From assembly GCA_021324975.1 (NCBI GenBank), contig JAJPIA010000084.1:1-49850 (forward strand): DNA of 49,850 bases, written 5' to 3'. The notes below the pieces were generated by a model, which saw nothing but the letters and a program-made list of their open reading frames with translations, made no database searches and was not told the origin of the DNA. Numbering within the stretch: the first letter of the stretch is position 1; every line of letters starts with the position of its first letter. This stretch comes from Bacillota bacterium. Lineage in GTDB: Bacteria > Sysuimicrobiota > Sysuimicrobiia > Sysuimicrobiales > Segetimicrobiaceae. Of the stretch, positions 1-49,850 are shown piece after piece. A program made the translations under genes and the position numbers.

Positions 1-843
1 CGGTTTGCTGGAGTCCTGCGCCAGCTGCTTCACCTGCGGCGCCGGCACGATGTTGATGATGTCGACGTCGCCCGACTTGAGGTTCGCCACGCGCGCGTTG
101 TCGTCGGGGAACGGCCGGAAGATGACCTGATCGAGGTAGGGGAGTCCCTTCATCCAGTAGTTCGGATTGCGCTTGAGCGTGATGTGGTCTTGCGGTATTT
201 TTTCCACGAACGAGAACGGGCCGGACCCCACGGGGCGCAGCGCGAAGTTGAGCCCGTCCTTCTCCGCCGCCGCGGGGGAGACCATCATCCCCGCGCGATC
301 GGTGAGGACGTACATGAGCGGGCTGTACGGCCGCTCGAGCTTGATCTGCACGGTGGACGGATCGGACGCCACGACCTCACTGACCGGCGCGATCTCGCTC
401 TTGCGCGCCGAGGGAAACTTCGGGTCCCGCATCCGGTTGAAGTTGTACACGACGGCCTGGGCGTTGAACGGCGTCCCGTCGTGAAACTGGACGCCTTGGC
501 GGAGCTTGAGCGTGTACGTCCGGCCGTCCTGTGACACCGACCACGAGGTCGCGAGCATCGGCACGATCTTGAGGTCCGCGTCCGTGTCGACGAGCTTGTC
601 GTAGAGGCTCTGATAGACCTGCCTGTCGACCGCGGCGGTCGAACGGTGCGGGTCCAGGTTCGGCGGGTCCGCGTCGAGCCCGGCCCGGAGCGTGCCGCCC
701 CGCCGGCCCCCCTGCGCGGCGAACGCGGGAAGCGCCCCGACGGTCGCACCGGCCAAGCCCGCGGCCAGTGCCCCCGCGGCTCCGCGCCGCAGCAGATCGC
801 GCCTCGTGATCCTGCCAACCACAGCCCGCGACGACGCCACCAT
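1..843 (-). CDS. ABC transporter substrate-binding protein, peptide type (SBP_bac_5), 3' part missing
   Basis: Reading the minus strand from the ATG at 843 gives 281 codons that run off the left edge without a stop, so only the N-terminal half is present. Residues 12-40 form a twin-arginine signal (TRRDLLRRG, then an Ala/Gly/Leu-rich stretch ending in AFA), so the protein is probably exported folded. The mature part has the family 5 solute-binding pattern: PPNLDPH near residue 60, a VYQSLYDKLV segment, LRQGVQFHDGTPF, VGSGPF and KRNPNYW. Such proteins capture oligopeptides, or sometimes nickel or sugars, outside the membrane for an ABC importer. A G-rich stretch just before the ATG could serve as ribosome binding site. 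Permease and ATPase genes would be expected downstream, beyond position 1. The exact substrate cannot be told. Confidence 0.9.
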   Translation of the reverse strand, partial: MVASSRAVVGRITRRDLLRRGAAGALAAGLAGATVGALPAFAAQGGRRGGTLRAGLDADPPNLDPHRSTAAVDRQVYQSLYDKLVDTDADLKIVPMLATSWSVSQDGRTYTLKLRQGVQFHDGTPFNAQAVVYNFNRMRDPKFPSARKSEIAPVSEVVASDPSTVQIKLERPYSPLMYVLTDRAGMMVSPAAAEKDGLNFALRPVGSGPFSFVEKIPQDHITLKRNPNYWMKGLPYLDQVIFRPFPDDNARVANLKSGDVDIINIVPAPQVKQLAQDSSKP

Positions 844-1057
844 TCCACCCCCCCTGGCACGGCCGAAATCGCGTTCCCCCGTATTCACGGCGTCCCGGCA
901 AAATCCTCCGCCGCGCGTGCGGAGAGACCGCTTCGTTACACCATACGCGCGCTCGGCGGCCGGAAGTTCCTGCGGCGGCACGAAGGGCGCAGGCATCAGA
1001 GGCACGGGCCGCGCCGCCGAGCGAACGCGCGACCGGGGAACACGTGCACCGGCAGGG

Positions 1058-1885
1058 CTATCCGAAATTCTCCCGGCAGAAGCCCCTGACACGCTCAAGG
1101 CGTTGCAAGACCAGCCGGTCGTCGCCCGCGCCGAGCGAATCGGGCACCAGCTCAACGGTCACGGTGCCGCGAAATCGGCGCGCGCGCAAGGCGCCGAGAA
1201 ACGATCCGAGCGGCAGCCGCCCGTCGCCGGGCAGGCGGTGCTGCTCCCCGTTGTAGTCCGACAGGTGCACGTGAGCCACGCGATCCGCGACGGTGGAGTA
1301 GGCGGTGAGCAAGTCGGCGTTCCACGTCCCGACGTGCGTCGTGTCGAACGCGATCGCGGGGAAGCGAAGGAGATCGCGGGGTCGTGCGAAGTCGAAGAGG
1401 TTGACCGACCACGCTCCCGCGATCGGATGGCGGGGCATGTTTTCCACCGCGATGGTCACCCCGGCCACCGTCTCATACGCCGCGAGGTCGCGCTCGAGCC
1501 ATGCACGGTAGCGTGACCGGCGCGGCAGCGGCGTGAGCGCCGATATCGAGAAGAACGGCGGGCGGCGGACCGCGAGCCAGCGATACCGGATCGGCGGGTG
1601 CACTACGACCGTGTGCGCGCCCACCGCCCTGGCCAGATCCACCGACCGCCGCACGCGGTCCACCTCGTCCCCGCCCCAGCCGCCCAACCCCGGGCGCGAC
1701 GGCGCGTGGACGGCCACGATCGGCAGCCGTACCTCGCGGGCCAGCGCCGAGAGATAGGCCGGATCCCGCGTGTCCCACCGGTCGTCGACCATGAGCTCCA
1801 GGCCATCGAAGCCCGCGGCTGCGGCCAGGCCCGCGGTACGCCGGGTTCCGTACGTGAACAATGAGCCGGTGGACAGGGCGATCAT
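1058..1885 (-). CDS. Sugar phosphate isomerase/epimerase (xylose isomerase-like TIM barrel)
   Basis: A 275-residue protein of the AP-endonuclease-2/xylose-isomerase-like superfamily. These TIM barrels isomerise or epimerise sugars, inosose or hydroxypyruvate using a divalent metal. The expected metal-binding side chains are visible: Glu30 (GLELM), His60 (VHAPS), His96 (VVHPP), Glu148 (AVENMP), Asp181/His184 (FDTTHVGTW), His207 (VHLSD) and Glu245 (TVELVP). The pattern of Glu148, Asp181, His207 and Glu245 matches the usual four ligands. The length is typical and no signal peptide is present. It lies between the peptide-binding protein and aconitase, all on the minus strand but with gaps of about 150-210 bases, so it is probably transcribed on its own. 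The substrate is not deducible. Confidence 0.85.
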   Translation of the reverse strand: MIALSTGSLFTYGTRRTAGLAAAAGFDGLELMVDDRWDTRDPAYLSALAREVRLPIVAVHAPSRPGLGGWGGDEVDRVRRSVDLARAVGAHTVVVHPPIRYRWLAVRRPPFFSISALTPLPRRSRYRAWLERDLAAYETVAGVTIAVENMPRHPIAGAWSVNLFDFARPRDLLRFPAIAFDTTHVGTWNADLLTAYSTVADRVAHVHLSDYNGEQHRLPGDGRLPLGSFLGALRARRFRGTVTVELVPDSLGAGDDRLVLQRLERVRGFCRENFG

Positions 1886-2032
1886 CGAGCCACTACAGCC
1901 GACCGCCGATGGTCACGGGGGGATGCCGCGGCCCCGTCGAGCGCACCGTTCCGGCTACGTGCGATGGGCCTGGGCCGCGCCGGTCGCCCGGGCGCGGGTC
2001 GCGAGCCGATCGCGCCTGCCCGGCGCCGTGGA

Positions 2033-3976
2033 TCAATGCGTGGGATGGGCCTTCGTATGCGCGAGCAGGCCGCCCGCCAGGATGTGACCCCGCTCCCGGG
2101 CGTTCAGCGTCAGCGCGACCTGGAACGAGGTGCCCTTCGTCGTGTTCTTCACCTGCAGGCGCTCGGCGCCCGCCTCGACCTGCTTCCGCACATCGGCGAT
2201 CTCCAGCACGTCGCCCTGCGCCACGGTGTCGTGGTCCGCGGGGTCCACGAACGTCATGGGCAGCAGGCCCCAGTTGATGAGGTTGGCGCGGTGGATGCGC
2301 GCAAACGCCTTGACGATCACCCCGGTCACGCCGAGAAACATCGGGGCGATGGCCGCGTGCTCACGGCTGCTCCCCTGCCCGTAGTTGGCGCCGCCCACGA
2401 TGAACCCGCCCGGCTTTTGCTTCGCACGCGCGACGAACTCCGGGTCCACGCGGTTGAACACGTACTCGGCGAGCTTGGGGATGTTCGACCGGTACCGGAG
2501 GATCTGCGCCCCCGCCGGCATGATGTGGTCGGTGCTGATGTTGTCTCCAAGCTTGATCAGCACCTCCCCGCGAAGCGTGCCGCTGAGCGGTCCCTTGAGA
2601 GGGATCCCCTTGATGTTGTCGCCCTTGACGACCGCAAGGGCGCGGGATTCCGCCTCGCGCGCCGGCGGCACCAGGCTGGCGTTCTCCTGAAGCAGACGGC
2701 TCGGCTCGTGTTGGCGGGGCGCCTGGACCCCGAGCGTGCGCGGGTCGGTAATGACGCCGGCGATCGCCGTGGCCGCCGCGACCTCGCTCGAGCTCAGGTA
2801 CACCTCGTCGTCCCGCTGCCCCGACCGCCCCTTGAAGTTCCGGTTCGCGACGCGCAACGACTTCATACCCTTGGCCGGTACGTGCCCGACGCCGATGCAG
2901 GCGCCGCACGTCGCCGCCTCCACGCTCACGCCGGACGCGATCAGCTCCGTCAGCCACCCCTCCCGCGCCAGCTCCTCGACGTCGAGCCGGCTGCTGGGGT
3001 GCACGAAGAACGTCACGTCCGGGTGAACCTTCCTCCCCTTGAGGATCTCGGCGAGCGCTCGGAGATCCATGTAGGAGCCGTTGGTGCAGGAGCCCACCAT
3101 GATCTGATCGATCTTGACGCCCACGGCCTCCCCGACCGGCACGACGTTGTCCGGGTTGCTCGGCAGCGCGACGAGCGGCTCGATGCGGCTGAGGTCGATC
3201 TCGATGGAGTCGTCGTAGTCGGCGTCGGGCTCGGGCACGACCTCGCGCCAATCCCCCTCCCGGCCGATCCTCTTCATGTACTCGCGTGTCGCCCGGTCGG
3301 ACGGGAAGATGGACGTCGTCGCGCCCAGCTCGGCGCCCATGTTGCAGATCGTCACACGCTGCTGCACGTTGAGCGACGCCACGCCGGGACCGGCGTACTC
3401 GAACACCTTGCCGTACCCGCCGCTCGCGGTGTTCCGGCGGAGCATCTCCAAGATGACGTCCTTGGCCGTGGACCACGGCGGGAGCGCCCCGGTGAGATGC
3501 ACCCGCGTCACCGCGGGCATCGTCAGGTAGTAGGGTCCGCCCCCCATCGCGACCGCGACGTCGAGGCCGCCCGCGCCCATCGCGTACAACCCCATACCGC
3601 CGGCGTGCACGGTGTGGCTGTCCGCGCCGAGCGCGGTGTCGCCCGGGCAGGCGAAATGCTCCTGGTGGATTTGGTGGCCGATCCCCGCGCCCGGCTTCCC
3701 CCACCAGAGGCCGTACTTGCGCGCGGCCGTCGCAAGATACACGTGGTCCTCGGTGTTCTCCTCGCTCACCTGCAACACGTTGTGGTCGCCGTAGACCGCG
3801 GCGACCTTGCACCGCACGCGCTCGAGCTGCATCGCCTCGAAGTGCATCATCGCCGCGGTTCCCGTGATGTCCTGGATCAAGATCTCGTCGATCCGGATGC
3901 CGATCTCTTCGCCGGCCGCGAGCCGGCCGTCCGCGAGATGCGCCTTGAGAATCTTGCGTGTGACGCTATCGCCCAT
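2033..3976 (-). CDS. acn: Aconitate hydratase, single-chain Aquifex-type
   Basis: A 647-residue aconitase that interconverts citrate and isocitrate in the TCA cycle with a 4Fe-4S cluster. It has the shorter architecture of the 'putative aconitase' subgroup, closer to homoaconitase and isopropylmalate isomerase than to AcnA or AcnB. Motifs include GADSHTVHAGGMG, GSCTNGSYMDL and TCGACIGVGH (the three cluster cysteines), then the swivel domain with GDNISTDHIMPAG and YGQGSSREHAA. The start at 3976 is chosen because AGGAGG lies just upstream (plus-strand 3984-3989) and MGDSVTRKIL is a natural N-terminus. An upstream in-frame ATG at 4030 overlaps a TATAAT box and is unlikely to be translated. The gene stands alone, with about 150 bases before the isomerase. 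Confidence 0.95.
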   Translation of the reverse strand: MGDSVTRKILKAHLADGRLAAGEEIGIRIDEILIQDITGTAAMMHFEAMQLERVRCKVAAVYGDHNVLQVSEENTEDHVYLATAARKYGLWWGKPGAGIGHQIHQEHFACPGDTALGADSHTVHAGGMGLYAMGAGGLDVAVAMGGGPYYLTMPAVTRVHLTGALPPWSTAKDVILEMLRRNTASGGYGKVFEYAGPGVASLNVQQRVTICNMGAELGATTSIFPSDRATREYMKRIGREGDWREVVPEPDADYDDSIEIDLSRIEPLVALPSNPDNVVPVGEAVGVKIDQIMVGSCTNGSYMDLRALAEILKGRKVHPDVTFFVHPSSRLDVEELAREGWLTELIASGVSVEAATCGACIGVGHVPAKGMKSLRVANRNFKGRSGQRDDEVYLSSSEVAAATAIAGVITDPRTLGVQAPRQHEPSRLLQENASLVPPAREAESRALAVVKGDNIKGIPLKGPLSGTLRGEVLIKLGDNISTDHIMPAGAQILRYRSNIPKLAEYVFNRVDPEFVARAKQKPGGFIVGGANYGQGSSREHAAIAPMFLGVTGVIVKAFARIHRANLINWGLLPMTFVDPADHDTVAQGDVLEIADVRKQVEAGAERLQVKNTTKGTSFQVALTLNARERGHILAGGLLAHTKAHPTH

Positions 3977-4028
3977 TGCCCTGCCTCCTGAGCATGCCGG
4001 TACCAGGCGTGCGCCCGGCTCTGCTTCC

Positions 4029-4034
4029 ATTATA
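4029..4034 (-). promoter_or_regulatory. -10 box (TATAAT) of the aconitase gene
   Basis: A perfect TATAAT is read on the minus strand, about 53 bases before the aconitase ATG at 3976. That leaves a short leader containing the AGGAGG site. No convincing -35 hexamer is visible 17 bases upstream. The box also overlaps the alternative upstream ATG, which argues against that start. Confidence 0.55.
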
Positions 4035-4069
4035 CCGGCCGGGCGCCCGACCCAGCGGGCGCTACGACC

Positions 4070-5047
4070 CTAGGTTTCGCGCGCCGCGGCGACCGCCGCG
4101 CGGATGTTGGCCTCCGGTGTATCGACCGGCATGACGCAGCCCGTCGTGACGATATGCCCTCGGCCACCGGTATCGGCGATCGCGCTCTGGACCTCGCGGG
4201 CAACCGCTTCCGGCGTCGCCTCGGCCAGCGTGTTCCACGCATCGAGGCCGCAGGCCAGGCACGTGGAGACACGAGCACGGGCCTCGGCGATCGTGGGCGC
4301 GGTCTCACGGGCATGCCAGTTGAGGATCTGGATCGGGTAGTTTGCCACCAGGTCGAACATTACGTTCTGGCCGTGAAGATGCAGGAACACCAGGCCGTCT
4401 CCGGCCGCCTCGAGCACGCGCAGGTCGTACGGCCGGCCGAACTCCTCGTACTCCTCCACGGTGAGCAGGTCGGTCGTGGCCATCTGGGTGGAGAAAAACA
4501 CGCCGCCGGCGCCCGCCCCCAGCACTTCGCGGACGAACGCCGCGGTGACGTCGGCGATGATGTCCAGCCCGTGGTGCAGTGCGTCGGGGTCCTCTCGCAG
4601 ATAGCGCACGGTGGCCTGCTCCCCCGCCAGCGTCCGGGCGATGCTGAGCGGGCTGAAGACCGTCTCCAGCACCGGGACCTCGCGGCCGACCGCTTCCGCG
4701 ATCAGCCGGATCGCGTGCTGCTCCCGCCCGTACGCGCCGTGGCTGAGGTCGAGCCGCTTGAGACGCGCCCAGTCGGCCGCCTTCTTGATCGGGCGGTCCG
4801 CGTAATGGCGGACGCCCTCGCGGTTCGGCTTGTAGCCGGCGCGCAGCCCCCAATCGTCACCGTAGTAGCCGCTGGCGGGCGTCACCTTCAGCAGGTCCGG
4901 GTCGTAGGCGCGGTAGTGCGCCACGTGCGCCGCCGCCATCCGCTCCGCCCGCTGATCGTCGCCCGGGAAGTGCCGCCACACGGCGATGGGCACGTGGTCC
5001 GGCCGGCCGCCGCGCACCGCCACCTCGATCCGCTCTCGATGCGTCAT
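4070..5047 (-). CDS. Uroporphyrinogen decarboxylase family protein (URO-D/MtaA-like)
   Basis: A 325-residue URO-D-fold protein. The family includes HemE and many zinc-dependent methyltransferases that act on methyl-corrinoid or coenzyme M. The N-terminus MTHRERIEVAVRGGRPDHVP is typical of the non-HemE members. Visible elements include the SPLSIARTLAG segment near residue 140, HLHGQN and the C-terminal TTGCVMPVDTPEANIRAAV, which corresponds to the 'G...P..T.E.I' tail of the methyltransferase branch. The HemE active-site N-terminus is not apparent, so heme synthesis is unlikely. The gene overlaps the upstream PLP-enzyme gene by four bases (ATGA), which implies translational coupling. No corrinoid protein gene is nearby, so the substrate is open. 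Confidence 0.8.
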   Translation of the reverse strand: MTHRERIEVAVRGGRPDHVPIAVWRHFPGDDQRAERMAAAHVAHYRAYDPDLLKVTPASGYYGDDWGLRAGYKPNREGVRHYADRPIKKAADWARLKRLDLSHGAYGREQHAIRLIAEAVGREVPVLETVFSPLSIARTLAGEQATVRYLREDPDALHHGLDIIADVTAAFVREVLGAGAGGVFFSTQMATTDLLTVEEYEEFGRPYDLRVLEAAGDGLVFLHLHGQNVMFDLVANYPIQILNWHARETAPTIAEARARVSTCLACGLDAWNTLAEATPEAVAREVQSAIADTGGRGHIVTTGCVMPVDTPEANIRAAVAAARET

Positions 5048-6141
5048 ACGCTCCCTCCCTCCGCCGGCCCCGGCGCCGCCGCACCGGGAGTCTGACCGGC
5101 CTCCGCCGGGGCCCGCAACATGCCCGTGACGGCGTCCACGCGCGCCCGGTCGGCGTAGATCTCGTGAAGCGTGTCGAGCGTGATGTTGCCGCCGCTCAGG
5201 ATCAAGACGACCGTGCGACCGCGCAGGCCGTCCCGCAGGCGGAGCGCCGCCGCGGTGCTGGCCGCACCGGCGCCCTCGGCGGTCTGCCGCACGGCTTCCG
5301 CGAGCACGAGGACGGCCCGCCGCAACTCCTCGTCGCTCACGAGGACCGCCTCATCGAGGTGCGCTCTCAGGATTGCGAGCGGCAGCGCAAACGGCACGCG
5401 CGTGGCGATCCCTTCGGCGAACGTGTGCATGCGTTCGAGCCGCACCATCCGGCCCTCGCGCAGCGACCGCTCCACGGGGTTGGCCCCTTCCGCCTGGACG
5501 CCGATCACGCGGACCCCGGGGTTGAGCATCTTGGCGACGATGCAGTGCCCGCAGGCCCCGCTGCCGGCGCCGATGGGAACGATGATGAGGTCGACGTCCG
5601 GCACTTCATCGAAGACTTCCAGGCTCGCGGTGCCCACGCCCGCGATCAACAGCGGCTCGTTCGCGGAATGCACGTACCGGAGGCCTTCGGACGCGGCCGT
5701 GCGCTCCGTCCACTCCCGGGCCTCGTCGAAGTCACGCCCTTCCAGGACGACCTCGGCCCCGAGCGCCCGCATCGCGGCGACCTTGAGCGGATTGTTGCCG
5801 CGCGGCGCCACGATCGTCGCGCGCACGCCGAACACCCGCGCCGCGTAGGCGATCGACTGTCCGTGGTTGCCGGTGCTGGCCGTGATGATGCCGCGCCGCC
5901 GCTCCTCCGCGGTCAGCGCGTGCACGAGGTTGATGCCGCCACGGACCTTGAACGCCCCCGTGGGCAGGAGGTTCTCACACTTCACGAACACGCGGGCGCC
6001 CAGCAGGCGTTCCAGCGCGGGTGCGCGCACGAGCGGCGTGCGGGACAGGTGCGGCGCGATCACGCGGCGGGCCCGAACAACGTCGCGGATCGTGGGCAGC
6101 GGTCCGGTCCAGGCTTCGTCCGGCATCGTCGAGTCGCTCAT
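5044..6141 (-). CDS. Threonine/serine dehydratase-like PLP enzyme (fold type II)
   Basis: A 365-residue PLP-dependent enzyme of the tryptophan-synthase-beta family, most like threonine ammonia-lyase and related dehydratases. The Schiff-base lysine is Lys65 in GAFKVRG. The substrate-carboxylate loop is STGNHGQ, the phosphate-binding loop is GAGSGACGH, and the C-terminal cofactor contact is LSGGN. There is no ACT regulatory domain, so it is the short catabolic or racemase-like type rather than biosynthetic IlvA. The likely reaction is deamination of threonine or serine to a 2-oxo acid and ammonia, but serine racemase or diaminopropionate lyase activity cannot be excluded. It is the first gene of a two-gene unit with the URO-D protein. 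The last 25 residues are Ala/Gly/Pro-rich and probably disordered. Confidence 0.85.
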   Translation of the reverse strand: MSDSTMPDEAWTGPLPTIRDVVRARRVIAPHLSRTPLVRAPALERLLGARVFVKCENLLPTGAFKVRGGINLVHALTAEERRRGIITASTGNHGQSIAYAARVFGVRATIVAPRGNNPLKVAAMRALGAEVVLEGRDFDEAREWTERTAASEGLRYVHSANEPLLIAGVGTASLEVFDEVPDVDLIIVPIGAGSGACGHCIVAKMLNPGVRVIGVQAEGANPVERSLREGRMVRLERMHTFAEGIATRVPFALPLAILRAHLDEAVLVSDEELRRAVLVLAEAVRQTAEGAGAASTAAALRLRDGLRGRTVVLILSGGNITLDTLHEIYADRARVDAVTGMLRAPAEAGQTPGAAAPGPAEGGSV

Positions 6142-6516
6142 GCGGCAGACGTGGTAAAGGTCTACGGTGTGCTTCGGCGGCCGCCCCAGCGAGTCCCGCG
6201 CCCGGCGCCCGGGCGTGCCAGCGTGGGGCCGCGCCCTAGTACGTCATCGCATTACTTCGACAAGGCCTGGTGCCGGGCGGACCTGTCCTTCGCTCCACGC
6301 ACCGACGCCTGACCAACGCCGTGCCTTCGCTTCGTCCGCAGCGCAAGTAAAGTGATACCACGCAGCTGTAAGCATCGCGGGCGTTGACCGGAGGCGGCTC
6401 AAGCCGCCGGAGGGGTCGAGGCCCTCATTGGACTCCATTCGTGAGGGCCGAGACCAACCCCGCTCCGGCCATGCCCGCCCGGCCCGTCTACCTCGCCGCA
6501 CATACAAGGTGAGGCA
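6142..6516 (-). other. Non-coding stretch holding a dispersed repeat
   Basis: These 375 bases separate the PLP-enzyme start from the NRAMP-type stop. I find no supported gene. The only long minus-strand frame (6244-6507) has no family resemblance and overlaps the repeat at about 6343-6427. The stretch must carry the promoter of the downstream PLP-enzyme/URO-D pair and any terminator of the NRAMP operon, but no clear box stands out. Confidence 0.5.
6343..6427 (-). repeat. Dispersed hairpin-containing repeat, copy 1
   Basis: About 85 bases match, in inverted orientation, the stretch at 40211-40296. The core (6372-6427) differs from the second copy by one substitution and two single-base indels, and the outer 30 bases are less well conserved. 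The core contains a palindrome, GGCGGCTTGAGCCGCC on the minus strand, flanked on both sides by CTCCGG. The second copy keeps the stem but changes the loop. This copy lies in a non-coding gap, whereas the second abuts a truncated gene. It could be a REP/MITE-like element or a structured RNA; two copies do not decide. Confidence 0.7.
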
Positions 6517-7794
6517 CTAGCCCCCGCGCGCCGGCATGAATTGTGAGATCAGCAGCGCGATCGACAGCGCGATCATGATGGCGGTCGTCAGCCAGGCGAT
6601 GACGTTGAACGCGTGGGAGTTGGTGTACCGTCCCATCAACTTCTTTTGATTCACCAAGAGCAGCATGAAGACGAGGATGAACGGGAGCAGGACGCCGTTC
6701 GCCACCTGCGACAGGAACAGGATCTGCAGCAGGGGCGCGCGCGGGAGCAGCACGACCACGCACGCGATCACGATGAGCGCGATGTACAGCCCGTAGAAGA
6801 CGGGCGCCTGGCGCACGCTGCGGTCCACGCCCGCCTCGAACCCGAGGGACTCGCACACGTAGTGCGACGTGGCGAGGGGCAGCACGGACGCCGAGAAGAG
6901 CGAGGCGTTGATCAGCCCGAGCGCAAACAGGGCCGCCGCGTATTGCCCGGCGAGGGGACGCAGGGCCAGCGCCGCGTCCTTCACGGTCTCCACGTGCACG
7001 TGGTGGGCAAAGAGCGTCGCGCCGCACGCCACGATGATGAACCATGCGACGACGTCCGTCATGATGGAGCCGACGAGCACGTCGGTGCGGGTGTAGCCGT
7101 ACTCCTTCGTCGTGATGCCCTTTTCGACGACCGACGAATGAAGGTAAAACTGCATCCACGGCGCGATGGTCGTCCCGATGACGCCGACGAACATCGTGAG
7201 GTAGTCGGCGCGGAAGCTGAAGCTCGGCGTGACCGTGGCCCGCAGCACCGCGCCCCAGTCCGGGCGCGCGAGCAGTCCGGAGACGACGTACGCGAGGTAG
7301 AATGCGCTGGCGCCGAGGAAGATGCGCTCCACGGAGCGGTAGGTCCCCTTGACGACCAGGATCCACACCGCGATCGCCCCGATCGGCACGAGGACGTACT
7401 TCGACACCCCGAAGATCTCGCCGCCGGCGGCGAGCCCGGAAAACTCCGCCATGGTGTTCCCCAGATCGGCGAGGATCAGCGCGAACATCGCGAACGCGGT
7501 CGCGCGAACGCCGAATCGCTCGCGGATGAGGTCGGCCAACCCCACGCCGGTGACCGCCCCGAGACGCGACGCCATCTCCTGGACGACGTACAGCGCGATC
7601 GTGACGGGGATCATCGTCCACAGCAGACCGTAGCCGTAGCCCGCACCCGCGAGCGAGTACGTGGTGATCCCGCCCGCGTCGTTGTCGACGTTCTGGGTCA
7701 CGATCCCGGGCCCCATGATCGCGAGAAACACCACGAGGCGGCCCACCGCAGCGCTCCGGGTCGCGCGGCGGAAGAGTGGGAGCGGCAAGCTCAT
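6517..7794 (-). CDS. NRAMP-related divalent metal transporter, atypical metal site
   Basis: A 425-residue membrane protein with the Nramp (SLC11) fold and about 11 membrane segments. The start GPGIVTQNVDNDAGG aligns with helix 1 and LHSSVVEKG follows helix 6. The classical helix-1 motif DPGN reads D39-A-G-G42 here, losing the Asn ligand. The helix-6 MPH reads Ala211-Pro-Trp213, losing the Met that favours soft transition metals. Nramp-related proteins that lack this Met are known as Mg2+/Mn2+ transporters (the NRMT group), so Mg2+ uptake is plausible. The ATG at 7794 overlaps the stop of the upstream MgtE_N/CBS gene (ATGA), so the two are probably translated together. The long open frame upstream of this ATG is a shadow of that gene. 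Confidence 0.9.
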   Translation of the reverse strand: MSLPLPLFRRATRSAAVGRLVVFLAIMGPGIVTQNVDNDAGGITTYSLAGAGYGYGLLWTMIPVTIALYVVQEMASRLGAVTGVGLADLIRERFGVRATAFAMFALILADLGNTMAEFSGLAAGGEIFGVSKYVLVPIGAIAVWILVVKGTYRSVERIFLGASAFYLAYVVSGLLARPDWGAVLRATVTPSFSFRADYLTMFVGVIGTTIAPWMQFYLHSSVVEKGITTKEYGYTRTDVLVGSIMTDVVAWFIIVACGATLFAHHVHVETVKDAALALRPLAGQYAAALFALGLINASLFSASVLPLATSHYVCESLGFEAGVDRSVRQAPVFYGLYIALIVIACVVVLLPRAPLLQILFLSQVANGVLLPFILVFMLLLVNQKKLMGRYTNSHAFNVIAWLTTAIMIALSIALLISQFMPARGG

Positions 7795-9092
7795 GCCCGG
7801 TCGGCTCCGCTCCGCGCGGCCCGCCGCCGGGAGAGGTCGACCCCGCCGCCGAGCTTGCGGGGTCCGTACTCCTCGAGGAGGATGTCGATCACCTGATCCA
7901 CGGTGACGACGCCGATGAGCCGTCCGCTCTCTTCGACGACCGGCACCGCGAGGAGGTCGTACTTGACCAGCGTCGCGGCGACGTCCGGGGCGCTGACGTC
8001 GGGACCCACCGTGATGACGTCGCGACGCATCACCGCGGAGACCTGGGTCTCCGGCCGCGCCGCGATGAGCGCGCGGATCGACAGCACGCCCACGAGCCGC
8101 TCGTGACCGTCCACGACGTAGAGGTAGTTGATCGCCTCCTCGTCGGGCTGGGTTTCCCGGAGACGAGCGAACACCTGCTCCACGGTCATCGACTCGGCGA
8201 GCGCGATGTACTCCGTCGTCATCGTCCCCGCGGCGGTGTCCGGCGGGTACTGCAACAGGCGGCTGACCTCTTCCGCCCGCTCCTCTTCCATGAGCGCGAT
8301 GAGCTCCTCGGCGCGGGCCTCCGGCAGCTCGCCGAGCACGTCGGCCGCCTCGTCGGGCGCCATCTCTTCCAGGATGTCCGAGGCCCGCTCGCTCGGGAGC
8401 TCCTGGATCACCGTCGCCTGCACGTCCGGCTCGGCTTCCTCCAACACGTCCGCCGCGCGCTCGTCCGGCAGCGCGGTCATCATCTCGACGCGCTCGTCGC
8501 GGTCCAGTTCCTCGAGCAGGTCCGCCAGGTCGGCGGGGTGGATGTCCTTGAGCTTCTGCCGGGAGATGCTGAGCTTGAGCGGTGTCATCGTCCCGCCGAG
8601 GACAGCCACGAGATTCCAAGGGATGACGCGCACGGCGAGCGTCCGCCCGGCTCGGGCCAGCATGCCGCTAACGAACGGCTCGAGCCCCAAACGGCGCAGA
8701 ATCGCGCGCGTCCCGACGTCCGCCCCGACGACGCGCACCTCCGACCCGGTCTGCCGCAGCTCGATGTCGTTGACCCGCACCACCTTGATGTCGTCCGTGT
8801 CGACGACCTGGCCGTCGAGGATGTCGTCGCGCAGCAGAATCTCATCCGGCTGCAGCGGCCGGGGCGAGAGATGACGCCGCTCCACCTTGAGCCGGATGCC
8901 CGACGCCGTGAGCTCGGCCACAGCATCCCAGGGAATGATCGCCACGCGGCTGCGGTCGCCCCGGAGCAGGATCCCCGTGATGCGGGGGAACCGCTCCGTG
9001 CCGTGGTAGATCACGAGATCCGACACGGTGTCGAACGCATCCCCGGTGGCGTCGTACACCGGTTTCCCGATCACCTCGCTCAGGTAGCCCAC
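7791..9092 (-). CDS. Soluble PRC-barrel / MgtE N-domain / CBS-pair protein
   Basis: A 433-residue cytoplasmic protein without membrane segments. A PRC-barrel domain lies at about residues 1-75 (GKPVYDATGDAFDTVSDLV) and a second PRC-like region at 85-165. The acidic superhelical MgtE_N domain is at about 185-285 (HPADLADLLEEL and repeats of the type LPDERAADVLEEAEPD). Two CBS motifs follow at about 290-345 and 350-410. In true MgtE these N and CBS domains sense Mg2+ and gate the channel, but the channel domain is absent here. The partner gene, overlapping by four bases, is the NRAMP-related transporter. The start is the GTG at 9092, preceded by GGAGAG. It overlaps the end of the GNAT gene by 13 bases. 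The longer frame up to 9671 is spurious. Confidence 0.88.
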   Translation of the reverse strand: MGYLSEVIGKPVYDATGDAFDTVSDLVIYHGTERFPRITGILLRGDRSRVAIIPWDAVAELTASGIRLKVERRHLSPRPLQPDEILLRDDILDGQVVDTDDIKVVRVNDIELRQTGSEVRVVGADVGTRAILRRLGLEPFVSGMLARAGRTLAVRVIPWNLVAVLGGTMTPLKLSISRQKLKDIHPADLADLLEELDRDERVEMMTALPDERAADVLEEAEPDVQATVIQELPSERASDILEEMAPDEAADVLGELPEARAEELIALMEEERAEEVSRLLQYPPDTAAGTMTTEYIALAESMTVEQVFARLRETQPDEEAINYLYVVDGHERLVGVLSIRALIAARPETQVSAVMRRDVITVGPDVSAPDVAATLVKYDLLAVPVVEESGRLIGVVTVDQVIDILLEEYGPRKLGGGVDLSRRRAARSGADRA

Positions 9093-9577
9093 GCCCCGCT
9101 CTCCGCGGTCAATTTCATCCGGTGCATGTACGTCGTGAATCCCAGACGCTCCCAAAACCTCACGGCGTCCGGGTTGCCCACGGCGACCGTCAACTCCACG
9201 AGGGATATCCGCCGGCCGCCGAACCACCGCAACAGCGCCTCGACGACCTCCCGTCCGATCCCGCGTCCCCGGCGTTCCGGAAGTGTGTAGACGTCCTGGA
9301 TCCAACCCCGGCGCTGCTCCCGAAACGACAGCGGCAGCACGTGGATCCGGCCGAGCGCGAACGAGACGATGCGATCGTCCTCCACGCCCACCATGACGCA
9401 GGCATCCGCGCTCTCGATCGTCTCGCGCAGGAATGCCGCGTACTCCCGCGAGGCCGGGCGAGTCACGGCGAGTGCAGGATCGAGCGCGCCGTGATGCGCG
9501 GCAAGGGCCTCCCACAATGGCAGGACATGCGGGATGTCGCGGAGCGTGGCAGGCCGGACCTGGACGTGCGCCGTCAT
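9080..9577 (-). CDS. GNAT family N-acetyltransferase
   Basis: A 165-residue protein with the GNAT fold. The N-terminal strand is VQVRPATLRDIPHV, the middle strands are CVMVGVEDDRIVSFALG, and the acetyl-CoA loop is RRGRGIGREVVEALL, matching the R/Q-x-x-G-x-G/A signature. NPDAVRFWERLGF is the usual final motif. It transfers an acetyl group to an unknown amine acceptor such as an antibiotic, polyamine, peptide or amino acid. It is the first gene of a minus-strand run followed by the PRC/MgtE_N/CBS protein (13-base overlap) and the NRAMP-type transporter, so it is probably co-transcribed with them, though nothing links its function to metal transport. Confidence 0.88.
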   Translation of the reverse strand: MTAHVQVRPATLRDIPHVLPLWEALAAHHGALDPALAVTRPASREYAAFLRETIESADACVMVGVEDDRIVSFALGRIHVLPLSFREQRRGWIQDVYTLPERRGRGIGREVVEALLRWFGGRRISLVELTVAVGNPDAVRFWERLGFTTYMHRMKLTAESGAWAT

Positions 9578-9759
9578 CGCGCGCTCGCCATCTTACATTC
9601 CGCCTGCCGGCGCGCGCTCCTGCCGGCCCCCGGCGCGCCGGCGCCGCGCTACGCTCACCGGTCGCGGGCAAACACTCGGTTAAGATCCGCGAAAGGCTCC
9701 GCGCACACGGCCACTCCCGGAGGGAACGCAGCCGGCGCGGCGTCGAATACGGGGCGGGT

Positions 9760-10596
9760 ATGCCTGCGTTGTCGGAGTATGTCTGCGCCGCGCTGCGCGC
9801 GGTGGGCGCCGCGGGGGCGATCCAACGAGCGTTGCTCGGGCGGACGCACGTGGATTACAAGGGCCCCCAGGATCCCGTCACCGAGGCCGATCGTGCCGCG
9901 GAGCGGGCGATCCTCGAGGTCCTGCGCGAGGCGTTCCCGGGGCACGCCTTCATCGGCGAAGAGGGCGGGCGCGTGGGCGCGTCGGAGTACACGTGGCTGA
10001 TCGATCCGCTCGACGGCACCCATAACTACGCCCATGCCTTCCCCTGGTTCGCGGTGAGCATCGCGCTCAGGCACGGCGCCGATCTCCTCTGCGGCGTCGT
10101 GCTCAACACCATGCTGCGGGAGGTATACGCGGCCGAACGCGGCACCGGCGCGTTCGTGGCGCCCGTGGAGACGCCGTACGAGGACACGGATTGGACGAGG
10201 ATCCCGGGGTGGCGCAGGATCCGGGTGTCCCCGACCGCTCGCCTGCAGGACGCGACGCTGTGCACCGGGTTCCGCCACCCGTTTGAGCCGGAACGGATCA
10301 ACCTGGACCACTTCACGAACATGCTGGGGCGCGCGGCGCGGGTGCGGGAGATCGGCTCGGCGGCGCTCAGCCTGGCCGCGGTGGCCCACGGCCGCATCGA
10401 AGGCTACTGGGAGATCGGTCCGCGCGAGTGGGACTTTGCGGCAGGGATGCTCCTCGTCGCCGAGGCCGGCGGCCGGACGACGGACCTGCGCGGCCGGCCC
10501 GCCGAGGCGGGACGGCGGCAGATCCTGGCCACGAACGGGGCGATCCACGACGAGGTCGTGGCGCTCCTGGCCGAGGGACGCAGCGCGCTGGATTGA
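9760..10596 (+). CDS. Inositol monophosphatase family protein
   Basis: A 278-residue Mg2+-dependent phosphatase of the IMPase/FBPase/CysQ superfamily. Metal and catalytic motifs are Glu67-Glu68 in GEEGG, Asp82-Pro-Leu-Asp85-Gly in DPLDGTHNY, and WDFAAG near residue 226 followed by VAEAGG. The DPVTEAD motif near residue 40 is also typical. Substrates in the family include myo-inositol 1-phosphate, histidinol phosphate, fructose bisphosphate and PAP, and the sequence alone does not choose. The ATG at 9760 gives a standard N-terminus; the frame further upstream has no homology. It is divergent from the GNAT gene and precedes endonuclease III by 95 bases. Confidence 0.9.
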   Translation: MPALSEYVCAALRAVGAAGAIQRALLGRTHVDYKGPQDPVTEADRAAERAILEVLREAFPGHAFIGEEGGRVGASEYTWLIDPLDGTHNYAHAFPWFAVSIALRHGADLLCGVVLNTMLREVYAAERGTGAFVAPVETPYEDTDWTRIPGWRRIRVSPTARLQDATLCTGFRHPFEPERINLDHFTNMLGRAARVREIGSAALSLAAVAHGRIEGYWEIGPREWDFAAGMLLVAEAGGRTTDLRGRPAEAGRRQILATNGAIHDEVVALLAEGRSALD

Positions 10597-10691
10597 AAGG
10601 CCCGAGCGCGTGGGCCGCTCGCCGCGTTGCGCGCAGACGCGCTCCTTAAATTGACACCAATTCGAGGCCCGGCTACATTGAGAATCGTGAC

Positions 10692-11537
10692 GTGCCGTTG
10701 AGTCCGCGTGAGGCCGCCCGCCGGACCCGCACCGTGCGTAGGGTCGCGGCCGCCGGCGGCGCCCGGCCGGCGACGCGCCGCGGGCAGGTGCCGGCGGGAC
10801 GCGGGCTTCCGCGGGAGACCGTGGCGGCGCGGAGCGGGCGCGCACTCGAGATCGTGCGCCGGCTCCGGGCACGGTATCCCGAGGCGCGCATCCCCCTGCG
10901 GCACACGAACCCCTTCCAGCTCCTCGTGGCGACGATCCTGTCGGCACAGTCGACCGATGCGCAGGTCAACCGCGTCACGCCCACGCTCTTCCGGCGGTAC
11001 CGGGCGCCCGCCGACTTCGCCGGCGCGCCGGTCCGGGAGCTGGAGGGGCTGATCCACAGCACCGGGTTCTTCCACGCCAAGGCGCGGGCGATCCAGGCCT
11101 GCTCTCGCGCGCTCCTGGAGCGTTACGGCGGCCAGGTGCCCCGCGCGATGGACGCCCTGACAACCCTGCCCGGCGTCGGGCGCAAGACGGCGAACGTTGT
11201 GCTGAGCGGCTTCGGCATTCCCGGCATCGTGGTGGACACCCACGTGCGCCGGCTCTCCCAGCGCCTCGCGCTGACGCCCCACGACGATCCAGACAAGATC
11301 GAACAGGATCTCATGCCGCTCGTCCCGCGCGAAGAATGGAGCACGTTCTCGCTGCGGCTGATCTACCTCGGCCGCGAGGTGTGCACCGCGCGCCGGCCGG
11401 CGTGTTCCGCGTGTCCGCTCGCGGAGGTCTGCCCGTCGAGCCGGTACGGCGGGGTCCCGCCGTGGATGGCAGGGCGGTCCCCGCGCGGGAACCCGAGCAC
11501 CCGCGCGGCCGCAGGGCCGGCCGGGCGGAGCCCATGA
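10692..11537 (+). CDS. nth: Endonuclease III
   Basis: A 281-residue DNA glycosylase/AP lyase that removes oxidised pyrimidines in base excision repair. The helix-hairpin-helix is LPGVGRKTANVV with catalytic Lys165. The catalytic aspartate is Asp182 in VDTHVRRLSQR. The 4Fe-4S loop has Cys231, Cys238, Cys241 and Cys247. The core is normal in size, but about 45 extra basic residues precede the usual start and about 30 follow the cluster. The GTG at 10692 therefore may be too early; residues near 47-53 (ARSGRALEIV) would fit a shorter start. The gene lies about 370 bases from MutY, which points toward it from the other strand, so two glycosylases for oxidative damage sit together. Confidence 0.93.
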   Translation: MPLSPREAARRTRTVRRVAAAGGARPATRRGQVPAGRGLPRETVAARSGRALEIVRRLRARYPEARIPLRHTNPFQLLVATILSAQSTDAQVNRVTPTLFRRYRAPADFAGAPVRELEGLIHSTGFFHAKARAIQACSRALLERYGGQVPRAMDALTTLPGVGRKTANVVLSGFGIPGIVVDTHVRRLSQRLALTPHDDPDKIEQDLMPLVPREEWSTFSLRLIYLGREVCTARRPACSACPLAEVCPSSRYGGVPPWMAGRSPRGNPSTRAAAGPAGRSP

Positions 11538-11666
11538 GGGGCTTGCTCACTGCAGGCGGCGATCGGACTTAATGCATCCGAGTGCCTCGATGGCTCTCTC
11601 GTGCGCATTCTTGGGAGGTACCGCGGGGTAAAGTGGGTCACTCCGAACCTATCAGGGCCGAGTCTT

Positions 11667-11888
11667 CTAAGGCACCTCCCGCGTGAGCGCTCTTTTGCCC
11701 GAAGAGGGGACGACATAAGAACCCGGGATGCCGGTGTCGAGCGTAGCAAGTTTCGCGTCATGGGCCTCCGCTAGTTGCAGCAGGTGCGCGTCCGTGGTCC
11801 GCGAGTGATGGTGACACCATTCCGGGAACCCCCGGGCTGACCGGTCGTCGGGCAGGAATCTGTGGCGCGGTCCCAGCGAATTTACCAT
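11667..11888 (-). pseudogene. VapC-like PIN-domain toxin, C-terminal remnant
   Basis: These 73 codons resemble only the C-terminal half of a VapC-type PIN ribonuclease. HRFLPDD matches the usual 'HRFWPDD' strand, TTDAHLLQLAEAHDAKLATLD matches the 'TDAYLLALA...GGRLATLD' helix-strand, and the last two PIN acidic residues are present. The N-terminal half, with the first catalytic Asp, is missing, and MutY coding sequence begins only 17 bases upstream. No VapB antitoxin gene is next to it. I read it as a decayed toxin-antitoxin locus, not an active toxin. It lies between nth and mutY. Confidence 0.7.
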
Positions 11889-11905
11889 GCTCGCCAGGGT
11901 GTCAT

Positions 11906-12589
11906 TCAGGCGCGCCCTTCAGCGAGCGGGAACGAGGCGCACGCCTTCGCCACGGGACAGTGCCGGCAGCGCGGGCGCCGCGACGTGCACACGGTCGCCC
12001 CCAGGTCCATCAGCCCCTGGTTGAAGTCGTACGCGTGCCCGCGCGGCAGGACGTCCTCCGCCAGCGCCCACAGCGCCCGCTCGGACGGCCGGGCGGCGTC
12101 GCCGGCAAAGACCCGGCGCAGCACGCGGCGCACGTTGGTGTCGAGGATCGGCGCGTCCTGCCGGAACGCAAAGCTCAGCATGGCGCCGGCCGTGTACGGA
12201 CCGATGCCCGGCAGCGCGAGCAGCTCGCTGCGCGTGCGGGGCAGACGGCCGCGGTACCGGCGGACGGCTTCACGCGCGATGGCGCGCAGCCGGATGGGCC
12301 GGGCATTGTAACCGAGCGGGTACCACGCCTCGCGCACCTCGCGCGCGCCCGCGCCGGCAAGCGCCTCGATCGATGGATACCGGCGAAGCCATTCACGATA
12401 CTTCGGAATGACGCGGGGCACCTGCGTCTGCTGCAGCATGATTTCCGAGACCAGAATGTGGTAGGGATTCCGCGTGCGCCGCCACGGCAGGTCGCGGTGC
12501 TGGCGCCGGTACCAGGCCAGCAGCCGGCGTTGAAACGAGCGCCGCCGGGCCTGCGTTACCGCGATCCGCTCTGCGTCGCGCCGGCTCAC
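11906..12589 (-). CDS. mutY: A/G-specific adenine glycosylase, short form
   Basis: A 227-residue glycosylase of the HhH-GPD family. MutY removes adenine mispaired with 8-oxoguanine. Catalytic Glu49 is in SEIMLQQTQV, a MutY hallmark. Tyr132 is in LPGIGPYTAGAM, where endonuclease III carries its lysine. Asp150 is in LDTNVRRVL, and the 4Fe-4S cysteines are 201, 208, 211 and 217. The protein stops just after the cluster, so the C-terminal NUDIX-like 8-oxoG recognition domain of typical 350-residue MutY is absent. The start is the GTG at 12589, which overlaps the stop of the upstream propeller gene (GTGA). The extra N-terminal frame up to 12730 is a shadow of that gene. Confidence 0.88.
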   Translation of the reverse strand: MSRRDAERIAVTQARRRSFQRRLLAWYRRQHRDLPWRRTRNPYHILVSEIMLQQTQVPRVIPKYREWLRRYPSIEALAGAGAREVREAWYPLGYNARPIRLRAIAREAVRRYRGRLPRTRSELLALPGIGPYTAGAMLSFAFRQDAPILDTNVRRVLRRVFAGDAARPSERALWALAEDVLPRGHAYDFNQGLMDLGATVCTSRRPRCRHCPVAKACASFPLAEGRA

Positions 12590-13794
12590 CTCGGCGGCAC
12601 CCGCGCGTATTCGACCCGGGACAGGTGCCCGGCGGTGTGGGTCCACACGACCGCCGCGGCGGCTCCATCGGCCGCGACCGCGGGGAACGTGTTGCCGCCG
12701 TCGCCGGTGACCCGCCGGACCGGTCCCCACGTCCCCGCATGCCGGCGGAGGTAGATCTGGCCGTCATCCTGGTCCCAGACGACGTAAACGGCGCCCGACG
12801 ACGTCACGGCTACGGACGGATGGCGGGCCGGCATCGTCCCCGTGGACAGCGTGACGGGTCCCTGCCACGTCCCGCCCGCCCGGCTCGCGTACACGATCGC
12901 GGAGTTGAGATCGGTGTGCGCCTCCCACGCGAGCGAGACCCGGCCCTGAGCATCCGCGGCCAGGTCCGGGTTGAACTGATCCGAGCCCGTGTGAAAGACT
13001 CCCTCGGGCGCGCTCCACGCCCCGTGGCCGCGTTCGGCGTAACGGACCTGATAGGCGCGCCCGTCGTACTGATACCAGGCGGCGAACACCCGGCCGTCCG
13101 GAGCCGTCGCGATCGCCGCGTTGACGGAATCGGGAACCCCCGTGGAAATCAGCAGCGGCGAGGACCAGACGCGCCCGTCGAACGCCACGTAGTAGATCTC
13201 GTAGACGGACCCGTGGCGCGTATACGCCGGCACACCGCCGCCGCGGATGCCGTACCATGCCACCTGCGGCCGGCCCGCGCTGTCGACCGCGAGGCCGGGG
13301 TAACCCGCGTAGCCGCTGGCTGGTGAGATCCGCTCCTGCGGGCCGAGCCAGCGGCCGGCCCACACGCGGTAGTAGATCTTGCCGACGCCGTCGTCGTACC
13401 GGGTCCAGGTGACGTGGAGACGGCCCGCCGGATCGAGCGCAATCGCGGGGAGCCGCGACGGCCACGGGCCGTCGCTCGCCTGCGCCAGCCCGGCCCAGTG
13501 AGCGCCGCCATCCCGCGAGCGCGCAAGATACACTTGGGCGCCGCCACGCACCGCGCCGACGTACGCCACCACCAGGCCCGCGGCGTCGCGCGTTAGCTTC
13601 ACCTGATTGTTGGACGCCGTCGCGTCCTCCGTCGCGCCGCCGGCGACGATGACCGGGGGTCCCGGCGCACCGGCCGCCGCCCGAGCGACACGCGGAACGG
13701 AGGAGAGAACGAAGGACAGACACAGCCAGGCGGCGATGGCGAGACCGAAGACGGCGCGCACAATGGAGACCCATTGGCCGGCGGGCGGGGGCAT
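12586..13794 (-). CDS. Secreted beta-propeller (sialidase/BNR-like) protein
   Basis: A 402-residue protein with an N-terminal signal peptide or anchor (hydrophobic residues about 12-40, ending near ARAAAG). The remainder consists of repeated beta-propeller blades. The recurring patterns are 'VYLARSRDGGAHW', 'PAIALDPAGRLHVTW', 'GLAVDSAGRPQVAWYG', 'DLAADAQGRVSLAWEA' and 'SVAVTSSGAVYVVWD', about every 55 residues. This resembles BNR/sialidase-like six-bladed folds. The sialidase catalytic arginine triad and Asp boxes are not clearly present, so I do not infer enzyme activity; binding or a structural role on the cell surface is as likely. It overlaps mutY by four bases, an odd pairing of a secreted protein with a repair enzyme. 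Confidence 0.75.
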   Translation of the reverse strand: MPPPAGQWVSIVRAVFGLAIAAWLCLSFVLSSVPRVARAAAGAPGPPVIVAGGATEDATASNNQVKLTRDAAGLVVAYVGAVRGGAQVYLARSRDGGAHWAGLAQASDGPWPSRLPAIALDPAGRLHVTWTRYDDGVGKIYYRVWAGRWLGPQERISPASGYAGYPGLAVDSAGRPQVAWYGIRGGGVPAYTRHGSVYEIYYVAFDGRVWSSPLLISTGVPDSVNAAIATAPDGRVFAAWYQYDGRAYQVRYAERGHGAWSAPEGVFHTGSDQFNPDLAADAQGRVSLAWEAHTDLNSAIVYASRAGGTWQGPVTLSTGTMPARHPSVAVTSSGAVYVVWDQDDGQIYLRRHAGTWGPVRRVTGDGGNTFPAVAADGAAAAVVWTHTAGHLSRVEYARVPPR

Positions 13795-13857
13795 CCCTTC
13801 GCCTCATGCGCCGGCCCGGCGCCAGCGCGCGCCCACCGGGAAGAGTTCCCGCGGCGC

Positions 13858-13866
13858 TGGTATAAT
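13858..13866 (+). promoter_or_regulatory. Extended -10 promoter of ndk
   Basis: TGG followed by a perfect TATAAT (13861-13866) forms an extended -10 element about 70 bases before the ndk ATG. No good -35 hexamer is seen, as expected for extended -10 promoters. Confidence 0.6.
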
Positions 13867-13936
13867 AGCCCACTGGTACACGCCGGCGCGGCGGTCGGTT
13901 TCAGCACGCGCCGCGATCGCGACCCGGGAGGGCTGA

Positions 13937-14566
13937 ATGCAGGACATTCGCAACGAACGTACGTTGATCCTGATCAAGCCGGACGGCGTGCAGCGCGCGC
14001 TCATCGGCGAGATCCTCGCGCGTCTCGAACGCGTGGGGCTCAAGGTGGTCGCTCTCAAGCTGGTGCGCGCGGAGCGCCGCATCCTCGAGCGGCACTACAC
14101 CACCGATGAAGCGTGGGTGCGCACGATCGGCGGCAAGACCCGCGAGGCGTTCGAGAGCTACGGGCTGGACGTCAAGCAAATGATGGGGACGGACGATCCG
14201 CTCGCGATCGGCCGGCAGGTGCGCGAGTGGCTGATCGACTTCATGCTGACATCGCCCGTGGTGGCGGCGGTGCTCGAGGGCGTGCACGCCGTGAGCGTGG
14301 CGCGCAAGGTGGTGGGGAACACGCTGCCGCTCTTCGCCGCGCCGGGCACGATTCGGGGGGACTTGTCGGCCGACGCCCCCACGGTCGCCAACGCCGCGCG
14401 CCGGCCCGTGCGCAACCTCATTCACGCGTCCGGCACGGTCGACGAAGCCGCGCACGAGGTCGGGCTGTGGTTTGCGCCGGAGGAGATCCACACGTACCGT
14501 CGGGCCGACGAGGACGTCATCTTCGGCGAGGCGGAAGTCCGGCGCGGCACCGCGTCGCGGACGTAA
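13937..14566 (+). CDS. ndk: Nucleoside-diphosphate kinase, long form with insertion
   Basis: A 209-residue NDP kinase that transfers the gamma-phosphate from NTPs to NDPs through a phosphohistidine. Lys14 in LIKPDGVQR, His163 in NLIHASGTVDEA and the PGTIRGDL loop (136-143) identify it. Most bacterial Ndk proteins are 135-150 residues long. Here about 45 extra residues (about 58-102) sit between the HY of helix alpha-2 and the SPVV strand, and a few more precede the catalytic histidine (about 144-158). The sequence is otherwise canonical. The first gene of a plus-strand run, it is 132 bases from the next gene and has its own extended -10 promoter. Confidence 0.95.
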   Translation: MQDIRNERTLILIKPDGVQRALIGEILARLERVGLKVVALKLVRAERRILERHYTTDEAWVRTIGGKTREAFESYGLDVKQMMGTDDPLAIGRQVREWLIDFMLTSPVVAAVLEGVHAVSVARKVVGNTLPLFAAPGTIRGDLSADAPTVANAARRPVRNLIHASGTVDEAAHEVGLWFAPEEIHTYRRADEDVIFGEAEVRRGTASRT

Positions 14567-14698
14567 GCACAGCCGCTGAGACCCCGGCGGATCCGTCCGT
14601 GAACCCGGCACGGACGGCACGCGCCGTCCCGTGCGCCGCCGATGCGCCGCAACGGTGCGCGGCGAGGGGCGCTCTCCGGCATCGTCGAAGATGATCCT

Positions 14699-15943
14699 GT
14701 GAACCGGCGCATTCTCGCGACGCTCAGCTACGGGCATCTCGCCACCGACCTTCCGCAAGGCGCCATCCCGGCGCTGCTGCCGTTGTTCCGCTCGGAGTAC
14801 CACCTCTCGTACACCCAGCTCGGCCTCATCGTGCTGCTCGCGAACGTGAGCTCGTCGGTGATTCAGCCGCTGTTCGGCGTCCTGAGCGACCGGATGAAGA
14901 TGTACTGGCTGATGCCGGCCGGCACGCTCGTCGCCAGCGCCGGCATGCTCCTCGCCGTCGCGGCGGCCCGGCAGTACCCGACCGTGGTCGCGATGATCTT
15001 CCTGTCCGGGCTGGGCGTCGCGGCGTTTCACCCCGAAGGGTACAAGTACGCGGGGCTCGCGAGCGGCGCGGGACGCGCGACGGGCATGTCTTATTTCTCC
15101 GTCGGCGGCAACCTCGGCTACGGCCTCGGACCGCTGGCGACCACCGTCGCGATCGCATCGTGGGGCAAGTACGGGATCGCCTACGGCCTCCCGCTCGCCG
15201 TCACCGCGTCGATCATGATGTGGCGGGTCGTCTCGCCGTGGGCGGCCTCCGGCCCGGGCGCGGAGGCGCTCCCCGGCAGCGCGGCGCCCGCACGACGGCC
15301 GGTCCGGGCGCACGCCGGGCGGACGGCCGTGTGGATCGTCGGCTTGCTCGTCACATTCGTCGTGCTCCGCTCGTGGGTGCAGGTGGGCACGGCGAGCTAC
15401 ATCCCGCTGTACTTCACGGGCGTGCGGCACATGAACGCCACGTATGCCGGCTTGCTGGTGAGCGTCTTCCTGGCGGCCGGCGGCATGGGAACGCTGCTCG
15501 GCGGCATCGCGGCGGACCGGTGGGGGCACCGCACCATGCTCATCATCTCCATGGCGATCCTGCCGCCGTTCCTGTGGCTGCTCCCCAGAACCGCGGGCAT
15601 CTGGCCGGTGCTCGCCGCCCTCATCGGCGGCATGGCGGTGGTCAGCACGTTCGCGGTCGCGATGGTGATGGCGCAAAACGTCATCCCGGAGCGCATCGGG
15701 CTCATCTCCGGCTTGATCATCGGCTTCGCCGTGGGCATGGGCGGGGTCGGCACGACGCTGCTCGGCGGGATCGCCGACCGCTGGGGCGTGCTCCGGGCCA
15801 TGGATGTGACGGCGCTGCTGCCTGCCGCGGCGCTTGCGATCGCGCTCGTGTTGCCCAAGGACGCCCGGACCGAGCGGAACTCCGCGCCGCGCTCGCGGCG
15901 TACCAGTATGAGCGGCGCGGATGCGCCCGCAGGAGGATCGTGA
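14699..15943 (+). CDS. MFS transporter, fosmidomycin-resistance (Fsr)-like
   Basis: A 414-residue, 12-helix major facilitator. The N-terminus NRRILATLSYGHLATD followed by QGAIPALLPLF is the signature of the Fsr subgroup, and FGVLSDR is the loop 2-3 motif. Fsr-type pumps export drugs by proton antiport, but relatives of unknown substrate are common. I take the GTG at 14699, which aligns with the family start; an ATG at 14642 is in frame but adds 19 residues without homology. The stop overlaps the ATG of the following hydrolase (TGATG), so the two are translationally coupled and belong to the sugar-acid gene run that follows. Import or export of a sugar acid is a reasonable alternative role. 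Confidence 0.87.
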   Translation: MNRRILATLSYGHLATDLPQGAIPALLPLFRSEYHLSYTQLGLIVLLANVSSSVIQPLFGVLSDRMKMYWLMPAGTLVASAGMLLAVAAARQYPTVVAMIFLSGLGVAAFHPEGYKYAGLASGAGRATGMSYFSVGGNLGYGLGPLATTVAIASWGKYGIAYGLPLAVTASIMMWRVVSPWAASGPGAEALPGSAAPARRPVRAHAGRTAVWIVGLLVTFVVLRSWVQVGTASYIPLYFTGVRHMNATYAGLLVSVFLAAGGMGTLLGGIAADRWGHRTMLIISMAILPPFLWLLPRTAGIWPVLAALIGGMAVVSTFAVAMVMAQNVIPERIGLISGLIIGFAVGMGGVGTTLLGGIADRWGVLRAMDVTALLPAAALAIALVLPKDARTERNSAPRSRRTSMSGADAPAGGS

Positions 15944-16860
15944 TGGACCGTTCCGCTCACCTGGAAGTGCGATGCGGACGCCGGCGGATGCTGCGCGCCC
16001 TGCTCGCGCTCGGCGCGGCGGGCGCCGGATTACTGCCGGCGCTGCTGGGGCGTGCAGGCGGGCCGGCGGCGTGGGCGGCAAAGGCACCGCCGCCGCCTCC
16101 GCCGCCTGGAGCGCCGCCCACGAAGGCGGACGCGAAAGCGGTGACCGTCTCACCGCAGGATCCCGCGATTACCGCCGGGGCCGTGGAATACCCGGGCTTC
16201 GTCCAGGGCACGATGCAGGGTTACCTGGCCGCGCCGTCGGGCGGCGAGATCTACCCGGGCATCATCGTGCTGCACGACGCGATCGGGCTCACGGAGCACA
16301 TCCGCGATGTCGTGCGGCGGTTCGCCCGGGTGGGGTACGTCGCCCTCGCGCCGGATCTCCTGTCCCGGCTGGGGGGCACGGCCAAGGTCGGCGATCAGGC
16401 CCACGTCATCGCCGCGCTCGAGGCCACGCCGTCGCAGGACTACGTGAACGCTCTCAACGCCACGGTCCGATACCTGGAAGCGCGCCCCCAGGTTGCGAAA
16501 TCGAAGATCGGGGTCGTCGGGTTCGGGCTGGGGGGCAACCTGTCATGGCTGCTCCTCAACATCAATGCGGACGTCAAGGCCGCGGTCTTGTTCGACGCGC
16601 AGGCGCCGGATCCGTCGGTCGCGCCGCAGATCCACGTGCCCGTGCTGTCGATCAGCGGGGAGAACGACAAGCAGGCCGGCGACGGGCTCAAGGCGTTCGA
16701 TGACGCGATGAAAAAGGCCGGCGCGGCCTGGAGTTTCAAGGTCGAGCCCAAGGCGGCCCACGGGTTCTTCGACGACACGCGCACCACGTTCGTCCCCGAC
16801 GCGGCGAAGGACGCCTGGCAACTCACGCTGGCCTGGTTCCAAAAGTACTTCGGCACCTAG
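15943..16860 (+). CDS. Exported dienelactone-hydrolase-family protein lacking the nucleophilic cysteine
   Basis: A 305-residue alpha/beta hydrolase of the dienelactone hydrolase (DLH) family. It has an N-terminal signal with an RRR-plus-hydrophobic start (residues 12-46, possibly Tat) and a proline run at 49-55. The DLH core begins near residue 85. HIRDVVRRFA, GYVALAPDLLSR, the GxGxGG elbow, Asp242 and His273 (AAHGFF) are present. The elbow normally reads GxCxGG, but here it is GFGLGG (193-198), so Gly195 replaces the nucleophile. The glutamate that activates the cysteine is Asp112. Either it has another chemistry or it is a non-catalytic binding protein. AGGAGG precedes the ATG at 15943. It overlaps the MFS gene and is 43 bases from the dehydratase gene. 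Confidence 0.85.
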   Translation: MDRSAHLEVRCGRRRMLRALLALGAAGAGLLPALLGRAGGPAAWAAKAPPPPPPPGAPPTKADAKAVTVSPQDPAITAGAVEYPGFVQGTMQGYLAAPSGGEIYPGIIVLHDAIGLTEHIRDVVRRFARVGYVALAPDLLSRLGGTAKVGDQAHVIAALEATPSQDYVNALNATVRYLEARPQVAKSKIGVVGFGLGGNLSWLLLNINADVKAAVLFDAQAPDPSVAPQIHVPVLSISGENDKQAGDGLKAFDDAMKKAGAAWSFKVEPKAAHGFFDDTRTTFVPDAAKDAWQLTLAWFQKYFGT

Positions 16861-16903
16861 ACCGCGGCGCCGGCCGCGGGCGGCGCTCGCCGGAAGGGCG
16901 ACG

Positions 16904-18061
16904 ATGCGGATCAGCGATGTGCAGGTCTACGTCATGGGCTCCGCGTGGCGGAACTTCGTGCTCGCGCGCCTCCGCACCGACGACGGCCTGGACGGCGTCG
17001 GCGAAGCGCGCCCGGTCAACCGCGAGGAGGCGGTCGCGGCGTATCTGGAGACGATCGCCCACCGCTACGTCGTCGGCAGCGACCCGTTCGACATCGAGGA
17101 TCTCGTCCTTCGCGTGACGCGGCACGACTTCGAGGTCCCCGGGGCCGTGGAGATGACGGCGCTCGCCATCGTGGAGATGGCGTGCTGGGACGTGATCGGC
17201 AAGACCGTCGGTCAGCCCGTGTACCGGCTGCTCGGCGGGGCCTGCCACCGCGCCGTCAAGGCCTATGCCAACGGCTGGTACCAGGTAGCCCGCACGCCCG
17301 ACGAGTTCGCCGCGGCGGCCCGCCGCGCGGTCGCGTGCGGGTACCGGGCGTTGAAGTTCGACCCGTTCGGGGCGGGTGCCGGCGAACTGGACCGCGACGA
17401 ATATCGGCGCTCCGTGATGCTCGTGGAGGCCGTCCGGGACGCGGTCGGCCCCGAGGTCGAGCTGTTCGTCGAGATGCACGGGCGGTTCACCGCGGCGCAG
17501 GCGATGGCGCTCGCCAGCGACTTGGAGCGGTTCGCCCCCGGCTGGATCGAAGAGCCGGTTCCGCCCGACCAGCCCGGCGCGCTGGCGCGCGTCGCGGCCC
17601 ATACGAGGCTCCCCATCGCGACCGGGGAGCGGCTCCACAACCGCGCGGCGTTCCGCGATCTGCTCGCCGCGAACGTGGTCGACGTGGTGCAGCCCGACCT
17701 CACGCACTGCGGAGGCCTGCTCGAGACCAAGAAAATCGCGGCCATGGCCGAGGCGTCCGGCGTCCTCGTGGCGCCGCACAACGTCAGCGGTCCGATCGGC
17801 ACGGCGGCGGCGCTGCACCTCGCGGCATGCACGCCGAACCTCAAAATCCTCGAGTACTTCAACGACTTCGCCGAGCCGTTTGTCAACGAAAGCGCGTCGG
17901 GACTCCCGCGCGTCGTTGACGGGTACTTCGCGCTCCCCACCGGCCCCGGCCTGGGCGTCACCATGAACGAGGACGTGGTGGCCGCCCACCCCTATCGCCG
18001 GCAGCACTTCAACCTCTTCAGCGAAGACTGGCAGCGCCGGCAGGCGAGGACGGTGCCGTGA
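16904..18061 (+). CDS. Mandelate racemase/enolase-superfamily sugar-acid dehydratase (galactonate dehydratase-like)
   Basis: A 385-residue enolase-superfamily enzyme. Metal ligands are Glu190 (VEMHGRF), Glu216 (WIEEPVPP) and Glu242 (TGERLH). His192 and His292 (APHN) are placed like the acid-base histidines of D-galactonate dehydratase, and KFDPF at 151 fits this subgroup. The first ligand is Glu rather than the Asp of E. coli DgoD. The predicted reaction is dehydration of an aldonate to a 2-keto-3-deoxy sugar acid. The next two genes encode the aldolase and kinase that would process that product, and the stop overlaps the aldolase GTG (GTGA). Galactonate, gluconate or another aldonate could be the substrate. 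Confidence 0.9.
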   Translation: MRISDVQVYVMGSAWRNFVLARLRTDDGLDGVGEARPVNREEAVAAYLETIAHRYVVGSDPFDIEDLVLRVTRHDFEVPGAVEMTALAIVEMACWDVIGKTVGQPVYRLLGGACHRAVKAYANGWYQVARTPDEFAAAARRAVACGYRALKFDPFGAGAGELDRDEYRRSVMLVEAVRDAVGPEVELFVEMHGRFTAAQAMALASDLERFAPGWIEEPVPPDQPGALARVAAHTRLPIATGERLHNRAAFRDLLAANVVDVVQPDLTHCGGLLETKKIAAMAEASGVLVAPHNVSGPIGTAAALHLAACTPNLKILEYFNDFAEPFVNESASGLPRVVDGYFALPTGPGLGVTMNEDVVAAHPYRRQHFNLFSEDWQRRQARTVP

Positions 18062-18705
18062 CGCCGGAGCGCGCCCTCGACCTCATCCTCCGGGCGCGGG
18101 TTGTGCCGATCGTCCGTACCCGATCGACGGCGTGGGCCGCCGAGGTCGCCGACGTGCTGGCCCATGCCGGGATGGACGTCATCGAGATCACGTTCACCGT
18201 GCCGGACGCGGCGTCCGTGATTCGCAGCCTCCGCGCGAAGTTTCCGGAGATCCTCGTCGGCGCCGGCACCGTCACGGACGCGGCGGCGGCCGCCACGGCC
18301 GTCGACGCCGGGGCCCAGTTTCTGCTGAGCCCGGCGCTCTCGCCGGGTATGGTCGAGGTGGCGCGCCGGCGCGGCGTGCTCGCCGTGCCCGGGGCCTACA
18401 CGCCGACCGAGGTGCTCTGCGCGCTCGAGGGCGGCGCGCAGATCGTCAAGATCTTCCCGGCGGAATCGGGCGGGCCGGCACACATCCGCGCGCTCCTGGG
18501 ACCGCTGCCGCACGCGCGCCTGCTTCCGACGGGAGGCGTGCGACCGGACAACATCCGGGATTGGCTCGACGCCGGTGCGGCCGCGGTAGGCATCGGCTCG
18601 GCGCTGGTGGGACCGGCCGATCGCTCGATCGATGCCGCCGCGCTCCGGGCGCGCGCGGCCGCCATCGCGGCGCAGATGGCCGGCCTGCCGAGGGCGGGCG
18701 CGTGA
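18058..18705 (+). CDS. eda: 2-dehydro-3-deoxy-phosphogluconate/galactonate aldolase
   Basis: A 215-residue class I aldolase that cleaves KDPG or KDPGal to pyruvate and glyceraldehyde 3-phosphate. The Schiff-base lysine is Lys131 in VKIFPAE, the catalytic Glu43 is in VIEITFT, and GAGTVTD, LSPALSP and PTGGVRPDN are family motifs. The start is a GTG overlapping the dehydratase stop, and its own stop overlaps the kinase GTG, so all three genes are tightly coupled. Its position fits the last step of an Entner-Doudoroff or De Ley-Doudoroff route. Confidence 0.93.
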   Translation: MTPERALDLILRARVVPIVRTRSTAWAAEVADVLAHAGMDVIEITFTVPDAASVIRSLRAKFPEILVGAGTVTDAAAAATAVDAGAQFLLSPALSPGMVEVARRRGVLAVPGAYTPTEVLCALEGGAQIVKIFPAESGGPAHIRALLGPLPHARLLPTGGVRPDNIRDWLDAGAAAVGIGSALVGPADRSIDAAALRARAAAIAAQMAGLPRAGA

Positions 18706-19664
18706 GCACCGCCGGGATCGGGGTCGTCGGTGTCGGGGAGGCTCTACTCCGCCTGACGCCCGCCGGCGGCGAGATCTTGGAGACGGCCGGGGCGTACACC
18801 GTACATGTCGGCGGCGCGGAAGCCAACGTCTGCGCCAACCTGGCCGGGCTCGGCATCCGCACCGCGTGGCTCTCGCGGCTCCCGGCAAACCCGCTCGGGC
18901 GACGCATCGCGGCCGCGTTCGGCGGCGTCGGCGTCGACGTGCGGTTCGTTCGGTGGGCGCCGGAGGGGCGCGTTGGGCTGATGTTTGTGCAGCCCGCCGC
19001 GTCGCCGCGAAGCGGGGAGGTCCTCTACTACCGCCTCGACTCCGCGTTCGCCAGGATCGATCCCGACGAGGTCGCGTGGGAGGTTCTCGACGGCGCCTCG
19101 GTCGTGCACCTCACGGGCATCACTCCCGCGCTCGGCACGGGGCCGCGCCGGCTCGTCGCGCGTGCGATCGCCGAAGCGCGGCGGCGGGACGTCCGCGTCT
19201 CGTTCGACGTGAACTACCGCGCAACGCTGTGGTCGCCGTCCACGGCGTGTGAGACCCTGGAGCCCCTGATGCGGGGGCTCGACCTGGTCTTCCTGAACGA
19301 CCGCGACGCCGTGGGGGTCTTCGGCGCGGACGGCGACGCGGAGGCCGTCGCGGCGACCCTGCGCCGCCGGTTCGACTGCGCCACGCTCGTGCTGACCCTT
19401 GGGGCGGACGGCGCCCTGGCGCACGACGGCACGGCGCGCCGGCAGGCAGCCTACGAAGGTCAGATCGTGGATCGCATCGGCCGGGGCGACGCCTTTGCCG
19501 CCGGATTTTTGTACGGCTACCTGCGAGGCGATATGGAGGCGGCCCTGCGTTACGGAGCGGCGATGGCCACGCTCAAGCAGACCTACCCCGGCGACATCTG
19601 CCGGGCGACGCCGGCCGAAATCGACGCCGTGATCGAAGGACGCGCGGCGGGCTTTCGCCGCTAG
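18702..19664 (+). CDS. kdgK: 2-keto-3-deoxygluconate kinase (PfkB family)
   Basis: A 320-residue ribokinase-fold sugar kinase. The N-terminal GGAEANVCANLAGLG is PfkB signature 1 and DRIGRGDAFAAGF is signature 2, whose Asp is the catalytic base. It would phosphorylate 2-keto-3-deoxygluconate or -galactonate, giving the substrate of the aldolase encoded just upstream. The GTG start at 18702 overlaps the aldolase stop; the longer frame beginning at 18132 is only a shadow. The TAG stop shares the palindrome CTAG with the stop of the converging M28 peptidase gene, so the two genes overlap by four bases tail to tail. Confidence 0.92.
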   Translation: MSTAGIGVVGVGEALLRLTPAGGEILETAGAYTVHVGGAEANVCANLAGLGIRTAWLSRLPANPLGRRIAAAFGGVGVDVRFVRWAPEGRVGLMFVQPAASPRSGEVLYYRLDSAFARIDPDEVAWEVLDGASVVHLTGITPALGTGPRRLVARAIAEARRRDVRVSFDVNYRATLWSPSTACETLEPLMRGLDLVFLNDRDAVGVFGADGDAEAVAATLRRRFDCATLVLTLGADGALAHDGTARRQAAYEGQIVDRIGRGDAFAAGFLYGYLRGDMEAALRYGAAMATLKQTYPGDICRATPAEIDAVIEGRAAGFRR

Positions 19665-21484
19665 CGCGCCCGCCGGCGCGGCCGGCGGCTGGATTTCGCG
19701 GCTGCGCCGCTCCGGCCGCGACGCGGTGATTGGCGCGCTCGCCGTGTGCGTCCCTGACGCGCGGCCCGAACCGGGCGCGGGGTCCGGGACGCGGAAGCCT
19801 TTGCCGGCGCACCGGCCGCGGCCAGCCATTCGTCGACCGCGCGGCACGCTTGTTGGATCGCGTCGGTGACGGCGTTACGCGCGCGCACGAGATCCACGCG
19901 CAAAAACTTCGCCTCATCGCTCTCCGCATCGAGCGCGGCGAGCGTCCGCGCGGCCTGGAGCCCCGGGAGAAACGTCGTCTCGAGCGCGGGATCGTGCGCG
20001 TAGGCGCCCGAGGCGGTGTACGTTGCCGGGACGAGCAGCCGTCCGAGGGTATGGATGCAGTCGTTGATCGCCGCGGCCCCGGCACCGTCCGCGGCACGGG
20101 ACGCCGCGCGGCCGAATCGCCCGCACAGCGTCTCCAAGCGGGAGGCCGCGGTCACGGCCGGCGAGAGATCGAGCGCGGGACCGGCCGCGGTGGCCAGCGC
20201 CTCCAACTGCTCCCGCAGGTCGCGCGCCGCCGCGGCGTAGTCGAACGGCACGACCGGGTCGGTGAGAATGCGATCGAGGACCAGCACAAAGATCCGCGCG
20301 TCGCGCTCGAGGCGTGCCGCGTCGATCTTGTCCAGCGTGTCGTGCGGCGTGTGCCACCACCACCCGAGCGTTCCGTCTCGCTGCCGCGAGAGCGACCCCA
20401 GGATGGATGGCACGCCGGCGCCGAGAAACGACTGGTCCGAGTTGCGGCCGACCCGGTGGGCGTCCAGCTCCGTCCCCGCAACCTGCCGCACCGCCCACTG
20501 CGCGACCCCGGCCGTCTGGGGCATCGAGTTGGTCCCGAAGTCGTCGGCGTCGATGGCGCCCACGGAGTCGATGTTGACGTGGACCAGGCAACGGCCGTGC
20601 AGGTCGAGCCAGTTGGTGTCCGCGTACCAGGCCGACGACGAGTAGCGGCCGTGCGAGTGGCCCGACCAAAACGCCAGCCGGAGTCCCCGTCGGAAGCGCT
20701 TGCGCTGCGACGCCAGCACCCGCGCCGCCTCCAGCATCGCCGCGTTGGCGCTCCCATTGTCCATCGCCCCGACGTACCAGCTGTCCAGGTGCCCTGAAAA
20801 CAGGACGAACCGATCCTCCGCCTCGGGGTGGCCGGCCGCAAGATCTGCGATGACGATTGGCGTCGTGGTCCATCCGGTCTTGACGGCGGCGGTGGCGTGC
20901 ACCTCGACCCGCCCGGACCGGCACAGCTCGCGCAGGGCCTCTCCGTCCTCCCGGGAGACCGAGAGCAAGACCGTGTCCGGCAATTCCTCCACCGTGCGCT
21001 GCGACGGGTTGCCCCAGACCGGCGAGCAGCACATCTCGTGCGGATACCGCCCGCTGATGCACACGAGTCCGGCGGCGCCCGCCAGCGTGGCGTTGACCGC
21101 GAGTTGCGGGGTCGCGCGGCCCTCGACCAGCGCGATCCGTCCGCGCGCGCCCGCCCGCTCGAGCTCCCGCACGCTGCCCCGGCCCGCGTCGACGAGATCG
21201 GCGGTCAGCCCCTGGGCCGCCGTCGGCTTGCCCATGGAGTGCGTGATCACGGACAGCGTCCTCTGCTCCGGCACCTGGACCCGCAGCGTCGCCGCGCCCG
21301 GCAGGCTGATATACGCGTCGTGCGTCACGATTTCCGTCGCGTACCCGAACCCCTTGAGCGCCCGGGCGACGTACTCTGCCGCCGCCGCCTCGTCCGGCGT
21401 GCCCGAGAGGCGCGTCCACTGCGCGAGCGTGCGGTTGAACGTCGTCAACTCCGACCGTGACACGGCTTCGAGATCGATGCTCAC
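19661..21484 (-). CDS. M28-family peptidase-like protein with altered active site and basic tail
   Basis: A 607-residue Zn-peptidase-fold protein with a PA-like insert (about 90-205), the M28 core (about 205-400) and a helical C-terminal region. Metal-type residues His232 and Asp234 (GHLDSW), Asp242 (MDNGSANA), Asp306 (NIDSVG) and His378 (WWHTPHDT) are present. The position that is Glu-Glu in active M28 enzymes reads His276-Ser277 within WSGHSHGR, so the general base and one zinc ligand are replaced. No signal peptide is seen. The last 49 residues carry about 19 Arg or Lys with Ala, Pro and Ser, absent from the paralog at 40899-42674. Peptide hydrolysis is only a family guess. It converges on kdgK, sharing the stop palindrome. 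Confidence 0.85.
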   Translation of the reverse strand: MSIDLEAVSRSELTTFNRTLAQWTRLSGTPDEAAAAEYVARALKGFGYATEIVTHDAYISLPGAATLRVQVPEQRTLSVITHSMGKPTAAQGLTADLVDAGRGSVRELERAGARGRIALVEGRATPQLAVNATLAGAAGLVCISGRYPHEMCCSPVWGNPSQRTVEELPDTVLLSVSREDGEALRELCRSGRVEVHATAAVKTGWTTTPIVIADLAAGHPEAEDRFVLFSGHLDSWYVGAMDNGSANAAMLEAARVLASQRKRFRRGLRLAFWSGHSHGRYSSSAWYADTNWLDLHGRCLVHVNIDSVGAIDADDFGTNSMPQTAGVAQWAVRQVAGTELDAHRVGRNSDQSFLGAGVPSILGSLSRQRDGTLGWWWHTPHDTLDKIDAARLERDARIFVLVLDRILTDPVVPFDYAAAARDLREQLEALATAAGPALDLSPAVTAASRLETLCGRFGRAASRAADGAGAAAINDCIHTLGRLLVPATYTASGAYAHDPALETTFLPGLQAARTLAALDAESDEAKFLRVDLVRARNAVTDAIQQACRAVDEWLAAAGAPAKASASRTPRPVRAARQGRTRRARQSPRRGRSGAAAKSSRRPRRRAR

Positions 21485-21682
21485 GCCCTCTCACCTCGCC
21501 AAACGCGCGATCGCCCCGGGGAGATCGGTCCGGGGCGGCGCGAGATACGTTACGCATTCGTCGCGCGCGGGCGCGCCGCCTCCGCGCCTCGGCGATTCCC
21601 GGCGCCATAAACATGACGCCGTTCCCGTCCGGCTCACGCGCGCTCTTGTCGCAGCTCGGCGATGCTACACTCGGAAGCGGCG

Positions 21683-22342
21683 TCAGCGCGGCTGGAAGCG
21701 GAAGTTGCTATACTCCGCCTCCAACGACGCTCCGAACCTCGAGGTATTCACGTACTGGTACACGAGCACCCAGGCGCCGGACCGCCGCTCGTAGTGTTGG
21801 AGGGTATCGATGTTGCCCCAGGAGTACCGCACCGTGCCGTCCACGATGAGGCCGCGATCGTAGTCCACCCATCCGATGAGACCGTGGGGATTGTTGCGGG
21901 GATCCCGGGCCGTTCCCTCGACGAGATAGAACGGGCGGCCGTCGACGAGCCGCCACCCCAGCACCCAGAACTCGAACCGCGACAAAAACTGGGCGGGCGG
22001 TTCACTCCCCTCGAACAACCGTCCGATCACAAACCGGTTCAGCGCCCAGCACTCCAGCCCGCCGCTACGGTTGGCGACTTCGACGCGCTGGCGGCCGTCC
22101 CGGAGGTCGATACCGCCTGAAAACTCGCAATCCGGCGGGGCGGAAACGGGCTTGTTGAGGCGAAACTTGAAGCGCACGTCCGCGCCGGAGACGACCGGAC
22201 CGCGCGCGTTCGCGGTGAGGATGCGTTCGACGACCTGGTCGGACGTCGGGATCACGACGTCGGACGCGCCGGCGCCCGTGACGCCCGCGACGATCGGCAC
22301 GATCGCGCCGAGGAGCCCAAGCCGCCGGATCAATCCGCGCAT
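21683..22342 (-). CDS. Secreted protein of unknown function (LolA-like fold possible)
   Basis: A 219-residue protein starting at the ATG at 22342 (MRGLIRRLGLLG). It has a clear signal peptide of about 26 residues ending at GAGAS. The mature part opens with VVERILTANARGP, reminiscent of the 'EIL.k...' helix of LolA/LppX-type or outer-membrane lipoprotein-sorting-like proteins. Beta-rich segments follow, ending in YVNTSRFGASLEAEYSNFRF. I do not recognise a catalytic motif. The frame continues upstream to 22573, but that part looks non-coding. The gene is divergent from ctaA-ctaB, with a 295-base gap containing no other gene. Confidence 0.6.
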   Translation of the reverse strand: MRGLIRRLGLLGAIVPIVAGVTGAGASDVVIPTSDQVVERILTANARGPVVSGADVRFKFRLNKPVSAPPDCEFSGGIDLRDGRQRVEVANRSGGLECWALNRFVIGRLFEGSEPPAQFLSRFEFWVLGWRLVDGRPFYLVEGTARDPRNNPHGLIGWVDYDRGLIVDGTVRYSWGNIDTLQHYERRSGAWVLVYQYVNTSRFGASLEAEYSNFRFQPR

Positions 22343-22625
22343 GTCGATCACCAGCCCCAACGATCCGCAAGCGTCTCTGTTCCTGGTCCGGGTAACGGTT
22401 CCTACCGTCCTACGATTTCGGCCGCGACACATCGCACGCGGCGTCCCGGGCCGTCGACCCGGACTCCGGGGACAGGGCGCCGCGAAGACTCCCATGCCCA
22501 CATCAGGCATAGCGTAGCCGGGCGCGCGGGGACGGCGCCGCTCGCCCCGCACGATCACGTTCCCTCGCGTCAAGGTCTCAGGCCGCAGGGCACCCCGGGC
22601 GCTTGTAGCCCCAAACGCGGGGCGC

Positions 22626-22631
22626 TAGTAT
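22626..22631 (+). promoter_or_regulatory. -10-like box immediately before the ctaA-ctaB start
   Basis: TAGTAT ends six bases before the GTG at 22638, with a weak -35-like TTGTAG 16 bases upstream (22604-22609). That spacing would place the transcript start at or next to the start codon, suggesting a leaderless mRNA. Confidence 0.4.
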
Positions 22632-22637
22632 GGTAGG

Positions 22638-24524
22638 GTGCCTCGCCAAGATCAACTCGCATCGCCGCACGCCGTATCCGCAGTGCGCTGGTACCAACGG
22701 CTTTCGGTCGTGACCGCGGTCGCAGCGTACCTCTTGATCCTCCTCGGCGGGCTCGTCCGGATCTCAGGATCCGGCATGGCGTGCCCCGACTGGCCGCTCT
22801 GCCATGGGCGGTTCGTCCCGCCGCTCGAGGGGTCCGTCCTGATCGAGTACGCGCACCGACTCGTAGCCGCGTCCGTGAGCGTGCTGGTCCTGATCACGAC
22901 CGCCGCAGCGGTCATGGCACAGCGGGCCGTTCGCGGCGCGGCCCTCACCGCCGGCATCGTCGTCGCGCTGGTGGCGGTGCAGGTGGTGCTGGGAGGCATC
23001 ACGGTCAAGATGGATCTGACGCCGGCACTCGTCACGACGCACCTCGGCGTCGCCATGCTGTTCCTGGCCGGCCTGCTGGTCCAAGCGGTGGTGGCCCTCG
23101 AGACGCCGGCTCAGCCGGCGCCGCTGGGTGTGCGCCGCCTTGCGCTCCTCGCCGCGGCCGCGACGTATATCATGGTGCTCATCGGCGGTTTCGTCGGGTC
23201 GAGCGCCGCGGCCCTCGCGTGTCCCTCGCTCCCCGCCTGTCGCGGCCCCGTGGTGCTTCCGCCGGATTGGCCGGGGCGGCTGCACATGCTGCACCGCGCG
23301 TGGGCCGTGGTCGTGACGCTGCTCGTGTTTGCGACGGCCGCCGTCGCGCGCCGCACTGGCCCCCGCCGCGTGACGACCGCCGCAAACGTAGCGGCCGCGC
23401 TCGTGGTCGTGCAGTTCGCGGCGGGCGTGCTCAACGTCGCGACCCGTCTATCGCCCGCCGTGCAGGGCCTGCATCTCGGGCTCGCGGCGGCGCTGTTTGG
23501 TACCCTGGTTGTCCTATCGATGCTCACCGTGCCCCTTCCCGAAGCTCGGCCTGCCGCCGCCGCGGCGGCGCCGCTCCGCACCATCGCCGGCGGGTCCGTC
23601 GACGATCCCACGGGCGCGCTCCGATGGTCGCCCGCAGGGCCCTCCGGCGCGCCGCCCGCGCTGGCGCTGGCGCGCGATTACCTCCAGCTGATGAAACCGC
23701 GCATCATCCTGCTGCTCTTGGTGACGACCGTGACCACCATGGTCGTCGCGTCGCCGCATCACCTGTCGCTGGCCGTGCTGGCGCTGACGGTGCTCGGAGG
23801 CACGCTCGCCGCCGGGTCCGCGAACGCCTTTAACATGTATATCGATCGCGACATCGACGCCGTGATGCAGCGCACGTGCCTGAGACCGGTGCCGGCGGGT
23901 CGCCTGCGGCCCCGTCAGGCGATCGGCTTCGGCATCGTCACGGGGTTGCTGTCCGTGCTCGTCATGGCCTGGGGCGTCAACACGCTGAGCGCCGTGCTCT
24001 CCACCGCGGGCATCGTCTTCTACGTCGCCGTTTACACGCTCTGGCTGAAGCGCACGACCCCCCAGAACATCGTCATCGGCGGGGCCGCCGGAGCGGTGCC
24101 GCCGCTCGTCGGATGGGCGGCCGCGACCGGGCATCTCGGCCTCCCCGCCCTCGTGCTGTTCGCCATCGTCTTTCTCTGGACGCCGCCCCATTTTTGGGCG
24201 CTGGCGCTGGCCAAGGCCGACGACTACCGGGCGGCGCAGGTACCGATGCTGCCCGTCGTCAAGGGCGAGCAAGAGACCCGGCGGCAAATCCTATGGTATT
24301 CGCTTGCGCTGTCCGCGGCCTCGCTGGTGCTGTACGCGCCGCTGCACGCGCTGGGTCTCGTCTACTTGTTCGCGGCGATCATCCTGGATGCGGTCTTTGT
24401 GCTGATGGCATGGGCCGTGTTCAGCGGGCGGGGACAGCGGGCAGAAATGAGCCTCTTTGGATACTCGCTCCTCTATCTCGCCCTGCTGTTCGGATCGATG
24501 GTGGCGGACCGCCTCATCGGGTAG
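22638..24524 (+). CDS. ctaA-ctaB: Fused heme A synthase - heme O synthase (CtaA-CtaB)
   Basis: A 628-residue membrane protein joining two enzymes that normally act in sequence. Residues 15-305 are CtaA/COX15, which hydroxylates heme O to heme A. They contain the four histidines in EYAHRL, TTHLGV, MLHRAW and GLHLGL and two Cys pairs (MACPDWPLC and LACPSLPAC). A linker (about 305-345) leads to CtaB, the prenyltransferase that adds farnesyl to heme B, with the aspartate-rich NAFNMYIDRDID motif. CtaA-CtaB fusions are known in Thermus. It implies a heme-A-containing aerobic terminal oxidase, whose subunits are not in this window. The start is the GTG at 22638. Confidence 0.94.
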   Translation: MPRQDQLASPHAVSAVRWYQRLSVVTAVAAYLLILLGGLVRISGSGMACPDWPLCHGRFVPPLEGSVLIEYAHRLVAASVSVLVLITTAAAVMAQRAVRGAALTAGIVVALVAVQVVLGGITVKMDLTPALVTTHLGVAMLFLAGLLVQAVVALETPAQPAPLGVRRLALLAAAATYIMVLIGGFVGSSAAALACPSLPACRGPVVLPPDWPGRLHMLHRAWAVVVTLLVFATAAVARRTGPRRVTTAANVAAALVVVQFAAGVLNVATRLSPAVQGLHLGLAAALFGTLVVLSMLTVPLPEARPAAAAAAPLRTIAGGSVDDPTGALRWSPAGPSGAPPALALARDYLQLMKPRIILLLLVTTVTTMVVASPHHLSLAVLALTVLGGTLAAGSANAFNMYIDRDIDAVMQRTCLRPVPAGRLRPRQAIGFGIVTGLLSVLVMAWGVNTLSAVLSTAGIVFYVAVYTLWLKRTTPQNIVIGGAAGAVPPLVGWAAATGHLGLPALVLFAIVFLWTPPHFWALALAKADDYRAAQVPMLPVVKGEQETRRQILWYSLALSAASLVLYAPLHALGLVYLFAAIILDAVFVLMAWAVFSGRGQRAEMSLFGYSLLYLALLFGSMVADRLIG

Positions 24525-24533
24525 CGCTCAGGG

Positions 24534-25058
24534 CTACAGGGCAAGCAACGATGGAATCGCTCCCTCATGCTGCAGCAGCCGCCGCTTGAGATCGAGCCCG
24601 CCGCCGTAGCCGACGAGCGACCCGTTGGCGCCGACGACGCGATGACACGGCACGATGATGCAAACCGGGTTGCGGCCGGACGCGAGCCCCACGGCCCGCG
24701 CTCCCTGCGGGCGGCCGAGCTTCATGGCCAGCGCCGAATACGTGTTGACTGCGCCGATCGGAATCTGCCGCATCGCCTGCCACACGGCGAGCTCGAACGG
24801 CGTCCCGTTGAGGTCGAGCGCCGGCGATTCGAGCTCCTCGAACCGGCCGGCGAAATACTGCGCGAGCCACGTCCGCGCGCGATCGAGGTGGACGCCGGCC
24901 TCGGCCGCACCCGCGCCCCGCTCGTTCCCGCTGCCGGCGGCGGACGATGATGACGGACGCGCCCGGTGCCGGAACTCGAGCGCGTACAGCCCGCGCTCGG
25001 TCGCGGCCGCAACGAGCGGCCCGATCGGCGTCGCGATCGTCGCACGATAGGCTGCCAT
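24534..25058 (-). CDS. ogt: Methylated-DNA-[protein]-cysteine S-methyltransferase
   Basis: A 174-residue suicide DNA repair protein that removes methyl groups from O6-methylguanine. The acceptor is Cys138 in IIVPCHRVVG; NTYSALAMKLGRPQGARAVG contains the DNA-binding and arginine-finger region. There is no AdaA or AraC domain, so it is an Ogt-type enzyme rather than Ada. The start at 25058 (MAAYRATIATPIGPL) gives the normal N-terminus; the frame running on to 25460 is spurious. An acidic/serine-rich loop (about 35-55) is longer than usual. The gene converges on ctaA-ctaB, leaving only nine bases between the two stops, and is divergent from ndh. Confidence 0.95.
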   Translation of the reverse strand: MAAYRATIATPIGPLVAAATERGLYALEFRHRARPSSSSAAGSGNERGAGAAEAGVHLDRARTWLAQYFAGRFEELESPALDLNGTPFELAVWQAMRQIPIGAVNTYSALAMKLGRPQGARAVGLASGRNPVCIIVPCHRVVGANGSLVGYGGGLDLKRRLLQHEGAIPSLLAL

Positions 25059-25100
25059 CGATGCGCCTCTCCTCGGACCCACTGTCCGCTGTCGGACTAA

Positions 25101-25106
25101 TAATAC
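25101..25106 (+). promoter_or_regulatory. -10-like box immediately before ndh
   Basis: TAATAC (with AATAAT overlapping it) ends nine bases before the ndh ATG at 25116. The spacing fits a leaderless transcript or a very short leader; AAAGG between the box and the ATG could still act as a weak ribosome site. Confidence 0.4.
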
Positions 25107-25115
25107 CTTAAAGGT

Positions 25116-26432
25116 ATGGCCTCCCGTAGACCACGCGTCGTCGTCGTAGGAGCAGGGTTCGGCGGGCTCACGGCGGCGCGGCGGCTGGCCCGGTACCCCC
25201 TGGACGTGACCGTCATCGACCGCAAGAACCACCACACGTTCCAGCCGCTCCTGTACCAGGTCGCCACCACCGTGCTCTCGCCCGGGCAGATCGCCTACCC
25301 GATTCGGCGCATCTTTCGCGGACGGACAAACGTCGAGGTGATCCTCGGGGATGTGACGACGATCGATCTCGTCCGCCGCACAGTGGAAGTCGCCGGTCAC
25401 CCGCGCGCCTATGACTATCTCGTCGTGGCGACCGGCGCGGGGCACTCGTACTTCGGACACCCCGAATGGGCGGATCTCGCGCCGGGTCTCAAGACGGTCG
25501 AGGACGCGATCGAGATCAGGCGGCGCGTCCTATTGGCCTTCGAACTGGCCGAGCGTGACGCCGCCGCGGGCGGCCGGCCGGACACCCCCGGCGGGGCGCC
25601 TGCGTTCGTGGTCGTGGGTGGCGGGCCAACGGGCGTGGAGCTCGCGGGAGCCCTGGCCGACATCGCGCGCCGCGCCGTGGCGCGCGACTTCACGCAGATC
25701 GATCCGATGGCCGCGCGCATCACGCTGATCGAGGCGGGACCGCGCATTCTCCCCGCGTTCCCCGAAGATCTGTCGCGCCGGGCCGCGGACCAGCTGAGGC
25801 GCCTCGGGGTCGAAGTCCACACCTCGTCCACCGTCGTGGGGGTTGCACCGGGCGCCGTGCACACGGCGGAGCGCACGTTTCCGGCCACGGTGACCCTCTG
25901 GGCCGCCGGCGTCGCGGCGTCGCCCCTGTCTCGCCAGCTCGGCGACGCGGATCGCGCGGGGCGCGTTCGGGTCGGCCCGGATCTCAGCCTCCCCGAGCAT
26001 CCGGAGGTGTTCGTGATCGGCGACGTCGCGGCATCGGAGGCGCCCGGCGGCGGCCTGCTGCCCGCGCTGGGAGCGGTCGCAACGCAACAGGGCCGCGCCG
26101 CCGCGGAGAACATCCGGCGCCACGTGCGGGGCGTGGCGCGCGTCCCGTTCCACTACACCGACAAGGGAAACCTCGCCACGATCGGCCGGCGGGCGGCCGT
26201 CGCGCAGTTCGGCCGGCTCCACGTCTCGGGATTCGTCGCCTGGCTCATGTGGCTGTTCGTGCACCTGCTGTTGCTCGTGGGCTTTCGGAATCGCCTGGCC
26301 GTTCTGTGGGACTGGGCGTGGGCGTACCTGACGACGGAGCGGAGCGCGCGGCTCATCACGGGGAGCACAACGCTGCCCGGGTGGAACTCTGAGACGCGCA
26401 CGGCGGAACCGCGTGCGGGGTCTGTGCCCTAA
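25116..26432 (+). CDS. ndh: Type II NADH dehydrogenase (NAD(P)/FAD-dependent oxidoreductase)
   Basis: A 438-residue flavoprotein that passes electrons from NADH to quinone without pumping protons. It has the FAD Rossmann motif VVVVGAGFGGLTAAR (8-22), the NAD motif VVVGGGPTGVELAGAL, the FAD-ribityl segment VFVIGDVA, and a C-terminal hydrophobic helix GFVAWLMWLFVHLLLLVGF that attaches NDH-2 to the membrane. NHHTFQPLLYQVAT is the typical NDH-2 N-terminal block. Together with the heme A synthase gene nearby it points to an aerobic respiratory chain. The gene stands alone, divergent from ogt. Confidence 0.93.
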   Translation: MASRRPRVVVVGAGFGGLTAARRLARYPLDVTVIDRKNHHTFQPLLYQVATTVLSPGQIAYPIRRIFRGRTNVEVILGDVTTIDLVRRTVEVAGHPRAYDYLVVATGAGHSYFGHPEWADLAPGLKTVEDAIEIRRRVLLAFELAERDAAAGGRPDTPGGAPAFVVVGGGPTGVELAGALADIARRAVARDFTQIDPMAARITLIEAGPRILPAFPEDLSRRAADQLRRLGVEVHTSSTVVGVAPGAVHTAERTFPATVTLWAAGVAASPLSRQLGDADRAGRVRVGPDLSLPEHPEVFVIGDVAASEAPGGGLLPALGAVATQQGRAAAENIRRHVRGVARVPFHYTDKGNLATIGRRAAVAQFGRLHVSGFVAWLMWLFVHLLLLVGFRNRLAVLWDWAWAYLTTERSARLITGSTTLPGWNSETRTAEPRAGSVP

Positions 26433-26687
26433 CCCGGGGGCCGGAAGATCGCCCGGGCGGATCCAGGGTGACCGACCGGCGGGACAGTCACCGAGCCGTC
26501 GTGCGCACGCCACCTCGCACGGGGAAGGGGAGGTGGACCCAGCGGGGTTCGCCGGCGGGCGCCCGAGCGGCCCGGTGACCGCCCCACGCGCCCGCGACCA
26601 GACGGGCGGAGACGGCTGCGAGCCCAACGTAGCATCCACCGATGACGGGACGATGACGCGCATTTGCGCCGCGTGCGCGGCCGCGGA

Positions 26688-26693
26688 TATACT
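26688..26693 (+). promoter_or_regulatory. -10-like box immediately before the response-regulator gene
   Basis: TATACT ends eight bases before the ATG at 26702, so transcription would begin at about the start codon. The -35 match is weak. No Shine-Dalgarno sequence is visible, in line with a leaderless mRNA. Confidence 0.45.
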
Positions 26694-26701
26694 GAAATCC
26701 C

Positions 26702-27394
26702 ATGCATCTCCTGCTGGTCGAGGACGACCCCGCGCTCGGCGACGTCGTGCGCCGCGGATTGGAGAGTTACGGGTACCGTGTCGCGTGGGTGCGCGACGGA
26801 ACGGAGGCCTACGACGTCGCGAGCGCGGGGTCGTTTGACGCCCTGATCCTGGACCTCATGCTGCCGGGGCTCGACGGGCTCGCGCTCCTCCGCGGCCTGC
26901 GCGACGCCGGCGTGCGGACGCCGGTGCTGTGCCTCACGGCGCGCAGCGGCGTACGCGACCGCGTCACGGGCCTCGACGCCGGCGCGGACGACTATCTCGT
27001 CAAGCCGTTCGCGTTTGAAGAGCTGCTGGCGCGGCTGCGCGCCCTCCTCAGGCGGCCGCAGGATCTGCTGGTGCCGGAGACCCTCGCCGCCGGATCGCTG
27101 CGCCTCCAGCCGAGCGAGCGGCAGGTGACCGTGAAGGGCCGGTCCGTCGACGTACCGCCCCGCGAGTTCGACGTGCTCGAGTACCTGCTGCGGCATGCCG
27201 GCCGCGCGCTCTCGCGGGACGCGATCCTGGAGCGTGTGTGGGGACCGGGCGAGGAGCCCCGTGCCAACGTGGTCGACGCGACCGTGTCGCGGCTGCGCCG
27301 GCGCCTTCGCGGCGGCGGGTGGGAAGGACAGATCGCAGCGGTGCCGGGCCACGGCTACCGGATCATGACGCCGACGCAGCGCTCCGCCTCATGA
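26702..27394 (+). CDS. OmpR/PhoB-family response regulator
   Basis: A 230-residue two-component regulator. The receiver domain (1-115) has Glu7-Asp8-Asp9, the phospho-acceptor Asp51 (LILDLMLPG), Thr79 and Lys101 (VKPF). The winged-helix DNA-binding domain (about 130-225) shows VPPREFDVLEYLL and VVDATVSRLRRRL. It is coupled to the sensor kinase by a four-base overlap (ATGA). No target site or neighbouring regulon reveals the stimulus. Its start lies eight bases after a TATACT box. Confidence 0.95.
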   Translation: MHLLLVEDDPALGDVVRRGLESYGYRVAWVRDGTEAYDVASAGSFDALILDLMLPGLDGLALLRGLRDAGVRTPVLCLTARSGVRDRVTGLDAGADDYLVKPFAFEELLARLRALLRRPQDLLVPETLAAGSLRLQPSERQVTVKGRSVDVPPREFDVLEYLLRHAGRALSRDAILERVWGPGEEPRANVVDATVSRLRRRLRGGGWEGQIAAVPGHGYRIMTPTQRSAS

Positions 27395-28593
27395 ACGCGC
27401 TCGCCTCGACCTTCCACCTCCGGCTCCTGCGCCGCAGCCGGTGGCGCGTCGCCGCGCTCGGCGCGCTCGTGGTCACGGGCGTGCTCGGCGTGATGGCGGC
27501 CGGCGCGTATCTCACGTTGCAGAGCGCGATCGATGCCCGCCTCTACGAACGGCTCGAGGTGGCGGCGATGCGCTTCGACGTAACGGGGACGCATTCGTTC
27601 TATCTCGTCGTCGACGAGCGAGGCCGTCCGCTTCTCGGCCTCCCGCAACCCGAGGGGTGGCGGGCGTCGTGGGAGGGATTTCGCATCGTGTCCGACCCCG
27701 GCGTGGGCGCCGTCGCGATCCTGCATGCGCCCGTCCCGGGCGGCGGCATGCAGGTCATCGCGACCCCGTGTCAGGAGGAGATCAGCGTCCTCCACGAGGT
27801 CCTGCGGATCCTGACGGCCCTCACGGTGACCGGCGGGATCGTTGCCCTGCCGGTCGGATATGCGCTCGCCGGCCTGGCGCTGCGGCCGCTCGACGAGGCG
27901 GTGCGCGAGCGGAGCGGCTTTGTCGCGCTCGCGTCCCACCAGCTACGCACGCCCCTCGCGGTGATCAAGACCGCGGCGGAGCTGGCGCGGGCGGGGCGCG
28001 GAGTCTCGCCCGACGAGGCGCTCGCGACCATCGCCCAGCAGACGGAGCGGATCGAAGCGCTCGCGGCCCGCCTGACGGCGCTCGGCCGCGCCGAAGCCGA
28101 CGCCGCGCCTCAAGATGTGACCATCGACCTCGGCGCCGTGGTGCGGGACGTCACCAGCGGCCTCGCCGCCGCCGCGCGTCAAAAGGCGGTCGCGATCCAG
28201 GTCGACGATCGGCCCGCATGGGTCCGCGTGGATCGGGACGCCGCCAGCGACATGATCACCGCGATCGTCGAGAACGCGGTCCAGTACTCCCCGACCGGGG
28301 ACACGGTCACCGCACGCGTCCGGTCGCGCAGCGGGCAGGCCATCGTCGAGGTGGAAGATCACGGTCCGGGGATCGCGCCGGATGAGCTCTCCATGGTAAC
28401 CGTCCCGTTCTATCAGGGAACGCGCGCCCGCGGGGGCTATGGCCTGGGTCTGTCGATCGCCCGCTCGGTTGCCGAGCGGCACGGCGGGCGGCTCAGCATC
28501 GCGAGCGCGGTCGGTCGGGGCACGACCGTGCGCATCACGCTGCCCGCGCGGCCGGGACCCCGGCCGCAGCCTGTGATCACCACGGGGCACTGA
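27391..28593 (+). CDS. Sensor histidine kinase
   Basis: A 400-residue membrane kinase. Two membrane helices (about 19-42 and 140-165) flank an extracytoplasmic sensor of about 95 residues. A clear HAMP domain is not visible between helix 2 and the H-box; only a short RPLDEAV linker is seen. Phospho-acceptor His183 is in ASHQLRTPLAVIK, followed by the N box (IVENAVQYSP), the G1 box (VEDHGPGI) and the G2 box (GYGLGLSI). It pairs with the response regulator immediately upstream. The signal is unknown. The ATG at 27391 is preferred; the earlier frame from 27238 is a shadow. Confidence 0.94.
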   Translation: MNALASTFHLRLLRRSRWRVAALGALVVTGVLGVMAAGAYLTLQSAIDARLYERLEVAAMRFDVTGTHSFYLVVDERGRPLLGLPQPEGWRASWEGFRIVSDPGVGAVAILHAPVPGGGMQVIATPCQEEISVLHEVLRILTALTVTGGIVALPVGYALAGLALRPLDEAVRERSGFVALASHQLRTPLAVIKTAAELARAGRGVSPDEALATIAQQTERIEALAARLTALGRAEADAAPQDVTIDLGAVVRDVTSGLAAAARQKAVAIQVDDRPAWVRVDRDAASDMITAIVENAVQYSPTGDTVTARVRSRSGQAIVEVEDHGPGIAPDELSMVTVPFYQGTRARGGYGLGLSIARSVAERHGGRLSIASAVGRGTTVRITLPARPGPRPQPVITTGH

Positions 28594-28645
28594 GCGCCCG
28601 CCACTCAATCAAGATGCAGGCGACCTGGTCGGCGCGTGGACCGGG

Positions 28646-29263
28646 ATGGTCTGCTACGGGTTCAAGGGCGGCATCGGATCCGCGTCTCGCGTAGGGCACT
28701 CCGAGGTGCTTGGGCGGCGCGTCACGATCGCCGGGCTCGTGTTGGCGAACTTCGGCCGGCGCGCCGACCTGCGCGTCTACGGATGCCCGGTGGGCCGCTT
28801 TCTCAGGGACGCGGGCGTCTCGAGCCCAGCGACGCGGGGATCGAGGCCGGCCGGATCGAGCGACCCGAGCGGGCGCCCGCACGGTCCCGATGGCTCCGTC
28901 ATCGTCCTTCTCGCCACCGACGCGCCGCTCACGTCACGTCAGCTCACACGGGTGGCGCGGCGCGCGGCGGCCGGCCTCGCGCGGACCGGCTCGACGCACT
29001 CCCACGGGAGCGGTGACTTTGTCCTCGCGTTCAGCACGGCGCGAGCGTATCCACCCTATCTCGCCGACGAAGGAGACCTGATCGGCCCGTTCATCGCCGC
29101 GGCCGCCGACATCACGGAGGAAGCGGTGATCCGGGCCCTCCTGGCGGGCCGGCCCATGACCGGCCGGGACGGCCACCGCGTGGAATCGCTGACGGCCGCC
29201 GACCTCCGGCAGGCGCGGGCCGCGTGGGAGGCGGCCGGCGATGAGTGGCCGATCACCCCGTGA
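28646..29263 (+). pseudogene. S58-family (DmpA/BapA-like) aminopeptidase, N-terminally truncated
   Basis: These 205 codons match only the C-terminal part of DmpA-type N-terminal-nucleophile peptidases. TGMVCYGFKGGIG, LVLANFGRR, DGSVIVLLATDAPL and RTGSTHSHGSGDF are characteristic. Ser122 in HGSGD would be the self-cleavage nucleophile. A full family member has about 340-370 residues, and the first 150 or so are missing. The open frame extends a little upstream (AGDLVGAW, equivalent to the usual 'VGAGTGM' lead-in) without a start, and the histidine kinase gene ends 52 bases before. The Gly usually found next to TGM has become Trp. It is probably a relic, though the surviving piece reads without frameshift. 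Confidence 0.75.
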
Positions 29264-29280
29264 TGCCGGCACGCCGCCGG

Positions 29281-29709
29281 TTAGACTGAGATCGACGCCT
29301 CCACGTCTCTGACGCGCCGTGACAGCGTGCTCATGATCTTCAGGGCCAGCGACGGCGCGACTCGCAGCAACGACCAGAACTCGCGGCGGCCGATGACCAG
29401 GAGCCGCATCGCGGTCCCCGCGTCGACGGTCGCCGAGCGCGGGCCGCCGTCGAGGAGGCTCATCTCGCCGAAGAACTCGCCGGGGCCGAGGCGCACCACC
29501 CTGCCCCGGGGCGCCTTGACGACGGCGCTCCCCTCGATGATCACCAGCAGCTCGTGACCGCTCTCGCCGGCGGTGGCCAATCGTTTCCCGGGCGGGACGT
29601 CGATTTCATCGGCGAGGCGGGCGACATCCTGGAGCTGCCGCCGCGAAAGGCTGCTAAACAACGGGACCTTTTCCAGCAGGGCTATCTTGCTCGACCCGCG
29701 GCCCACCAC
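29281..29709 (-). CDS. Cyclic-nucleotide-binding domain protein
   Basis: A 142-residue stand-alone cNMP-binding (CRP-N) domain without DNA-binding helix. The phosphate-binding cassette is FFGEMSLLDGGPRSATV (about 78-94), with the Glu and Arg that contact cyclic nucleotide. The helix LLEKVPLFSSLSRRQLQDVA opens the domain. It starts with tandem GTG codons at 29709. It lies 77 bases downstream of the adenylate-cyclase gene on the same strand, so a local make-and-sense pair for a cyclic nucleotide is plausible. With no output domain, it probably acts by binding another protein. Confidence 0.88.
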   Translation of the reverse strand: MVGRGSSKIALLEKVPLFSSLSRRQLQDVARLADEIDVPPGKRLATAGESGHELLVIIEGSAVVKAPRGRVVRLGPGEFFGEMSLLDGGPRSATVDAGTAMRLLVIGRREFWSLLRVAPSLALKIMSTLSRRVRDVEASISV

Positions 29710-29786
29710 GCTCGCACCCCCGGTCGCCAGCCTGATCCGTCATTCACGATTCCGGCGAAGCTTCCCTCCGATCGGACGTCGCGCCG

Positions 29787-32700
29787 TCATGACACGCCGC
29801 CGCCGAGTGCCCTCACGCGCTCCACCGCGGGGGATCGGAGGAAGATCGTGCGGAGCCGCTCCTCGGGCACGGTCGCGGCCAGGCGATCGACGACCGCGCC
29901 CGCGCGCGACGCGCTCGTCCGCGATGCGCCGGGGTGTCCCATCACCCGGGAGGTGTCCGCGAGCCCGGCCAGCGCACGCCAGAGCAACGGCGTGCGCCCG
30001 AGGCGCTCGGCCTCGTCGCTTGCCGATCTGTAGGTCGATGCCGCGGCGGCCGGATCTCCGAGCGCCCCCGCCGCATCGGCCAGCAGCAGGAGGGCCGGCA
30101 CGCGCCAGTGCAACGCGCCGGTGGCGGCAGTCATCGCGATGAGGCGCTCGGCGGCGCTCCTCGCCTCCGCCGGCCTACCGGTCGCGTGCAGCATCCGACC
30201 CTCAGCGTGCGTGACTTGTTGCGGATAATCGAGACGGCGCGGTCCGTCGCCGAGCGACCGTTGCGCTTCCTCGATGTATCGCTGCGCCTCCTCCATCCGG
30301 CCGAGCGCGAGGGCGTCGAGCGCGAGCGAGGAGAGCAGGCGCGGCATCCAAAAGGCGCCGACTTCGCCGACGCGCGCCAGGTCCACCGCCTCACGATGGG
30401 CGCGCCAGGCGCCCTCTGTATCCTCCAGTTCCCGGAGCACGTCTCCGATCGTGTGCAGGTTGACGGCGGCCTGTCGAGGTGCGTTGATCTGCCGCGCGAG
30501 CGTCAGTCCCCGCGACGCGTACTCGATCGCCTCGCCGGGCTCGCCCGTCGATGTGGCGATGCGCGCCGCCACGTGGAGCCCAAAGGACAGGTTCCACACA
30601 TCGCCGATGTCCGCCAGCACGGCGATGCTCTCTTTGGCCTCCGATTGCGCCTGGGCGTACTGGCCCAGGATCTCGCGGGCGCCGGCGATCATGTACCGAT
30701 TCTCGCCCGCCAGTGAACGGTTGCCGATCCGCTCGCTCACGCGGGCCGACTCGGTGCACCGGTCAACGCTCTCCCGGAACCGTCCGAGAAACATCAGATT
30801 GTCGCCCAGGCCGTGAAGGCTCTCGGCGAGGCCGCCGAGGTCACCGCAGCGGTCGAGCAACTGGCGCGCCTCTTCGTGGCTGCGGATCGCCTCGGCGTGC
30901 TTGCTCGTGTTGAAGTACGCGAATCCGATGTGGTTGAGGATGCGCCCCGTCAGCGACGGGTCGTCCATCTGGCGGCTCAGCGCCAACGCCTGCTCCAGGC
31001 ACGCCAGGGCCCGCGCGATCTCGTCCTGCTGGCGGTACGAGTATCCGAGGGCATCGAGCGCGATCGCCTCCCGCCGGCGCGCTCCCGTTTGCCGCGCGAG
31101 GTCGCGGGCGGCAACGAAATCGTCGCGCGCCGGCGCGTAGCGCCCCAGCAACACCTGGACGCGGCCGCGGCCGAGCAGCGCCTGGATCCGGAAGGCCGGC
31201 TCCGGGTTCAACTCCAGCACCCGCGTGAAATGCGCCACCGCCGTGGAATTGGCATAGAGACCGGCCGCGCGGTCTCCGGCCACTTGCAGGTTCGCGATCG
31301 CCTGCTCGCGCGCCACGGCGTCCGGCGGGAGCCCGAGATCCCGCCGCAGCGTCAGCACCTCCAGCCAGTGGTGGGCGATACAATCCGCGTACTCCGCGGC
31401 GCGATCGCCCGCCACTCGCCGGTGCCACTCCGCGCACCGCACGTGCGCGGGCCAACGGCTGGCCTTGGGGAGCATCGCGTACGCAACGTCTCGAATCAGC
31501 GCGTGACGAAACGCATATTCCTGCTCGCCGACCAACGTCGATTGCCGCTTCGGCGCCACCAGGCCCTTGGTGACAAGACCGGGCATGGCGGCATCGAGCC
31601 CGCCGTCCTCGGTGATGAACCGGGTCGCCCCGAGCCAGAAATCTCTCCCGACGACGGCCGCGACCTGCAGCAGCCTCTTTTCTGGGCCCGGCAGCGCGTC
31701 CACCCGGGCCGCGATCACGGCGTGTATCGTATCGGGGATCGCGATGTCGGAGGCCGGCACCGCGAGCGCCCAGCCCCCGTCGACCCCCGCCGTGAGAACC
31801 TGTTGCTCCATGATCGTCCGGAGCATCTCCTCAATGAACAGCGGGTTGCCTTCCGCCCGTTCGAGCACGACGTCCATGAGCGGAGCGGGAACGGCGCTCC
31901 CAAGGACCCGCCGGATCAGGGCCCGGCTCTGCTCGCCGGGGAGCGGATCGAGGGACAACGCCGTCGTCGCCCTTCGCCCGCGCATCCATGCCGGTCGCCG
32001 CTCCAGCAGGTCCGGCCGCGCAAGCGCGAGCAGCACGATCGGCATCTCCGAGACCCAATCCGCGGCGTGCTCCACGAAATCCAGCGTGGCGTCTTCCGCG
32101 GCGTGCACGTCCTCAAAGATCAGCAAGAGCGGTGTGCGACGAGCCAGCGCCTCGAAGAATGCGCGAAGACCCGAGAACAGGACTTCCCGGGTCACCTCAC
32201 GGCCCTCTCCATTGAGGCTCAGGACCGTCAACAGGGCCGGCACGGCATCGCCCGCGGCGAGCCGTGCGATCGCATTCGAGAGCTTGGCTCGAGCGGCCTC
32301 TAAGGAGTCGCCCATCAGGATGCCGCACTCTTCCTTGACCGCCTCTCCGATCGCCGAGAACGGCACCCCCGTGCCGTACGCCACCGTGCGACCGAGGAGA
32401 CACCGCATCGTGGCGTGGCGCGCCCGGAACTCTTGCGCCAACCGGCTCTTCCCCGTCCCGGCCTCGGCGAGGACCGTGATCACCTGACCCCGACGCTCGT
32501 GGCAGGCGCGCTGCGCCCATGTGTCCAGGGCTTCCAACTCGCCGGATCGACCAACGAACGGCGTCGCCGGCATCGGGTCCTGCGCCGGAGGGGCGTCGAG
32601 CACCGCCCACACCGGCAGGGCAGCCGCCGCCCCCTTCATCGTGAGCGGCGGCAGCGGCCGCACCGACGCGGCGCCGTGCAGCGCGAGCATGGTGCGTTCA

Positions 32701-33224
32701 CCGATGAGGATTTGGCCGGGTTCCGCAGACTGCTGGAGCCGCGCCGCGAGGTTGACGACTTCGCCCGTCACCAAAAAGTCGCCGCGCGCGGTGGCCTCGA
32801 CGTCCGCCACCACCTCCCCGGTATCGATCCCGATCCGGATCTCGGGCAGGCTGCCGCGCTCGACCTGCGCTCGGACCCGGGCGCGCAGCGAGCTCGCCGC
32901 ACGCACCGCCCGCTCGGGGTCGTCCTCGTGGATCACCGGCAGGCCAAAAACGGCCATCACCGCGTCTCCGATGAACTTCTCCACCGTACCGCCGTACCGG
33001 ACGATCTCCTCGCGGGCGGCGTCGAAGAAGCGGGCCATCTGCGCGCGAACCTGTTCCGGGTCCACGGTGCCGGCCAGGCGCGTCGACCCGACAACGTCCG
33101 CAAACAAAACCGTCACGAGCTTGCGTTCTTCGCGGGGAGTCGTGAAGGGCAGAAGCGCACGCCCGCACCCGCCGCAGAACCGCATCCGGTGCGGGTTTTC
33201 GAAACCGCAGATCGGGCAGCGCAC
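29787..33224 (-). CDS. Class III adenylate/guanylate cyclase with AAA ATPase and TPR regions
   Basis: A protein of about 1,145 residues. A zinc ribbon opens it (Cys3, Cys6, Cys17, Cys20), followed by a class III cyclase domain (about 35-205) with metal ligands Asp43 (FADVVGST) and Asp87 (EKFIGDAVMAVFG) and the transition-state pair Asn158/Arg162 (VVNLAARL). Next come an AAA_16/STAND-type ATPase with Walker A AEAGTGKS (about 253-260) and a Walker B-like LLLIFEDVHAAED, then a long TPR-rich half. Cyclase residues are complete, so cAMP or cGMP synthesis is likely. I prefer the GTG at 33224, which starts the usual zinc ribbon; a TTG at 33323 adds 33 unrelated residues. It precedes the cNMP-binding protein. 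Confidence 0.9.
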   Translation of the reverse strand: MRCPICGFENPHRMRFCGGCGRALLPFTTPREERKLVTVLFADVVGSTRLAGTVDPEQVRAQMARFFDAAREEIVRYGGTVEKFIGDAVMAVFGLPVIHEDDPERAVRAASSLRARVRAQVERGSLPEIRIGIDTGEVVADVEATARGDFLVTGEVVNLAARLQQSAEPGQILIGERTMLALHGAASVRPLPPLTMKGAAAALPVWAVLDAPPAQDPMPATPFVGRSGELEALDTWAQRACHERRGQVITVLAEAGTGKSRLAQEFRARHATMRCLLGRTVAYGTGVPFSAIGEAVKEECGILMGDSLEAARAKLSNAIARLAAGDAVPALLTVLSLNGEGREVTREVLFSGLRAFFEALARRTPLLLIFEDVHAAEDATLDFVEHAADWVSEMPIVLLALARPDLLERRPAWMRGRRATTALSLDPLPGEQSRALIRRVLGSAVPAPLMDVVLERAEGNPLFIEEMLRTIMEQQVLTAGVDGGWALAVPASDIAIPDTIHAVIAARVDALPGPEKRLLQVAAVVGRDFWLGATRFITEDGGLDAAMPGLVTKGLVAPKRQSTLVGEQEYAFRHALIRDVAYAMLPKASRWPAHVRCAEWHRRVAGDRAAEYADCIAHHWLEVLTLRRDLGLPPDAVAREQAIANLQVAGDRAAGLYANSTAVAHFTRVLELNPEPAFRIQALLGRGRVQVLLGRYAPARDDFVAARDLARQTGARRREAIALDALGYSYRQQDEIARALACLEQALALSRQMDDPSLTGRILNHIGFAYFNTSKHAEAIRSHEEARQLLDRCGDLGGLAESLHGLGDNLMFLGRFRESVDRCTESARVSERIGNRSLAGENRYMIAGAREILGQYAQAQSEAKESIAVLADIGDVWNLSFGLHVAARIATSTGEPGEAIEYASRGLTLARQINAPRQAAVNLHTIGDVLRELEDTEGAWRAHREAVDLARVGEVGAFWMPRLLSSLALDALALGRMEEAQRYIEEAQRSLGDGPRRLDYPQQVTHAEGRMLHATGRPAEARSAAERLIAMTAATGALHWRVPALLLLADAAGALGDPAAAASTYRSASDEAERLGRTPLLWRALAGLADTSRVMGHPGASRTSASRAGAVVDRLAATVPEERLRTIFLRSPAVERVRALGGGVS

Positions 33225-33370
33225 GCTAGGTCGCTTCGTTTCGGCTCCAACCGGAGCGTGGATGGATCTCGTACTCGAAAATTGCAAGAAGCTTCCGTCT
33301 TCGCGAGCGTATTCCTTCCACAAGACATCACGGAGGCCATCCGCGCGGAGTGTGTGCTGGAGTTGTGTTT

Positions 33371-34360
33371 CTATTCCGCGGATTGCCTCACTTCGGATGG
33401 GGTCGCATCGTAGCGCCGACGAAAGGTCCGGTAAAAGTACGAGAGGTCGCCGAAACCAACATCAAACGCTAGTGAACTGATGGTACGACAGGCGAAGCGC
33501 GGATCGGTCAGCATCCGATGCGCCCGTTCGAGGCGCCGGCTGAGGACAAATTTCGAAAAAGTGACTCCCTCGTCCTCGAACAGCTTGTGCACGTAGCGCG
33601 GCGTCACGCCCTGGCGCGCCGCGACGCTAGCGGCGCTGAGGTCACTGTCGGAAAGGTTCGCCGCGATGTAGGCCTTCATCGCCCCCAGTCGCGCGGCCCG
33701 CACGCCGCGTCCCTCGGCGATGAGCGCGGCGTCCCGGGTTGCGCCGATCGCCAGCGCGACGAGATCATAGACGTGGATGGCGACGAGCCGCTGCAATGCC
33801 GGCGCGGGCACTTGGTGCGCGTTGAGCACCGCGTCAATGTATGTGGTCAGCAACCTCAGGGCTTCGGTATGGTGTGGTATCAGCCGGAGTTCGGTGTCGT
33901 CAAGATCGGTCACCAGCGGCGCAAGCGCGTGGCGATACAGGCATACCCCGACGAAACGCACGGATGTCGGGCGGCTGATAGTGCAGCCGGCGTGCCCGCG
34001 GCTCGCGAAGACGGCGTCACCCGGTCGCAAGGTGATTTCTCTGTCGCCCTGGCGTACCAGGCTTCCGCCGGCCAGGTTCACGCCGAGGAACAGGTGGTCG
34101 TTGCCTGCCCGAACAGACCGTTCCGGTTCTATGCACTGGCACAGTCCGCACAGCATCCCTGACATTGTGCCCAAGGAGGGCAGCGCCAGCCGTGCGATGT
34201 TGACGCGAACAGGGCGGTTCGGCAAGGGCACAAGCGGCTCCAGCCGTCTCCGGAGCAGGGGATGCTCGTGCAGTGTTCGCACCGCCCTGATGCGGGCCCG
34301 CTCCGGGACAGCGTCAGTCGAAAACCGAAAGTAGGCCGTGTCTGTCCCCGTCGCGATCAT
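33371..34360 (-). CDS. AraC-family transcriptional regulator
   Basis: A 329-residue regulator. An AraC-binding-like N-terminal domain (about 45-190) contains the cupin-type TLRPGDAVFASRGH segment. The C-terminal double helix-turn-helix (about 225-325) carries SAASVAARQGVTPRYVHKLFEDEG and the family signature region SSLAFDVGFGDLSYFYRTFRRRY. The effector is unknown; the architecture resembles the AraC-like 'ligand-binding 35' (FeaR/NitR-type) regulators. It is divergent from a methyltransferase remnant and sits in a patch that looks less GC-rich than the surrounding chromosome, which suggests acquisition by transfer. Confidence 0.9.
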   Translation of the reverse strand: MIATGTDTAYFRFSTDAVPERARIRAVRTLHEHPLLRRRLEPLVPLPNRPVRVNIARLALPSLGTMSGMLCGLCQCIEPERSVRAGNDHLFLGVNLAGGSLVRQGDREITLRPGDAVFASRGHAGCTISRPTSVRFVGVCLYRHALAPLVTDLDDTELRLIPHHTEALRLLTTYIDAVLNAHQVPAPALQRLVAIHVYDLVALAIGATRDAALIAEGRGVRAARLGAMKAYIAANLSDSDLSAASVAARQGVTPRYVHKLFEDEGVTFSKFVLSRRLERAHRMLTDPRFACRTISSLAFDVGFGDLSYFYRTFRRRYDATPSEVRQSAE

Positions 34361-34601
34361 CGGCTGTCGCCCCCCACATCAACGTGAGAGCGATCGCATG
34401 GCTCTTACCGGTCACGGCTATTGGGCAAGTTCACTATGGTCCAAGACTGCCCGTTCCCTCGGGTCCAAGCCCTCCGAGACTCGCATCGTTACCATAGTAT
34501 CTGAATCTGACGCTCTCAGCGAGCGCCGTGCCCCGCAGCGCTCGAGACCGATTTCCGCAATGGCCCAGCCTACGCATCTTGTCGATGCGAGGAGGATTCC
34601 A

Positions 34602-34926
34602 ATGAACACCTCCGGAGTTGGATATCCACTGGGGAGCGACCCGTCCGAATTTGAGCGCCTGAATCGTCAGGGAAGGATCTTGGCAGCCGCGACCCGCACG
34701 ATCCTCGAGGCCGGTGGGATCCTGCCTGGCATGCGCGTCCTTGATCTGGGTTCGGGAACCGGCGAATTGTCGTTCGTCGCCGCCGGCCTCGTCGGCGCGA
34801 GCGGGGCGGTGATTGGAGTCGGTCATGGTTGAAACCCTGGAGGAGCGCTTAGCGGACGAGTTGCGCACTCACGGAGCAGTTTTCGCGCACCCGATCCTGC
34901 TCAGCGCGTGGGGGACACACGGCTGA
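34602..34926 (+). pseudogene. SAM-dependent methyltransferase with its central part deleted
   Basis: An ATG at 34602 behind GAGGAGG opens a 76-codon frame matching the start of class I methyltransferases. It has YPLGSDPSEFERL and then motif I VLDLGSGTGELSFVA, and stops at 34832 just after GAVIGVG. The overlapping frame at 34825-34926 encodes 33 residues (ETLEERLADELRTHG, then a SAWG tail) typical of the C-terminus of the same methyltransferase family. The middle, normally about 150 residues, is absent, and the two ends are in different frames. This is best read as an internal deletion leaving an inactive gene. It is divergent from the AraC regulator. Confidence 0.75.
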
Positions 34927-34999
34927 TTCGAAGCGTCCCATGCTCGCCAGATCCGAGGTCGCAGGAGTTTTGTGATTCTATTTTAGGGGGGGACTTGAT

Positions 35000-35443
35000 A
35001 TGACGTGCTACGCTGTGGTCGACGGGGAGATCACCGATGAAGCGGCCATCCAACAACTTCTGAACGAGCTGACCGATGCGTGGAACCGTGGGGACGCGCA
35101 AGCTTATGCCGCGCGCTTTCAAGCGGACGGCACCTTCACCAACGTCAACGGAACCTTCTACGTTGGGCGTGAGGAGTTCGATCGCCGGCACGAGGAGGCG
35201 TTTCGGAGAGTCTACAAGGGAAGCACGATCACCGCGGCAATCAAGAAACTTCGCTTCATTCGTCCGGACGTTGCCCTGGTCGATCTCGACCTCGGCATGT
35301 TCGGCTGGCAGGGGCAGCCTCCGGGAGTCCAAAAGGGGACCGACGGGACGCTGCACACATGCCTGCTGATGGTTCTCGTGAAGGAAGGCGGCTCCTGGTG
35401 GATTGCCGCATACCACAATGTCTGGCGGTCGGCAGGCGGCTAA
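35000..35443 (+). CDS. SnoaL/NTF2-like protein (SgcJ/EcaC family)
   Basis: A 147-residue protein with the cone-shaped NTF2-like fold of the SgcJ/EcaC group. AIQQLLNELTDAWNRGDAQAY is the N-terminal helix pair, FQADGTFTNVNGTFYVGREEF is the characteristic strand, and a C-terminal LLMVLVKEGGSWWIAAYHN closes the sheet. Members are found in polyketide and other secondary-metabolite clusters or alone, often of unknown role. A G-rich ribosome site precedes the ATG. It lies ten bases before the class II aldolase gene and is probably co-transcribed with it. Confidence 0.85.
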   Translation: MTCYAVVDGEITDEAAIQQLLNELTDAWNRGDAQAYAARFQADGTFTNVNGTFYVGREEFDRRHEEAFRRVYKGSTITAAIKKLRFIRPDVALVDLDLGMFGWQGQPPGVQKGTDGTLHTCLLMVLVKEGGSWWIAAYHNVWRSAGG

Positions 35444-35452
35444 TCGTCCGGC

Positions 35453-36214
35453 ATGAGCGAGCAGGGCCAAATCGTCAAAGAGGTAATCCGCGAACTGGTC
35501 ACGGCGAATCGGATCCTCGGCCACGAGGGTGTCGTAGATGCCTTAGGCCATGTGAGCGTGCGTCATCCGGAACATGCCGGCCGCTACTTGCTTTCGTGCT
35601 CGCGCAGCCCGGGGCTCGTGACCGAAGGCGATGTCATGGAGTTCGATCTGGACGGCAATCCGATTGACCAGCGCGGGCGCAACCTGTATGCGGAGCGCTC
35701 GATCCACGGTTGCATGTATCGGGCCCGGCCGGACGTCAATGCAGTCTGCCACAGCCACGCACCTCAGCTCATTCCGTTCACCGTCACCGGGATACCGCTC
35801 AGACCCGTCTGCGTCATGGGTGCAGCCATGGGCGAAGACGTGCCGCTCTGGGACGTCCGGGAGGATTTCCCGCATAACGATGGGATGCTTATCGTTAACA
35901 ACGCGATCGGGTCGTCGATGGCGAAACGGCTCGGCGCCGGCCGAACGTGCTTGCTTGCGAGCCATGGCGCGGTGATCGTCGAAGCCACGATCAAGCGCGT
36001 CGTAGCGGTGGCCAGCAGCCTGGTGGCGAATGCTGAGATTCTGATGCAATCCCGCATATTGACTCTGACCGTGGGTACGAGAGAGCTCCGTTATCTCGGA
36101 AGCGGCGAGATCCGAGCGATGACAGAATTGATATTCAGCCCGCGGGCACTAGAGCGCATGTGGGATTATTGGGCAACGCGAGCCGGGTGTGGGGTCGGCG
36201 AAGCCGCTCGTTGA
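35453..36214 (+). CDS. Class II aldolase/adducin-family protein
   Basis: A 253-residue zinc-dependent aldolase-fold protein (FucA/AraD/MtnB superfamily). Zinc ligands His100 and His102 (CHSHAPQ) and His171 (ASHGAV) are present, together with Glu81 (ERSIHGCMY), the usual acid-base or fourth ligand. DALGHVSVRHPE and LVTEGDVMEFDLDG are typical of the branch of decarboxylases and aldolases acting on aromatic or hydroxy-acid substrates. It follows the NTF2-like gene by nine bases. Its stop is 25 bases before the 3' end of tRNA-Asn, which is on the other strand. Confidence 0.9.
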   Translation: MSEQGQIVKEVIRELVTANRILGHEGVVDALGHVSVRHPEHAGRYLLSCSRSPGLVTEGDVMEFDLDGNPIDQRGRNLYAERSIHGCMYRARPDVNAVCHSHAPQLIPFTVTGIPLRPVCVMGAAMGEDVPLWDVREDFPHNDGMLIVNNAIGSSMAKRLGAGRTCLLASHGAVIVEATIKRVVAVASSLVANAEILMQSRILTLTVGTRELRYLGSGEIRAMTELIFSPRALERMWDYWATRAGCGVGEAAR

Positions 36215-36239
36215 AGGCTAGGGCTTGATAGATAAGAGT

Positions 36240-36314
36240 TGGCTCCTCGGGTAGGACTCGAACCTACAACCCTCCGGTTAACAGCCGGATGCTCTACCAT
36301 TGAGCTACCGAGGA
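36240..36314 (-). tRNA. tRNA-Asn (anticodon GTT)
   Basis: The minus strand folds into a normal cloverleaf of 75 nt including an encoded CCA. The acceptor arms TCCTCGG and CCGAGGA pair over seven bases. The D arm (GCTC...GAGC), the anticodon stem TCCGG/CCGGA with loop CTGTTAA, and the T arm GTAGG/CCTAC with TTCGAGT are all intact. The anticodon GTT decodes asparagine, and the discriminator is G. It ends a compositionally different patch (about 33.4-36.2 kb), and tRNA genes are common integration sites, but I find no duplicated 3' end to prove an att site. Confidence 0.96.
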
Positions 36315-36325
36315 ACGGCCCCCTG

Positions 36326-36355
36326 ATTGTATGGAGCACACCGCGCGGCTGTCAA
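36326..36355 (-). promoter_or_regulatory. Sigma-70-type promoter of tRNA-Asn
   Basis: On the minus strand TTGACA (36355-36350) is followed after 18 bases by TACAAT (36331-36326), 11 bases before the first tRNA base. This is the best -35/-10 pair in the window. Confidence 0.8.
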
Positions 36356-36447
36356 GTCCGCGAAATGCCTCAAAATTATCGACACCGAAGAGCGAACCGT
36401 TGCCTCAAAATGCCGGTCACCGGCGTCCAACACGCAACCCGTTTGCC

Positions 36448-36477
36448 TTGACAGTCGCGGAAGCCGGTCGCAATAAT
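36448..36477 (+). promoter_or_regulatory. Sigma-70-type promoter of the TetA-like MFS gene
   Basis: TTGACA (36448-36453), an 18-base spacer and AATAAT (36472-36477) precede the ATG at 36507, with CAGGAGGG as ribosome site between. It is back to back with the tRNA-Asn promoter. Confidence 0.7.
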
Positions 36478-36506
36478 GGAATCCGTTTCAGGAGGGCTTC
36501 CTCTTA

Positions 36507-37724
36507 ATGGCAACGGCGTCGCGACGGTCCGGACCGTCGCCTCTCGGAAATCGAGCCCTGGTCGTTCTTTTTTTGGCCATTTTCATCGTGATGATGGGCT
36601 TCGGCATCGTGCTGCCCGTCCTGCAGTTCTACGCCCGCGATATCGGCGCAACCCCGTTCCAGATCGGCCTCCTGGCCACGAGCTACGCGTTCATGCAATT
36701 CTTGTTCGCGCCCCTGTGGGGCGGGCTGAGCGACCGGATCGGCCGGAAACCCGTGTTCTCCGTGGGTCTCCTCGGCTACGCCGTGTCGTTCGTGATCTTC
36801 GGCCTCTCCCATCAGGTCTGGCAGTTGTTCTTTGCCCGCATTCTGGGCGGTGTGCTGAGCGCCGCCACGCTGCCTACGGCGATGGCCTACATCGGCGACA
36901 CGACCTCCGAGGAGCGCCGGGGCGGCGGCATGGGGATGATGGGCGCGGCAATGGGCCTGGGTTTCACGATCGGACCCGGCATCGGCGGCCTGCTGGGCCG
37001 CCACAGCCTGTCGCTGCCGTTCTTCGTCGGCGCGGCGCTCGCGGTCGCCACGCTCCTCCTCAGCTGGGGATCGCTCCCAGAGCCGGTTCGCCATGACTCG
37101 TCCGCGGAGCGCCCGTCCCGGATCGATGCGCTGCGCCGGGCGCTCGGAGGCCCGCTCGCCTACTATTATGTTGTGACGCTCGTCGCGGCGTTTGCGCTGG
37201 CCGCGCTGGAAGCCACCTACGCGTTGTTTGCGCAGGACCGGCTGCACTTGTCGAGCACCGGGGGTGCAGGCGCCATCGGCGTCGTCTTTGTGATCGTCGG
37301 GCTCGTACAGGCCGCGATCCTCGGCGGCCTGGTTGGACGCCTGATCAGCCGGTGGGGCGAGGAACGGCTGGTCCGCGGCGGTCTGATTGTCGCCGCGATC
37401 GGCTACCTCCTCGTGACGACCACGCACGATATCGCCACGCTGGCGATCTACGCCGCCATCGCGGGCGCCGGGCATTCGCTGATGCGGCCGAGCATCGCGT
37501 CGCTGGTCTCGAAGCGCTCCCCACGCTCCCAGGGGCTCTCCATCGGCATCATGGACTCGTTCGACAGCCTCGGCCGCATCCTCGGTCCGGCCTGGGGCGG
37601 CTGGATCTACCACGCGGGGATCGCCCTCCCGTACATCGGCGCCGCTGCGGCGCTCGTACTGACCCTGGGCTTCTCGTTCTCCGGGGCCGTACGGCACGTC
37701 CCGGCCCACGCGGGCTCCGAGTAG
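36507..37724 (+). CDS. MFS multidrug/tetracycline-type exporter (DHA1, TetA-like)
   Basis: A 405-residue, 12-helix major facilitator. Motif A is GGLSDRIGRKPV at about residues 72-83 and motif C is GFTIGPGIGGLLG in helix 5, the antiporter signature. GFGIVLPVLQFYARDIGA is the typical start of the TetA/DHA1 group. It probably exports drugs by proton antiport; tetracycline itself is not implied. An own promoter and GGAGG site precede it. The MgtC/DUF4010 gene follows after three bases, so the two are co-transcribed. Confidence 0.9.
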   Translation: MATASRRSGPSPLGNRALVVLFLAIFIVMMGFGIVLPVLQFYARDIGATPFQIGLLATSYAFMQFLFAPLWGGLSDRIGRKPVFSVGLLGYAVSFVIFGLSHQVWQLFFARILGGVLSAATLPTAMAYIGDTTSEERRGGGMGMMGAAMGLGFTIGPGIGGLLGRHSLSLPFFVGAALAVATLLLSWGSLPEPVRHDSSAERPSRIDALRRALGGPLAYYYVVTLVAAFALAALEATYALFAQDRLHLSSTGGAGAIGVVFVIVGLVQAAILGGLVGRLISRWGEERLVRGGLIVAAIGYLLVTTTHDIATLAIYAAIAGAGHSLMRPSIASLVSKRSPRSQGLSIGIMDSFDSLGRILGPAWGGWIYHAGIALPYIGAAAALVLTLGFSFSGAVRHVPAHAGSE

Positions 37725-37727
37725 CGC

Positions 37728-38990
37728 GTGACCCCGCTCTCGCCGCAGGGCGCCGACTTTCTCATCCTGATGGAACGGGTGGGCATCGCGCTGGCGATCG
37801 GCATGATGGTCGGCATGGAGCGGGAGTGGGCGCACAAGGAGGTCGGCGTCCGCACGTTTGCGTTCGTCGCCCTCGCGTTCACCCTCGCCTGGACCATCTC
37901 GCCGATCGTGGCCTACGTCCTGTTGGGCGCGCTGATCCCGCTCGTCACGCTCCTCAACTGGCGCAGTTTCACCCGGGATGGCACGCTCGAGATGACCACG
38001 ACGGTGGCCCTCCTGGCGATGGCCCTTCTTGGCATCCTCGTGGGGCAGGGGCTCCTGCTCGTGGCCGCCGCGTGCGGCGTCGTCATGACCGTGCTCCTGG
38101 CGTGGAAGTCCGAGGTGGTCCGCTTCGCGGGCGCGGTGACCAACGAGGAAATCCGGGGGGCGCTGATTCTCGGCGTCATCGCGCTCGTGGTCTACCCCCT
38201 GCTTCCTCCCGGCACCGTCGACCCGTGGCACCTGATCGACCCGCGGTCCGCCTGGGTGGTCGTCCTGGTCATCTCCGCAATCGCGTTCACGAACTACGTG
38301 TTGCTGCGGATCTACGGCACGCGCGGCATCCGGTGGACCGGGTTGCTCGGCGGTCTCGTGAACAGCACCGCGACGGTCGCGGAACTGGCGAGCCAGGCCC
38401 GCAACGATCCGGCGCGCCTCTCGGTCTTCACGCTCTTGGGGATGGCCACCGCGAACACCGCGATGTTGTTGCGCAACGGCCTCATCCTGGGCGTCTTCGA
38501 CGTGGACGCGCTCTCCTACGGATGGCTCGGGGTGGCGCTCATGGTGGCCGTCAGCGCGGTCGTGATGTACCGGATCCGCATCCAGGACACCGCCATGGAG
38601 CCGCTTCAGATGCGTTCTCCGATCTCGGTGCGCCGGGCTCTCACGTTCGGCGCCCTGTTCCTGCTGATCACGCTGGCCGGCGAACTGGCGAACCGGGTGT
38701 TCGGGCAGACGGGCTTCCTGATCGTGGCCGCGGTGGGCGGGCTGGTGAGCAGCGCGTCCACCTCCGCCGCGGCCGGCATTCTCGCCGCCAAGGGAACCCT
38801 CGCCCCTCAGCTCGCGGGGTACGGCGTCGTCGTCACGTCGATGGCCAGCCTGATGTTCCACGTGCCCATGGCACAGATGGCGGGCCGCAACCAGGAGGTC
38901 ACACGGCGCCTCGCCGTGCTCTCCGCGGTCATCCTGGCGGCCGGCGCCGTAGGGTTGGTCGCGGAAGCCGTGTGGAGCGGCCGCCCCTAG
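37728..38990 (+). CDS. MgtC/SapB-DUF4010 membrane protein
   Basis: A 420-residue protein with about 12 hydrophobic segments. The N-terminal third (about 10-145) has the MgtC/SapB pattern with GMMVGMEREW and KEVGVRTFAFVAL. The rest is a DUF4010 domain, with GLLGGLVNSTATV and GGLVSSASTSAAA as paired motifs in antiparallel halves. The fold suggests a transporter or channel, but no substrate is established for this family. The GTG start at 37728 is three bases after the MFS stop, so it shares that transcript. The apparent 1,007-codon frame on the other strand is a composition artefact. Confidence 0.87.
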   Translation: MTPLSPQGADFLILMERVGIALAIGMMVGMEREWAHKEVGVRTFAFVALAFTLAWTISPIVAYVLLGALIPLVTLLNWRSFTRDGTLEMTTTVALLAMALLGILVGQGLLLVAAACGVVMTVLLAWKSEVVRFAGAVTNEEIRGALILGVIALVVYPLLPPGTVDPWHLIDPRSAWVVVLVISAIAFTNYVLLRIYGTRGIRWTGLLGGLVNSTATVAELASQARNDPARLSVFTLLGMATANTAMLLRNGLILGVFDVDALSYGWLGVALMVAVSAVVMYRIRIQDTAMEPLQMRSPISVRRALTFGALFLLITLAGELANRVFGQTGFLIVAAVGGLVSSASTSAAAGILAAKGTLAPQLAGYGVVVTSMASLMFHVPMAQMAGRNQEVTRRLAVLSAVILAAGAVGLVAEAVWSGRP

Positions 38991-39087
38991 CGGGCGGGGC
39001 CACGATGCGCCGCCTGCCTCGAGCGATACCACGCCGCGCGGCCCCGCGTCACCCGAACGGTCGTGTCGCGGTCCGGGAGCGCGCGCC

Positions 39088-40209
39088 GTGACGCAGCGGC
39101 AGCTCGTTGGGCGCACGGCAACGGTCATCGGCATGGTGGTGCTCGCGTGGATCGTCTTTTGGTTCGTGGCCCACGTCACCGAGATCCTGATCCTGCTCCT
39201 GATCTCGGCGATCCTCGCGGCCGGCCTGGGGCCGATGGTCGCAACCCTGGAGCGGTGGCGCCTGCCCCGCGGCGTGCAGCTCGCCCGCGGCGTCGCCATC
39301 CTGCTCCTGTACCTCGGGTTGTTTGCTGCGATCGGCGGGGTGCTGTCAATGATCGTTGTGCCCGCGGTCAACGAGACGGCCGCCTTCGTGGAAAAGCTGC
39401 CGCAGCTCACGGCGTCGGTCCAGCGGTGGCTCACGGAGATCCACCGGCAGTTCCCGTGGCTGCCGAGCATGACCACGATCCTGCAGCATCTACCGCAGCA
39501 GCTCACGAACGTGTCGATGTACGGCACGACGGCCGCCGGCGTCGCGGTTCGCTTTGCCAGGGACTTCGCCGCAGTCGTAACGATCCTCGTCTTTACGTTT
39601 TACATGCTGCTCGAGGGCGCCCAGATGAAGCGCTCCTTCCTGGCGCTGTTCCCGGTGGAGGAACACGCCCGCGTGAGTCAGGTGCTCGAGCACATCGGCG
39701 CCAAGTTCGGCGGGTGGCTCCGCGCGCAGATGCTATTGTCGTTCACCGTCGCGGCGATCGTGGCGCTCGGCCTCTTGCTGCTCGGCATGCCGTTTCCCGC
39801 GCTGCTGGGAGTGGTCGCGGGGCTCGGAGAGCTCATCCCCATGGTCGGGCCGTCGCTCGGCGCGGCCGTCGCGATCCTGGTCGGGCTGTCGCAACCGCTG
39901 TGGCGCCTCATCGCCGTCGTGGCGTTCTACGTCGTCATCATGAACGTGGAGCCGCACGTGCTCGTTCCCCGCATCATGGCCCGCGTTGTGGGGATGTCTC
40001 CGCTCTTGACCCTGGTCGCGCTGCTGTCCGGGATCAAGCTCCTGGGCATCCTCGGCGGGCTGTTGGCCGTGCCGATCGCGGCGGCGCTCCAGGTCATCGT
40101 TTCCGAGGTCGTGAGCGAGATTCAGGGGACGAGCATCCAAACCACGAGCGAGGAACGGGCCGCCCAGGTCCAGGAGCCGCGGGCGGCGCGTCCCGCAGGC
40201 CATCGCTAG
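39088..40209 (+). CDS. AI-2E-family transporter (TqsA/YdiK-like)
   Basis: A 373-residue protein with about eight membrane helices. Two open the protein (14-40 and 68-95), a soluble segment follows (about 100-150), and then come a longer membrane block. The family hallmark ELIPMVGPSLGAAVA lies near residue 250, and PHVLVPRIMARVVGMSPL follows. Relatives export autoinducer-2 or act as Na+/H+ antiporters or unknown exporters, and the sequence does not decide. The GTG start at 39088 lies 97 bases after the DUF4010 stop. Immediately downstream is copy 2 of the dispersed repeat. Confidence 0.9.
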   Translation: MTQRQLVGRTATVIGMVVLAWIVFWFVAHVTEILILLLISAILAAGLGPMVATLERWRLPRGVQLARGVAILLLYLGLFAAIGGVLSMIVVPAVNETAAFVEKLPQLTASVQRWLTEIHRQFPWLPSMTTILQHLPQQLTNVSMYGTTAAGVAVRFARDFAAVVTILVFTFYMLLEGAQMKRSFLALFPVEEHARVSQVLEHIGAKFGGWLRAQMLLSFTVAAIVALGLLLLGMPFPALLGVVAGLGELIPMVGPSLGAAVAILVGLSQPLWRLIAVVAFYVVIMNVEPHVLVPRIMARVVGMSPLLTLVALLSGIKLLGILGGLLAVPIAAALQVIVSEVVSEIQGTSIQTTSEERAAQVQEPRAARPAGHR

Positions 40210-40210
40210 T

Positions 40211-40296
40211 CCCTCGTGAGGGGCCTCGACCCCTCCGGCGGCTTGGCCGCCTCCGGTCGACGCCCGCGATGCGCGCGGCTGCGTGGACTCACGTTA
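40211..40296 (+). repeat. Dispersed hairpin-containing repeat, copy 2, at a gene truncation
   Basis: This is the inverted counterpart of 6343-6427. Shared order: GAGGG(G)CCTCGACCCCTCCGG, a GC hairpin (GGCGGC, loop, GCCGCC), CCTCCGGTC, then GCCCGCGATGC and GCTGCGTGG. The hairpin loop differs from copy 1 while the stem is kept. The element begins right after the AI-2E gene stop and ends inside the first codons of the LivM fragment, so its 3' edge coincides with the point where LivM homology starts. Confidence 0.7.
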
Positions 40297-40802
40297 CCAC
40301 GCTCGTCCTCGTCACGCTGGCGCTCCTCCTGTGCTGGCGCATTGTCCGTTCTCCCTTCGGCCGCATCCTGGTCGCCATTCGAGAAAACGAGGCGCGGGCG
40401 CAGAGCCTCGGGTACGCGGTCGGACGATACAAGCTGATCGCGGCGATGCTGTCGGGCGCGCTGGCGGGGCTGGCCGGCGGCATCTGGGTCATCAACCGCG
40501 GGTTCGTGGGTCTGGACGCGGTCCACTGGTCGACCTCAGGCACGGTGGTGATCATGACGCTGCTCGGCGGGATGGGCCCGCGGCTTGGCCCGATCATGGG
40601 CGCGGCGCTCGTGATCGTCCTGCGCGACGCGATCTCCGCCTGGACGGATGCCTGGGGGGTCGTCACGGGGGTCATCTTCATTGCGGTGATTCTCGCGTTC
40701 CGGCGCGGCATCGTCGGCACGCTCGAGGCCGCACTCGGCAGGCGAGCCGCGCCGGCCGCCGCCGCGCCGGCGGCGGAGCGGCCGCTCGGAACCATGCGTT
40801 AG
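40269..40802 (+). pseudogene. LivM-type branched-chain amino acid ABC permease, C-terminal fragment
   Basis: An open frame of 177 codons matches only the C-terminal half of LivM-like permeases. It has WRIVRSPFGRILVAIRENE (start of the EAA-like cytoplasmic loop), YKLIAAMLSGALAGLAGGIW, and GGMGPRLGPIMGAALVI near the end. Full LivM has about 300-340 residues, so the first 150 or so are missing. The first dozen codons belong to the dispersed repeat, so an element may have replaced the 5' half. No LivH, LivG, LivF or binding protein lies nearby. It is probably inactive. Confidence 0.8.
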
Positions 40803-40898
40803 CCTGAAACCCGATCGGGCGCGCGGCGTCCAGGAATGCGGCGCCCCGCCTGAGAATGCTCCTTGCATACCCGTACGGCCCCGCGAGGAGGAACAACC

Positions 40899-42674
40899 AT
40901 GCCGAAGGATCCCGAGCAAGCCATCCGGCAGGCGGTGTCCGCGACCAAGCTCATAGAGTACACGCGTGGTGTGTCGCGCTGGGTGCGCATGTCCGGCAGC
41001 GAGGACGAGGGGCAGGCCTTCGAGTACCTCGAGGCGACGCTGCGGGGGTTCGGGCTCGAGGTGCGGCAGGAGCACCACGATGCCCTCATCTCCTGGCCGA
41101 GGTCCGCGTCGCTCGAGGTGGTCGATCCGGCGCCCGGACCGGTGGATTGCATCACGCACTCCTTTTCGATGTCCACGCCCCCGGGCGGTGTCGAGGCCGA
41201 GGTGGTCGACGTCGCCGGCGGCGACCTGGCGCAGGCACCCGTGCGCGGCAAGATTGCGCTGGTCGACGGATTGGCGATGCCCGTGACGGCGCATGCGGCG
41301 GAAGCGGCCGGCGCGGTCGCCGCGATCTTCGTCAACCCCCCGGAGCTGCACGAGATGATCATCTCTACGGTCTGGGGATCGCCCACTCCGGAGACGCTCG
41401 GCGCCCTGCCCAAGATCGTGGCCGTGTCCGTGCGTGAATCGGACGGCGCCGCCCTGCGCGCCCGCGCGCGCGAGGGTACGCTACGCGTGCGCGTGCACGC
41501 GGAGGTCGACACGCGGTGGCGCCCGACGCCGATCCTGACCGCGGACCTTGCGGCTGTCGACGAGCCGGACCGGTACGTGCTCTTCAGCGGCCACGTCGAT
41601 TCCTGGCACTATGGGGCGATGGACAACGGCAGCGCCAACGCGGTGATGGTCGAGACCGCGCGCCTCCTGAGCAAGCGCCGCCGGCGGCTCCGCCGCGGGC
41701 TGCGGCTCGCGTTCTGGTCTGGGCACTCGCACGGCCGGTACTCGGGCTCCACGTGGTACGCCGACCACCACTGGCGCGACCTGCACCGCAACGCGGTGCT
41801 GCACCTGAACGTGGACTCGTCGGGCGCCAAGGGTGCGACGGTACTGAGCGAGGGCGAGACCATGGCCGAGACATGGGCCTCGGCCGCGCGCGCGATCAAC
41901 GACGTCGCCGGGCAGGCGCTGGAGCGGCGCCGCATCGGCCGGATGGGCGACCAATCGTTCTGGGGGATCGGCATCCCGTCGATGTTCGGCGGAGTCTCGG
42001 TCCAGCCGCCGGCGGAATCGGCCACGAGCGACGCGCTGGCCAAGCTGCACGGCGGACCGCGGAAGTCGGGCGGGCTCGGCTGGTGGTGGCACACGACGGA
42101 GGACACGATCGACAAGATCGATCGCGCCAACCTCCGGCGGGACGCGGAGATCTACGCCCTGATCGTATGGCGGTGGTGCACGGCCCCGGTGCTCCCGCTC
42201 GACTACCGTGCGACCGCGGGCGAGCTCCGGGAGACGCTGCGGCGCATCCAGGACGCCGCCGGCGACGCGTTCAATCTGGACGCGTGCTTGGACGGCGTCA
42301 CGCGGTTGACCAGCGCGGCGGACCGCCTCCAGGCCGCCGCGGATCGGGTCGCGGCCGCGCTCGGGCAGTCCCGCGGCACCCGCAAGCAGCGCGCGGCGGC
42401 GTCCCTGATCAACGACACGATGATGCGGGCCGGGCGGGCGCTGATCCCGATCAACTACACATCCACGGGACCGTTCGATCACGATCGCGCGGTGCCGATC
42501 CCGCCGGTTCCCGCGCTTCAGCCCGCCGCGCGCCTGCGCGCGCTCGAGCGCGGCACGCACGAGTATCACACGCTCGAGACCCGCCTCGTGCGCGACCGCA
42601 ACAAGGTGGCGTACGCGATCGAGTCCGCGGCGGACATGATCGAGCACGCCTTCAAGCACCTGGACGTGAAGTAG
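40899..42674 (+). CDS. M28-family peptidase-like protein, paralog with the same altered active site
   Basis: A 591-residue paralog of the protein at 19661-21484, colinear over its length: PA-like insert, M28 core, helical C-terminal region. His232 and Asp234 (GHVDSW), Asp242 (MDNGSANA), and the terminal His in WWHTTEDT match M28 metal ligands. At the Glu-Glu position it also reads His276-Ser277 in WSGHSHGR. It lacks the basic tail of the other copy and has no signal peptide. The ATG at 40899 follows GAGGAGG. It may act on peptides, acylated amino acids or another amide. A strong hairpin terminator follows it. Confidence 0.87.
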   Translation: MPKDPEQAIRQAVSATKLIEYTRGVSRWVRMSGSEDEGQAFEYLEATLRGFGLEVRQEHHDALISWPRSASLEVVDPAPGPVDCITHSFSMSTPPGGVEAEVVDVAGGDLAQAPVRGKIALVDGLAMPVTAHAAEAAGAVAAIFVNPPELHEMIISTVWGSPTPETLGALPKIVAVSVRESDGAALRARAREGTLRVRVHAEVDTRWRPTPILTADLAAVDEPDRYVLFSGHVDSWHYGAMDNGSANAVMVETARLLSKRRRRLRRGLRLAFWSGHSHGRYSGSTWYADHHWRDLHRNAVLHLNVDSSGAKGATVLSEGETMAETWASAARAINDVAGQALERRRIGRMGDQSFWGIGIPSMFGGVSVQPPAESATSDALAKLHGGPRKSGGLGWWWHTTEDTIDKIDRANLRRDAEIYALIVWRWCTAPVLPLDYRATAGELRETLRRIQDAAGDAFNLDACLDGVTRLTSAADRLQAAADRVAAALGQSRGTRKQRAAASLINDTMMRAGRALIPINYTSTGPFDHDRAVPIPPVPALQPAARLRALERGTHEYHTLETRLVRDRNKVAYAIESAADMIEHAFKHLDVK

Positions 42675-42683
42675 AACGGCGCA

Positions 42684-42703
42684 GGGCCGCCCCTGGGCGG
42701 CCC
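42684..42703 (+). terminator. GC hairpin between converging genes
   Basis: GGGCCGCCC and GGGCGGCCC form a perfect nine-base-pair stem with a two-base loop (eight pairs and four bases in practice). It lies ten bases after the M28 stop and 55 bases from the end of the converging guaB gene. There is no T tract, so any termination would be hairpin-only, from both sides. Confidence 0.55.
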
Positions 42704-42757
42704 CGCGCACACCTCCGGCCGCGCGGGCACCTGGCGCCGCCCGCGGGCCGCGGGGAC

Positions 42758-44194
42758 TTAGGGCAACGCGTCCACGTCGTGCGGCATGCCCTCCCGCACC
42801 CCCGCGTCCGTGACGCGGATAAACTGGGCGTTCCGGTGCAACTCCGCGAGCGTCGTGGCCCCGCAGTAGCTCATCCCGGACCGGAGGCCGCCGATCAGCT
42901 GCCCCAGTACCGCGGACACCGGACCGCGGTACGGCACGAGCGCCTCGATGCCCTCCGGCACGATCTCCGACAGCAGCTCGTCTTCCTGACGCAGATCGCG
43001 CCGCTCCGCCGACGTCCACAGGCTCGCCATGCCGCGGTACACCTTGTACTGCCGGCCGTTTCTCGTGATCGACGTCCCCGGGCTCTCCTCGGTGCCCGCC
43101 AGCAGATTGCCGAGCATCGCCGTTTCGGCGCCCCCGGCGAGCGCTTTGACCAGATCGCCGGAGCCGCGGATGCCGCCGTCGGCGATCACCGGGATGCCCG
43201 AGCGGGCCGCCGCCTCGGCGCAGGACAGGATCGCCGTGAGCTGCGGGACGCCGGCGCCCGTCACCACACGCGTGGTGCACGTCGACCCGGGGCCGACGCC
43301 GATCTTGATGCCGTCGACGCCCTGGGCGATCAGATCGCGCGTGCCATCCGGGGTGGCGACATTGCCCGCGATGAGCGGCACGTCACCGCACCGCGCGCGG
43401 ACCGCGTCGATCGTGCGGAACGACAGGTCGGAGTGGCCGTGCGCGATGTCGATCACGAGCGCGTCCACCTCCGCCTCGACGAGCGCCTGCGCGCGCTCGA
43501 GGTAGTCGCCGCGCACGCCGATCGCGGCGCCCACGCGCAGCCGGCCGCGCGCGTCCTTGGTGGCCTGCGGATACTTGAGCCGGCTCAGGATATCGCGGCT
43601 CGTCACGAGTCCGGCGAGCCGGCCCTGCGCGTCCACGAGCGGCAGCTTTTCGATCCGGTGGCGGTGCAGGATCTGTTTGGCCTCTTCCACCGGCGTCCCG
43701 GCCGGCGCCGTGATCAACCGCTCCCGCGGCGTCATGATGACCGTAATCGGGCGGTCGAGGTCCTCCTCGAACAGCAGGTCGCGGGCCGTTACAATCCCGA
43801 GCAGCCGGCGGTCCCGGTCGATGACCAGCACGCTCGCGGGCCCGTGCTCCTCCATGAACGCCGCGGCCTGCCGCACGGTGGACTCGGGCCCTGCCGTGTG
43901 CGGGGAGTCCAGGACCACGCTCTCCGCACGCTTCACGCGGCGCACCTCCGCCACGTGCTCGCCGATCGGCAGGAACCGGTGAATGATCCCGATGCCGCCC
44001 TCCCGCGCCATGGCGATGGCCATCCGGCCCTCCGTCACGGAATCCATGCTCGCGCTGACGACGGGGATGGCGAGCTCGATGCCGCGGCAGAGCCGCGCGC
44101 GCGTCTCCACCTGGCGGCGCGTGCTCACGCCGGACCGGCGCGGCACGAGCAGCACGTCGTCGAACGTCAGGCCCAAGGGGAAGGATTCAGACAT
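42758..44194 (-). CDS. guaB: Inosine-5'-monophosphate dehydrogenase
   Basis: A 478-residue IMPDH that oxidises IMP to XMP, the committed step of GMP synthesis. The TIM barrel begins with LTFDDVLLVP. Two CBS domains are inserted at about 98-205. Catalytic Cys306 is in GPGSTCTTRVVTGAG; VIADGGIRGSGD and the flap (about 375-405) follow. The start at 44194 (MSESFPLGLTFDDV) is preceded by GGAGG at about 12 bases; the upstream frame to 44296 is not used. It diverges from an MFS gene with only 74 bases between the starts. Confidence 0.96.
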   Translation of the reverse strand: MSESFPLGLTFDDVLLVPRRSGVSTRRQVETRARLCRGIELAIPVVSASMDSVTEGRMAIAMAREGGIGIIHRFLPIGEHVAEVRRVKRAESVVLDSPHTAGPESTVRQAAAFMEEHGPASVLVIDRDRRLLGIVTARDLLFEEDLDRPITVIMTPRERLITAPAGTPVEEAKQILHRHRIEKLPLVDAQGRLAGLVTSRDILSRLKYPQATKDARGRLRVGAAIGVRGDYLERAQALVEAEVDALVIDIAHGHSDLSFRTIDAVRARCGDVPLIAGNVATPDGTRDLIAQGVDGIKIGVGPGSTCTTRVVTGAGVPQLTAILSCAEAAARSGIPVIADGGIRGSGDLVKALAGGAETAMLGNLLAGTEESPGTSITRNGRQYKVYRGMASLWTSAERRDLRQEDELLSEIVPEGIEALVPYRGPVSAVLGQLIGGLRSGMSYCGATTLAELHRNAQFIRVTDAGVREGMPHDVDALP

Positions 44195-44256
44195 CGGAGC
44201 GCCTCCGCCACGCATCCCACAGCGGAAAACCACGCCAACGATACCACGGTGGATGC

Positions 44257-44262
44257 TATTAT
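44257..44262 (+). promoter_or_regulatory. -10-like box immediately before an MFS gene
   Basis: TATTAT ends six bases before the GTG at 44269, again the spacing expected for a leaderless mRNA. The -35 element is not convincing. Confidence 0.4.
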
Positions 44263-44268
44263 GGAAGA

Positions 44269-45558
44269 GTGCGACGAGGCGTGACCCATCATCCATTCGC
44301 CGCGCTGCGCCATCGTAACTTCCGGCTCTTCTTCGTCGGCCAGCTCATTTCGCTGATCGGCACGTGGATGCAGCGGATCGCGCAGGCGTGGCTCGTACTG
44401 CAGCTCACCAACTCACCGTTCCTGCTCGGCCTGGTCGGCGCGCTGCAGTGGCTGCCCATGCTCATGCTGTCGCTCATCGGCGGGGTGATCGCGGACCGGG
44501 TCAGCAAGCGCAATCTCCTCGTGGCGACGCAGACCGCGCAGATGCTGCAGGCGTTCGGCCTCGGCGCGCTGATACTGAGCGGCGCCGTGCGCTACTGGCA
44601 CATCGTCGTCTTTGCATGTGCGCTCGGGGTGACGTCGGCGTTCGATGTGCCCGCCCGGCAGTCGTTCATCTTCGAGATGGTGGAAGGCGCGGACACGATG
44701 AACGCGGTGGCGTTGAACTCCACGATCTTCAACGCCGCCCGCCTGTTCGGCCCGGCGATCGCCGGGCTGGCGATCGCGTCCCTCGGGATGGCGTACGCGT
44801 TTCTCGCAAACGGGGTGAGCTTTATCCCGGTGATCGCGGCGCTCCTGATGATGCGGGTGTCCGTGATCCAGACTATCGAACTGGAGACGGGCGTTCTGGC
44901 TCACCTGCGCGAGGGGCTGGAGTATCTGCTCCGCACCCCGGTGGCCTTTCAGACGATCATGCTCGTCTGTCTCCAGAGCGTGTTCGTCATGAACTTCAAC
45001 ATCATCGTGCCCGTGCTGGCCAAGACCGTGCTGCACCAGAACGCGGGCGGCTTCGGGCTGCTGATGTCGGCCCAAGGCGCCGGCGCGCTCATCGGGGCGC
45101 TCTTCGTCGCGTCGGTGAGTCACCGCGGGCCGCAAGCGGCGATGATGTACGGCGGCGCCGCCCTCCTCGGGGTCATGAACCTGATCCTCGCCGGCGCCGG
45201 GCAGTTCGGGGTCGCGGCCGTGGTCCTCGCCGCGGCCGGTGCCAGCATGGTCGCGTTCACGGCCACGGCCAACACGACGCTCCAGGTCACGGCGCCCGAC
45301 CACATGCGCGGGCGCGTGATGTCGATGTACGCCCTCGTGATGGGCGGGATGACGCCCGCGGGCGCGCTCTTCACGGGCACGGTCGCCCAGGTGTGGGGGG
45401 CACCGGCGGAGCTCGCGATCGCCGGCGTGATCGGCGTGCTGTCCGCGGCCGCCGTGCTGCGGTGGCACCGGCTCACGCTCGGGGGCGCGCCGGCCGGCGC
45501 GCCCTTCGCCGTGGCCACGGCAGCGGGACACGGAGAGGCGAACAACGGCGAACACTGA
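44269..45558 (+). CDS. MFS transporter (MFS_3, EntS-like exporter)
   Basis: A 429-residue, 12-helix major facilitator of the MFS_3/EntS group. HRNFRLFFVGQLISLIGTWMQ is the diagnostic N-terminus, GGVIADRVSKRNLL the loop 2-3 motif, and MRGRVMSMYALVMGG the C-terminal half counterpart. The group exports siderophores or drugs. The start is the GTG at 44269; a second GTG at 44281 would also fit. The final 25 residues are Ala/Gly-rich. No siderophore genes are near, so the substrate is unknown. Confidence 0.9.
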   Translation: MRRGVTHHPFAALRHRNFRLFFVGQLISLIGTWMQRIAQAWLVLQLTNSPFLLGLVGALQWLPMLMLSLIGGVIADRVSKRNLLVATQTAQMLQAFGLGALILSGAVRYWHIVVFACALGVTSAFDVPARQSFIFEMVEGADTMNAVALNSTIFNAARLFGPAIAGLAIASLGMAYAFLANGVSFIPVIAALLMMRVSVIQTIELETGVLAHLREGLEYLLRTPVAFQTIMLVCLQSVFVMNFNIIVPVLAKTVLHQNAGGFGLLMSAQGAGALIGALFVASVSHRGPQAAMMYGGAALLGVMNLILAGAGQFGVAAVVLAAAGASMVAFTATANTTLQVTAPDHMRGRVMSMYALVMGGMTPAGALFTGTVAQVWGAPAELAIAGVIGVLSAAAVLRWHRLTLGGAPAGAPFAVATAAGHGEANNGEH

Positions 45559-45619
45559 TCAGGAGCAGCCGGCGCGGGGGCGCCGCAAGCCCGACTGAGT
45601 GGGGGTGTGATTGCGCGTG

Positions 45620-47410
45620 ATGGACGGCGTAACGTGCGAGCGCAACATTATGATGCGGTTGGCCGACGGGACGCGGCTGGCATCGGACCTCTATCTGCCG
45701 TCCGGGGGTGGCGGCCCGTGGCCCGCGCTGCTCGAGCGCACGCCGTATGACAAGCTCGGCCCCGCCGGGGTCCTCGCGGCGAAGTTCTTCGCCAGCCACG
45801 GCTACGCCGTGGTGTTACAAGACGTGCGCGGGCGGTTCGCCTCCGACGGCGAGTGGTATCCGTTCGGCAACGAGGGCCCGGACGGCGTCGAGACCGTCGC
45901 GTGGGTGCGGGCGCAGCCCTGGTGCGACGGCCGGATCGCGACGATCGGCCTCTCCTACTCGTCCTGCACCCAGACCGGGCTCGCCGCGCTCAACCCGCCC
46001 GGGCTCGCCGCCCAGTTCGTGAGCCAGGGCTTCCACAACTACCACACCGCGTCGATGCGGCAGGGCGGCGCGCTGGAGGTCCGGTTCTTTCTCTACGCGT
46101 TCATGATGGCGACGACATCCAAGGAGGCCGCGGCGGACCCCGTGAAGCGCGCGGCGCTCAGGCAGGCGTGGGGCGACATCCGATCGTGGCTGGGGCGCCA
46201 CCCGCTCAAGCCCGGACTGAGCCCGCTCAGGCACGTCCCGTCGTACGAGCGCTGGCTCCTCGACATTTGGCAGCACGGCGAGTACGACGACTACTGGCGG
46301 AGCCGTCCCGCCTACTCGATCGACGAGCTGTACGATCAGCACGCCGACGTGCCGATCCATCTCCTGGGCAGCTGGTACGACTCCTACGCGCGATCCACCG
46401 TGACCAACTACGTGGAGCTCGGGCGCCGCAAGCGGGGGCCGGTCCGCCTGATCATGGGGCCGTGGATCCACGGCGGGGCCAACCTCGACCTCTCGCACGC
46501 GGGGGACGCGGAGTTTGGCCCGGATGCACCGCTCGGCTACAATTACTTTCGCCTCCGCTGGTTCGACGCCGTACTCAAGGGGCGGCCGAACGGCATGCTG
46601 GAGACGCCGCCGGTGCGGATCTTCGTCATGGGCGGCGGCTCCGGCCGCAAGGTCCCGGGGACGGACCGGCTCGACGTCGGGGGCCGCTGGCGCGTGGAAC
46701 AGGAGTGGCCGCTCCGGCGTACCGAGTACGCGCCGTTCTACCTCCAGCCCGGGGGCGGGCTGGCGCGGAGCAAGGCGCCGGCGGACGCGGCGCCCTCACG
46801 CTACGTGTTCGATCCGGCCGACCCCGTGCCGACCATCGGCGGGAACATTTCCGTGGGGTACGATCTGATGCCGGGCGGCGGGTTCGACCAGCGCGGCGGC
46901 CGGCACGTGACCGGTACCAGCGACGCCCTGCCGCTCTCTGCGCGCCCGGACGTGCTCGTGTTTTCAACGCCGGTGCTCGATCGCGAGGTCGAGGTCACCG
47001 GCACCGTGACCGTCAAGCTCTGGGCAGCGTCCACGGCCCCGGACACCGACTTCACGGCGAAGCTGATCGACGTGTACCCGCCCAATGCGGACTACCCGGA
47101 CGGGTACGAGCTCAACATCGGCGACTCGATCATCCGCGCCCGCTACCGGAACTCCTGGGACACGCCCGAGCCGCTCGAGCCGGGCAAGATCTACGAGTTC
47201 ACGATCACCCTCTACCCGACGAGCCTCGTGTTCCAGCGGGGGCACCAGATCCGGCTGCACCTCTCGTCGTCGAACTTCCCGCGCTTCGACGTCAACCCGA
47301 ACACGGGCGGCCCGCAGGGGCGCGAGCTCGTGCGGCAGACGGCGGTGCAGACAGTCTTCCACGACGCGGCGCACCCATCCCACGTGGTGCTGCCGCTGAT
47401 TCCGTCGTAG
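45620..47410 (+). CDS. CocE/NonD-family alpha/beta hydrolase (X-Pro dipeptidyl-peptidase-like)
   Basis: A hydrolase of about 596 residues (S15/CocE family). An alpha/beta domain (1-270) carries the nucleophile Ser112 in IGLSYSSCT, an aspartate in GSWYDSY and a histidine in GPWIHGG. The C-terminal jelly-roll domain (about 380-596) shows VEVTGTVTVKLW and LHLSSSNFPRFDVNPNT. The oxyanion-side Gly after SYxG is Ser here. Family members cleave X-Pro peptides, cocaine-type esters or acylated beta-lactams, and the substrate is not known. No signal peptide is seen. The ATG at 45620 is chosen; a TTG nine bases earlier is in frame. It is 61 bases after the MFS gene. Confidence 0.9.
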   Translation: MDGVTCERNIMMRLADGTRLASDLYLPSGGGGPWPALLERTPYDKLGPAGVLAAKFFASHGYAVVLQDVRGRFASDGEWYPFGNEGPDGVETVAWVRAQPWCDGRIATIGLSYSSCTQTGLAALNPPGLAAQFVSQGFHNYHTASMRQGGALEVRFFLYAFMMATTSKEAAADPVKRAALRQAWGDIRSWLGRHPLKPGLSPLRHVPSYERWLLDIWQHGEYDDYWRSRPAYSIDELYDQHADVPIHLLGSWYDSYARSTVTNYVELGRRKRGPVRLIMGPWIHGGANLDLSHAGDAEFGPDAPLGYNYFRLRWFDAVLKGRPNGMLETPPVRIFVMGGGSGRKVPGTDRLDVGGRWRVEQEWPLRRTEYAPFYLQPGGGLARSKAPADAAPSRYVFDPADPVPTIGGNISVGYDLMPGGGFDQRGGRHVTGTSDALPLSARPDVLVFSTPVLDREVEVTGTVTVKLWAASTAPDTDFTAKLIDVYPPNADYPDGYELNIGDSIIRARYRNSWDTPEPLEPGKIYEFTITLYPTSLVFQRGHQIRLHLSSSNFPRFDVNPNTGGPQGRELVRQTAVQTVFHDAAHPSHVVLPLIPS

Positions 47411-47418
47411 ACGCCCGT

Positions 47419-48972
47419 CTACCGGTACTTGTGCGCGACGACCTTTGGCTGCAGGAAGTTGAGCAGGTAGTCCGGACCGCCGGCCTTGCTGTCGGTCCCC
47501 GACATGTTAAACCCGCCGAACGGGTGCGTGCCCACCATCGCGCCGGTGCACTTGCGGTTGAGATATAGGTTGCCGCACATGAACTCCCGCCGCGCCCGGG
47601 CCAGCTTTTGGGGGTTGCGCGAGTACACGGATCCCGTGAGCCCAAACGCGGTCCCGTTCGCGATGCGCAGCGCCTCATCGAACGTGCGGGCCGGGATCGC
47701 CGCCACGACCGGACCAAAGATCTCCTCCTGCGCGATGCGGGCGTCCGGGGCGACGTCGAGGAACACGGTCGGCGCGATGTAGTGACCCCCGTCGCGCGCA
47801 CGGCCGCCGCCGGCCGCCAGCCGGCCCTCGCTCTTGCCGACCTCGATGTACTCGAGGATCTTTTGCGCCGCGGACGCGTTGATCACGGGGCCCGCGGGGT
47901 AGTTCTCGGGCGCGGGGCCGACCTCGAGGCGGCGGACGCGATCCACGAGCGCGTCCGCGATGCGGCCGTACGCCTTGGGCGTCGCGACCACCCGCGAGCC
48001 TGCGGAGCACTTCTGCCCCTGGTACCCGTAGCCTGACGCCACGAGCCCAGCCACCGCCTCGTCGAGATCCGCCTCGTCGTCCACGATGATCGCGTTCTTG
48101 CCGCCGAGCTCCGCGATGATGCGCTTGAGCCAGGTCTGCTGGGGCGGCGTCTTGGCCGCGAGCTCGAACAGGTGCGTGCCGACCTCCCGCGAGCCCGTGA
48201 ACGCGATCATGCGAACGCCGGGGTGCGTGGCCAAGCCCTCGCCCACGATCCCGCCCGGGCCGGGGATGACGTTGAGCACCCCCGGCGGCAGCCCCGCCTC
48301 GGTCAGCGCCTCGAGGGTCTGGTACGCGACGGCCGCGGAATCGCTCGCCGGCTTCATGATCACCGTGTTGCCGGCCGCGATCGCCCCGATCGCCATGCCT
48401 GTCGGAATGGCGAGCGGGAAATTCCACGGCGAGATCACGGCCACGATCCCGATCGGGATGTACGTGTACTCGCTCATCTCGCCGTCGTACGGCGGGAGCG
48501 GCCGGCCCTGCGCGTACCGGAGGACCTCGCGCGCGTTGTACTCGATGAAGTCGATGGCCTCCGCGACATCGCCGTCCGCCTCGGCCCAGTTCTTGCCGAC
48601 CTCGTAACTCATCCACGCGGCCGCGCGCATCCGGCGGCTCCGGAGGAGATGGGCGGCGCGCAGCAGCAGGGCCGATTTCTCTTCCGCGGGCACCCAGCGC
48701 CACGACTCGTACGCGCGGCCCGCGGCGCGTACGGCGGCCTCCAGCTCATCGCGCCCGGCCTGGTGCAGGACCGCGACCACCTGGTCGGATTGCGACGGGT
48801 TCATGGAGCGAAACGTCTGGCCGGTGCGCACCGGCTGCCCGTCGATCCACAGCGGAAACTCCCGGCCCAGCTCGCCGCTTACGGCGCGCAGCGCCTCCGA
48901 CATCTCCCGCCGCGCGCCGTCGGCCGAAAAGTCGCGGAACGGCTCGTTGCGAAACTCCGCCGGAAACATCAT
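47419..48972 (-). CDS. pruA: 1-pyrroline-5-carboxylate dehydrogenase (L-glutamate gamma-semialdehyde dehydrogenase)
   Basis: A 517-residue aldehyde dehydrogenase that oxidises glutamate semialdehyde to glutamate with NAD+ in proline and arginine breakdown. Catalytic Cys322 is in GQKCSAGSR, Glu288 is in AELGGKNAII, and the NAD-binding FTGSREVG begins near residue 258. Length and the C-terminal KCTGAMVGTHPFGGF with SGTDSKAGG fit the RocA-type P5CDH. It starts with ATGATG at 48972, with GGAGG upstream, and overlaps the stop of the aminotransferase gene by four bases. No proline dehydrogenase is in the window. Confidence 0.94.
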   Translation of the reverse strand: MMFPAEFRNEPFRDFSADGARREMSEALRAVSGELGREFPLWIDGQPVRTGQTFRSMNPSQSDQVVAVLHQAGRDELEAAVRAAGRAYESWRWVPAEEKSALLLRAAHLLRSRRMRAAAWMSYEVGKNWAEADGDVAEAIDFIEYNAREVLRYAQGRPLPPYDGEMSEYTYIPIGIVAVISPWNFPLAIPTGMAIGAIAAGNTVIMKPASDSAAVAYQTLEALTEAGLPPGVLNVIPGPGGIVGEGLATHPGVRMIAFTGSREVGTHLFELAAKTPPQQTWLKRIIAELGGKNAIIVDDEADLDEAVAGLVASGYGYQGQKCSAGSRVVATPKAYGRIADALVDRVRRLEVGPAPENYPAGPVINASAAQKILEYIEVGKSEGRLAAGGGRARDGGHYIAPTVFLDVAPDARIAQEEIFGPVVAAIPARTFDEALRIANGTAFGLTGSVYSRNPQKLARARREFMCGNLYLNRKCTGAMVGTHPFGGFNMSGTDSKAGGPDYLLNFLQPKVVAHKYR

Positions 48973-49850
48973 CGCGATCCCTCCTTGGCCGGCTGGGCGC
49001 CGGTGGCTCCCGCCGCCGCGCGGGCACCCCCGAGCGCGCGGGCGATCCGGTCCAGCCCCTCTTCCAGTCGCGTCATCGACGTCGCGTACGAGACCCGAAG
49101 ATATCCCGGCGCCTCGAACGCCTCGCCGGGCACCGTGGCGACATGCGCGCGGTCGAGCAGCACCTCCGCCAGCTCGAGCGACGTGGCGGGCAGGCCCGCA
49201 CGCCCCAGGACACCGCGCATGTCCGGAAACGCGTAGAAGGCGCCCTTGGGCATCCCGCATTCGACCCCCGGGATGGCGTTGAGCCGCGCCACCACATACC
49301 GCCGCCGGCGGTCGTACTCCGCCACCATGGCGCTCAGGTCCACGTTGGCGGTGAGCGCGTGCAGGGCGGCGCGTTGCGCGATGGAGTTCGGGTTGCCGGC
49401 GAGGTGCGCCTGGGTCTCCGTTATCGCCGCGGCGATGGCCCGCGGCGCCGCGGCGTAACCGATGCGCCAGCCCGTCATGGCGTAGGTCTTGGACATGGAG
49501 TTGAGCAGCACGATCTTGTCGCGCGCCTGGGGCCAGGTTCCCGGCACGCTCAGGTGCCGCGCCCCGTCGTACACCATGCTCTCGTAGATCTCGTCGCTCA
49601 GCAGGTAGAACCCGTCGTGGCGCTGCGCGAGCGCCACCAGCCCGTCGAGCGTTTCGCGCGTGTAGACCGCGCCCGTGGGATTGTGCGGCGAATCGACGAT
49701 GATCGCCCGCGTGCGCGGGCCGATCATGCGCGCGACCCGGTCGGGCCGCGGCTGCCAATCGTCCCCGGCGTTGGTGGGCACCGGCACCGGCGTGGCCCCC
49801 GCGAGCCGCACCTGCTCGGTGTAGGAGACCCACGCGGGGATCGGCACCAG
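48969..49850 (-). CDS. Pyridoxal-phosphate aminotransferase class I/II, N-terminus beyond the edge
   Basis: About 293 codons of a fold-type I aminotransferase are in the window; the first roughly 100 residues lie past position 49850. The visible part has PAWVSYTEQVRLAGA, the SPHNPTGAVY motif, SDEIYESMVYDG with the cofactor-binding Asp and Tyr, and the Schiff-base Lys in NSMSKTYAMTGWRIGYAAAP. It belongs to the AspC/PatA-like class of aspartate or aromatic aminotransferases. The ATG-to-TGA overlap with the P5C dehydrogenase gene suggests a joint role in amino acid breakdown, with glutamate as shared product. Confidence 0.92.
   Translation of the reverse strand: MVPIPAWVSYTEQVRLAGATPVPVPTNAGDDWQPRPDRVARMIGPRTRAIIVDSPHNPTGAVYTRETLDGLVALAQRHDGFYLLSDEIYESMVYDGARHLSVPGTWPQARDKIVLLNSMSKTYAMTGWRIGYAAAPRAIAAAITETQAHLAGNPNSIAQRAALHALTANVDLSAMVAEYDRRRRYVVARLNAIPGVECGMPKGAFYAFPDMRGVLGRAGLPATSLELAEVLLDRAHVATVPGEAFEAPGYLRVSYATSMTRLEEGLDRIARALGGARAAAGATGAQPAKEGSR

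Follow-up and report, generated by a model that had tools for sequence, protein, structure and literature searches.

Two adjacent genes in a 49,850-nucleotide stretch of bacterial DNA (the window, from assembly GCA_021324975.1 of the GTDB phylum Sysuimicrobiota, here called the host phylum) probably encode a Mg2+ uptake system in which an NRMT-type importer is placed under feedback by a stand-alone sensor derived from the MgtE channel. We put the probability of this reading at about 0.6. It is favoured because the transporter is EleNRMT-like, because such transporters are consistently paired with a gene of this kind, because genomes with the pair mostly do without the MgtE channel and vice versa, because MgtE, CorA and MgtA were not found in the window's genome, and because most acidic Mg2+ sites are kept in the putative sensor.

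The gene pairing and the idea of a feedback sensor have been known since 2014. Shin et al. 2014 (PMC4072509) reported that most NrmT genes adjoin a gene homologous to the cytosolic domain of MgtE, and proposed cytoplasmic feedback, or a chaperone role, for the MgtE-like fragment; the central idea of a preliminary description of the window was therefore already in print. The window pair fits theirs, with an adjacent MgtE_N and CBS gene, a four-base overlap and a matching fold. The 2014 work left the role of the fragment open, and in the literature searched we found no later papers on it. New here are the near-obligatory pairing in three bacterial groups, the exclusion with the MgtE channel and the dead-channel intermediates, and together these data make the role of the fragment testable.

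The gene pair and its products

Both genes lie on the minus strand, the stop codon of the partner and the start codon of the transporter sharing the bases ATGA. The features are as follows:

6517..7794, minus strand: NRMT-type Nramp-related transporter, 425 aa (Pfam Nramp, EleNRMT match, tree)
7669..7686, minus strand: helix-1 ion-site motif DNDAGG, the NRMT DxxG (sequence; signature from PMC8806188)
7153..7176, minus strand: helix-6 ion-site motif GTTIAPWM, the NRMT TxxA, without Met-Pro-His (sequence)
7791..9092, minus strand: soluble partner of 433 aa, translated from a GTG codon; PRC barrel(s) come first, then MgtE_N, then the CBS pair, and there is no channel domain (Pfam, fold match)
8907..9086, minus strand: PRC barrel 1, residues 3-62 (PF05239, 5.5e-8)
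8601..8843, minus strand: second PRC-like barrel, residues ~84-164 (sub-threshold in Pfam, E=0.3; predicted strands; homologues)
8238..8543, minus strand: MgtE_N domain, residues 184-285 (PF03448, 1.4e-30)
7875..8225, minus strand: CBS pair, residues ~290-406 (PF00571)

The transporter has a full-length Nramp fold (positions 1-356 of the 357 in the Pfam model PF01566, E=9e-97), and its top match in the PDB is EleNRMT (7qia, E=4.5e-114), far ahead of any classical Nramp (2e-29 at best). According to PMC8806188, the NRMT clade is defined by DxxG and TxxA in place of DxxN and A/CxxM, and EleNRMT carries Mg2+ and Mn2+ without proton coupling. The ion site in the window reads DAGG in helix 1 and TTIA in helix 6, in keeping with the NRMT signature DxxG and TxxA/T. 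In a tree of 123 sequences the transporter and EleNRMT fall together in a clade of 82 members (support 0.985), and all 24 classical DPGN sequences fall outside it. Judged by sequence and phylogeny, the transporter belongs with the NRMTs rather than with the classical Mn/Fe Nramps.

The partner carries the N domain and the CBS pair of MgtE; since the five-helix channel domain with the pore residue Asp432 is missing, it is not filed as an MgtE channel, and its score against the NCBIfam mgtE model (202 bits) lies under the cut-off of 232.75. In a predicted structure (mean pLDDT 83), the N and CBS part matches the Mg2+-bound cytosolic domain of MgtE (2yvy) with a TM-score of 0.83 by target length, and residues 84-164 form a strand-rich second unit. 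Two stretches score as PRC in the Coriobacteriia homologues of the partner.

The preliminary description, made from the sequence alone, had the coordinates of both genes, their strand and their overlap right. The Nramp fold that it named and the MgtE_N and CBS domains lacking a channel were confirmed by Pfam, the substitutions in helices 1 and 6 are as it claimed, and its separation of the transporter from the classical Nramps was upheld by the best PDB match and by the tree. Its plural 'PRC barrels' is reasonable, with one barrel over the Pfam threshold and the second resting on the E-value of 0.3, the two stretches in homologues and the strand-rich unit. A GNAT acetyltransferase gene (9080-9577, minus strand) overlaps the start of the partner gene by 13 bases; it was considered as a third member and rejected, as it does not accompany the pair outside the closest genomes. 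Elsewhere the window encodes a 1178-aa adenylate/guanylate cyclase - AAA - TPR protein (29787-33323, minus strand).

The Mg2+-site residues of Thermus thermophilus MgtE (TtMgtE; PMC5882242) and its ATP residues (PMC5529423) were mapped onto the partner by alignment. Five of the six cytosolic Mg2+-site positions (Mg4-Mg7) are acidic in the partner, TtMgtE E59, D91, D95, D226 and D250 corresponding to D215, D247, D251, D379 and D403; the sixth, TtMgtE D247 of site Mg4, aligns with the non-acidic Q400 and is Asp in most relatives. The expectation that the acidic Mg2+-binding positions of the MgtE domains would be present thus holds for these five and fails at Gln400. In MgtE, mutation at any one of the sites Mg2-Mg7 blocks closure (PMC5882242). 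Among 23 aligned partners, D251 (TtMgtE D95) is invariant and D247 nearly so, and across the partner family the bridging acids rank with the best-conserved positions. The plug-helix residues E258 and D259 have no acidic counterpart in the window partner, whose tail, compared by eye, reads EEYGPRKLGGG. Only the Tyr and Arg of the ATP pocket (Y170, R187, D188, N203, V207, F227) are retained, the ATP-stacking F227 being replaced by Leu (L380), D188 by Ala, N203 by Arg and V207 by Ile. The window and 40 paired loci were searched with Rfam for a magnesium (M-box) riboswitch, a feature that belongs to a subset of NRMT genes and is not required, and none was found.

Pairing with NRMTs and exclusion of the MgtE channel

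Nramp homologues were collected from 43 host-phylum genomes, and each locus was scored for the partner and for the ion-site motif. A PRC-MgtE_N-CBS gene is directly adjacent, on the same strand, in all 26 host-phylum NRMT loci that are readable on both sides (the window and a frameshifted locus, L109, included), and the partner stands beside the NRMT by coordinates in two further genomes (G009 and G010), which brings the number of genomes to 28. The only two host-phylum NRMT loci with no visible partner, L092 and L097, are both at a contig edge. Outside the host phylum the partner adjoins the NRMT in all 24 loci of a set consisting mostly of Bdellovibrionota and their neighbours and in 50/50 Coriobacteriia loci examined, and it is found next door to the closest relatives of EleNRMT that we found (94-96% identical, L159-L161). 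The locus L006 and the contig G026:C139 (10991 bases) were counted once. Since no locus that can be read on both sides lacks this neighbour, the arrangement is not due to chance. At L109 the partner and the transporter seem to be fused in a single 824-aa frame; a fusion was rejected, the CBS part being out of frame, and the case was attributed to a frameshift.

Within the host phylum the partner stands beside none of 24 classical Nramps and none of 16 other Met-less Nramps, the latter with the motifs DNDPAG/GATLTPYM, DDDPSG/GTTISPYM, ENDAPS/GATVTPWM and, in the window's own genome, DTDAGN/GATFNPWM. The preliminary description was therefore right that the gene pair would be conserved elsewhere, in the host phylum, the mostly Bdellovibrionota set and Coriobacteriia alike; its proposal that co-occurrence would track the loss of the Met as such did not hold, since these 16 relatives are unpaired and pairing follows the NRMT signature instead. 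Strong MgtE_N matches in the host phylum belong to a full MgtE, lie beside an NRMT or lie at a broken contig.

Several of these relatives can be listed in their own right. The Met-less loci L114, L116-L119, L121-L123, L110, L112, L113 and L115, with the DNDPAG/GATLTPYM or DDDPSG/GTTISPYM motifs, have no MgtE-like partner. A third Nramp paralogue of the window's genome (L005; G000 C119:66542-67561) reads DTDAGN and GATFNPWM, with Asn at the Met position, and no MgtE-like gene neighbours it. At L120 (G013), a transporter with the NRMT signature lies outside the main clade, and a divergent PRC-MgtE_N-CBS gene follows 42 bases downstream; this is a second, divergent pairing, possibly of independent origin.

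The NRMT pair usually replaces the MgtE channel, the two being largely exclusive in two groups. Of the 43 host-phylum genomes, a paired-type NRMT is found in 31 and an MgtE channel domain in 12, one genome having both and one neither (Fisher 2.4e-8, uncorrected for phylogeny); in the family f2, the NRMT occurs in certain genera and the MgtE channel in others. Of 149 Coriobacteriia genomes, 116 have an NRMT, and 3 of these give a strong match to the MgtE channel, vs 16 of the 33 that have no NRMT (6e-10). Both p-values are too small, because they ignore shared descent; the pattern nonetheless appears in two groups.

In the window's genome (96% complete), no MgtE channel, CorA or MgtA scored over cut-off. 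A CNNM/CorC protein is present, as is a 1603-aa open frame (G000 C131:31665-34280) whose P-type ATPase matches stay under the MgtA cut-off; because of these two, the NRMT is the best and not the only conceivable route for Mg2+. A separate classical Nramp of the DPGN/MPH type (C120) is assigned to Mn/Fe.

Pore-dead partners in Coriobacteriia

Most Coriobacteriia partners extend some 200 residues beyond the CBS pair, in about five helices (L163-L164, L166-L176, L128-L156), and at the Eggerthella-like (EleNRMT-like) loci L157-L162 and L165 the partner has a single C-terminal hydrophobic helix. Compared by hhalign, 42 Coriobacteriia tails match 17 true MgtE channel domains at 98.7% probability (E=2.9e-16, 193 columns), and membrane-protein controls drawn from NRMT segments stay below 1%. 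The Pfam MgtE model gives weak matches beside the NRMT in 20 Coriobacteriia genomes, of which six pass the cut-off. The pore residue Asp432 is present in 17/17 of the MgtEs and in 0/42 of the Coriobacteriia partners, whose tails have also lost the GN...Q and SGP motifs. The plug-helix residues E258 and D259 are kept in all 42, and an acid replaces an MgtE Arg in 40. Because they have such conserved features of their own, the tails look maintained and not merely decaying. These profile and residue comparisons make the C-terminal domain of the Coriobacteriia partners a homologue of the MgtE channel, with a pore that is to all appearances dead.

The partner looks like an MgtE minus its channel, because a pore-dead channel domain is present in most Coriobacteriia. 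Most likely it descends from a whole MgtE channel in which the pore died and the domain was then lost. It is an even question whether the full course was that of an ex-channel regulatory subunit, a complete MgtE that came to be paired with an NRMT, acquired PRC barrels, lost the residues of its pore but not its Mg2+ sensor, and then shed its membrane part. The chances are just as balanced that the living forms make up a corresponding series, from the five-helix, pore-dead partners of most Coriobacteriia through the one-helix partners of the EleNRMT relatives to the soluble partners of the window and of Bdellovibrionota. Were the descent from a channel true, the NRMT would have taken over transport and the old channel would have become its gauge.

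In a tree of partners, MgtE sequences separate the host-phylum partners from those of Coriobacteriia and Bdellovibrionota, with low to moderate support. One Coriobacteriia locus, L007 (from the genome of L127), has a transporter that groups with those of the window and of Bdellovibrionota (0.967), and a partner of the membrane type placed among Coriobacteriia partners (0.976); the order of the two genes is reversed. As a window-type transporter and a Coriobacteriia-type partner are here combined, the pair apparently re-formed after an exchange, and this one case favours the view that selection keeps the two genes together.

Feedback, its alternatives and known systems

We hypothesize that the NRMT brings Mg2+, its probable substrate in the window's organism, into the cell, and that the stand-alone cytosolic sensor derived from MgtE feeds back on it. 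When closed, the sensor would keep the NRMT non-transporting; a drop in Mg2+ would open the sensor and release the NRMT. The PRC barrels, a possible docking part, or elsewhere the dead channel domain, may provide the contact or the membrane anchor. Mg2+ sensing by the partner, its physical contact with the NRMT and the sign of the control are what we infer from the evidence above, and a pore-dead MgtE adjoining an NRMT points directly to regulation across both proteins. Counted against Mg2+ feedback are published results on the transporters of Acidobacterium capsulatum (Mn2+ uptake) and C. acetobutylicum (activity without a partner), the substitution Q400, the missing plug-helix acids, the degraded ATP pocket and the M-box not found.

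It is unlikely that the transporter moves Mn2+, or more than one divalent metal, with a partner that senses the metal carried, as has been suggested for A. capsulatum. In favour of this reading, the sole riboswitch-less paired transporter tested, that of A. capsulatum, restored Mn2+ uptake well but Mg2+ uptake poorly, with no further improvement when its partner was co-expressed (PMC4072509). Mn2+ transport by EleNRMT (PMC8806188) and the M-box not found in the window would also suit such a pair. Against it, a classical DPGN/MPH Nramp is already present in the window's genome, MgtE, CorA and MgtA were not found there, and the paired NRMT and the MgtE channel are largely exclusive in two groups. 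Quite unlikely, too, is a partner that serves as an assembly, stability or activating subunit or as a metal chaperone, its N-CBS core kept as a scaffold and no Mg2+-responsive brake present. Elsewhere, a dead channel domain or one helix makes many partners membrane proteins, which is what a bound subunit would predict, and the window partner has lost one Mg2+-site residue, its plug-helix acids and much of its ATP site; chaperone activity was also among the proposals of Shin et al. (PMC4072509). Against this reading, the bridging acids belong to the best-conserved positions of the family, with D251 invariant and D247 nearly so, and an NRMT needs no partner to be active in vitro or in complementation (PMC8806188, PMC4072509).

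That C. acetobutylicum NRMTs are functional without a partner (PMC4072509) would agree with simple operon neighbours in a Mg2+ regulon, sharing no physical or functional contact. This is very improbable, given that the adjacency is kept in distant groups and in both gene orders, that the pair re-formed at L007, that the partner stands beside no other type of Nramp, and that no strong host-phylum MgtE_N match occurs except in a full MgtE, next to an NRMT or where a contig is broken.

Among known systems, the operons of NrmT and an MgtE-like fragment (Shin et al. 2014, PMC4072509) have their two genes side by side, as in the window; the window pair differs in belonging to another bacterial group and in having no detected M-box riboswitch. 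The PRC barrels of its partner are not named, and the pore-dead channel domain of most Coriobacteriia partners is not described, in the available portion of that paper. The cytosolic domain of Thermus thermophilus MgtE (2yvy/2zy9) shares the N and CBS fold with the window partner at 43% identity over 231 positions. Compared with that MgtE, the partner has PRC barrels added in front and no channel, and keeps most of the acidic Mg4-Mg7 positions, whereas the plug-helix acids are gone and the ATP pocket is degraded. EleNRMT of Eggerthella lenta (7qia; Ramanadane et al. 2022, PMC8806188) belongs to the same clade as the window transporter, has ~41% identity with it (read off the alignment) and an identical DxxG/TxxA ion site. 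The study of EleNRMT covers the transporter alone. As the close relatives of EleNRMT do have a partner, the complex could be approached with a transporter type already purified and solved; that partner has one C-terminal membrane helix, in contrast to the soluble partner of the window.
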